A stretch of DNA of 40,817 nucleotides, taken from NCBI GenBank assembly GCA_030668615.1, contig DAOUTQ010000009.1:1-40817 (forward strand), read 5' to 3'. The notes beneath the pieces are model-generated. The model was not told the origin of the DNA. It did no database searches and saw only the letters and a list, made by a program, of their open reading frames with translations. Positions 1-40,817 of the stretch are shown piece by piece. The stretch comes from Bacteroidales bacterium (GTDB lineage: Bacteria; Bacteroidota; Bacteroidia; Bacteroidales; UBA12077). The position numbers and the translations under genes were made by a program. Position 1 is the first letter of the stretch, and every line of letters begins with the position of its first letter.

Positions 1-2
1 AT

Positions 3-1679
3 CATTTCGTTTACAACGAAAACTCGAATGAGTCAATATTTGAAACTCTTAAGAATTATGATGCTGTATTCGTAAGCGTTCATAATACGTCGTATTGGCC
101 ATCGAAAAACTATAAGGTAAATCTTCAATATCTTGACAAAATAGCAGGTGTGTCAAATGATACAAAAGTAATTCTAAGTTTGTTTGCAAATCCGTATAGT
201 ATCAGAAAATTTCAAATGCTAAATAATTTTAATGCAATTCTTATTGGATATTCCGATGAAAATGAAGTTCAAATGGCTATTGCGCAAGCTATTTTTGGAG
301 GCATTCAAATTAACGGTAAATTGCCCGTTGAGATTAATAATGAATATCCTTCAGGTACAGGATTGGAAAGTAAAAAAAAAATAAGATTATCATATGGTAT
401 CCCTGAGCAGGAAGGATTATCTTCTGATATATTTGAAAAAATAGATTCCATAGCCTTAAATTCAATAGAACAAAGAGCAACTCCCGGATGCCAGATTCTG
501 ATTTCAAGAAACGGAAGAGTAATTTTTGAAAAAGAATATGGTTTTCACACATATTTAAAGCAAAATCCTGTAAAAATGGATGATTTGTATGATATAGCTT
601 CCATTACGAAGATAACATCTACAGTGCCATCTCTTATGAAACTATACGAGGATAGCTTATTTCGTTTAAATAGTAAATTGTCTGATTATTTACCAGAATT
701 AGATACTACAAATAAAGGCGATTTAAATATAAAAGATATTTTAACACATCAGGCTCAATTTAATGGTTGGATTCCATTTTATTACTCAACACTTGAAACA
801 CTTTATCCCGATCAGAACTTACTGAATAATAAATTTACCGAAGAGTTTCCATACAAACTCGGAAATCATGCCTTTATGGCTAAGAATTTTAAGTTTAAGG
901 ATAATATCTATAGTCCATATCCAAAAGAAGGTTATTCGACAAAAATAGCATCTGATTTTTACGTTTTAGATACATACAAAGACACTATATATGATAAAAT
1001 TCGAAAATCAAACTTAATTGAGCAAAAGGCATATCGATATAGTGATTTGGGATACTATTATTTCTATAAAATAATTGAAAATTCTACTGGGGTTAAATTT
1101 CAAGATTATGTCGATTCTGTTTTTTATGATGAAATAGGTGCATATAGAACAACTTTTTTACCTCTTGAAAAGTTTGATAAATCAGAAATTGTACCAACTG
1201 AAAATGATCAGATTTTCCGGCGTCAATTATTACATGGTTATGTTCACGATCCCGGAGCGGCTATGCTTGGCGGTGTTTGTGGTCATGCAGGTGTGTTCTC
1301 AACAGCCGGTGATCTTGCAAAATTAATGCAGATGTATTTAAATGGAGGTGAGTACGGAGGTTTCAAATATTTTAATAAAGAAACTATTGACTTGTTTACT
1401 ACAAGCCCATTTATAGAGAATAATAATCGTCGTGCTTTGGGTTTTGATAAACCGCAAATGGATTACAGTAAATCAGGGCCAACATGTCAATGTGTTTCTG
1501 GTTCCAGTTTTGGACATACTGGTTTCACTGGAACTATTGCTTGGGCCGATCCCGAAGAGCAAATCGTATACATTTTTCTTTCGAATAGAGTGCATCCCGA
1601 TCAGGATAATAATAAGTTATTGCAGATGGATGTTCGTACTGATATTCAGCAAGTTATTTATGATGCGATAATTCAGTAA
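3..1679 (+). CDS. GH3 C-terminal domain / serine hydrolase (beta-lactamase fold) fusion protein, 5' end missing
   Basis: The frame is open from the first base of the window, so the gene starts upstream. The first ~115 visible residues resemble the C-terminal domain of a family 3 glycosidase (YDAVFVSVHN; AIFGGIQINGKLPVEI). The rest is a class C beta-lactamase/penicillin-binding-protein-like serine hydrolase: the nucleophile motif SITK is at 600-611, the second-site motif YSD at 1038-1046 and the HTG triad (in place of KTG) at 1515-1523. Bacteroidota often carry ~1000-residue proteins in which a GH3 beta-N-acetylglucosaminidase is followed by such an esterase-like domain, so about 560 residues are visible here and the catalytic GH3 half is probably outside. 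Likely role: exported or periplasmic processing of peptidoglycan or amino-sugar material (inference). A GTG at 150 is only an internal codon. No terminator with a T-run follows. Confidence 0.8.
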   Translation, partial: HFVYNENSNESIFETLKNYDAVFVSVHNTSYWPSKNYKVNLQYLDKIAGVSNDTKVILSLFANPYSIRKFQMLNNFNAILIGYSDENEVQMAIAQAIFGGIQINGKLPVEINNEYPSGTGLESKKKIRLSYGIPEQEGLSSDIFEKIDSIALNSIEQRATPGCQILISRNGRVIFEKEYGFHTYLKQNPVKMDDLYDIASITKITSTVPSLMKLYEDSLFRLNSKLSDYLPELDTTNKGDLNIKDILTHQAQFNGWIPFYYSTLETLYPDQNLLNNKFTEEFPYKLGNHAFMAKNFKFKDNIYSPYPKEGYSTKIASDFYVLDTYKDTIYDKIRKSNLIEQKAYRYSDLGYYYFYKIIENSTGVKFQDYVDSVFYDEIGAYRTTFLPLEKFDKSEIVPTENDQIFRRQLLHGYVHDPGAAMLGGVCGHAGVFSTAGDLAKLMQMYLNGGEYGGFKYFNKETIDLFTTSPFIENNNRRALGFDKPQMDYSKSGPTCQCVSGSSFGHTGFTGTIAWADPEEQIVYIFLSNRVHPDQDNNKLLQMDVRTDIQQVIYDAIIQ

Positions 1680-1843
1680 CTCAGCGCATGCCTGCTTAAG
1701 ATACTTTTAAAGCTTACTTGTCTAAGTCAGGTTTAGAGCTTTGAGTTTCTTTCAACTGACACAAAACTTGTTACGTTTAAAGCCTCACAATTATAAATTA
1801 ATACCGTTTACTATAAAGTTAAATATATAAAATCTCATTTTGA

Positions 1844-4108
1844 ATGAAACGAAACGATAATATAAAACCTATAAATAAATCTATTGATCAGTTGGAAAAA
1901 TCAAATCAACGAAGCCTTATTAAAGACACTCTTTTGGTTTTTCTTCCAATTTTTGCATTAATAATTGCTGTAATAGTGGTAATTCTTTCCGTATATGAGA
2001 AATCAGAAATGAAATTGTTTCAGAACAACGAAAAAAGAATTGTTTACAATAAGCTGGAAAATATACAGACAGAAATTTTACATGTAACAAACGATTTGAT
2101 GATTCTTGCCTCGAATAGTCAAATGGAAAAGTTATGGGATAGTGATACAAAAGATGAAATAATAAAGTCCTTATCTAAAGATTTTTTAAATGTAGCGGTA
2201 TATTTTAAATTATATGATCAGATTCGTTTAATTGATGAAAATGGAATGGAAATTATTAGGGTTAATTTCAATAATGGGGATCCTGTGGTTGTTTCACAAG
2301 ATAAACTGCAAAACAAACAAAAACGGTACTATTTTTACGATGCATTTAAGCTAAATAAGGACGAAGTTTTTGTTTCGCCTCTTGACCTGAATATTGAGCA
2401 TGGCGAAATAGAAAAACCACTTAAGCCAATGATGCGTTTCGCAACCCCCGTATTTGATAAGCAAGGTAAAAAGCGCGGAATTGTATTGTTAAATTACTTT
2501 GGACAAACAATTACCAATCAAATTGTTAAACATGAGGATCAGTTGCGTGAAAATGAATTGATGCTTCTAAACTCAAATGGTTATTGGCTTAAAGGGCCTT
2601 CATCAGAATATGAGTGGGGTTTTATGTATGAAAGAAAGGATCTTGTATTTAAAAATGTTTATGATGATGCCTGGGATAAGATTAAAAGTGAAGAGTCTTC
2701 ACAATTTAGAACTCAACAAGGGATGTTTACTTTTAAAACTATTTATCCTTTGATTGAAGGGCAAAAATCAAGCATGGGTTCAGGAAAAGCATTTTTCCCA
2801 AGTAAATCGCAATTGAAATCAAAGGAGTATTTCTGGAAAATCGTATCTTATGTTCCTTCTAAAGAATTATATACAAACCGTAATACACTTCGCAAATTTT
2901 CCGCTTTATTATTTGTTTTTTTATCAATTAGTTTGTTATACATAACATGGAAGCTTGTTAAAGCTAAGCATTACAGAATTAAAGCACAGCAAGCATTAAA
3001 AGAAAGTGAAGAAAAATTCAGAGTTATTGTTGAAACAGCAAGCGATTGGATATGGGAAGTTGATGAGACAGGGAAATATACGTATTCAGGCCCTAATATA
3101 GTTTCAATCTTAGGTTATACTGAAAAAGAAATAATAGGAAAAACAGCATTTGATTTCATGCCTGAAACAGAAAAAAACAGAGTATCAAAAATATTCCAGG
3201 ATATTATTAAGAATAATAAAGCAATCAATAAGGTAGAAAACATAAATATTCATAAAAACGGCAAACATGTGGTATTGGAAACAAATGGCCTGCCTTTTTT
3301 CGATTCAAATGGTAAATTACTTGGTTATCGTGGTATTGATAGAGATATTACTGAACGAAAAAAAGCTGAGCAAGCTTTAAAAGAAAATGAAAACCGATTA
3401 AGAGAATTAAATGCTACAAAAGATAAATTCTTCTCAATAATTGCACATGACCTCAAAAGTCCATTTAATTCAATGCTTGGATTTTCCAATTTATTAATGA
3501 AAAACTTTGATAATTATGATGTAACAAAACAAAAGGACTTAATTAATATTATTCAAAAAGGATTAAAGAATACATTTAAATTACTTGAAAATTTACTTCT
3601 TTGGTCGCGTTCGCAAAAAGGTAGTATTGATTTCATCCCTGAAAGTGAAAACCTATATTTATTATGCAATGAAAGTATTGAATTATTAGAACAATTGGCT
3701 AAAGAAAAATCAATAAACATTATAAACAAAGTTCCAAATAATGTTTTTATCAAAGTAGATAAAAATATGATGTCAACTATATTACGTAATCTAATCTCAA
3801 ATGCTATTAAATATACTCACAAAGGAGGCAGAATTATAATCGAAACATGTGCAAATACAAATAAAAACAAGCAAAAATATACGGAAGTTTGTGTCAAAGA
3901 CAATGGAGTTGGCATTAAACATGAATATCTATCTAAAATATTTAGTATAAGTGAGAATATTTCAACTGGAGGAACAGAAAATGAGCGTGGCACAGGCCTT
4001 GGTTTAATTCTTTGTAAAGAGTTTGTTGAAAAGCATGGTGGTAAAATTTGGGTAGAAAGTGAAGTTGGGGTAGGAAGTAAGTTTATTTTTACAATACCAC
4101 TGTCTTAA
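1844..4108 (+). CDS. Membrane sensor histidine kinase (Cache-like sensor, PAS, HisKA, HATPase)
   Basis: A 754-residue hybrid-free sensor kinase. One membrane helix lies at ~30-51 and a second at ~352-372. The ~300 residues between them form an extracytoplasmic sensor that looks like a double-Cache fold (not verified). A PAS domain follows at ~386-506, ending in the usual DITERKKAEQAL linker. The HisKA phosphoacceptor is H535 (IIAHDLKSPF). The ATPase has its N box at ~649-657 (NLISNAIKYT), G1 at D686 (DNGVGI) and G2 at ~716 (GTGLGL). No receiver domain and no response regulator are next to it, so its partner must be elsewhere. It is 92 bp upstream of a second kinase with a very similar core, suggesting a shared transcript and a duplicated kinase module. 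The ligand cannot be told from sequence. Confidence 0.88.
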   Translation: MKRNDNIKPINKSIDQLEKSNQRSLIKDTLLVFLPIFALIIAVIVVILSVYEKSEMKLFQNNEKRIVYNKLENIQTEILHVTNDLMILASNSQMEKLWDSDTKDEIIKSLSKDFLNVAVYFKLYDQIRLIDENGMEIIRVNFNNGDPVVVSQDKLQNKQKRYYFYDAFKLNKDEVFVSPLDLNIEHGEIEKPLKPMMRFATPVFDKQGKKRGIVLLNYFGQTITNQIVKHEDQLRENELMLLNSNGYWLKGPSSEYEWGFMYERKDLVFKNVYDDAWDKIKSEESSQFRTQQGMFTFKTIYPLIEGQKSSMGSGKAFFPSKSQLKSKEYFWKIVSYVPSKELYTNRNTLRKFSALLFVFLSISLLYITWKLVKAKHYRIKAQQALKESEEKFRVIVETASDWIWEVDETGKYTYSGPNIVSILGYTEKEIIGKTAFDFMPETEKNRVSKIFQDIIKNNKAINKVENINIHKNGKHVVLETNGLPFFDSNGKLLGYRGIDRDITERKKAEQALKENENRLRELNATKDKFFSIIAHDLKSPFNSMLGFSNLLMKNFDNYDVTKQKDLINIIQKGLKNTFKLLENLLLWSRSQKGSIDFIPESENLYLLCNESIELLEQLAKEKSINIINKVPNNVFIKVDKNMMSTILRNLISNAIKYTHKGGRIIIETCANTNKNKQKYTEVCVKDNGVGIKHEYLSKIFSISENISTGGTENERGTGLGLILCKEFVEKHGGKIWVESEVGVGSKFIFTIPLS

Positions 4109-4200
4109 AAACAAAATTAGTAGGTTGTAATGATTTTATTTCAAAATCAATAAGTAGAAAGATACGGAATGCAGTAGTTAAAGAAGAGAAAGGTATATAA

Positions 4201-6972
4201 ATGAAAACAAAACCAACATACGGGGAATTAGAAAAGGAATTAAAAGAACTTAAAGCAGGGGATAAATCCCAAATACTTTTAGATCTGGCAGGAGTAATTT
4301 TTGTTACTCTTGATACAAATGGCATTGTGACACTTGTTAATAAAAAAGCCTGTGAAATATTCGGATATGAAGAAAAGGAGATGCTTGGTAAAAATTGGTT
4401 TGAAAATTTTGTTCCCGAACGAATAAAAAATGAAATTCTTCCGGTATCAAAAAAAATACTTTCTGGAGAAATTGAAACAGCTGAGTATTACGAAAATCCT
4501 ATTCTAACTAAAAAAGGCGATGAAATATTAATTTATTGGCACAATACACCAATAAAAGATAAAAACGGAAATATTACAGGACACCTTAGTTCTGGTGAAG
4601 ATATTACAGAGCGCAAAAAAGCCGAACAAGCGTTAATGGAAAGTGAAGAAAAATTCAGAATTTTTTATGATGACTCACCTATTGCTATCTGGGAAGAAGA
4701 TTTCTCCAAAGTTAAAAATCGTTTCGATAAACTAAAAACAAAGGGAGTTACCGATCTTAGAAGTTACTTTGAATCTAACCCTGATGAAAGTGTTTACTTA
4801 GCTGGTTTGGTTGAAATTGTTAGTATAAACAAACACTCTTTAAAGATTTTCAATGTTAGCTCAAAAAATGATATAATTAAAAAACTACCGGGATATTTTA
4901 ACGAAGATTCAATGAAAGTATTTCAGGAAGAAATGATAGCTCTTTTTAACAACCAAACTTCGTTTGATTCTGAAATACCAATTTTAGATTATGAATCTAA
5001 TATTTTAACCCTTGCTTTGAATTTAAAAATTGTTCCGGGTTATGAAAAAAATTTAAAAAAAGTATTAGTAAGTTTTTTAAATATTACCAAGCGCAAAAAA
5101 ATAGAACAAGCCTTTAAAGAAAGTGAAGAAAAATATCGTATAATAGCTGACTATAATTATGACTGGGAATACTGGATTGATATTAATGGTAATTTTATTT
5201 ATGTTTCACCCTCTTCCAAACGAAAAACGGGCTATAAACCTGAGGAGTTTTATAAAGACAAAAAACTTTTGGAAAAAATAATATATCCCGACGATAAAAA
5301 ACTTTTCTTAGACCATATACATGAAATAGATGAAAAAGGAGAACGAAAACCGATAGAATTTAGAATTATTACTCGTAATAAGGAAATACAATGGATTGGA
5401 CATGTTTGTCAGGAAGTTTTTGGAAAAGACGGCGAATTACTGGGAATACGTGGTAGTAACAGGCTTATTACAAAACGAAAAAATGTGGAGATAGCCTTAA
5501 AAGAAAGCGAAGAACGTTTCAGAGAAATTTTTGAGAATGCTCCGGATGCGATCTTTTTAGCTGATCCAAAATCCGGTGTTATTCTTGATGCAAATTCTGC
5601 CGCATCAAAATTGCTTTTAAGATCCCGTGAGGAAATTATTGGTATGAATCAGTCCGAACTCCACCCGCCTCAGAGTAAAAAATATTCAAAAAGCACATTC
5701 AGAGAGCATAATCAGGAAAGCCAAAAAGGAATGCCCACACATCTTGCTGAGATTACCGTTCTTCGTTCTGACGAGAGTGAAGTAGAAGTTGAAATATTAG
5801 CTCAAACGATCCAAATTAATAATAAGCCGATTCTTCAGGGCATATTTCGGGAAATCACCGCGCGCAAACAAATGGAAGAAAAGATACAGCTTCAAAGTGA
5901 GATCATGAAGAATATAAGTGAGGGTATTTACCTCATAGGGCTTAATGATGGAATAATCAAATATACCAACTTGAAATTTGAGAAGATGTTCGGTTATAAT
6001 CCTGGTGAAATGATTGGACACGATGTATCACTGGTCAATGCTCCGACCAAAAAAACGCCAAAAGAAACAAAGGACCAGATCGTAGATATTCTTGTGAATG
6101 AAGGAGAATGGCATGGAGAAGTCGAGAATATCAAAAAAGACGGAACTCATTTCTGGTGTTATGCGAACGTGTCTTTGTTCGATCATTTGAAATACGGAAG
6201 AGTTATTATCTCTGTCCATACTGATATCACTGAGAGAAAAAATGTAGAGAAAGTCTTAAAAGAAAACACAAAACGTTTAAAAGAACTAAACGCCACAAAA
6301 GATAAATTTTTCTCAATTATTGGGCACGATTTAAAAAGCCCACTGGGAAACGTTATAGGATTTAGTAAATTATTGCATAAAAATTCAAAAAAATATGATC
6401 AGGAAAAAATTACGCATTTTGCAAATACCATTAATAATTCTGCAACTATAACTTTAGAATTACTTGAAAACCTGCTTGATTGGGCTAATATTCAAACTGG
6501 GAAAATTCAAGTGTTTAAAGAAAAGTTTTGTGTATTAGAGGTGATTAATGAGGTAATTTCCAAATTAGAAAAAGCAGCGGCGCTAAAGGAAATAAAGATT
6601 AAACATAAGCTTTCAAAAGAAATAGAAATTTTAGCAGATCAAAATATGTTTAAAACCATAATGAGAAATCTTCTGACAAATGCTATAAAATTTACTAAGC
6701 GCGAAGGAAGCATATCTATAAAAGCAAAACAGCGTTCTAATTATACTGAAATAAGTGTGAAAGATACAGGAATAGGTATTTCGGTTAAAAAACAAGCAAA
6801 ATTATTTCGAATTGAAGAAAATATTTCAACAGTTGGAACTGAAAAAGAAACCGGAACTGGATTGGGCTTAATATTATGTAAAGAATTCATTGAAAAACAT
6901 GGCGGAGAAATTTGGGTAGAAAGTGAAGTTGTGAAAGGAAGTGAGTTTAAATTTACAATTCCGCTTGATTGA
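4201..6972 (+). CDS. Soluble multi-PAS sensor histidine kinase (five PAS-like units)
   Basis: A 923-residue kinase with no membrane segment. After a short coiled coil (YGELEKELKELK) come five PAS-like units at ~25-140, 150-295, 305-425, 437-560 and 560-680, most closed by a D-I-T-x-R-K linker. The HisKA phosphoacceptor is H709 (IIGHDLKSPL). The ATPase N box is ~823-831 (NLLTNAIKFT), G1 is at D855 (DTGIGI) and G2 at ~885 (GTGLGL). The kinase core closely resembles that of the preceding gene (shared string LNATKDKFFSII), so the two are probably paralogues. The fourth and fifth PAS units (about 5510-6240) are clearly richer in G+C and use codons such as CTC, ATC and CCG more than the flanks, as if that block came from another source. 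The role is cytoplasmic sensing, perhaps redox or gas, but no cofactor residue can be assigned. Confidence 0.85.
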   Translation: MKTKPTYGELEKELKELKAGDKSQILLDLAGVIFVTLDTNGIVTLVNKKACEIFGYEEKEMLGKNWFENFVPERIKNEILPVSKKILSGEIETAEYYENPILTKKGDEILIYWHNTPIKDKNGNITGHLSSGEDITERKKAEQALMESEEKFRIFYDDSPIAIWEEDFSKVKNRFDKLKTKGVTDLRSYFESNPDESVYLAGLVEIVSINKHSLKIFNVSSKNDIIKKLPGYFNEDSMKVFQEEMIALFNNQTSFDSEIPILDYESNILTLALNLKIVPGYEKNLKKVLVSFLNITKRKKIEQAFKESEEKYRIIADYNYDWEYWIDINGNFIYVSPSSKRKTGYKPEEFYKDKKLLEKIIYPDDKKLFLDHIHEIDEKGERKPIEFRIITRNKEIQWIGHVCQEVFGKDGELLGIRGSNRLITKRKNVEIALKESEERFREIFENAPDAIFLADPKSGVILDANSAASKLLLRSREEIIGMNQSELHPPQSKKYSKSTFREHNQESQKGMPTHLAEITVLRSDESEVEVEILAQTIQINNKPILQGIFREITARKQMEEKIQLQSEIMKNISEGIYLIGLNDGIIKYTNLKFEKMFGYNPGEMIGHDVSLVNAPTKKTPKETKDQIVDILVNEGEWHGEVENIKKDGTHFWCYANVSLFDHLKYGRVIISVHTDITERKNVEKVLKENTKRLKELNATKDKFFSIIGHDLKSPLGNVIGFSKLLHKNSKKYDQEKITHFANTINNSATITLELLENLLDWANIQTGKIQVFKEKFCVLEVINEVISKLEKAAALKEIKIKHKLSKEIEILADQNMFKTIMRNLLTNAIKFTKREGSISIKAKQRSNYTEISVKDTGIGISVKKQAKLFRIEENISTVGTEKETGTGLGLILCKEFIEKHGGEIWVESEVVKGSEFKFTIPLD

Positions 6973-7196
6973 CAATATGTTTTAAGCAATGTATTTAATG
7001 CTACAGTAAAGTAAAAGATTATCAAAAATACCAAAATTAAATTAGAAGAAATCTAAATAAGCAAAAAGGTTATAGAATACTTAATTACCTAAAAGTCCTT
7101 AGCAATGGTGTATTGAGTCACTTCACACCGCTAATTTGTTGTTAATAAAAGGCTTGTTGCAAACTATAGCCTTGTAAATCGTTGAACTTCTTTTTA

Positions 7197-7221
7197 AATT
7201 TAATTGTCGAAAAATTAAATT
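7197..7221. promoter_or_regulatory. Inverted repeat upstream of the NOR-like operon
   Basis: A perfect 9-bp inverted repeat, AATTTAATT / AATTAAATT, with a 7-nt spacer (7206-7212). It ends 33 nt before the subunit II start and could be an operator or an RNA hairpin. It is all A/T, so chance occurrence in this background is quite possible. The rest of 6973-7254 shows no gene or RNA that I recognise. Confidence 0.3.
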
Positions 7222-7254
7222 ATACTCAAATATTAACAAAAAATTGGAGGTTAC

Positions 7255-7815
7255 ATGGTCGATTCAAGTACGGTCCTTTGGGGACAAACAATTGCTTACA
7301 CAATCTATTGCCTGGTAATATTACTGTTAATGGCGTGGTTTGCTTATAAAATCACAAAAACAGGAAAAGACAATAAAGTTAAGCCGGCATTATTTTACAC
7401 ATTTGTAGGTTTTTTAACCGCGCTTGGGGTTTCTTTGCACATTATTACTTACAACACTATTCCTTGGACTCCTGTAGATTTGAACAGGAGCGAATACGTG
7501 CCGGATAAGACATTTGATATTACGGTTGAAAATCATGAGTTTTTTCTGCCAGCAGAAAAACTGGTAATTGATTGTAATGATCTGGTTTTATTCGATGTTA
7601 CTTCAAAAGATTTAACATATGGATTTGGTATATTTCGAGAAGATAACAGTATGGTTTTCCAAATGCAGGTTGTTCCCGGGCATCGAAATGATATTCTGTG
7701 GCAGTTTGATAAACCTGGAATATATACTATTCGTTCAACTGAATATTCCGGACCAAGGGGAATATTTATGATATTGAAAGACGTGGTTGAGGTTTTACCT
7801 TGTGAAGGCTCATAA
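7255..7815 (+). CDS. Heme-copper oxidoreductase subunit II with a lost CuA site
   Basis: A 186-residue protein with two N-terminal membrane helices (~9-30 and ~42-64) and a cupredoxin-like domain (~82-180), the build of cytochrome c oxidase subunit II. The CuA ligands are missing. The first His of the usual T-H-G-F context is Y122 (LTYGFGIF). In the C-x-E-x-C-x-x-x-H-x-x-M signature, the matching segment STEYSGPRGIFM has S161, S165 and G169 at the Cys, Cys and His positions; only E163 and M172 remain. The domain therefore should not bind the dinuclear copper or take electrons from cytochrome c, which points to a quinol-fed enzyme as in CuA-less quinol oxidases. A strong GGAGG at 7246-7250 sets the start. 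The gene lies 32 bp upstream of the catalytic subunit, almost certainly in one operon. Confidence 0.82.
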   Translation: MVDSSTVLWGQTIAYTIYCLVILLLMAWFAYKITKTGKDNKVKPALFYTFVGFLTALGVSLHIITYNTIPWTPVDLNRSEYVPDKTFDITVENHEFFLPAEKLVIDCNDLVLFDVTSKDLTYGFGIFREDNSMVFQMQVVPGHRNDILWQFDKPGIYTIRSTEYSGPRGIFMILKDVVEVLPCEGS

Positions 7816-7847
7816 TTAAATCTTTGTTAAACTTAAATTGAAAATAT

Positions 7848-9470
7848 ATGTCATTTAAAAATACATTTATGAACGGAGCCGAAGGTTTATTTAAGCCCGA
7901 CTCTTTAACACAAATTCAAAAAATTGTATTGCGCTTTGTTGTTGTAGGGCTTGTATTTTACGCCTTTGCGGTAATTGAGGGTATGATAATGCGAATCTAT
8001 GCTGTAGATCCAATACCATTTATTAGTACAGATCAATATTTTGCGATTCTTACGGCACATCCTTTAGTAGGGATATTTGGTTCTACCTATGCTCTTGTGT
8101 TTGGTGCATTTCTTTTCCTTACACCATACTTAATGAAAAAACCATTATACAGTGTGAAGCTGGCTAATTGGTCATTGATATTGTTAACATCAGGAGTACT
8201 ACTTTTCTGGATAGCCGGATTTATTTCTCATTATGCACCCTTATATACTTTATATTGGCCTTTACCGGCAGATTTTAGTCAATTTAGTGTTTGGGGAGGT
8301 ACATTCTTTATTTTAGGTATTGCTATTTTAATGGTAGGAACCCTATTTTTTATTATTAATATTTTTAAAACCATTGTATATACACCAAAGGGTTGGGAAA
8401 AACAACCATCAGCAGCGCTACTTGGTTCTGCAATAGGTTATACAGGTTTAAGAAATATGTTTGCTAAAAAGGAGAATAAAAAAGAACATCTTGTTCCTTT
8501 ACCTGTTGCTGCAATAGCACGTGGTACTGTTGATATGGTTTTAAATACAGGTATTATTTTATTTACCGGAGTACTTATTCTGGTTTTTATGTTAGCTCAT
8601 ATTTTAGGTTTTGATTTAAAGGAAACTGCCATTGACGCATTATTATATAAAAACTGGTTTTGGTGGGGACTGGATTTAATTGCTGATGGTCTGGTACTTA
8701 TATTTGTTGCCGGAACATGGTATTTGCTTGCAGTAATGATTACAGGTAAAAAATTATTTATGCAAAATATTGCAAGAGCAGCTTTATTACTTGAGCTTGT
8801 AGTATCATGGACAGTTTGGTCGCACCACTTATTATCAGATCAAGCACAACCAGCTATATTAAAAATAGTGTCAGGAGAATTTGTAACAGCATTTGAGCTA
8901 ATTACCCAAGGCTTAGCATTCTTTATAGTGCTGGCAACTTTATGGTCTGCCAGACCACTAAAAATGACAAACCCTTTAAAATTTTTATTAGGTGGTTTAT
9001 TAGGATTTGCTTTAGCTGTTCCGGCAGGTATTATGCAGGCTGATGTTGGATTAAACAGGATATTGCACAATACACAATGGATTATTGGCCCACACGTTCA
9101 TGTAGCGATTCTGATCGGTTTAACCATGACATTATACGCAGCAGTGTATATTTTATTTCCTATTGTTACTAATGGAGCAAAATTATATAGTCAAAAGTTG
9201 GCCAATATTCATTTTTGGTTTCATTTAATTGGAGGAATCGGCATGGGGGCATTTATGGGAATGGCCGGATTAAATGGAATGTTACGAAGAACACTTTATG
9301 TTGATGGTGAATTTAATACATATATGATATTAGCTGCATTATCAGGATCATTGCTTTTAATTGCCTTTCTGGTATTCTTTTATAACATAGTAATGAGTGT
9401 TGGTTTAAAAGGTGTAATTGGAATTTTTATGCCATCCAAACTTAAAACTAAAGAACTACTACCAGAATAA
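7848..9470 (+). CDS. Heme-copper oxidoreductase catalytic subunit, nitric-oxide-reductase-like
   Basis: A 540-residue polytopic protein (about 12-14 helices) of the heme-copper oxidase superfamily. Helix-II heme ligand is H71 (LTAHPLVG), the helix-VII His pair is H326-H327 (WSHHLLSD) and the helix-X pair is H416/H418 (IGPHVHVA). Helix VI, normally supplying the first CuB/FeB His, reads WFWWGLDLIADG. Aligned to cNOR (W-W-V-V-H-L-W-V-E-G), the His becomes D276 and the catalytic Glu becomes D280. The H-P-E-V-Y motif of oxygen reductases, with its cross-linked Tyr, is absent. With the CuA-less subunit II upstream this favours a quinol:NO reductase or a divergent relative over an oxygen reductase. 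Similar ligand changes are described for proposed NOR groups outside cNOR/qNOR (from memory: gNOR). Activity is an inference. A terminator follows. Confidence 0.8.
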   Translation: MSFKNTFMNGAEGLFKPDSLTQIQKIVLRFVVVGLVFYAFAVIEGMIMRIYAVDPIPFISTDQYFAILTAHPLVGIFGSTYALVFGAFLFLTPYLMKKPLYSVKLANWSLILLTSGVLLFWIAGFISHYAPLYTLYWPLPADFSQFSVWGGTFFILGIAILMVGTLFFIINIFKTIVYTPKGWEKQPSAALLGSAIGYTGLRNMFAKKENKKEHLVPLPVAAIARGTVDMVLNTGIILFTGVLILVFMLAHILGFDLKETAIDALLYKNWFWWGLDLIADGLVLIFVAGTWYLLAVMITGKKLFMQNIARAALLLELVVSWTVWSHHLLSDQAQPAILKIVSGEFVTAFELITQGLAFFIVLATLWSARPLKMTNPLKFLLGGLLGFALAVPAGIMQADVGLNRILHNTQWIIGPHVHVAILIGLTMTLYAAVYILFPIVTNGAKLYSQKLANIHFWFHLIGGIGMGAFMGMAGLNGMLRRTLYVDGEFNTYMILAALSGSLLLIAFLVFFYNIVMSVGLKGVIGIFMPSKLKTKELLPE

Positions 9471-9496
9471 TTATTAATTTTCTTAATCAGGTATGA

Positions 9497-9526
9497 AAGC
9501 CCGCTTTATTAGAAGTGGGCTTTTTT
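9497..9526 (+). terminator. Rho-independent terminator of the NOR-like operon
   Basis: AAGCCCGCTT (9497-9506) pairs with AAGTGGGCTT (9513-9522) through 10 bp including one G-T wobble, with a 6-nt loop, followed by a run of T to 9526. It lies 26 bp after the catalytic subunit stop codon. Confidence 0.85.
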
Positions 9527-9561
9527 ATGCAACTATTTATTTTTTATCTCAACTTATTAAT

Positions 9562-9569
9562 TACCTTTG
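9562..9569 (+). promoter_or_regulatory. Predicted -7 promoter box (TACCTTTG) for the ABC-F gene
   Basis: An exact match to the Bacteroidota TAnnTTTG box, 37 bp before the ABC-F start and 35 bp after the upstream terminator. No convincing -33 TTG is seen at the expected distance, so confidence is moderate. Confidence 0.5.
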
Positions 9570-9585
9570 CGGTCTTCAAAATTAA

Positions 9586-11220
<1,635 letters not shown>

Positions 11221-11266
11221 AATATTAAACTTCAAAAATTAACTATTTCTATTAAGTTATACTATA

Positions 11267-11288
11267 GATATTAAAAGACCTTAATATC
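11267..11288. other. Short inverted repeat after the ABC-F gene
   Basis: GATATTAA (11267-11274) and TTAATATC (11281-11288) form a perfect 8-bp stem with a 6-nt loop. There is no T-run after it, so it is not a standard terminator. It could be a transcript-end structure or chance in AT-rich DNA. Confidence 0.3.
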
Positions 11289-11359
11289 CGTAAATACCTC
11301 ATATTAAATTTATTATATGAATTGTTTGACTTCTGTTGAACAATTTTGTAAATTATATG

Positions 11360-11382
11360 TTCTTAAATAAGAATGATTCTTA
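11360..11382. promoter_or_regulatory. Predicted Fur/PerR-type operator (7-1-7 palindrome)
   Basis: TAAGAATGATTCTTA at 11368-11382 is a perfect 7-1-7 inverted repeat, the architecture of Fur and PerR boxes. It overlaps a second palindrome, TTCTTAAATAAGAA (11360-11373), so three half-sites are spaced in series. The block ends 17 bp before the start of a Fur/PerR-family gene, where binding would block transcription or its start. Autoregulation of the repressor-peroxiredoxin operon is the natural reading. The exact bases differ from the classical B. subtilis PerR box. Confidence 0.65.
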
Positions 11383-11399
11383 ACTAATATTCTTTATTA

Positions 11400-11816
11400 A
11401 TGAAATTTGATAAAACAAGTAAACTTTTAAAGGAAAAAAGTTTAAAAATTACACCTCAGCGCTTAGCTGTTTTAGAAGCTGTAATTAAATTAGCTAATCA
11501 TCCTACGGCGGATAAAATAATTGAATTTATTAAAAAGAATCATCCAAATATAGCTGTAGGAACAGTATATAAAACACTTGAAACTTATGTTGAAAAAGGA
11601 ATTGTAAAAAAGGTAAAAACAGATAAGGATATTATGCGTTACGATGCTGTTTTAGATAAGCATCATCATTTATATTGTTTGGAATCTGATAGGATTGAAG
11701 ATTATTATGATGATGATTTAAACCAAATGATAGAGGATTATTTAAGAAATAAAAAAATTGAAAATTTTAAAATAAAGAATATCAAATTACAAATTATAGG
11801 AAATTTTTTAAAGTAA
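11400..11816 (+). CDS. perR: Fur-family transcriptional repressor, PerR-like
   Basis: A 138-residue Fur-superfamily regulator. The N-terminal winged helix contains the family string KITPQRLAVLEAV and the recognition segment VGTVYKTLETYVEKGIV. The dimerisation half holds the regulatory-metal stretch DKHHHLYC. The structural-zinc cysteines are largely missing: after HHHLYC the expected second Cys of C-x-x-C is Ser (CLES), and there is no C-terminal C-x-x-C pair. Zinc-free relatives exist, so this does not argue for loss of function. It lies 22 bp upstream of a peroxiredoxin gene, in one predicted operon behind a 7-1-7 palindrome, which supports a peroxide-sensing (PerR) rather than iron-sensing role. 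An iron- or manganese-dependent Fur role cannot be excluded. Confidence 0.82.
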   Translation: MKFDKTSKLLKEKSLKITPQRLAVLEAVIKLANHPTADKIIEFIKKNHPNIAVGTVYKTLETYVEKGIVKKVKTDKDIMRYDAVLDKHHHLYCLESDRIEDYYDDDLNQMIEDYLRNKKIENFKIKNIKLQIIGNFLK

Positions 11817-11838
11817 TATTAACACTAAATTAAAGAAA

Positions 11839-12555
11839 ATGGAAGAAAAATTAGAACAGCAAGAAGTAATTTCAATGCCACGCATTGGAGAACCTGCACC
11901 GGAATTTAAAGCAGTTACAACTCAAGGTGATATAAATTTCCCGTCAGATTATAAAGGAAAATGGTCTATACTATTTAGTCACCCTGCAGATTTTACACCA
12001 GTTTGTACTTCAGAGTTTATGACTTTTGCTAATATGGAAAAGCAATTTAACGATGCAAACTGCCAGCTTATTGGTTTATCAATTGATGGTTTGTATAGTC
12101 ATATTGCCTGGTTGCGTACTATAAAGGAAAAAATTGAGTATAAAGGTATGAAGGATATCGAAGTTAAATTTCCTTTAATTGAAGATATAAAGATGGATGT
12201 TGCAAAGAAATATGGAATGATCCAACCGGGAGAAAGCAATACAAAAGCGGTTCGTGCTGTATTCTTTGTTGATCCAAAAGGAATTATTCGTGCAATTATT
12301 TATTACCCACTTAGCTTAGGTCGTAATTTCGATGAGTTATACAGAGCTCTAATTGCTATGCAAGCAGCCGATGAATTTGGTATTGCTACGCCTGCAGATT
12401 GGCGTCCGGGTGATGATGTAATTGTTTCTCCTGCCGGTTCATGTGGAACAGCACAAGAAAGAATGGAAGATAGCGAGATTGATTGCAAAGATTGGTTCTT
12501 CTGTACTAAAAAGTTAGATAAGGATGAAGTATTGAAAAAAGTTCTAAAAAAATAG
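11839..12555 (+). CDS. Peroxiredoxin, Prx6-type (thiol peroxidase)
   Basis: A 238-residue peroxiredoxin that reduces hydrogen and alkyl peroxides in the cytoplasm. The peroxidatic Cys is C56 in HPADFTPVCTSEF, with the Thr and the conserved Pro of the active site. The long C-terminal arm (RALIAMQ...GIATPADWRPGD...) and its cysteines C202, C216 and C222 (DWFFC) match the archaeal/bacterial Prx6 group such as the Aeropyrum thioredoxin peroxidase, where extra cysteines resolve the sulfenic acid. ATG at 11839 is used; an in-frame ATG at 11875 would also keep the whole fold (PRIGEPAPEF). The gene follows the PerR-like repressor and is closed by a terminator, so peroxide-induced derepression is likely. 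Confidence 0.92.
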   Translation: MEEKLEQQEVISMPRIGEPAPEFKAVTTQGDINFPSDYKGKWSILFSHPADFTPVCTSEFMTFANMEKQFNDANCQLIGLSIDGLYSHIAWLRTIKEKIEYKGMKDIEVKFPLIEDIKMDVAKKYGMIQPGESNTKAVRAVFFVDPKGIIRAIIYYPLSLGRNFDELYRALIAMQAADEFGIATPADWRPGDDVIVSPAGSCGTAQERMEDSEIDCKDWFFCTKKLDKDEVLKKVLKK

Positions 12556-12577
12556 AATTTTATAGAATATTTTCATA

Positions 12578-12616
12578 AAAAAGGGAGTGAAGTTTAATTT
12601 CATCCCCTTTTTTTTA
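12578..12616 (+). terminator. Terminator of the perR-peroxiredoxin operon
   Basis: AAAAGGGAGTGAA pairs imperfectly with TTTCATCCCCTTTT around a short AT loop and continues into a run of eight or more T. It begins 23 bp after the peroxiredoxin stop codon. Confidence 0.75.
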
Positions 12617-12675
12617 ATAATTGCCATATTGTATAAATATTTTTTATAATTTTATTTTTCCTTAAAATCCTGATT

Positions 12676-13827
12676 ATGAAAATTATTAGATTAGTACCTG
12701 TTTTTATACTTCCTCTATTGATTACGTCATGTTGCTTAAATTCTTCAAATGATAAACAGGTAATAGAAAAATACTGGGAAACGCTTGACTCAAGTGGCTT
12801 TTCTGTATATTTAGGTACCACAATTGAAAAACAACAAGTTTTTTTAAATGTTATTACAGCAGATATTGAAACAGATGAAGTTGACAGCGAACCCAAGGTT
12901 GATGCTGCTGATGACCCTGCAATATGGGTGAATACTGAAAACCCAGAAAAGAGTTTAGTTCTTGGTACAAATAAAATGGGTGGTATTCATGTTTATGATC
13001 TTGATGGTAAAGAATTACAATATGTCCAATCAGGATGTATTAATAATATCGATTTAAGAGATGATTTTCAATTTAATGAGCAGGAAGTAGTACTAGTTGC
13101 AGCCAGCAATTGCACTTATAATACAATATCTTTATTTTATATAGATAAGAATACAAATTTACTTTCAGATTCGATTTTGAATATAGAATCGTCGGTTGAT
13201 TTAGTTTATGGTTTATGTATGTATAAAAGTGCAAAAACAAACAAATACTATATAATTGTAAATGGTGAAGGGGCTGATGTTGAGCAATGGGAAATATATA
13301 CTGAAAATAACGAACTAAAATATAAGCTTGTACGCAACTTTAAAGTTAGCAGCAAACCAGAAGGAATGGTTGCAGACGATTCTGAGGGTATTTTATATAT
13401 TGGAGTTGAAGAAGAAGGTATTCTTAAAATTAAAGCTGAACCGGAATTTGAATTTGAAACAGATTGGGTTGATGGCAGTAATCCTACAGACAGATCTTTG
13501 GTATCTTCAGATATTGAAGGCCTTGCTTTATACAAAACCGATAATAAAACCTATTTGGTTGCATCAAGTCAGGGAAATTTTTCGTATCCCGTTTTTGAAA
13601 TAGGAGAACCAGATAAATATCTATTTAGTTTTGTAATAGACGATGGAGATATTGATGGAGTTATTGAAACAGATGGACTGGAAATTGTGGATTTCCCTTT
13701 AAATGAAAAGTTTCCAAAAGGAATGATGGTTTTACAAGATGGATATAATTTTAGTAACGATAGTTTAAAGACTCAAAACTTTAAGTATATTTCTTGTGAA
13801 AAAATAGAAGCTTTGTTTCTTAAATAA
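12676..13827 (+). CDS. Lipoprotein beta-propeller phytase
   Basis: A 383-residue predicted lipoprotein: the N-terminus has a signal peptide ending in a lipobox (LITSC, lipidated Cys at 19). The mature part matches beta-propeller (alkaline) phytases: DAADDPAIWV is the family's first calcium-binding motif, followed by blade strings such as VLGTNKMGGIHVYDLDG, KPEGMVADD, SSDIEGLALY and the DTDGLE-like ETDGLEI. These calcium-dependent enzymes release phosphate from phytate and related inositol phosphates at the outer membrane or cell surface. The gene appears monocistronic, after a terminator, with the antiporter gene 62 bp downstream on the same strand. A different phosphoesterase specificity cannot be excluded, but the fold call is firm. 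Confidence 0.85.
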   Translation: MKIIRLVPVFILPLLITSCCLNSSNDKQVIEKYWETLDSSGFSVYLGTTIEKQQVFLNVITADIETDEVDSEPKVDAADDPAIWVNTENPEKSLVLGTNKMGGIHVYDLDGKELQYVQSGCINNIDLRDDFQFNEQEVVLVAASNCTYNTISLFYIDKNTNLLSDSILNIESSVDLVYGLCMYKSAKTNKYYIIVNGEGADVEQWEIYTENNELKYKLVRNFKVSSKPEGMVADDSEGILYIGVEEEGILKIKAEPEFEFETDWVDGSNPTDRSLVSSDIEGLALYKTDNKTYLVASSQGNFSYPVFEIGEPDKYLFSFVIDDGDIDGVIETDGLEIVDFPLNEKFPKGMMVLQDGYNFSNDSLKTQNFKYISCEKIEALFLK

Positions 13828-13856
13828 TAGTATAATAATTTGATTTGATTCTATTT

Positions 13857-13883
13857 TTCGCTATTTTGAGAATGTTTAGCGAA
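13857..13883 (+). promoter_or_regulatory. Hairpin just before the antiporter start codon
   Basis: TTCGCTA (13857-13863) and TAGCGAA (13877-13883) are perfect 7-bp arms with a 13-nt loop. Outer arms CTATT (13851-13855) and AATAG (13882-13886) add partial pairing. The structure ends 6 nt before the ATG at 13890 and would cover the ribosome-binding region if transcribed. Confidence 0.4.
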
Positions 13884-13889
13884 TAGCTT

Positions 13890-15812
13890 ATGATTGAATT
13901 CGGTCAAATACTAATTATACTTATTGCGTTTGTTTGGGTTGTTATTGCAAGCAATCAGGTGGCAAAATTCTTTCAAAAAATAAAATTCCCTCTTATTACT
14001 GGTTTCTTACTATCAGGTATTTTAATTGGCCCCTATGTTTTAGATTTAGTTCCTAAAGACGCCATACCTAAATTAAATTTTATAAATAATTTATCCTTGG
14101 CGTTTATTGCGTTTGCAGCGGGATCTGAATTGTATTTAAAAGAAATTAGAAACAGTATAAAAAGCATTGTCTGGAATACTTTTGGCCAGATAATTATCAC
14201 ATTTTTACTTGTAGCATTTGCAGTATACTTTCTTGAAGAACTGATTCCGTTTATGAAAAACATGAATGTAAACAGTAAAATCGCTGTAGCCATTCTTTCT
14301 GGTACTATTTTTATTGCTCGTTCACCTTCTTCTGTTATTGCAGTAATAAATGAAATGCGTGCTAAAGGTCCTTTTACTAAAACAGCAATTAGCGTTACTG
14401 TAATACTTGATGTTCTTGTAATTTTTTTATTTACAATATGTTTATCAATAGCTAATACTCTTATTCATGGAACAAGTTTTGACGTTAAATTTATTTTTTT
14501 ATTGATATTCGAACTTGCCGTGACACTTGTATTGGGTTTCTTTGTAGCCAGTTTAATTCAGTTTATACTTTCGATTAATTTAAATGAGTTTATTAAATCT
14601 ATTTTAATATTGGCAATAGGAATGATAATATATTCTATTACTCATTTTATTTTAGTTCATAGTATAGAACATTATGTAATTGAGATAATTATTGAACCGT
14701 TACTCGTTTGCATAATTGCAGGTTTTTGGATTAGCAATTATGGAAAATACAGAATGGAATTTCAAAAGATTATTCATGAAAAGGGACCAATTGTTTATGC
14801 TGCATTTTTTACATTAGCAGGTGCCAGTTTACATATTGATATTTTGATAAGTAATTGGATAATCGCAATATTACTTTTTATTGTTTATTTAGTAGCTTTA
14901 GTAATTGGAACATTTACAGGAAATACAATAGCAAGAAATCCTTCAATTTATAAAAAAATAGGTTGGATGCCTTTTATTACTCAAGCAGGTGTGGGGTTTG
15001 CGCTAGTTTATGAAGTTGCTGCAGATTTCCCGGATTGGGGAATGCAGTTCGCTACAATTATTATAGCTGTTATAGTTTTAAATCAGATGATTGGACCTCC
15101 TTTATTTAAATGGGCTGTAAAGATTGCGGGAGAAAGTAGATTGTATGCTAAAAGTCAATTAGAACCTGCTAAAAGTGCACTAATATTTGGTTTAGAGCAT
15201 CAATCGCTCGGATTGGTAAAAGAATTACAAAAAGCTAATTATAATGTTGAAATGGCTTCGGTCGAAAAAAGAAAAAATATAGAACATCTTAATTATGTAA
15301 ATATTCATTTTCTTGATGGCCTTAATATGAAATGCCTTAATTCGATTAATATTAAAAAATTTGAAACAGTTATTTTAATGCTTTCTGATGGTGAGAATTA
15401 TAAAATATGTAAATTGATTAAAAGATACGTAGGTACTAAAAACATTATAGTTAGACTTTTCGATTCAATTTACGGCAGCAAGTTTTATGAAATGGGAGTA
15501 ATTGTTGTAGATCCCTCAACCGCAATTGCACGACTGATTGAACAATTTGTTTTATCGCCAATTTCAGCCTCATTGATATTAGGTAAAGAAAATAATAAAG
15601 TTATGGCAGATATGAAAGTCACAGATAAACATCTGCATGGAATAGCTTTGCGTGATATTCGATTACCTGATGATGTAATAATTTTAACAGTTAAAAGGGG
15701 AGGTCAAATATTAATCTCTCATGGTTATACTCGTTTAAGAATTGGTGATATTGTTACTATAGTTGGATCAATGAGCAGTATAGAAAACTTAAGTCTGAGA
15801 TTTGAAGAATAA
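13890..15812 (+). CDS. CPA2-family cation/proton antiporter with RCK-type C-terminal domains
   Basis: A 640-residue protein: ~12 membrane helices in residues 1-410 (Na_H_exchanger fold, with ITGFLLSGILIGPYVLDL near the N-terminus and AAFFTLAGASLHIDIL near helix 10), then a Rossmann-like TrkA-N/RCK domain (~428-555) and a TrkA-C domain (~565-640; DIRLPDDVIILTVKRGG). It should exchange Na+ or K+ for H+ at the inner membrane. The dinucleotide motif of the RCK-N domain is degenerate (GLEHQSLG from G434 rather than GxGxxG), so NAD(H) control is doubtful, while the TrkA-C ligand domain looks normal. The stop is 7 bp from the stop of the convergent permease gene, with no terminator between them. Confidence 0.88.
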   Translation: MIEFGQILIILIAFVWVVIASNQVAKFFQKIKFPLITGFLLSGILIGPYVLDLVPKDAIPKLNFINNLSLAFIAFAAGSELYLKEIRNSIKSIVWNTFGQIIITFLLVAFAVYFLEELIPFMKNMNVNSKIAVAILSGTIFIARSPSSVIAVINEMRAKGPFTKTAISVTVILDVLVIFLFTICLSIANTLIHGTSFDVKFIFLLIFELAVTLVLGFFVASLIQFILSINLNEFIKSILILAIGMIIYSITHFILVHSIEHYVIEIIIEPLLVCIIAGFWISNYGKYRMEFQKIIHEKGPIVYAAFFTLAGASLHIDILISNWIIAILLFIVYLVALVIGTFTGNTIARNPSIYKKIGWMPFITQAGVGFALVYEVAADFPDWGMQFATIIIAVIVLNQMIGPPLFKWAVKIAGESRLYAKSQLEPAKSALIFGLEHQSLGLVKELQKANYNVEMASVEKRKNIEHLNYVNIHFLDGLNMKCLNSINIKKFETVILMLSDGENYKICKLIKRYVGTKNIIVRLFDSIYGSKFYEMGVIVVDPSTAIARLIEQFVLSPISASLILGKENNKVMADMKVTDKHLHGIALRDIRLPDDVIILTVKRGGQILISHGYTRLRIGDIVTIVGSMSSIENLSLRFEE

Positions 15813-15819
15813 TTAATTG

Positions 15820-17670
15820 CTAGATTTTCCCTTTTCTAACTCTTTCGGCAAGCAAAATAAGATTTTTTAAATCATTAATAGAACGTGCTTTCTTCCAGTT
15901 TTTAATAAATCCTTTATTCTGAATAATCTGTGCTATTGCCATTAAAGATTTTAGATAAAAACTTCTTTCATCTTGTGTTCCTGCTAATGCAAAAACAATG
16001 TGTGCAGGTGCAGCGCCTTCTTCAATATCAATTCCACGTTCTGAACGTACAACAATAATATCAAATTTGGATTCTCCTTCAAACACTATATTAGATATTG
16101 CTAATCCATCATAAATAGATTCAAAATTTTCCTTTTCTTTTATATATAATTTATAAAGTTGTTCTGGAGGAATATTAAGTTTATCCGAGTGTCCTTGCGC
16201 CAATAACTTAAACAATCCTGTTTTATCCAGCTTTTCTTTTGTATCTATAAAAATGGCGTTTTTTATAATACCATCAAACTTATCTTCAATTATACCATCT
16301 CTTTCCAAAAGAATATCACGAAGTTCATCTGTTAATACTGATGATTTTATTTCTCTGGATGTAATTCTTTCAACAATCTTTAATAGCGCAGATTGCTTTT
16401 TGTTTCGTCTTTTTGAGTTTAAAAAGTACCATAATAAGGATAGTATAAAAAAGGCTAATGTTATTAGAAAGGGTAAAAATCCCATTTCAATAATTAGTAC
16501 TAAATAAACAACTATTGCGAAAATTTGTACATATGGATATAATGGTGATTTAAACGATGGTTTGTAGGATACAATTTTACTTTCTCTCATTAAAATTACG
16601 GAAAGATTAACAAGAGAGAATAAAATTAATTTCATGGTTGATGCTACTTTGACTAAATTTTCAAGATCAAGAAATACAATAGCAATAATCATGAAGAGTG
16701 AAGTAATTAAAATGGATATTATTGGCGTTTTTAATTTCACATTGATTCTGGCAAACATTGATGGAATTAAATTATCTTCAGACATTGCCATAGGAATTCT
16801 TGAAGATGTTAATAACCCAGCATTTCCTGTGGTTACAAATGCAATTATTGCTGCGATTGAAAGTATCCAAAATCCAGCGTTTCCCATGATTTTAGAAGAT
16901 GCAAATGCTAATGGATTTAATGTTTGATTAAATTCTATATTATCTAATAAACCAACAGTTATAAAAACAGCGAATACATATAATACAGTTGTTACAATAA
17001 ATGCAGAAAACATACCTGCTGGTAAATTTCTTTTAGGATTTTTAACTTCACCTGCTAATGATGCAACCTTTGTTAATCCTCCAAAAGAAATAAAAATCAT
17101 TCCCATTACGGTGAAAACAGATATCCAACCATTAGGCATAAACGGCACATATCTATGTACATCAACATGACTAAATCCAGAGAATATATATAAAACTAAA
17201 ATAGAAATAAGTCCGACAACCATTATAGTTTGAAATAATGTACTTTCTTTTGTTCCAATTATATTTAAAATCGTAAAAAATAGTACCACGCCCACTGCAA
17301 TAAGTTTTATAATCTCAGGCGATGAATTGTTAAACATAGGTTGAATTAACAATCCGATACCTAAAAGTGCAAAAGCAGATTTTAAACCTAAGGAAAACCA
17401 AGATGCAAAACCTGCAAATGTTCCTACAAATGCTCCCAGACTTCTATGGACAAAAAAATATGTTCCCCCAGATTTTGGCATTGCAGTAGCTAATTCCGAT
17501 TTTGAAAGTAATGTTGGGATCACTAATAATGCAGAAAAAAAGTAAGCGATAATAATTGAAGGTCCGGCTTTAAGGTACACTATGGCAGGTAAAATGAATA
17601 ATCCGGAACTAATCATAGTTCCACTTGCTACACAGAAAATACCAAAAGCACCTGTTGTCTTTTTTAGCAT
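15820..17670 (-). CDS. APC-superfamily permease with C-terminal PTS EIIA-like domain
   Basis: A 616-residue protein. Residues 1-~430 are a 12-helix APC amino acid permease (ASGTMISSGLFILPA in helix 1; ELATAMPKSGGTYFFV). After a linker, residues ~450-600 resemble a mannitol/fructose-type PTS EIIA domain (LNIPPEQLYKLYIKEKENF; AHIVFALAGTQDERSFYLKSL). In active EIIA the phosphorylated His sits in a G-x-A-I-P-H-G-R context; here that segment reads GLAISNIVFEG, putting N527 at or near the His position, so phosphotransfer is unlikely and the domain is probably a regulatory or binding module. The transported substrate is unknown (amino acid or related cation). It converges on a CPA2 antiporter whose own C-terminal nucleotide motif is also degenerate. 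Confidence 0.82.
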   Translation of the reverse strand: MLKKTTGAFGIFCVASGTMISSGLFILPAIVYLKAGPSIIIAYFFSALLVIPTLLSKSELATAMPKSGGTYFFVHRSLGAFVGTFAGFASWFSLGLKSAFALLGIGLLIQPMFNNSSPEIIKLIAVGVVLFFTILNIIGTKESTLFQTIMVVGLISILVLYIFSGFSHVDVHRYVPFMPNGWISVFTVMGMIFISFGGLTKVASLAGEVKNPKRNLPAGMFSAFIVTTVLYVFAVFITVGLLDNIEFNQTLNPLAFASSKIMGNAGFWILSIAAIIAFVTTGNAGLLTSSRIPMAMSEDNLIPSMFARINVKLKTPIISILITSLFMIIAIVFLDLENLVKVASTMKLILFSLVNLSVILMRESKIVSYKPSFKSPLYPYVQIFAIVVYLVLIIEMGFLPFLITLAFFILSLLWYFLNSKRRNKKQSALLKIVERITSREIKSSVLTDELRDILLERDGIIEDKFDGIIKNAIFIDTKEKLDKTGLFKLLAQGHSDKLNIPPEQLYKLYIKEKENFESIYDGLAISNIVFEGESKFDIIVVRSERGIDIEEGAAPAHIVFALAGTQDERSFYLKSLMAIAQIIQNKGFIKNWKKARSINDLKNLILLAERVRKGKI

Positions 17671-17873
17671 TTGTAATGAACCATTTAATTAATTATAGAT
17701 GAACAGTTAACATTTTAATTCTTACCTACAAGATAAGTAAAATTTATATATTATGCATCTTTAGAAAATACTGTAAAATAAATATGCAGTTATGTCAATA
17801 GTTATGATGCTTTAATTGAAAAATTGCAATAAATTAGAGAGTTAGTATCAAAAATGTGATAATTGAAGTATAG

Positions 17874-18440
17874 TTATATCATTCCTGGTTTTAAATTTTT
17901 TGTACAGCGGTCTATTACAGCAGTTATTCTTTTTTCTATTGTTTCCCTTCTTTTTGCGGATAATACCCAGCCAATATAGTTTTGTTGATTAGAAGGCGAG
18001 AAGTTATTGAAATTTTTAAATGCGATAGTATTTGTTTTTAAAGCAGATAACAAATCTTCAGGGATTTCTAATTTATCCTTTGAGGTATAAGCTTTTTCCC
18101 ATTGTCCATTCTTTTTTGCTATTTCAACTAACTCTAATCCGGCTTTGGTCATTTTCTTTTTTTCGATTAATTTAATCACACGATTTTTATTGACCAAAGA
18201 CCACAAGCTTTTTGCCTTACGTGGCGTATATTTTTGCATGTAAGTTTCTTCATCAATACGCCTTACAGTACTGTCAATCCAACCAAAACAAAGTGCTTCT
18301 TCAACTGCTTCATTGTACGTAACCGTAGGTTTTTTGGTATGCTTTTTATAATAAATTAACCAAATTTCTTTTTCAGATAAATGATTCTTTTCTAAACATT
18401 CTCTCCATTCATCCCGAGTTTTACAAAACAATGTTTCCAT
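17874..18440 (-). CDS. YdeI/OmpD-associated (OmdA) family protein
   Basis: A 188-residue soluble protein that matches the YdeI/OmdA family: ETLFCKTRDEWRECLEKNH at the start, the diagnostic VEEALCFGWIDSTVRRID in the middle, TPRKAKSLWSLVN, and a C-terminal helical tail with SAKRRETIEKR. The family is widespread in bacteria and has been linked to bacteriocin or peptide tolerance in some species, but its biochemical role is not established. Its ATG overlaps the stop codon of the upstream unknown gene (TAATG), so the two are likely translationally coupled. The ~200 bp beyond its 3' end, up to the permease start, show no gene. Confidence 0.85.
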   Translation of the reverse strand: METLFCKTRDEWRECLEKNHLSEKEIWLIYYKKHTKKPTVTYNEAVEEALCFGWIDSTVRRIDEETYMQKYTPRKAKSLWSLVNKNRVIKLIEKKKMTKAGLELVEIAKKNGQWEKAYTSKDKLEIPEDLLSALKTNTIAFKNFNNFSPSNQQNYIGWVLSAKRRETIEKRITAVIDRCTKNLKPGMI

Positions 18441-18802
18441 TATTTCTTGTTTAAATAATGATTTATTAACTCTTTGGTTTCGGAAGAATAAATACCATAT
18501 TCCGTTTTTTCTAAACCGTGAAGAGAGTTCTCATATTCATTCATTTGATTTAAAATATCTTCTAAAAATTTATTATTTAGCTTATTATTAAGTATTTGAA
18601 GTATAGCTTTTCTATAATTTAGATTCCCATTTAATACTATAATGTCATGAATATATTCATTATTAGATTTTTGATAATAATCAGTTAAGTTAAAGCCCCA
18701 TTCTTTAAATGAAATTTCAGATGTTAATTTCTTAATAATCATAATGGATATTTTTTTTGGAAAAAATTCCATCTCAGAATTGACAACCTCAATATTGCAC
18801 AA
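18440..18802 (-). CDS. Unknown protein with uncertain 5' end
   Basis: I do not recognise this family. The only standard start in frame is a TTG at 18802, giving 120 residues with no membrane segment or signal and a polar, Asn/Lys/Glu-rich helical C-terminus. Translating upstream by hand, the frame stays open to a stop at 19013-19015, about 70 more codons, without ATG, GTG or TTG; that stretch reads like protein (NLVLWHLSVNENSV; QQITITWKDNN). Either the gene starts at the TTG, uses a rare start such as ATT or ATA, or has lost its start to a mutation or frameshift. It overlaps the downstream YdeI-family start by 1 bp (TAATG), which supports translation of at least the 3' part. Confidence 0.5.
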   Translation of the reverse strand: MCNIEVVNSEMEFFPKKISIMIIKKLTSEISFKEWGFNLTDYYQKSNNEYIHDIIVLNGNLNYRKAILQILNNKLNNKFLEDILNQMNEYENSLHGLEKTEYGIYSSETKELINHYLNKK

Positions 18803-19057
18803 ATCTATATTTAGTTTATTAATAACTTTATCAACTTTAAAAAAGATGTTATTGTTATCTTTCCATGTAATTGTTATTTGTTGATAATCTGATTTAATAG
18901 TTTTTAATTTTCGAACCGAATTTTCGTTAACAGATAAATGCCATAAAACGAGATTAGAACTGTCTCTTATTAAATAGCTTTTTAAAATAAGTATAGTCCA
19001 TTTTTCTGAATTTTATATCAAATTAAAAAAACGAACTATACTTTCAAAATAGTTTAT

Positions 19058-20200
19058 CTAATCTTTTGAGATTGCTCTTGATATTACAAGTTTTTGAATT
19101 TCAGACGTTCCTTCATAAATTTGAGTCAATTTTGCTTCACGCATTAATCTTTCTACGTGATACTCTTTTACATATCCATAACCACCATGAATTTGAACAG
19201 CTTCTGTTGTTACCTTCATAGCAACATCTGCTGCATAGAGTTTAGCCATTGCACTTATGGTTCCATATGGCTGATTATTATCTTTTAGCCATGCTGCTTT
19301 GTGCACAAGTAAACGCGCTGTTTCAATTTCTGTAGCCATATCGGCTAACTTAAATGCAATTGCCTGATGATTTACAATTTCAGTTCCAAAAGCTTTTCTT
19401 TCTTTAGAATATTTTAAAGCAAGATCGTATGCTCCAGCAGCAATTCCAAGAGCCTGAGCTGCAATTCCTATTCTTCCACCTTCCAAAAGCTTCATAGCGA
19501 ATTTAAATCCAAAACCATCTTTGCCTATGCGGTTCTCCTTAGGAACTTTAACATCAGTAAACATAACTGAATGAGTGTCAGAACTACGCATTCCCATTTT
19601 ATCTTCATGTGGTCCCAATGAAATACCTTCTGCATTTCTATCAACAATAAATGCATTAATTCCTTTATGACCCTTTTCTGGGTGTGTTTGAGCCATTACA
19701 AGATATGTTCCAGCTGTATTTGCACTTGTAATCCAGTTTTTAACTCCGTTTAAAAGGTAATAATCACCTTTGTCTTCGGCTGTAGTTTTTTGATAAGATG
19801 CATCTGAACCTGCTTCTGGTTCACTTAAAAGAAAAGCTCCAATTTTTTCTCCACTGGCTAAATCAGGAAGATATTTCTCTTTTTGATCATCATTACCGTA
19901 TTTTTCAATTCCGTAACATGCAAGTGAATTATGAACAGCCATTATAACAGCAATAGATGAATCAATTTTTGAAATTTCCTCCAACGCTATTACATAAGAA
20001 ATATTATCCATTCCAACTCCACCATAATCAGGAGAAATTAAGATTCCAAAGAATCCTAGTTCTGCAACATTTTTGACATGTTGAGTTGGGTATTCAGCTT
20101 TTGTATCACGTTCAATTACATCTTGTAATAATTCACGCTGAGCATAGTCACGAGCAGTTTTCTGAACCATTAACTGCTCTTCAGTATATTCGAAATTCAT
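19058..20200 (-). CDS. Short-chain acyl-CoA dehydrogenase (butyryl-CoA dehydrogenase type)
   Basis: A 380-residue FAD enzyme that interconverts saturated and 2,3-unsaturated acyl-CoA. It has the usual three-part fold: N-terminal helices, a middle beta domain with ACD signatures (GAFLLSEPEAGSDAS; NWITSANTAG) and the C-terminal helical part with the catalytic Glu, E363, in IYEGTSEIQKLVISR. The length and the YEGTSEIQ context match butyryl-CoA dehydrogenases. It is the last gene of a minus-strand C4 acyl-CoA operon, 33 bp after the thiolase gene. No electron-transferring flavoprotein genes (etfAB) are in the window, so its electron partner is encoded elsewhere. Confidence 0.93.
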   Translation of the reverse strand: MNFEYTEEQLMVQKTARDYAQRELLQDVIERDTKAEYPTQHVKNVAELGFFGILISPDYGGVGMDNISYVIALEEISKIDSSIAVIMAVHNSLACYGIEKYGNDDQKEKYLPDLASGEKIGAFLLSEPEAGSDASYQKTTAEDKGDYYLLNGVKNWITSANTAGTYLVMAQTHPEKGHKGINAFIVDRNAEGISLGPHEDKMGMRSSDTHSVMFTDVKVPKENRIGKDGFGFKFAMKLLEGGRIGIAAQALGIAAGAYDLALKYSKERKAFGTEIVNHQAIAFKLADMATEIETARLLVHKAAWLKDNNQPYGTISAMAKLYAADVAMKVTTEAVQIHGGYGYVKEYHVERLMREAKLTQIYEGTSEIQKLVISRAISKD

Positions 20201-20233
20201 TATTGTAGTTTTTAGTTTGCGTAATTTAAGATG

Positions 20234-21472
20234 TTAACTTGGTTTCTTATAAACAATTGCTACAACTGTTTTGTCATCACCACCCATATTTATTGTCATT
20301 CCATAAGGTCTATCAGCAGGAATATCTATTTGAGCATCACCTGCTTTACCGGTTAATTGTTCCCAAATTGTTACAGCCTGATGTACACCGGTCGCTCCTG
20401 TCGGATGTCCCCAACCAATTAAACCACCTGTTGTATTCATTGGGAATTTTCCTTGTCGTGATGTGTTACCATTTGCAACGTAGTCTGCACCTTCTCCAGG
20501 TTTAGCTAAACCTAATGCTTCAACAGTAAGTATTCCTGCAATTGTAAAACAATCATGTACTTCAAGAGTTGCTACATCATTTATTGTAATTCCAGCATTT
20601 TCTAAGGCCCCTTTGGCAGCTTGTTGTATAGTTCCAAGCTGCGTTGGATCTTTTGGTTGTTCAGTAAGGTTATCTACTTTTAAAGAAAAACCAACAACTT
20701 CAACTGCATCTGACTTAGAAACACCAATTCTATCAAGTCCTTCTTCAGAAACTATAGCTATTGCTGACGCTCCATCAGAAACTTTTGAGCAATCAAATAC
20801 ATTCAAATGATCAGTAAACCCTTTTGGATTTGGTTCTGATAGCCCAGCTTTTATAAGATCTGTTATATTATTTGTGTGTTCTTGTGCAGTAGGACATAAA
20901 CGTGCATTTTCAATTGCATTTTTAAACCATGTTGCTAATCCTTTTCTGGCTTTATCACGTCCATATTTTTCAAAATAAGCACCGGCACGGTTACTAAACT
21001 GACCAGGGAAAAAGTATGCATGTCCGTCCTTTCTGTCCTGAAACCAACCAGCTCCTGCAAGTATATCAGCTCCGTATATTGCTTTAACTGAATTCTGAAC
21101 CTCAACTCCCATACTTAAAACAACATCAGCTGATTCTGATAACACGGATTTTATTCCTGAAATTAATGATAATCCACCGGATGCACAGGCTCCTTCAACT
21201 CTTAATGATGGTTTATATCTTAGTCCTTCATCAATCATTGGCAAGAAAGCACCAAGGTGAGCTTGTTTTACAAAACGACTTGCCATAAAGTTACCAATAA
21301 CACCTTCGTCAACATTTTTAGCTCCATTAATCATCTTTAAAGTACCTTGTCCGGCTTCTTTAATATAATGTTCGATTCCTGGTCGTGGCTTTTTAGGATG
21401 GAACTCTTTTCTTCCTGTTCCTAATGATATAGTATTATATCCGGCCGTCATATATATTTTTCTTTTCATCAT
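20234..21472 (-). CDS. Thiolase family acetyl-CoA acetyltransferase
   Basis: A 412-residue thiolase that condenses or cleaves acyl-CoA with acetyl-CoA. The acyl-accepting Cys is C96 (VEGACASGGLS). The second half has HDCFTIA (H306) and GGLIGWGHPTGATG (H356); the extra Cys of classical thiolases near the C-terminus is absent, as in SCP2-type thiolases, and this protein resembles that branch more than FadA/AtoB. Two start codons are adjacent (ATG ATG at 21472 and 21469). It sits 23 bp after the hydroxyacyl-CoA dehydrogenase and 33 bp before the acyl-CoA dehydrogenase. In this operon it most plausibly acts on acetoacetyl-CoA. Confidence 0.9.
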   Translation of the reverse strand: MMKRKIYMTAGYNTISLGTGRKEFHPKKPRPGIEHYIKEAGQGTLKMINGAKNVDEGVIGNFMASRFVKQAHLGAFLPMIDEGLRYKPSLRVEGACASGGLSLISGIKSVLSESADVVLSMGVEVQNSVKAIYGADILAGAGWFQDRKDGHAYFFPGQFSNRAGAYFEKYGRDKARKGLATWFKNAIENARLCPTAQEHTNNITDLIKAGLSEPNPKGFTDHLNVFDCSKVSDGASAIAIVSEEGLDRIGVSKSDAVEVVGFSLKVDNLTEQPKDPTQLGTIQQAAKGALENAGITINDVATLEVHDCFTIAGILTVEALGLAKPGEGADYVANGNTSRQGKFPMNTTGGLIGWGHPTGATGVHQAVTIWEQLTGKAGDAQIDIPADRPYGMTINMGGDDKTVVAIVYKKPS

Positions 21473-21495
21473 TGTAGTTTTAAATATTATAAATA

Positions 21496-22833
21496 TTAGC
21501 TGAAATAATTATTGATTGGTCCATATGCATGGAAAAAACCTGTTAGCATAACAGTGTTTACGTGATCTTCTTTATCAGTAACATTATCAGAAACTAACTT
21601 CAATCCAATATTTTTTGAGTTAATTACATAATCTCTTGTAAGTTTTGATCCCAGCGTATCCATACCTTTTAACTCATTAAAATACTCTGTCAGAACTTTG
21701 TCTTTACCTTTATTTCCGATAACTGCTTTCCATGGTTTAAATGATGCTGGAAGAGAACCAAGCATTTTATCTACCTTTTCTCTAAAATCATCAATTTTAA
21801 CGTAATCTTTCTTTTCAGGATCGTAAACAGCATCCACTCTTCCTTTCTCATATAATAAAATTCCAGCTTTTTGTGATACATCAGAATTCTGACCACCTTT
21901 CACATTTAAAGAATTCAGCTTATCAATAAGGTCGCTTTGTAAATCAGGTTCATTTAATCTTGGTTTCATTACAAACATAATTTTCTGACAAACATCAAGT
22001 CCAACATAATCCATCAACTGGAAAATTCCCATTGGTCTTATCATAAAATCCTGACTAACCTTATTAACTGCATAAATAGCTTCGGTAAAAGACATTTCGT
22101 TCATTAAACTTTCTGCCTGTTTAATACCAAATAAAATGTCCCGCATAAAATGTCCGTTACCAATAAAACCAGCTTTATCGTTAGAAGGAACAATTATTTT
22201 TCTTAATTTCTTTGCATATTCGTGAGCAAAATCAATAAGTTCTTTATTTGTGTTTTTAGTAACAATTAATTCAACAAGTTTTTGAACAGCAGGAGGATTG
22301 TAAAAATGGAAACCCAAAATTTTACCGTTAATTTCTGCATCAGTATCCAGCTCATTAATTGGCACGGATGAAGTATTTGTAAAAAACCATGGATCGTTAG
22401 TATTGTTTGCAAGAATTTGCTTAATCAATTTAACTTTTAAATCAGAATTTTCGATTATGGCTTCGAAAATTAAACCAGAATCATAAGCCGATTCAATACT
22501 TGTACTTGTGTGTACAAGTTTTAAAACATCATCAATATACTGATCAATAATGTCACCGTTTTCGATTAGGTTTTTATTGTCTTTATACATTAAGCGCAAC
22601 TGAACCATCTTTTTCTCAGCTAATTTTCTTACCTGTGTTTTTAAAAATCCGTAGAGTCCTGTTAGTGCTGCTGGTGACACATCAATTGCATTTAATGCAA
22701 AATTCTTCGACTGGTTTTCGGGTTTTAGCTGTAGATCGGCCATTTCGATTGCAGTGAGCAATAATATGCCAGATCCCATTTTTCCTGCAGCACCTAAAAC
22801 CGATACATTTTGTAGTTTTTCTTCGTAATTCAT
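21496..22833 (-). CDS. 3-Hydroxyacyl-CoA dehydrogenase
   Basis: A 445-residue NAD-dependent dehydrogenase of the HADH family. The Rossmann fingerprint is VLGAAGKMGSG (G14-G20), and the catalytic dyad region is KILGFHFYNPPAVQKLVELI with H176 and E188. It is longer than the ~290-residue single-function enzymes, with an extended segment after the first beta strand (residues ~30-110) and a longer C-terminal half, a form I associate with Bacteroidota. It oxidises 3-hydroxybutyryl-CoA or reduces acetoacetyl-CoA, between the enoyl-CoA hydratase 151 bp upstream and the thiolase 23 bp downstream in the same operon. No fused hydratase domain is present. Confidence 0.88.
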   Translation of the reverse strand: MNYEEKLQNVSVLGAAGKMGSGILLLTAIEMADLQLKPENQSKNFALNAIDVSPAALTGLYGFLKTQVRKLAEKKMVQLRLMYKDNKNLIENGDIIDQYIDDVLKLVHTSTSIESAYDSGLIFEAIIENSDLKVKLIKQILANNTNDPWFFTNTSSVPINELDTDAEINGKILGFHFYNPPAVQKLVELIVTKNTNKELIDFAHEYAKKLRKIIVPSNDKAGFIGNGHFMRDILFGIKQAESLMNEMSFTEAIYAVNKVSQDFMIRPMGIFQLMDYVGLDVCQKIMFVMKPRLNEPDLQSDLIDKLNSLNVKGGQNSDVSQKAGILLYEKGRVDAVYDPEKKDYVKIDDFREKVDKMLGSLPASFKPWKAVIGNKGKDKVLTEYFNELKGMDTLGSKLTRDYVINSKNIGLKLVSDNVTDKEDHVNTVMLTGFFHAYGPINNYFS

Positions 22834-22984
22834 ATTTGTTATTTTAAGATTATTATTCCAATTCTTATTTAAAAAGCTACTAGTACTTTTTTAATTTAGA
22901 ATTATTAATGCTGATGTAATTTCAAAGGAGTATTTAAAGTCCAATTTGGATGAATAAATACCACATGTTGAAATACTATCGGTA

Positions 22985-23755
22985 TTATTTCCAATTAGGT
23001 TTTCGTTTCTCAAGAAATGCTTTCATTCCTTCAGGTCCATCGCTTTCAAAAAGCTTTGAAAACTCATCACTTTCAAGATCATAAGCCTTGTTAAGATCAA
23101 CCTGATAGCCACCACGAACCACTTTTTTTAATGTCTTAATTGCATTAGGTCCATGTTGTGTTATTTTTCCTGCAATTTTCAAAGCTTCGGTCATCAGTTC
23201 GCTTGCATCAACCACTTTTTGCACAATTCCCATTCTCAATGCTTCTTCAGCATCAATCATTTGTCCTGTTAATTGTAGATAAAGAGTATTTCCTAATCCG
23301 GATAATCTTGATAATCTTTGTGTGCCGCCATAACCCGGAATTAAGCCCAGACTTACCTCAGGTAATCCGAACTTTCCATAATTATTAGAAATCCTGAAAT
23401 CGCATGCTAAGGCGAGTTCACATCCACCTCCGAGAGCGTATCCATTAACTGCAGCGATAACTGGTTTATTAAGATTTTCGAGTCGCGAAAAAGTATTCTG
23501 ACCAGTTTTTGAAAATTGATATCCTTCTTCCTTGGTCATATTTTGCATTTCGGCAATATCAGCTCCTGCAATAAATGCTTTTCCTTCTCCTGTAATGATG
23601 AGAATATTAGTATTTTCATCATTTTCAATAGTATCGAGATAAGCATTAAATTCTTTAAAGAACGTATTATTTAAAGCATTTAAAGCTTCAGGCCGTGAAA
23701 TTGTAACAATAGCAATTTCGCCTTCATGTTTAGTATTAAAGGTTGAATAACTCAT
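22985..23755 (-). CDS. Enoyl-CoA hydratase (crotonase)
   Basis: A 256-residue crotonase-fold enzyme that hydrates crotonyl-CoA or other short enoyl-CoAs. The oxyanion-hole segments are AFIAGADIAEM (60-70) and GYALGGGCELALACDF (105-120). Both catalytic glutamates of true hydratases are present, E113 and E133 (LPEVSLGLIPGYGGTQRL), which separates it from isomerases and decarboxylases of the same fold. It is the first gene of the minus-strand C4 operon. The 150 bp between it and the dehydrogenase gene hold no gene, and no clear Bacteroidota promoter box is visible upstream. Confidence 0.93.
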   Translation of the reverse strand: MSYSTFNTKHEGEIAIVTISRPEALNALNNTFFKEFNAYLDTIENDENTNILIITGEGKAFIAGADIAEMQNMTKEEGYQFSKTGQNTFSRLENLNKPVIAAVNGYALGGGCELALACDFRISNNYGKFGLPEVSLGLIPGYGGTQRLSRLSGLGNTLYLQLTGQMIDAEEALRMGIVQKVVDASELMTEALKIAGKITQHGPNAIKTLKKVVRGGYQVDLNKAYDLESDEFSKLFESDGPEGMKAFLEKRKPNWK

Positions 23756-24065
23756 AAGGTATTTAATTTAATATGTTTCTTACTGATTAAATGAAAGTTA
23801 AGGTAAGTATTTGTTTTGTTTTTTACTTTCATATTTTTATATAAATAAATATATATAATAGAGCATACAAGATAAAAAAATGTTTTGATTATTAATAAAA
23901 ATGTATCCATAAAATTCATAATAGGAATTAAAATACAATATCGAACAATCACTCCCTTATCGGGTTTATTCATTCTGTAAATTGTCCCGTTCATTTAGTT
24001 TCGCTTGATCTAATTATATATTCCTCAATACTTTTGACCTGTGTTTAAATTAAAAATCATTAGAA
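23756..24065. other. Divergent intergenic region
   Basis: A 310-bp, very AT-rich spacer between the divergent C4 acyl-CoA operon and the TolC-RND operon. It carries one well-formed plus-strand promoter (24005-24036). An 80-codon minus-strand open frame across it has a membrane-like but low-complexity composition and no ribosome site, and I do not take it as a gene. Confidence 0.6.
24005..24036 (+). promoter_or_regulatory. Predicted promoter of the TolC-RND operon
   Basis: A -33 TTG (24005-24007) and an exact -7 TACTTTTG (24029-24036) are separated by 21 bp, fitting the Bacteroidota sigma factor pattern. Transcription would start near 24042, giving a leader of about 24 nt before the ATG at 24066. 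Confidence 0.65.
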
Positions 24066-25433
24066 ATGAGAAAAATATTATTTGTATCAGTATTAATAAT
24101 AGTATTACTAAATAAGTTAAGTGCACAAACCAATGTTCTTGAAGATTATGTGCACGAAGGATTAGAAAGCAATCTGGTTATTAAACAAAATCAAATGTCA
24201 TTGGAAAGTGCCCAACAGGCATTAAAGGAAGCTAAAGGCATGTTTTTACCTACTGTTACATCACAATCGAGATACACTTTAGCTGCTGGCGGCAGAACCA
24301 TCGATTTCCCAATTGGTGACTTAATGAATCCTGTCTATGGTACATTAAATGATATGTTAGTTTCTCAGGGAGGAACAGCACAATTTCCGATGGTTGAAAA
24401 TGAGCAAATAAGATTTTTACGCGAACAGGAATATGAAGCTAAAATTTCTATCACACAACCAATCTATTATCCTTCTATTGCAATAAATAAGAGAATAGAA
24501 GAGAAGAAATTATTCATGACACAAACGGAAACAGAGCAATATATAAACGAGCTTACTTTTCAAATTAAAGAGGCTTATTATAATTACAATAAGGCATTGC
24601 AGTATTTTGATTTGATTCAGGAAACCAAAAAGGTAGTAAATGAAAATCATAGAGTAAGTCAAAAGCTTTTAGAAAATAGTATGATTAATCGTGATGCCGT
24701 GCTTCGTGCAAAATCAGAAATTAGTAAAGTAGAGCTATTTGAAACAGAAGCTGTTAAAAATAGAGAGATGGCTAAAAGTTATTTTAATTTTCTTTTGAAT
24801 CGTAATCTTGATGAAGAAATAATAACTTGCTCTCAGGCAGGAGATTATTTAATACCGGAGTTTATGGAATTAAGTCAAAATGCTATGGAAAGTAGAGATG
24901 AATTAAAATTATTAGATAATCAGATTAATATAATGGATGATATTGCCGATCTAAATCAGGCAGCAATGTTACCAAAATTCTTAATTGCTGTTGATTATGG
25001 TATTCAAGGGGAAGAACTGAATATTAATAAAGATTCTGATTTCTTAACTGGATCGTTTGTACTTACCTGGGATTTATTTAGCGGTAACACTAATAAGATT
25101 AAGAAGAAGCAGGCTTTGATTGAAAAACAACGATTGAAATACTATAAAGAAGAAGTTAGTAATAAAATACAACTTGAAGTCAAGCAAAACGTGTACGAAG
25201 TGGAACAGCAGTTTAAAAACTTAAACTTAGCACAAACCAGAAAAAATGAATCAGTTGAAGTATACAGAATTTTAGAAAAGCGTTATCGATTGGGCGAAGC
25301 TTCATTAATAGAATTGCTTGATGCCCGAAACAATATGACAGAGTCAGAAGCTCAACTAATTATTACTAAATTCGATTATTTAGTAAGTATTTCAAAGCTT
25401 GAAAAATCTACGAAAACAAAGCTCTCAATTTAA
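24066..25433 (+). CDS. TolC-family outer membrane efflux protein
   Basis: A 455-residue exported protein with a signal peptide (LFVSVLIIVLLNKLSAQ). The rest has the two long coiled-coil repeats of TolC-type proteins, with ELTFQIKEAYYNYNKALQYF and QNVYEVEQQFKNLNLAQTRK as the equivalent helices and RYRLGEASLIELLDARNNM near the C-terminus, a strong family marker. It forms the outer-membrane channel and exit duct. It is the first gene of a three-gene operon with a membrane-fusion protein and an RND pump, so it should be dedicated to that complex. A predicted promoter lies just upstream. Confidence 0.92.
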   Translation: MRKILFVSVLIIVLLNKLSAQTNVLEDYVHEGLESNLVIKQNQMSLESAQQALKEAKGMFLPTVTSQSRYTLAAGGRTIDFPIGDLMNPVYGTLNDMLVSQGGTAQFPMVENEQIRFLREQEYEAKISITQPIYYPSIAINKRIEEKKLFMTQTETEQYINELTFQIKEAYYNYNKALQYFDLIQETKKVVNENHRVSQKLLENSMINRDAVLRAKSEISKVELFETEAVKNREMAKSYFNFLLNRNLDEEIITCSQAGDYLIPEFMELSQNAMESRDELKLLDNQINIMDDIADLNQAAMLPKFLIAVDYGIQGEELNINKDSDFLTGSFVLTWDLFSGNTNKIKKKQALIEKQRLKYYKEEVSNKIQLEVKQNVYEVEQQFKNLNLAQTRKNESVEVYRILEKRYRLGEASLIELLDARNNMTESEAQLIITKFDYLVSISKLEKSTKTKLSI

Positions 25434-25534
25434 TGTTTTGTTCAATCCATTATATGATGCATTCACTCTAAATGTCTTTGTAACTTATAAATAACTATTA
25501 AAATTTGCAGAAGAATAAATTAAAATTAACGAAA

Positions 25535-26632
25535 ATGAAAAAAGTAAATAACATATTGAAATATACAGTAATGGCTTGTCTGTTAATATTTGCAGGTATA
25601 CTTATAGAAGGATGCAGTAATTCAGAAGCTAATACTGGTATTAAAGAAGATAAAGGTATTCCTGTAAAAGTGGCTAAACTTGAAAAGGGAAAAGTTTCTT
25701 TACCTATTCATGTATCTGGCAATATTAGTGCAAGCAAAGAAAGTAGATTGAGCTTTAAAACTGGAGGCATAATTGAATCAATTTATGTTGATGATGGTGA
25801 TCATGTTAAAAAAGGGCAGGTACTTGCAAAACTTAATTTAAGAGAAATTCAGGAACAAGTTAATCAGGCGGTAATTGGTCTGGAAAAAGCGCAAAGAGAT
25901 TATGAAAGAATTTATAACCTTTATGCTGATACGGTAGCTACATTAGAACAGTATCAAAATGTAAAATCAGCATTAGATATTGCAAACACAAATTTAAATA
26001 TTGCTGAATATAATTTAAAACATTCAACAATTAAGGCTCCATCTGAAGGAATTATTCTTAAGAAATTTTTTGAAGAAAATGAAATTGTTGGAACTGGTAA
26101 TCCTATATTTTATTTTGCATCAGCAGAAGAAAAATGGCGATTATTAGTTGGAATATCTGATAAAGAAATAGTAAAACTGAAATTAGGCGATAATGCAAAA
26201 ATATTTGTTGATGCTTATCCTGATAAGGAATTGAATTGTACAGTTGCTAATATTGATAATGCACCAGGTTATAATACAGGCTTATATGAAGTGGAGCTTT
26301 TAATTGAAGATCAGAATATAGAATTGAAACATGGTTTTTTTGCTAAAGGAGAAATTTATCCATCACAAAATATAGATTGCTATAGTTTGCCAATAAATGC
26401 TATTCAAGAAGGAATTGGCAAGATGGTAGTGTTTTATTCAGTTAGCAAAGATGGAAAAGTAGCAATAAAACAAGAGACAAATATCATTTCTATGTCAAGC
26501 GATAAAGTCTTTTTTACATCAAATGATTTATATGAAGATATGCAAATAATTGTTGATAAGCAGAAGGAATTAAAACACTTAGATAAAGTTAAAATAATTG
26601 ATTCTGATTGGTTGGCAGAAAAACTTAAATAA
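25535..26632 (+). CDS. RND efflux membrane-fusion lipoprotein (HlyD/AcrA family)
   Basis: A 365-residue periplasmic adaptor. ATG 25535 is chosen over an upstream in-frame TTG at 25505 because it gives a clean signal peptide and lipobox (ILIEGC, lipidated Cys 27). The biotinyl-lipoyl-like half-motif (IIESIYVDDGDHVKKGQVLAKL) leads into a short coiled-coil hairpin and the return half (LKHSTIKAPSEGIILKK), then beta-barrel and membrane-proximal domains. It links the TolC channel to the RND pump. It lies 101 bp after the tolC gene. The 188 bp between it and the pump gene hold a long hairpin and a REP-like palindrome pair that may alter relative expression. Confidence 0.92.
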   Translation: MKKVNNILKYTVMACLLIFAGILIEGCSNSEANTGIKEDKGIPVKVAKLEKGKVSLPIHVSGNISASKESRLSFKTGGIIESIYVDDGDHVKKGQVLAKLNLREIQEQVNQAVIGLEKAQRDYERIYNLYADTVATLEQYQNVKSALDIANTNLNIAEYNLKHSTIKAPSEGIILKKFFEENEIVGTGNPIFYFASAEEKWRLLVGISDKEIVKLKLGDNAKIFVDAYPDKELNCTVANIDNAPGYNTGLYEVELLIEDQNIELKHGFFAKGEIYPSQNIDCYSLPINAIQEGIGKMVVFYSVSKDGKVAIKQETNIISMSSDKVFFTSNDLYEDMQIIVDKQKELKHLDKVKIIDSDWLAEKLK

Positions 26633-26670
26633 AGATTCTTTTCAGAATGAGTGGAGACTCGTTGGTTATT

Positions 26671-26707
26671 AATTAGGGCTTAATTAGGTTTTAATTGAGC
26701 CCTAATT
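26671..26707. repeat. Long hairpin between adaptor and pump genes
   Basis: AATTAGGGCT (26671-26680) and AGCCCTAATT (26698-26707) are perfect complements, and five more pairs (one wobble) extend inward, leaving a 7-nt loop. There is no T-run, so it is more likely an RNA-processing or stability element than a terminator. Confidence 0.6.
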
Positions 26708-26718
26708 TAAAGAAAAAA

Positions 26719-26802
26719 GTCATACTGAGCTTGTCGAAGTATGATGGAAGTTAATAGAAATCATCCTTCGACATCCCGATTATTAGCGGGACAGGATGAC
26801 AA
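26719..26802. repeat. REP-like palindrome pair
   Basis: Two neighbouring hairpins: TCATACT...AGTATGA (26720-26744) around GAGCTTGTCGA, and TCATCCT...AGGATGA (26761-26800) around a nested TCCCG...CGGGA. They share the TCAT...CTTCGAC-type core in opposite orientation. Similar GTCATnCTGAGC...TCGAAG elements are common between genes of Bacteroidota (from memory). It lies inside an operon, just 18 bp before the RND start codon. Confidence 0.7.
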
Positions 26803-26820
26803 TGAAAAAAAGATAGAAAA

Positions 26821-29800
26821 ATGAAAATTCCAAAAATTGCAATACAAAACTATCAGTTCACCATAGTAATATTCTTATTGGTGACATTATTTGGTGTAAT
26901 ATCCTATTTCACCATGCCAAAATCCGAAGATCCTTATATGGATTATAATGTTACAACAGTTCTTGTAATAAATCCGGGAGCTTCTCCAAAAGATATGGAA
27001 ACATTAGTGGCCGATCCTTTAGAAGAATCTTTTAACGAAATTGAAGGAATTGAAAAAATAACTTCCGAAATATCTGATGGAATATTCTTTTCGTTTGTTG
27101 AATTTGAATATGGCGAAGATTACGATAAAAAACATCAGGAAGTTCTTCAAAAGATAAATGAAAAACGCAATGAACTACCAGAAACAATTATCAGATTGGA
27201 AGCTTTACAGCCATCTGTTTTAGATGTATGTATATATCAACTTGCATTTGTGTCGGAAGGAGCTACGCCAGCAGAAGTGAAAAGAGAAGCAGAGAATTTA
27301 AAACAAAAAATAGAAAAGGTATATGGCGTAAGAGCTGTTAATTTGAATGCTGAACAAGACTTAGAACTGCAGATTACTTTGGATATGCAGCGATTAGCAG
27401 CTTATAATTTATCAATAGGAAGAATCATTACTATCCTTCAAAGCGAAAATATGAGTATTCCTGGCGGAAGTATCGATTTAGGAAATAAAAAATTTAATGT
27501 TTTAACGAGTGGCTTGTATAAAAGCTTAGATGATATAAGTAATACAGTCATAAATGCAGGACCTGAAGGAATTCTTCGTTTAAAAGATGTTGCAACTGTC
27601 GATTTTAATTATGAAAAACCTGAAGTGCTTGCAAGATTGAATGGTAAAGAAGCATTATGGTTATCTGTTGAGCAAAAAAGCGGAATAAACATTTATAACT
27701 TGTCTGATAATATTGATCAGAAGATTGATGAATTTAAAGAAACTTTGCCCGATAACATTAAAATAGAAACAGTATTAAAACAAGCAGATGGCGTTAAAGA
27801 ACGAGTGAACGGATTCTTTATGAATTTCATACAAGGAATATTGTTAGTTGGTATAATTGTTTTTATTGCGCTTGGCGGACGACCATCACTTATAATTATG
27901 ATTGCCATTCCTGTCTCTGTTTTTGTGGGAATCGGATTAATTGATGTTTCAGGTTATGGTATTCAACAAATGTCAATCGCAGGTTTAATTATAGCTCTTG
28001 GAATGCTTGTTGATTCAAGTATAGCTATGGTCGAGAATATTTATCGTTATATAAACTTAGGATTAAAACCAATAGATGCGGCTATTAAAGGAGCATCAGA
28101 AATTGGTGGGGCATTAGTTAGTTCAACAATTACAACCATTCTTGCGTTTGCTCCAATGTTAATGATGGGAAATGATGTTGGTGATTTTATTCGAAGCATG
28201 ATTCTTATTGTAATTTATGCTTTAACAATTTCATTATTTGTAGCCTTATGTTTAACTCCATTTATAAGTAGTAAAGTCTTAAAGAAAAGAAAAGAACGCA
28301 ACAAAGATTCTCTATTAAAACGATTTATAGATAATTATTATACAAAATGGTTAAAATCAGCACTAAACAAACCCAGACTGATTTTAGCAAGTGGATTAAT
28401 AATATTTCTTGGATCAGTATCATTACTGCCATTAATTGGAGTTAGTTTCTTTCCAAAAGCTGAAAAAAGTCAGCTAATGATTACCGTTAAAGGTTTAGAA
28501 GGATCAAATTTAAATAATACCGAAAAAGCTGTAAAATATGTTGAGTCTGTTGTTAATACTTATCCTAAAGTACAGAAAGTCGCTTCTACAATTGGCGAAG
28601 GAAATCCACAAGTTTATTACAATATGCTTAAACCAAACCCTGCTTCTAAGATAGCTCAGGTTTTTGTTGTTCTTGAATCATCAGTTCTAAAAAATATGGA
28701 TGAAATTATTGCTGATTTAAGATCAGAGTTTGATAATTATCCTGGAGCAAAAATTGAAGTAAAAGAGTTTGTTCAGGGACCACCGGTTGATGCACCTGTT
28801 CAAATCAGATTATTCTCTGATAATTTAGATGATTTAAAATTTGTAGCTTCTGATGTTGAAGAGATTTTTATGGATGTAGCCGGAATTATTAATATTAACA
28901 ATCCTTATTCAGTTGATAAAACGGATTTAAAAATAAATATTAATCGAGAAAAAGCAGGGAAATTGGGTGTGAGTATTGCCGATATTGATGTGGCAGTTCG
29001 TGCAGTCGTTAATGGATTAGATGTCGGAAACTTTCAAGATAAATTTGGCGAAAAATATGATATCGTTATTAAAGCGCCAAAACAAGATATCAAAGATTTA
29101 AACTGGATTGATAAAACCTATGTTTCTAATTTCGTAGGTGCACAAATAAAACTTTCACAGGTTGTTGATATTGAATTCGATAAAAATATAAAACGTATAG
29201 ATCATTACGATTTAGAACGCTATGTTTCTATCATAGCTGATGTTGATGAAAATATACAATCTATCGATAAAGCAACAAAACAAGTTGTAGCACAACTTGA
29301 GCAATATGAATTTCCAAAAGGAACTACCTATATGGTTGGTGGAGAACAGGAGAGTAGGAGTGATAGTTTTGGCGGATTGGGTCAATCCTTACTAATTGCA
29401 TTACTTGGAATATTTGCTGTTTTGGTTTTACAATTTAAATCTTTTAAACAGCCATTAATTATTTTTACGGCTATTCCATTATCAATTACAGGTGCATTTT
29501 TAACTTTAATGGTGCTTGGCTATTCTTTCTCTTTCATGGCATTTGTAGGTTTAACCAGTTTAATGGGAATTGTAATCAATAGTAGTATAATTCTGGTAGA
29601 TTATGCAAATCAATTAAAACGTGAAGGTTTAAATACAATGCAGGCGGTTATTGAAGCTTCCAGAACTCGATTTAATCCAATATTTTTAACTACTATTACA
29701 ACAGTAGCTGGATTATTACCACTAACTGTTTTGGGAGGTAAAATGTGGGCTCCAATGGGCTGGGCTATAATCGGTGGATTAATATTCTCAACTTTATTAA

Positions 29801-29868
29801 CATTAATATTAGTTCCTGTTTTGTACTTATTGTTCTCTAATGGGGATAAAAAAATATCCGTTAACTAA
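26821..29868 (+). CDS. RND-family efflux pump (inner-membrane permease)
   Basis: A 1015-residue, 12-helix RND pump with two large periplasmic loops, each after helix 1 and helix 7. Helix 4 carries GMLVDSSIAMVENIYR (proton-relay Asp at D398), and helix 10 carries GIVINSSIILVDYANQLKREG. The second Asp and the helix-10 Lys of AcrB are Ser and Asn here, a form seen in some HAE-type clades, so proton coupling probably rests on D398 (inference). It works with the upstream adaptor and TolC protein to expel small molecules. The substrate is unknown; drug, bile-acid-like or metal-ion export cannot be told from sequence, and no Met-rich metal motif stands out. Confidence 0.93.
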   Translation: MKIPKIAIQNYQFTIVIFLLVTLFGVISYFTMPKSEDPYMDYNVTTVLVINPGASPKDMETLVADPLEESFNEIEGIEKITSEISDGIFFSFVEFEYGEDYDKKHQEVLQKINEKRNELPETIIRLEALQPSVLDVCIYQLAFVSEGATPAEVKREAENLKQKIEKVYGVRAVNLNAEQDLELQITLDMQRLAAYNLSIGRIITILQSENMSIPGGSIDLGNKKFNVLTSGLYKSLDDISNTVINAGPEGILRLKDVATVDFNYEKPEVLARLNGKEALWLSVEQKSGINIYNLSDNIDQKIDEFKETLPDNIKIETVLKQADGVKERVNGFFMNFIQGILLVGIIVFIALGGRPSLIIMIAIPVSVFVGIGLIDVSGYGIQQMSIAGLIIALGMLVDSSIAMVENIYRYINLGLKPIDAAIKGASEIGGALVSSTITTILAFAPMLMMGNDVGDFIRSMILIVIYALTISLFVALCLTPFISSKVLKKRKERNKDSLLKRFIDNYYTKWLKSALNKPRLILASGLIIFLGSVSLLPLIGVSFFPKAEKSQLMITVKGLEGSNLNNTEKAVKYVESVVNTYPKVQKVASTIGEGNPQVYYNMLKPNPASKIAQVFVVLESSVLKNMDEIIADLRSEFDNYPGAKIEVKEFVQGPPVDAPVQIRLFSDNLDDLKFVASDVEEIFMDVAGIININNPYSVDKTDLKININREKAGKLGVSIADIDVAVRAVVNGLDVGNFQDKFGEKYDIVIKAPKQDIKDLNWIDKTYVSNFVGAQIKLSQVVDIEFDKNIKRIDHYDLERYVSIIADVDENIQSIDKATKQVVAQLEQYEFPKGTTYMVGGEQESRSDSFGGLGQSLLIALLGIFAVLVLQFKSFKQPLIIFTAIPLSITGAFLTLMVLGYSFSFMAFVGLTSLMGIVINSSIILVDYANQLKREGLNTMQAVIEASRTRFNPIFLTTITTVAGLLPLTVLGGKMWAPMGWAIIGGLIFSTLLTLILVPVLYLLFSNGDKKISVN

Positions 29869-29910
29869 TTTAAGTAATGAGTGTAATCTAAAAACTGAAA
29901 TAATAGTAAT

Positions 29911-30016
29911 AAAGGTGCTTAGCGCCTGCTTGCCGCAGGCAGGGATTTGCTTACAGACTGAAAATAAAATAGCTAATTTCGTACAATTTTATGAAGTTAG
30001 CCGCTTAGCATCTTTG
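29911..30016. repeat. Palindrome-bearing intergenic element
   Basis: A ~106-bp block bounded by imperfect inverted ends: AAAGGTGCTTAGCG (29911-29924) and the reverse complement of CGCTTAGCATCTTT (30002-30015), 12 of 14 matching. Near the left end is a tight hairpin, CCTGCTTG-CCG-CAGGCAGG (8 bp with one wobble). The CCTGC...GCAGG core resembles intergenic repeats seen widely in Bacteroidota (from memory). It separates the efflux operon from the LytS kinase gene. Confidence 0.55.
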
Positions 30017-30079
30017 ATTAAACTCAATTATTAGTTTCTGAATATTTTTTGTTAATTTGAAATTATAAAAGTGATATAG

Positions 30080-31201
30080 ATGAAATTAAATTGGAAGATA
30101 ATAAAGTGGCTAATAATTGCAGGTTCGATGCCACCACTTTATTTTAATATTAAAGCTATTTTCGAACGAGGGGAAGCAAAATTTAATATTTTGAGTGATT
30201 TTGTGTTGTGGTTTGGTATTTCAATAGGTGTAACCGTTTTTCTTTCTATAATAATTTTTAAGCAGATCAGTTGGTTAGAAAAAGTGCTTTCATGGAAAAA
30301 AAGCGTTGCTAAAAGAATAATTGCTGAGTTTTTTATTACAATGGCTACAGTACTTTCAGCTATGGCTATTCTGGGTTACTTTACTTACCCAATGCACGTG
30401 AAATTTTGTAATTGTGATTTATCATTTAATGCACATCTTTTCGAAGAATTTACAACCGGAATAATATTGCTTCTTATTATATTAAGTATTACGGAAGGTT
30501 CCTATTTTTTTAATGAATGGAAAAATGGTTTAGTATTATCAGAAACATTGCAAAAAGAGAAAGTGGAATCGCAATTAGAATCATTGCGTAACCAAGCTAA
30601 TCCACATTTTTTATTTAATAGCTTAAATGTATTATCATCTTTGGTGCATACCGATGCCGATAAAGCCGAAGAATTTATTAATCAGTTTGCATCTGTGTAT
30701 AGATATGTGCTTAATATTCAGGATAAAAATGTGGTAACATTACGTGAGGAACTTGAGTTCTTGAACTCATATATGTTTTTACAGAAAATAAGGTTTACTG
30801 AAGGTTTGGTTTTTGAGATTGATATTAAAGAAGAGCAAAAGGAAAATTTTATAGTTCCTTTTTCCTTGCAGATGTTAGTTGAAAATGCAATAAAACATAA
30901 TATAGTTGATAAAGAGAAACCTTTAAATGTTTATGTGTTTATACATGATTTTAAAGTACATGTTAAGAATAATACTCAATTGCGCGAAAGTAAGGAATTG
31001 TCAACTGGAATGGGCTTAAATAATTTACGACAACGCTATTTCCATTTAGCAGGAATAATGCCTGAAATTAATCAAGCTAACAATGAGTTCGTTGTGAATA
31101 TACCATTATTAAAACCAGAGAAAAAAGAAGAAAACTATAATATTGAAGAAAATGAACGTTGTCATTATAGAAGACGAAAGCTTCGCAGCCGAAAAGCTTG
31201 A
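30080..31201 (+). CDS. LytS/YehU-type sensor histidine kinase
   Basis: A 373-residue kinase with four N-terminal membrane helices (~8-28, 42-62, 84-104, 122-145) and a short cytoplasmic linker, followed by the His_kinase domain (NQANPHFLFNSLNVL, phosphoacceptor H176) and a HATPase domain (LVENAIKHNIV; STGMGLNNLRQRYF). This is the family that pairs with LytTR response regulators, and such a gene overlaps it by 50 bp downstream. The last 17 residues (NERCHYRRRKLRSRKA-like) are encoded in the overlap and are unlikely to be functionally conserved. The signal is unknown; the location after an RND efflux operon suggests, but does not show, that it controls the pump. Confidence 0.9.
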   Translation: MKLNWKIIKWLIIAGSMPPLYFNIKAIFERGEAKFNILSDFVLWFGISIGVTVFLSIIIFKQISWLEKVLSWKKSVAKRIIAEFFITMATVLSAMAILGYFTYPMHVKFCNCDLSFNAHLFEEFTTGIILLLIILSITEGSYFFNEWKNGLVLSETLQKEKVESQLESLRNQANPHFLFNSLNVLSSLVHTDADKAEEFINQFASVYRYVLNIQDKNVVTLREELEFLNSYMFLQKIRFTEGLVFEIDIKEEQKENFIVPFSLQMLVENAIKHNIVDKEKPLNVYVFIHDFKVHVKNNTQLRESKELSTGMGLNNLRQRYFHLAGIMPEINQANNEFVVNIPLLKPEKKEENYNIEENERCHYRRRKLRSRKA

Positions 31202-31907
31202 ACGACAGCTTAAAGAGCTTGATAATTCAATTCAGGTAGTTGCTAAGATTGAATCAGTTAAAAATGCTGTAAGCTGGTTAAAGGAAAATAAACCAGATCT
31301 TATTTTTCTTGATATTCATTTGTCCGATGGTTTGTGTTTTCGTATTTTCGATGAAGTAGAGATCAAAACTCCGATTATATTCACAACTGCTTACGATCAG
31401 TATGCAATTCAAGCTTTTAAAGTAAATAGTGTCGATTATCTTTTAAAACCAATAAATAAGTTTGATTTAGCGCAGAGTTACGAAAAGTATAGAGTAATAC
31501 ATCAAAAAGAAAATGCCATAGATTATTCTGCTTTAAAGGATATGATTGGTGATATGCGTGAAAAGAAATATCAGAAACGTTTTTTGGTTGTTGAAGGAGA
31601 TACTATAAAAACAGTTTTAATTGAAAATGTTGCTTATTTTTTTGCCGAAGGTAAATATGCATTTCTTGTTGAAAAAAAAGGTGAACGCTATTTAATTGAT
31701 ACAACTTTAGAACATTTGACAACAGTATTAGATCCAGAAGAGTTTTTTAGAATTAACCGTGGGGTTATAGTTCATTTAGATAGTATAAAAAAAATGAATA
31801 CATGGTTTAGCCGAAGAATAAAACTCGAATTAATTCCTCATTTCGAAAAAGAGACTATTGTTAGTACCGAAAGAGTAAAAGATTTTAAAGAATGGTTAAA
31901 TCAATAA
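31152..31907 (+). CDS. LytTR-family response regulator
   Basis: A 251-residue regulator. The receiver domain begins MNVVIIEDESFAAEKL (acidic pocket D8-E9), has phospho-acceptor D54 (LIFLDIHLSDG) and ends with the YLLKPIN Lys. The C-terminal ~105 residues form a LytTR DNA-binding domain (NVAYFFAEGKYAFLV; FFRINRGVIVHLDSIKKM). ATG 31152 is preferred over an in-frame TTG at 31143 because receiver domains start there. It overlaps the LytS-type kinase gene by 50 bp, in a different frame. It most likely binds direct-repeat sites near its target promoters; I could not identify one in the window with confidence. Confidence 0.93.
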   Translation: MNVVIIEDESFAAEKLERQLKELDNSIQVVAKIESVKNAVSWLKENKPDLIFLDIHLSDGLCFRIFDEVEIKTPIIFTTAYDQYAIQAFKVNSVDYLLKPINKFDLAQSYEKYRVIHQKENAIDYSALKDMIGDMREKKYQKRFLVVEGDTIKTVLIENVAYFFAEGKYAFLVEKKGERYLIDTTLEHLTTVLDPEEFFRINRGVIVHLDSIKKMNTWFSRRIKLELIPHFEKETIVSTERVKDFKEWLNQ

Positions 31908-31963
31908 ACTAAATTTGCTCGCATTAGGTTTTTTTCATAATTTGTATTTATAAACCTAAAAAA

Positions 31964-32335
31964 ATGACAGTTATGAAAAAAACTAAACGTATTATAATTG
32001 CAACTCTTGCAGGAATTTTATTCGGCTTTGTATGTTTGGGATTTGCAGTAAGTGGTGGTGCTGAAATACCTGTTCCTATAATGTTGCAAATTATATTTAG
32101 TCGTACATTAATTGGATTTGCTATTGGTATAAGCAGTTTAAAATTTCATTGGACATATCATGGATTATTACTAGGTTTTATATTCTCGTTACCATTAGCT
32201 TTTAGTGGATTTATGGCATCCGAAGGAGAACTTGTTTGGATATTCGGTGCAACAGTAATTATGGGAATGATTTATGGCTTATTAATTGAATTAATTACTT
32301 CTGTATTGTTTAAAAGTAAAAATTGGATAGTTTAA
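31964..32335 (+). CDS. Small membrane protein of unknown function
   Basis: A 123-residue protein (115-120 if ATG 31973 is used) that I do not recognise. It has four predicted membrane helices: IIIATLAGILFGFVCLGF, a second at ~28-50 rich in Ile and Ala, GLLLGFIFSLPLAFSGFM, and WIFGATVIMGMIYGLLIELI, with short loops and a basic C-terminus. It lies 56 bp after the LytTR regulator on the same strand and ends before a good terminator, so it may be the last gene of that transcript. Small membrane proteins near LytS/LytTR pairs are common, but no function follows from this. Confidence 0.7.
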   Translation: MTVMKKTKRIIIATLAGILFGFVCLGFAVSGGAEIPVPIMLQIIFSRTLIGFAIGISSLKFHWTYHGLLLGFIFSLPLAFSGFMASEGELVWIFGATVIMGMIYGLLIELITSVLFKSKNWIV

Positions 32336-32432
32336 AGAAAAAGTTGTTCAAAAATATAGCATTGTCATCCCCAGCTTTACTTAGTTGCTTTTTTAAGCCA
32401 AAGTAGAATAACACGAGTTGATAACTATATTA

Positions 32433-32465
32433 AGGGCTTTCCAAATTTCAGGAAAGCTTTTTTTA
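32433..32465 (+). terminator. Terminator after the small membrane protein
   Basis: GCTTTCC (32437-32443) pairs perfectly with GGAAAGC (32452-32458), extended by flanking A/T pairs, followed by a run of T. It lies between convergent genes and could serve the plus strand; the minus strand would read the same stem followed by A-rich sequence. Confidence 0.8.
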
Positions 32466-32479
32466 TAAAACTCAAAACT

Positions 32480-33247
32480 TTAAACTACCATATTCATTAT
32501 ATTTTTAAATCGAGTATTGCTTATTGGATTCTCCGCAACAATTTTTCCATTATACAAAATACAAAAAGTACCAAATGCACATGGGCTCTTTTGTGCTTCT
32601 TTATAATTTTTCAGTTCAATAATATTTGATTTAATTTTATATTCCTTTATTGCTGTTTCCGAAATTTCGTTTATTGCTTTAGTTGTATATGGACATTGAT
32701 CTGATGAAACGATTACTAATCCTTGATTGAATTCTGTTTCTTTTGTTAAACTTGAACTAAAAGATGGCTTTTCGTCTGAATTTTTAAAAGACTTACAGAG
32801 TAATTGAAAATCAGATTTAGCAGAATCAACAATTTCAAAACCATTTTTCAAGAACAAAGTGTTATTTGCCATCCATGTTCCTTTGCGCGTTACTATAGCA
32901 ACACCATTCATATTTTTTGTTTTAGCATCTTCAATACACGAATTAAGAAGCATTTGTCCAAATCCTTTTCCTTTAATATTTTTAGGAAGAATAAATAAGC
33001 AATGAATAAACATATAGTTCTTTGCATTAACAGGTCGCCATGCGTAATTTCCAGGAATATATTCGATTGCTCCAACAGTACCTTTTTCTTCTGAAACAAG
33101 GACTTTATATATCATTCCTTCTTTCATTCTTTCTTGAGTCCATTTTATTTTACGCTGGAAACCTTCAATTTTAGGGTTTTTATAGCCACACATTCCAAAT
33201 TTATGGAGATTCTCAGGTGTTGCTTCAATAATCTTTATATTATCCAT
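32480..33247 (-). CDS. GNAT acetyltransferase with C-terminal YoaP-like domain
   Basis: A 255-residue two-domain protein. Residues ~1-150 are a GNAT N-acetyltransferase (acetyl-CoA loop GKGFGQMLLNSC, with the preceding beta strand MFIHCLFILPK). Residues ~175-255 match the YoaP domain of Bacillus YoaP: a thioredoxin-like strand ending in VIVSSDQCPYTTKAI, then FGTFCILYNGKIVAENPIS. The acceptor of the acetyl group is unknown. It is the last gene of a minus-strand operon, 11 bp after the MtfA-like peptidase. A role in modifying and capturing small thiol or amino compounds has been suggested for such domains but not shown. Confidence 0.85.
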   Translation of the reverse strand: MDNIKIIEATPENLHKFGMCGYKNPKIEGFQRKIKWTQERMKEGMIYKVLVSEEKGTVGAIEYIPGNYAWRPVNAKNYMFIHCLFILPKNIKGKGFGQMLLNSCIEDAKTKNMNGVAIVTRKGTWMANNTLFLKNGFEIVDSAKSDFQLLCKSFKNSDEKPSFSSSLTKETEFNQGLVIVSSDQCPYTTKAINEISETAIKEYKIKSNIIELKNYKEAQKSPCAFGTFCILYNGKIVAENPISNTRFKNIMNMVV

Positions 33248-33258
33248 AACAAATTCAA

Positions 33259-34143
33259 TTATAATCTACCACAGCATTTTTTATACTTTATCCCACTGCC
33301 ACAAGGACAGGGATCATTTCTATTAATTTCATGATTTGAAGTCTTTTTTAGTTTTTTAGCCATTTTCTGGTCAAAGATTCTTTCTAATAGCTTATAAAGT
33401 TCTGGATGCTTTTGTTTTAAAAGTTTAGGCCTTTCGAAAAAATATTCACTTATAACAGCAAAAAATTCTGTTTTATTGGTTGCGCCATAAGGATTTATAT
33501 CTGATTCTCCTTCGTAAATTTCCTCAATTTTCTTTTGGATGAGATCAATCCATGGAATTGCATATTGCTTTTCTAAAAGGAGTGAAGGTATACCATCAAT
33601 ATTTCCATCTGCTTTATCAATTAAATGTACAAATTCGTGTATTGCAGTATTCTTTTTATCGGATTCGTTTCTGAAACCATGATGCAAGGCTTTTTTTGAA
33701 AGAATCATTTTACCTTCCATGTATCCTGTTCCAACCATTCCTGCAATAGAACGTTTTTCACCATCAGTACCAAATTGTTCATTAAATAAACCGGGATATA
33801 ACAGCACTTCCTTTAAATTAAAATATTGCCAATTAGGAAATGCGAAAATGGGAATAATTGCACTGGCAGCAACTAATACACGATCGTATTCATTAACTTC
33901 AGTTTCAACACCTGAAATATTTACATTAATTAGAAATTCCTGAACCTTATTTTCAAATCTCTTTTTCTCTTCAGCTTCAAGGTTAGTATAAAATATTACA
34001 TTTTCGTAAAGTGTTTTTTTCCAACTTGCAGGAAATGGTTTTATAGGTTTTTTCCATTTATTCTTACTATTTATTCTTTTAAATAGACTTATGATTAATA
34101 TCAAAAATCCTGCAAATAATAATAGTGCATATATTTTTTCCAT
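33259..34143 (-). CDS. MtfA-like (M90) zinc peptidase with C-terminal SEC-C motif
   Basis: A 294-residue protein. ATG 34143 is chosen over a TTG at 34158 that would overlap the upstream gene. An N-terminal membrane helix (~3-20, IYALLLFAGFLILIISLF) anchors it. The M90 metal site is HEFVHLIDKADG (HExxH) with a downstream Glu in FFAVISEYFFERP, as in E. coli MtfA, the Mlc-binding peptidase. The C-terminus has an added SEC-C zinc ribbon (NDPCPCGSGIKYKKCCGR), which usually mediates protein contacts. E. coli MtfA lacks both the membrane helix and the SEC-C tail. It lies between a VOC-fold gene (4 bp) and the GNAT-YoaP gene (11 bp). Target protein unknown. Confidence 0.85.
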   Translation of the reverse strand: MEKIYALLLFAGFLILIISLFKRINSKNKWKKPIKPFPASWKKTLYENVIFYTNLEAEEKKRFENKVQEFLINVNISGVETEVNEYDRVLVAASAIIPIFAFPNWQYFNLKEVLLYPGLFNEQFGTDGEKRSIAGMVGTGYMEGKMILSKKALHHGFRNESDKKNTAIHEFVHLIDKADGNIDGIPSLLLEKQYAIPWIDLIQKKIEEIYEGESDINPYGATNKTEFFAVISEYFFERPKLLKQKHPELYKLLERIFDQKMAKKLKKTSNHEINRNDPCPCGSGIKYKKCCGRL

Positions 34144-34147
34144 ATCT

Positions 34148-34516
34148 TTAATTATCAAATTCCATTAATTCAATAGGAACTTCGTTATGTTTAATCATTG
34201 CAACTTTAACTCCGCCCATTGGACAATTAGGTTCTCCAATTAATTCAAATTCTTTAATTGCTTCCATCAAATCAGGAACAACAAAAGCAATATGAGGTTT
34301 TGTTTTAATTAATTCATCCAAAGGACAATCGTCTTCAAAACGCATTAGTTCAATTCCAAAAGGACTTGTATCAAAACCTTTAACATAGAATTTTAAGTGT
34401 GGAATATATCGTTCTCCTGGAATTGGCTCTTTAACAGGAATTCCTGTATGATGATATTTCCAACCCCATTTCACTGTGGCAAGTGGTAATTCGTGTTCTT
34501 TTCTTTTATGGTCCAT
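34148..34516 (-). CDS. VOC (glyoxalase)-fold protein
   Basis: A 122-residue small protein with the look of a vicinal-oxygen-chelate fold: HHTGIPV as the first strand with a possible metal His, HIAFVVPDLMEAIKEF as the second-module strand, and a terminal Glu in EVPIELMEFD. ATG 34516 is used; an in-frame TTG at 34528 gives only four more residues. It may be a metal-dependent lyase/isomerase or a small-molecule binding protein; the substrate cannot be named. First gene of a minus-strand operon with the M90 peptidase (4 bp gap), divergent from the dodecin gene. Confidence in the fold is fair, in any function low. Confidence 0.7.
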   Translation of the reverse strand: MDHKRKEHELPLATVKWGWKYHHTGIPVKEPIPGERYIPHLKFYVKGFDTSPFGIELMRFEDDCPLDELIKTKPHIAFVVPDLMEAIKEFELIGEPNCPMGGVKVAMIKHNEVPIELMEFDN

Positions 34517-34586
34517 GTTAGATTGCAATTTTTGTAATTGTAAAAATAATAATTAATTCATCTTATTAAATGAAATACTTTAACAA

Positions 34587-34617
34587 TTGACATTAGCATC
34601 TTATTGTCATAACTTTA
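34587..34617 (+). promoter_or_regulatory. Predicted promoter of the dodecin gene
   Basis: TTG (34587-34589), 20-bp spacer, and TAACTTTA (34610-34617), one base from the TAnnTTTG box. The same stretch also fits a sigma-70-like TTGACA-17-TAACTT. Transcription would start near 34624, leaving a ~42-nt leader with an AGGAGG at 34656-34661. Confidence 0.5.
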
Positions 34618-34665
34618 TATATTCCATTTTAATTTATTGAGTTATATTTAAAAATAGGAGGTATT

Positions 34666-34872
34666 ATGCCAGACAATGTTTACAAAATTATTGAACTAGT
34701 GGGAACTAGTACTGAATCATGGGAAAAAGCTGCTGCAAATGCTGTTGAAAAGGCTGCAAAAACCTTAAGAGATTTGCGTATCGCAGAAATCTCACAACTT
34801 GATATGCACATCAATGATGGCAAGGTTGAAGCTTATAGAGCAAAAGTTAAAGTCTCTTTCAAATTCGAATGA
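34666..34872 (+). CDS. Dodecin-family protein lacking the flavin-stacking Trp
   Basis: A 68-residue protein that matches dodecins along its length: VYKIIELVGTSTESWEKAA, AVEKAAKTLRDL, then DGKVEAYRAKVKVSFKFE. Dodecins assemble into 12-mers that store riboflavin or FMN/FAD, or CoA in some bacteria. The tryptophan that stacks on the isoalloxazine ring (in an L-R-W-x-E context) is I39 here (LRIAEIS), so flavin binding may be weak or replaced by another ligand. A strong Shine-Dalgarno (AGGAGG, 34656-34661) is unusual for this phylum and suggests high expression. It stands alone with a predicted promoter and a near-perfect terminator. Confidence 0.9.
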   Translation: MPDNVYKIIELVGTSTESWEKAAANAVEKAAKTLRDLRIAEISQLDMHINDGKVEAYRAKVKVSFKFE

Positions 34873-34901
34873 CAATACCTAAGGAGTTTTAATGCTTAAA
34901 A

Positions 34902-34933
34902 AATGAATCAGGCCATATTGCCTGATTTTTTTT
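34902..34933 (+). terminator. Terminator between dodecin and sulfatase genes (bidirectional)
   Basis: AATCAGGC (34906-34913) and GCCTGATT (34920-34927) are a perfect 8-bp stem with a 6-nt loop, followed by T to 34933 and preceded by a run of A, so it can end transcripts from both strands. It overlaps the end of the sulfatase gene by a couple of bases. Confidence 0.9.
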
Positions 34934-36827
34934 ATTTAGTTGATAACTTATTCTCAACTAATCTTTCCTGATATGATTGTAAGATAGCTTTTAGATATGA
35001 TTCTGACTCTTGATATTCAGATTTTTGATCAATTATATTGTTTTGAAGCAAACTGTCTGATCTAAAATTATAAACTGCGATTGTTTTTGAACCATCAAAA
35101 TGTAATACATAATCATCCTTTACAAGTTGATAAATTCCATTAATATAATTAATCGCAAAATGATCTATTGAATCGTTTAATAAACTGTTTCCAAATGAAA
35201 TAAAAGGTTTATCGTAACCTAAATAATCTAATATTGTTGGGAAGATATCTGTTTGTTGGGCAACTGTATTTGATTGTCCTTTGAAAAGAGTATCCGATGG
35301 ACTATAAAAAAGAATAGGGACAGCATAATTCCCAATTTTGTTTTTATAATAACTTTTTTCTGCTTGAGCTGTATGATCTGCTGTAATGATGAAAAGTGTA
35401 TTATTATACCAATCGGCCTTCTTTGCTGATTCGAAGAACTCCTTTACAGAATAATCAGTATAACCAATACTTTCATGAATATTTAATGTTCCTTCAGGGA
35501 ATTTTCCCTTAAATTTTTCAGGTACTTCGTAAGGATGATGCGAAGTCAATGTAAATACAGATGTAAAGAATGGTTCAGTAAATTCTGACATTTTCGTGCT
35601 GAAATATTGTAAGTATTCTTCATCAAAAATCCCCCAGTTTCCATCCTTATCTGACTCGTTAGGATATTCATTCATTCCGAAATAATTTTCAATTCCGGCA
35701 ACATTTGCAAATTGATCGAAACCCATTGTTCCGTTTTTACCTCCATGAAAAAATGCTGTATAATATCCATTTTCTGAAAGGACACTGGCTATTGAATTAA
35801 TATTGTTTGAAGAATATTGCGAAGTAATGTATGTTTCATCAGTAAGTGCAGGTAATCCCGCAATTATAGATGGCATAGCTTCAATTGAACGTTTTCCATT
35901 AGCAAAAGCTTTTGTATATACTAAACTGTGTTGCGATAAAGAATCTAAAAAAGGAGTATATCCTGAACCCTTATTTAAAAATCCTGTATATTCTGCTGAA
36001 AAGCTTTCTAAAATAAGGATAACAATATTTGTTTTGTTTTGTGATGTTGGCTTGTATTCTTTTACAGGAGAAAACAATGAGTTGAGTTTTTCTTCATCGA
36101 AATATTTGACTGGAGTAACCGATTTACGACCAAAGGTTTTCATGATAGTAAACGGTGTGTTTAATACAAGAGGGATATTTTTAGCTAACGTATATTCTGA
36201 TGCATGAATAACTCTTAGCGGTTTTAGTTGAAAACCTCCGCGTCCGAAAACTAATCCGATACCCATTAACAAAATAAAAACTGCTAATTGAGATACCAAA
36301 TTTTTTAAACTAAGGAAATCTTTCTTCAAAAATTTAAAACTTAATTTGGGATAAAGTTTATACATCCCAAAGCACATTGCTGACCATATTAAAATTAGGT
36401 ACCAGAAATCTTTTATAAAATCAGGTAATAATGTTCGAAAATCTTCACCTAACCACACAGATGAAAAAATATCAGCAGTAAGTCTTTTATGTTCAAAATC
36501 AAAAAACTTCGTGTCAACAAAGTTAGTAGCTAACAATATTGAATTGATAAGTATAAAAACAAAAAGTAAAAAACTCTGATAGCTTTTATTATTCTTGAAA
36601 TTACCTGGGATCAAACTAAATAAAATAAAGAGCAGATTAAAATAATATAATGCAGAAATATCGAATCTAATACCAAAAAACAAAATCCTTAGTAACTCAC
36701 CAAAACTAACTGAATCAAAATAATTTATATTAAAAAAAAAGAAAAAGATTCGAGACACACTAAAAATTAGAATAAGAAGAAGAAATCGGTATATAAATAA
36801 TTTTATGTGGAAGAAGTAATTTTTCAT
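34932..36827 (-). CDS. LTA-synthase-like membrane sulfatase (phosphoglycerol/phosphoethanolamine transferase type)
   Basis: A 631-residue alkaline-phosphatase-superfamily protein. Five membrane helices occupy roughly residues 8-200, and a periplasmic catalytic domain follows. The metal site includes E274 (ILESFS), the probable nucleophile S314 (NGKRSIEAMPS), W398-D402 (WGIFDEEY), and D484-H485 (ITADHTAQ). This is the LtaS/MdoB-like group common in Bacteroidota, which have no lipoteichoic acid, so it more likely transfers phosphoglycerol or phosphoethanolamine to a glycolipid or glycan in the envelope. Transcribed alone with a predicted promoter at 36870-36901, next to a 24-bp palindrome. The exact donor and acceptor are unknown. 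Confidence 0.87.
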   Translation of the reverse strand: MKNYFFHIKLFIYRFLLLILIFSVSRIFFFFFNINYFDSVSFGELLRILFFGIRFDISALYYFNLLFILFSLIPGNFKNNKSYQSFLLFVFILINSILLATNFVDTKFFDFEHKRLTADIFSSVWLGEDFRTLLPDFIKDFWYLILIWSAMCFGMYKLYPKLSFKFLKKDFLSLKNLVSQLAVFILLMGIGLVFGRGGFQLKPLRVIHASEYTLAKNIPLVLNTPFTIMKTFGRKSVTPVKYFDEEKLNSLFSPVKEYKPTSQNKTNIVILILESFSAEYTGFLNKGSGYTPFLDSLSQHSLVYTKAFANGKRSIEAMPSIIAGLPALTDETYITSQYSSNNINSIASVLSENGYYTAFFHGGKNGTMGFDQFANVAGIENYFGMNEYPNESDKDGNWGIFDEEYLQYFSTKMSEFTEPFFTSVFTLTSHHPYEVPEKFKGKFPEGTLNIHESIGYTDYSVKEFFESAKKADWYNNTLFIITADHTAQAEKSYYKNKIGNYAVPILFYSPSDTLFKGQSNTVAQQTDIFPTILDYLGYDKPFISFGNSLLNDSIDHFAINYINGIYQLVKDDYVLHFDGSKTIAVYNFRSDSLLQNNIIDQKSEYQESESYLKAILQSYQERLVENKLSTK

Positions 36828-36869
36828 TGAATAAATCAGTCTTTAAAGGTCGCTTTTTTTCCAATTTTA

Positions 36870-36901
36870 CAAAAATAGACACAAGTTATTTAATAGCCAA
36901 A
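36870..36901 (-). promoter_or_regulatory. Predicted promoter of the sulfatase gene
   Basis: On the minus strand, -33 TTTG (36901-36898), a 20-bp spacer and an exact -7 TATTTTTG (36877-36870). Transcription would begin near 36864, about 37 nt before the start codon. The -33 box touches the 24-bp palindrome at 36900-36923. Confidence 0.6.
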
Positions 36902-36923
36902 TGTATGACAATTGTCATACATT
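36900..36923. promoter_or_regulatory. Perfect 24-bp palindrome, probable operator
   Basis: AATGTATGACAA followed immediately by its exact reverse complement, with no spacer. Its centre lies about 48 bp upstream of the predicted sulfatase transcription start, overlapping the -33 edge. It is 238 bp from the methylmalonyl-CoA epimerase start on the other side. I saw no second copy in the window. The regulator is unknown. Confidence 0.65.
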
Positions 36924-37090
36924 CGTAATTCGAATAAATAAAGCATGTAAAAACTTGAATAGCAGTACTATGTTTTTTAACTTGTGATCTTGTTCGAAAA
37001 AAGTGCGAAAATTTATTTTTATGTTAAAAAACAATACTTTATAGCATATATTTTGGCTTGAAATTATTAGTCTGGTATTAGGATTATAGA

Positions 37091-37098
37091 TACTTTTG
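37091..37098 (+). promoter_or_regulatory. Predicted -7 promoter box (TACTTTTG) for the mce-mmd operon
   Basis: An exact TAnnTTTG match 63 bp before the epimerase start, giving a predicted leader of about 58 nt. No TTG is found at the usual -33 distance, so the call rests on the -7 box alone. Confidence 0.5.
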
Positions 37099-37161
37099 CA
37101 AAAAATATTTAACAAGCTGATATAATTAATTCTTAATCAAAAACAATAAATAATTTTAAAT

Positions 37162-37572
37162 ATGAAACCTTCACATATTGAGCACATTGGTATTGCTGTT
37201 AAAAATCTTGAAGAATCGATTAAATACTACCAGGATGTTTTAGGTCTGGAATGTTATAATATTGAGGAAGTTAAGGATCAAAAAGTAAAAACGGCGTTTT
37301 TTAAAGTTGGTGATGCAAAAATTGAGCTCTTAGAATCAACTGATCCTGAAGGACCAATTGGAAAGTACATTGAAAAGAAGGGAGAAGGAATACATCATAT
37401 TGCTTTTGCTGTTAACGATATTGAGAAAACATTAAAGCATGTTGAAGAAAATGGAGTAAGATTAATTGATACAACACCAAGAAAAGGTGCTGAAGGATTG
37501 GAAATTGCTTTCTTACATCCAAAATCAACATTTGGGGTGTTAACAGAATTGTGTGAAGACAAAAACAAATAA
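37162..37572 (+). CDS. mce: Methylmalonyl-CoA epimerase
   Basis: A 136-residue VOC-fold enzyme that interconverts (R)- and (S)-methylmalonyl-CoA. The paired modules show metal ligands in context: HIEHIGIAVKNLEESIKYY at the N-terminus, GEGIHHIAFAVNDIEKTL at the second module, and TFGVLTELCE at the C-terminus, with acidic residues of the active site (KIELLEST). Length matches the bacterial family. First gene of a five-gene operon with the methylmalonyl-CoA decarboxylase subunits, 33 bp before mmdA, so it supplies the stereoisomer they use. It connects the succinate-propionate pathway to sodium pumping. Confidence 0.94.
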   Translation: MKPSHIEHIGIAVKNLEESIKYYQDVLGLECYNIEEVKDQKVKTAFFKVGDAKIELLESTDPEGPIGKYIEKKGEGIHHIAFAVNDIEKTLKHVEENGVRLIDTTPRKGAEGLEIAFLHPKSTFGVLTELCEDKNK

Positions 37573-37605
37573 TTATAACTGCTAATATAATTTCAAAATA
37601 ACGAA

Positions 37606-39165
37606 ATGAGCAAACAAGATAAGATTAAGCAATTAATTGATTTAAGAACTGAAGCCAAATTGGGTGGTGGTGAGAAGAAAATCGAATCACAACACCGAAA
37701 AGGCAAAATGACAGCTCGTGAAAGAATCGAGATTCTTCTTGATGAAGGTAGTTTTGAAGAATACGATATGTTTGTTACACACAGGTGTACAAACTTTGGG
37801 ATGGAGAAAAAGAAAGTTTTGGGAGACGGTGTTGTTACTGGAGCTGGGACTATTGACGGACGAGTTGTATACGTTTATGCTCAGGATTTTACTGTTTTTG
37901 GAGGTTCATTATCCGAACCATTTGCAAAGAAAATTTGCAAGGTTATGGATATGGCCATGAAAGTAGGTGCACCAATTATTGGAATTAATGATAGTGGTGG
38001 AGCACGTATTCAGGAAGGTGTTACAAGCTTAGCTGGTTATGCAGATATTTTTCAACGAAATATTATGTCTTCAGGTGTAATACCACAAATCTCTGCGATT
38101 TTTGGACCTTGTGCCGGCGGTGCAGTTTATTCTCCTGCATTAACTGATTTTATTATGATGACTGAAAATACCAGTTATATGTTTGTTACTGGTCCAAAGG
38201 TTGTAAAAACAGTTACTGGTGAAGATATCACAACAGAAGATTTAGGTGGTGCACATGTACATGCGTCAAAATCGGGTGTTTCTCATTTTCTATTAGAAGA
38301 TGAAGAAGAAGGATTGTTGTTAATTAGAAAACTTATTAGTTATCTTCCTCAAAACAATCTGGAAGAACCACCTGCTTTGGAATGTAATGATCCTATTGAT
38401 CGTTTAGATGATGCATTGAACGAGATAATTCCTGAAAGTGCAAATCAACCATATGATATTAAAGATATAATTCACTCATTGGTTGATAATGATGAATTTT
38501 TGGAGGTTCATAGAAATTATGCAAAGAATATTGTTGTTGGTTTTGCACGATTTGATGGAATGTCAGTTGGTATTGTTGCAAATCAACCAAGTTTCTTAGC
38601 TGGTGTTCTCGATATCGATGCATCAAGAAAAGCAGCCCGATTTGTACGTTTTTGTGATGCTTTTAATGTACCTATTCTAACTTTGGTAGATGTTCCAGGA
38701 TTTTTACCAGGAAGTAGTCAGGAATATGGTGGAATTATTATACATGGAGCAAAATTAATGTTTGCCTATGGTGAAGCAACAGTTCCAAAAGTTACAATAA
38801 CCTTAAGAAAATCATACGGTGGAGCACACGATGTAATGAGCTCTAAACAATTACGTGGTGATATTAATTATGCATGGCCAACTGCAGAAATTGCTGTAAT
38901 GGGTGCACAAGGTGCTGTTGAAGTTCTTTATGGTCGTGAATTAGCTGCTATTGATAATGAAGAAGAAAGAGCAAAATTTGTTGCAGAAAAAGAAGCTGAA
39001 TATAAAGAGAAGTTTGCAAATCCTTATCAGGCAGCAAGTATGGGTTATATCGATGATGTTATTGAGCCCCGTAATTCAAGATTTAGGATTATAAGAGCCT
39101 TCGAAATGCTTCAGACAAAAAAGGATTCAAATCCACCGAAAAAACATTCAAATATTCCATTGTAA
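37606..39165 (+). CDS. mmdA: Methylmalonyl-CoA decarboxylase alpha (carboxyltransferase) subunit
   Basis: A 519-residue biotin-dependent carboxyltransferase with N and C crotonase-fold domains. Signature stretches are [18 protein letters not shown] and [16 protein letters not shown] (CoA/oxyanion half) and [16 protein letters not shown] with [11 protein letters not shown] (biotin half). It removes the carboxyl of methylmalonyl-CoA and passes it to biotin on the downstream carrier. PccB-type acyl-CoA carboxylases look the same; the following OadG-, carrier- and OadB-type genes make the decarboxylase assignment firm. Cytoplasmic, attached to the membrane complex through the delta subunit. Spacing is 33 bp from mce and 12 bp to the next gene. 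Confidence 0.93.
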
Positions 39166-39177
39166 AAAAGAGATATC

Positions 39178-39552
39178 ATGAAACCATTAATAGGTGAAAT
39201 AGGATTGAATTTTTCTGCAGCTTCAGGATCAGGTGTTACAGTAGCAATTGTAGGTTGGTTAATTGTTTTTGCTGCCTTAGTATTATTAGTGATTGTATTT
39301 ACTCAAATACCAAAACTGATTTATTATAATACAAGAAAGAAACTCAAAGAAAAAACAAAACAAGCAACTGTTAGCGATGACGATCTCCATATAGCTGGCG
39401 ATGTTAGTGCAGCTATTTCAACAGCATTATATCTATTTTTTGATGAAATGCATGATGAAGAAAGTAATGTAATTACTATCAAACGTGTGAGAAAAATATA
39501 TTCTCCATGGAGTTCAAAAATATACGGATTAAGAGTTTGGCCAGGAAAATAA
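39178..39552 (+). CDS. Decarboxylase delta/gamma subunit (OadG family)
   Basis: A 124-residue membrane anchor. One membrane helix (~18-42, VTVAIVGWLIVFAALVLLVIV) follows a short N-terminus, then a charged linker (LIYYNTRKKLKEKTK) and a C-terminal soluble part ending in SSKIYGLRVWPGK. Position between carboxyltransferase and biotin carrier, plus this build, matches OadG-like subunits that hold the cytoplasmic enzyme to the sodium-pumping beta subunit. Sequence conservation in this family is low, so the call rests on context as much as on similarity. It is 12 bp after mmdA and 10 bp before the carrier gene. Confidence 0.85.
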   Translation: MKPLIGEIGLNFSAASGSGVTVAIVGWLIVFAALVLLVIVFTQIPKLIYYNTRKKLKEKTKQATVSDDDLHIAGDVSAAISTALYLFFDEMHDEESNVITIKRVRKIYSPWSSKIYGLRVWPGK

Positions 39553-39562
39553 CAATTATAAA

Positions 39563-39991
39563 ATGAAAAAATTCAAATTTACAATAAGAGGTAACGACTA
39601 CGAAGTTGAAATTAAGGATATTGAAGGCGATATTGCGAAAGTAGAAGTCAATGGCTCTTGCTATGAAGTAGAAATTCATCAGGAAAAGGCAAAATCCACT
39701 AAAACGCCGACTTTGGTTCGTCCGAGAGTAACAGTAGACCGAAAAGAGAGTAAAATTAAAAAAACTGTTAGTAGCCGTGCTTATTCATTAACTGCTCCTC
39801 TTCCGGGAAGTATCTTTAAGATACTTAAACATGAAGGAGACGAAGTTAAAAAAGGCGACACAATTATGGTTATGGAAGCTATGAAAATGGAAAACAATAT
39901 TCAATCAGAGAAGGAAGGTGTTATTGTTAACATGAAAGTTAAAGAAGGTGATGCAGTACTTCAGAATGATGTTTTAGCAGAAATCGAATAA
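39563..39991 (+). CDS. Biotin carboxyl carrier subunit (gamma) of the decarboxylase
   Basis: A 142-residue biotinyl protein. The C-terminal ~75 residues form the biotinyl domain with the attachment site VMEAMKMENNIQ (biotinyl Lys K108). A short N-terminal part (KFKFTIRGNDYEVEIKDI) and a flexible linker precede it; the linker is Lys/Thr/Ser-rich rather than the Ala/Pro linker of many decarboxylase carriers. It accepts CO2 from methylmalonyl-CoA at MmdA and delivers it to the beta subunit, where decarboxylation drives Na+ export. 10 bp after the OadG-like gene and 6 bp before the beta subunit. Confidence 0.93.
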   Translation: MKKFKFTIRGNDYEVEIKDIEGDIAKVEVNGSCYEVEIHQEKAKSTKTPTLVRPRVTVDRKESKIKKTVSSRAYSLTAPLPGSIFKILKHEGDEVKKGDTIMVMEAMKMENNIQSEKEGVIVNMKVKEGDAVLQNDVLAEIE

Positions 39992-39997
39992 GTTTTT

Positions 39998-40817
39998 ATG
40001 AAGAAAATAAATATTATGAAAAAACTTAGCCTGATTGTTTTTACAATAGTGATATTTCTTGGAAATACTGCTTTTGCAGGTACAGATGATATTGCTTCTG
40101 TTTTAACTAAAGGTAAATGGGTTAACAAATCTGATGGTTATAAAGTTAGTAAAGAATCAGACAGAACCGTAGAAAGATATAAATCAATTCAGTTTTCAAA
40201 AGATCAAACATTTGTTTTAGATTCTGTAAAAGTTAAGTATTCTGGAGAATGGAAAATAATCAGTAATGCAATTTATCTTGAATTTAATGATTCTGATTTA
40301 GATACTAAAATAGCCAAAATAGAGAATGATAAATTAATTATTGGTATTGATACATATAAATCTATTTCAGGAGCATTTGCCGGATTAATTAACTTTTATG
40401 AATTCACAGGAGTTCCAAATGCAACTCCTGGGCATTTAATAATGGTTCTTGTTGGTATTTTCTTTATATTCCTAGCTATACGTTATAACTACGAACCGTT
40501 ATTATTAATTCCGATTGGTTTTGGAATTATTATAGGAAATATTCCGTTTTTCCAAGCCGAGGGGTTTAATCTAAAACTAGGTATATACGAAGAAGGTAGT
40601 GTGATGAGCTATCTATATTTTGGTGTTCGTCAGGGTATTTACCCTCCACTGATTTTTCTGGGTATTGGAGCAATGACCGATTTTTCATCTCTAATTTCTA
40701 ATCCAAAATTAATTATACTTGGAGCAGCAGCACAGGTTGGTATTTTTCTTACTTTCCTTGGAGCACTTATTTTAGGTTTTGGTCCTGCAGAAGCCGGTGC
40801 TATTGGTATTATTGGTG
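39998..40817 (+). CDS. Sodium-pumping decarboxylase beta subunit with extra N-terminal domain, 3' end missing
   Basis: At least 273 residues before the window ends. From about residue 128 it is an OadB/MmdB sodium-pump subunit (ATPGHLIMVLVGIFFIFLAI; YEPLLLIPIGFG; YPPLIFLGIGAMTDFSSL; LGAAAQVGIFLTFLGALIL). Before that is a part such proteins usually lack: a signal peptide with a clean AFA-G cleavage at ~27 and a ~95-residue soluble domain (LTKGKWVNKSDG; IQFSKDQTFVL; KYSGEWKIISNAIYLEF) that resembles lipocalin-like beta domains. It would sit in the periplasm if the signal is cleaved. A second ATG at 40016 fits the signal peptide slightly better. Last gene of the visible mmd operon. The sodium-binding residues of the pump lie beyond the window. 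Confidence 0.88.
   Translation, partial: MKKINIMKKLSLIVFTIVIFLGNTAFAGTDDIASVLTKGKWVNKSDGYKVSKESDRTVERYKSIQFSKDQTFVLDSVKVKYSGEWKIISNAIYLEFNDSDLDTKIAKIENDKLIIGIDTYKSISGAFAGLINFYEFTGVPNATPGHLIMVLVGIFFIFLAIRYNYEPLLLIPIGFGIIIGNIPFFQAEGFNLKLGIYEEGSVMSYLYFGVRQGIYPPLIFLGIGAMTDFSSLISNPKLIILGAAAQVGIFLTFLGALILGFGPAEAGAIGIIG

Follow-up and report, generated by a model that had tools for sequence, protein, structure and literature searches.

A conserved heme-copper gene pair of a Bacteroidales bacterium, with two helix-VI aspartates and a CuA-less subunit II, is probably a gNOR-type quinol:NO oxidoreductase

The described classes of heme-copper oxygen and NO reductases differ at a diagnostic residue, given in Table A4 of PMC8756737 as Tyr in oxygen reductases, Glu in cNOR and qNOR, Asn in sNOR and CuANOR, Gln in eNOR, and Asp in gNOR. 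The same table lists zero proton channels for gNOR, and the introduction of that paper has gNOR as a predicted two-subunit enzyme whose second subunit has a cupredoxin fold. The available text of PMC8906906 describes gNOR (norGH) as quinone-oxidising and non-electrogenic, while an excerpt of PMC6349771, contrary to both accounts, predicts that gNOR translocates protons. The genera named for gNOR are Sulfurimonas, Sulfurovum and Persephonella (passage in PMC8756737), and its occurrence in Ca. Methylomirabilis is mentioned in a passage of PMC6094997; in the portion of PMC11388526 available, only cNOR, qNOR, bNOR and eNOR are named as biochemically characterised. In the qNOR of N. meningitidis, as described in the available part of PMC7201271, FeB is bound by His490, His541, His542 and Glu494, the last of which corresponds to Glu211 of P. 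aeruginosa cNOR, and Glu494, Glu498 and Glu563 are clustered at the end of a proton path.

Here we analyse a heme-copper gene pair encoded in a window (the whole stretch of DNA that was analysed) of 40,817 nucleotides. By published diagnostic features, and not by tree position, the encoded enzyme is probably a two-subunit membrane quinol:NO oxidoreductase of the gNOR type. gNOR itself probably has an Asp replacing one His ligand, and a 2024 PNAS paper on NO reductases reportedly speaks of novel active-site structures. The literature excerpts retrieved in our search contain no mention of a His-to-Asp ligand exchange in gNOR.

The gene pair and its active-site residues

Positions 7848–9470 of the plus strand form an open frame of 540 residues with zero internal stops, which matches PF00115 (COX1) of Pfam over residues 25–500 with E = 1.3e-58. 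From this frame, the PF00115 match and its own clade in the tree, the product is assigned as the putative catalytic subunit (subunit I) of an NO-reductase-like enzyme of the gNOR type. The protein falls far under the curated cut-off in all four NCBIfam models that it matches, including CtaD/CoxA (109.6 bits versus 670.75) and CcoN (60.7 bits versus 583.15). A scan of contigs identified 325 stretches that encode a relative, of which the best 80 loci (L048–L127) were retained. The counts of ligands, codons and Rrf2 genes given below refer to the window plus these best 80 of 325 only, a set of 81 loci that leans to close relatives.

Helix VI of subunit I reads W270-F-W-W-G-L-D276-L-I-A-D280-G (WFWWGLDLIADG). 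Specifically, D276 (8673–8675) replaces the first FeB/CuB His ligand, and D280 (8685–8687) occupies the position of the oxygen-reductase Tyr and the cNOR/qNOR Glu. The remaining FeB ligands, H326 and H327 (8823–8828), the low-spin heme ligand H71 (8058–8060), the active-site heme ligand H416 and the low-spin heme ligand H418 (9093–9101), as well as E350 (8895–8897), which is aligned with the helix-VIII Glu of cNOR, are all encoded on the same strand. Each of these eight residues is present in 81 of the 81 loci. D276 is encoded by GAT at 55 loci and GAC at 26, and D280 by GAT at 46 and GAC at 35 (window plus best 80 of 325); both synonymous codons are in use, indicating that the residue, and not the DNA, is what is kept. 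A single base change would convert either codon to one for His. Furthermore, in another sample with partly overlapping genomes, every row that covers helix VI (21 of 21, counting the window) has both aspartates. Asp276 and Asp280 are a family trait and not a feature of one odd sequence.

Among the same 81 rows (window plus best 80 of 325), Tyr is absent from helix VI (residues 270–291; 0/81), and in the His-pair stretch (residues 303–329) it occurs only at the non-conserved position 304 (8/81). Leu284, present in 81 of 81, is located where cNOR carries its second helix-VI Glu, and Ala357, also 81 of 81, lies in the column where one A-type row has the K-channel Lys. The other conserved His residues of subunit I, H128 (78/81), H214 (80/81), H407 (81/81), H455 (81/81) and H459 (77/81), are all located elsewhere than in helix VI or the His-pair stretch, and on sequence grounds each was rejected as a compensating His; in the columns of H407 and H455, certain rows from other families likewise carry His. 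The original prediction, which had the heme and metal histidines in place, read D276 and D280 as the ligand-His and FeB-Glu positions, and noted that the oxygen-reductase Tyr was absent, is borne out on these points, the column assignment by the alignments described below.

Subunit II (7255–7815, plus strand, 186 residues) is preceded by a GGAGG ribosome site at 7246–7250 and ends 32 bases before subunit I. As judged from hydropathy and the TIGR02866 match, it is composed of two N-terminal hydrophobic stretches and a CoxB-like, cupredoxin-type domain without CuA ligands. The match to NCBIfam TIGR02866 (CoxB) has E 2.9e-9 and 36.8 bits, under the cut-off of 147.7, and there is no Pfam match at E 0.001. 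Among solved structures, 6ptt (cytochrome c oxidase subunit 2) is its best match at E 1.1e-4, and the ba3-type 1ehk matches at E 0.011; the profile of one further PDB search already contained true CoxB rows, and hence that search is not independent. At 79 of the best 80 of 325 loci, a same-strand homolog of subunit II precedes subunit I, the exception (L067) having only 40 upstream bases.

In alignment with true CoxB, Tyr122 (7618–7620) replaces the first CuA His, and STEYSGPRGIFM (7735–7770) replaces the CuA motif CxExCGxxHxxM, with both Cys exchanged for Ser, His exchanged for Gly, Glu kept, and Met mostly kept. In particular, Y122, S161, E163, S165 and G169 are present in 80 of 80 subunit II rows and M172 in 78 (best 80 of 325 loci), and four of the six CuA ligands are lost in every one of these rows. 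Loss of CuA with retention of the fold is the state of quinol oxidases, e.g. cytochrome bo3, and quinol is thus the likely electron donor.

Relation to described heme-copper families

The alignment of 67 rows comprises oxygen reductases, one cNOR and sNOR-like proteins, 19 near-duplicate or partial rows of an initial 86 having been dropped. In this alignment, D276 is matched to the first CuB/FeB His and D280 to the cNOR Glu. The cNOR reference is that of S. meliloti pSymA, whose best solved match is NorB 4xyd (E 2.5e-199). In 40 re-alignments (10 random subsets in each of four MAFFT modes), D276 falls on the cNOR His in 32 and D280 on the cNOR Glu in 32, the cNOR columns being missed in eight (E-INS-i 5/10, L-INS-i 2/10, auto 1/10), while E350 in helix VIII falls on a cNOR Glu in 39. 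A profile comparison of A1 with a single cNOR gave a prob of 3.3. By its distance from the His pair, the Glu of cNOR with which E350 is aligned would be the counterpart of qNOR Glu563. The alignment and this spacing count together indicate that in the family the first His and Glu494 would each be exchanged for Asp and Glu498 for Leu, with the Glu at the position of Glu563 kept.

A maximum-likelihood tree was calculated from 49 of the 67 aligned rows, with long-branch rows kept. The family is recovered as one clade (100/100) and falls into none of the clades formed by the A (16 rows), B (7 rows) and C (7 rows) oxygen reductases, respectively. It groups with B-family and sNOR-like rows at a weak 87/53, on a very long stem branch of 1.87. 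The nearest neighbour of the family in the tree is thus unsure, and placement inside the A, B or C oxygen-reductase clade is not supported.

The family resembles cNOR NorB and qNOR NorZ in that their H-x-x-x-E corresponds to D276-x-x-x-D280, the helix-VIII acid is kept as E350, and no active-site Tyr is present. However, its first ligand is Asp and not His, the Glu is exchanged for Asp, the second Glu is replaced by Leu284, subunit II is CoxB-like with neither a heme-c subunit nor a fused N-terminal domain, and the tree distance is large; assignment to cNOR/qNOR was rejected on the ligand exchanges and the subunit. The sNOR-like proteins L032 and L151, named from their Asn, share with the family the absence of a Tyr in the helix-VI motif and a DALLxKN stretch before helix VI, and are its weakly supported tree neighbours, but their first His is retained and the Tyr position is occupied by Asn. 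L028 is a further heme-copper protein of this kind (sNOR-like or related), with Asn at the Tyr position and the first His kept. Assignment to sNOR/CuANOR (bNOR), for which Asn is expected at the Tyr position, and to eNOR, which would need Gln there, was rejected on the Asp in 81 of 81 rows (window plus best 80 of 325), with the loss of the CuA ligands as a further difference from CuANOR. The ba3-type B-family enzymes lie on the same side of the tree (87/53), and subunit II matches 6ptt and 1ehk, but B-family enzymes carry the helix-VI motif H-x-x-V-Y, the family falls outside the B clade (100/100), and its CuA ligands are lost. Oxygen reductases of the A, B and C families were rejected as a class on tree position, on the missing helix-VI Tyr, and on the lack of three CuB His.

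Three features described for gNOR are found in the sequences: an Asp at the Tyr/Glu position, a cupredoxin-type subunit II in a two-subunit enzyme, and a loss of CuA that fits a quinone-oxidising enzyme. Taken together, they make a gNOR-type quinol:NO reductase the likeliest identity, with the family as a further member of gNOR, a kind predicted from sequence and biochemically uncharacterised. The comparison is by published description; the Asp at the first FeB His is seen in the family and is probable for gNOR. The family loci differ from gNOR in their titles, which among the best 80 of 325 are mostly of Bacteroidota with a few of other phyla. There is a modest chance that the Asp-ligated site differs from that of published gNOR.

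Gene neighbourhood, carrier genomes and spread

The Pfam neighbourhood scan covered 30 of the 32 window ORFs of at least 100 aa (35803–36207 and 39563–39991 were left out). No denitrification family was detected among these 30 ORFs, which agrees with the original prediction that no denitrification gene is nearby; four of the 30, including subunit II, are without any Pfam match. Two large PAS histidine kinases are arranged in tandem just upstream of the operon (1844–6972), and related kinases are located near 12 of 81 loci, window included, counting both strands (window plus best 80 of 325). Downstream of subunit I, the window encodes an ABC ATPase, a Fur-family regulator and a peroxiredoxin. 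The last two are adjacent (11400–12555), likely form a peroxide-response pair, and are found at 4 and 3 of the 81 loci, respectively. They are followed by a phytase-family protein (12676–13827) and a Na+/H+ exchanger with TrkA domains (13890–15812).

An Rrf2-family gene is positioned directly upstream of subunit II, on the same strand, at 48 of the 74 loci with at least 600 upstream bases (from the best 80 of 325), or at 47 of 72 with another threshold. It is present at 49 loci in all, with a gap to the operon of −39 to 118 bases. All 51 clustered Rrf2 rows carry C-x6-C-x5-C-x2-H, and the five Rrf2 proteins tested score above the Rrf2 superfamily cut-off and below the NsrR and IscR equivalog cut-offs. 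The Rrf2 proteins may sense Fe-S clusters or NO. Neither an Rrf2 gene nor the palindrome described below is found beside the window's copy, and the Rrf2 gene is absent from seven of the eight closest loci (L048–L050 and L052–L055), the eighth (L051) being too short.

The palindrome ACCTNNAGGT occurs in 11 of 76 upstream regions, as compared with 0.24 on average and at most 2 over 50 shuffles, and all 11 loci have the Rrf2 gene. In nine of the 11 (L068, L079, L082, L083, L084, L087, L088, L092 and L111), it lies at the same place, the start of the Rrf2 frame, and in L102 and L110 it lies 5–8 bases or more upstream of the Rrf2 gene start. The more stringent version ATACCTNNAGGTAT is found five times in 1.05 Mb of loci, each time there, with five different middle base pairs. 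The palindrome may be an operator of the Rrf2 regulator itself; the loci are related, and ancestry adds to the count. Presumably, it does not resemble the E. coli NsrR site. An initial palindrome search yielded one pair in 5 of 76 sequences, versus 2–3 in shuffles, and a promoter scan yielded 17 sites, versus 14.4 in shuffles.

With E. coli proteins as yardsticks, Hcp-like genes were found within 9 kb of subunit I at two of the 81 loci (window plus best 80 of 325; L061 and L085), YtfE-like genes at three (L056, L083 and L091, two of them weak matches of E ~1e-6), and a NorV-like gene at one, while Hcr, Hmp and NrfA were found at 0 of 81. YtfE and Hcp are linked to NO stress in E. coli. These counts, taken without a background rate, are at most suggestive of a link to NO.

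In the window's own assembly (3.33 Mb, 88% complete), subunit I is the sole PF00115 gene, cytochrome bd is the only other terminal oxidase found, NrfA is present, and NosZ, NirS and NirK have no match, absences that are provisional at this completeness. We compared 25 carrier genomes, four of them obtained via the best-80-of-325 loci, with 23 non-carriers chosen from 43 match-free genomes mostly by completeness and not at random, using thresholds of E 1e-10 for NirS and NirK and 0.001 for NosZ, NrfA and CydA. The PF00115 match (E 1e-10) is the sole one in 10 of the 25 carriers, and cytochrome bd is present in 19, in one of them as a fragment. Published passages on Melioribacter roseus list a bd oxidase along with two further heme-copper oxidases. 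NrfA (E <1e-100) is no commoner in carriers (13/25) than in non-carriers (13/23), with one internal stop in each set, indicating that NrfA is not tied to the family. NosZ is over the cut-off in five of 25 carriers versus one of 23 non-carriers, and NirK in one of 25 versus 0 of 23. NirS is found in 0 of 25 carriers, and in one of 23 non-carriers as a short partial match over the cut-off. Among 14 control genomes, NirS is found in none, NosZ is over the cut-off in none, and NirK is over the cut-off in one.

Since almost no NO-forming nitrite reductase is found in carriers, detoxification of NO, or scavenging of NO from outside, is likelier than denitrification. The original prediction had preferred NO detoxification to respiration, and the carrier counts favour the same choice. 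A similar treatment is given to nor-only genomes in a large survey, the available part of which takes them as likely detoxifying (PMC12569097).

Full-length members of the family are present in 13 of 59 genomes of a sample of relatives, own genome included, with fragments in one more, and in 8 of 296 genomes of a phylum sample, own genome again included, with a split copy and a fragment in addition. Three more phylum samples, each centred on a carrier that is counted, gave 1/200, 4/297 and 1/199. In a quick family tree, single rows bearing the titles of other phyla are interspersed with Bacteroidota, the titles being those submitted and the pattern no proof of transfer. The copy in L122 (titled Longimicrobiales) is 81% identical, with a GC of 0.59 in the gene and 0.61 in the rest, and the copy in L099 (titled Acidobacteriota) is 77% identical, with a GC of 0.66 in both; identity together with a GC-matched gene suggests gene transfer between phyla. 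A scan of viral contigs detected no relative, and a tblastn search of plasmids gave 53 records, none of which reaches 60% identity; among the matches listed, those with an annotation are cytochrome oxidases.

Competing readings and a proposed mechanism

The enzyme could be an NO reductase by function and yet belong to a family distinct from published gNOR, having reached the Asp at the Tyr position independently and having the His-to-Asp exchange as a trait of its own. We consider this rather unlikely. The very long stem of 1.87, the homolog identities of at least 70% or at most 38% with no intermediates among the matches listed, and the fact that the published gNOR genera were compared by description only are all consistent with a separate family, whereas the diagnostic Asp, the two-subunit build with its cupredoxin-type subunit II, and the CuA loss all match gNOR as printed, and one His ligand of gNOR is probably replaced by Asp as well. 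Considerably less probable is a quinol:O2 reductase that has diverged and dispenses with the cross-linked Tyr. Such an enzyme would belong to the same superfamily with the same heme ligands, would suit the weak grouping with B-family and sNOR-like rows (87/53), and would not be out of place beside the Fur-family regulator and peroxiredoxin downstream in the window; against it stand the absence of Tyr from helix VI (0/81) and of any conserved Tyr from the His-pair stretch (window plus best 80 of 325), the acids at positions where NO reductases have acids, the position outside the A, B and C clades at 100/100, and the cytochrome bd already present in the own genome. The original prediction had named a place inside the B-family O2 reductases, with a compensating Tyr and His, as the result that would speak against it; the sequences give a separate clade and a helix VI free of Tyr.

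Slightly less probable again is a superfamily enzyme for other small nitrogen or oxygen species, as in NO dismutation, or an NO sensor without turnover. The function is predicted only, and the ligand set is unlike that of the qNOR and cNOR sites in the available part of PMC7201271, both of which leave room for such an activity, but strong selection maintains the full heme ligands together with a dedicated subunit II, which points to redox turnover, and putative NO dismutases are placed among qNORs in a figure legend of PMC3413370. Finally, the window comes from a draft assembly that is 88% complete, where a sequencing error, a pseudogene or a decaying oxidase might be suspected. This suspicion is scarcely credible given the open frame and the conserved gene pair, and error or pseudogene is refuted by Asp in 81 of 81 rows at both sites (window plus best 80 of 325) with both synonymous codons in use. 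The original reading of an NO-reductase-like enzyme with an Asp-rich metal site and a quinol donor is favoured by the residues, the CuA loss and the clade; it gains gNOR as a likely name and the CuA-less subunit II as further evidence.

For the favoured gNOR-type quinol:NO reductase, we infer the following scheme from the observed residues, their conservation, the CuA loss, the gene pair and the clade. Oxidation of quinol at the membrane would involve neither CuA nor cytochrome c, and electrons would pass to the low-spin heme (H71 and H418) and then to the active-site heme (H416). The active-site heme would face a non-heme metal, probably iron, held by H326, H327 and the carboxylates D276 and D280, and not by three His. 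A 2-His-carboxylate site should favour iron over copper and place proton donors close by. Two NO would be coupled and reduced, giving N2O and water, and D280 and E350 would serve as acid groups and proton donors, like the Glu residues of cNOR/qNOR. The role of the enzyme would be to clear NO that reaches the cell or is formed as a by-product.

A more far-reaching proposal, which we advance tentatively and regard as unlikely on balance, is that the FeB site has turned into a 2-His-carboxylate site (H326, H327 and D276, with D280 and E350 as further acids) in parallel to the facial triad known from soluble non-heme iron enzymes. Such a site would have arisen apart from cNOR/qNOR, with a ligand set distinct from that of published gNOR. 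Gene transfer would have distributed it, as a self-contained unit for quinol:NO detoxification that in many cases has an Rrf2 regulator of its own, among bacteria that lack an NO-forming nitrite reductase.

The gene pair is compact and well conserved, and its subunit I is the sole PF00115 gene in 10 of 25 carriers, which would make a gene-removal or heterologous test clean. The Asp ligand bears on whether the superfamily needs three His at the non-heme metal. If N2O is made, bacteria that have an NO reductase but no nitrite reductase would add to the sources of N2O.
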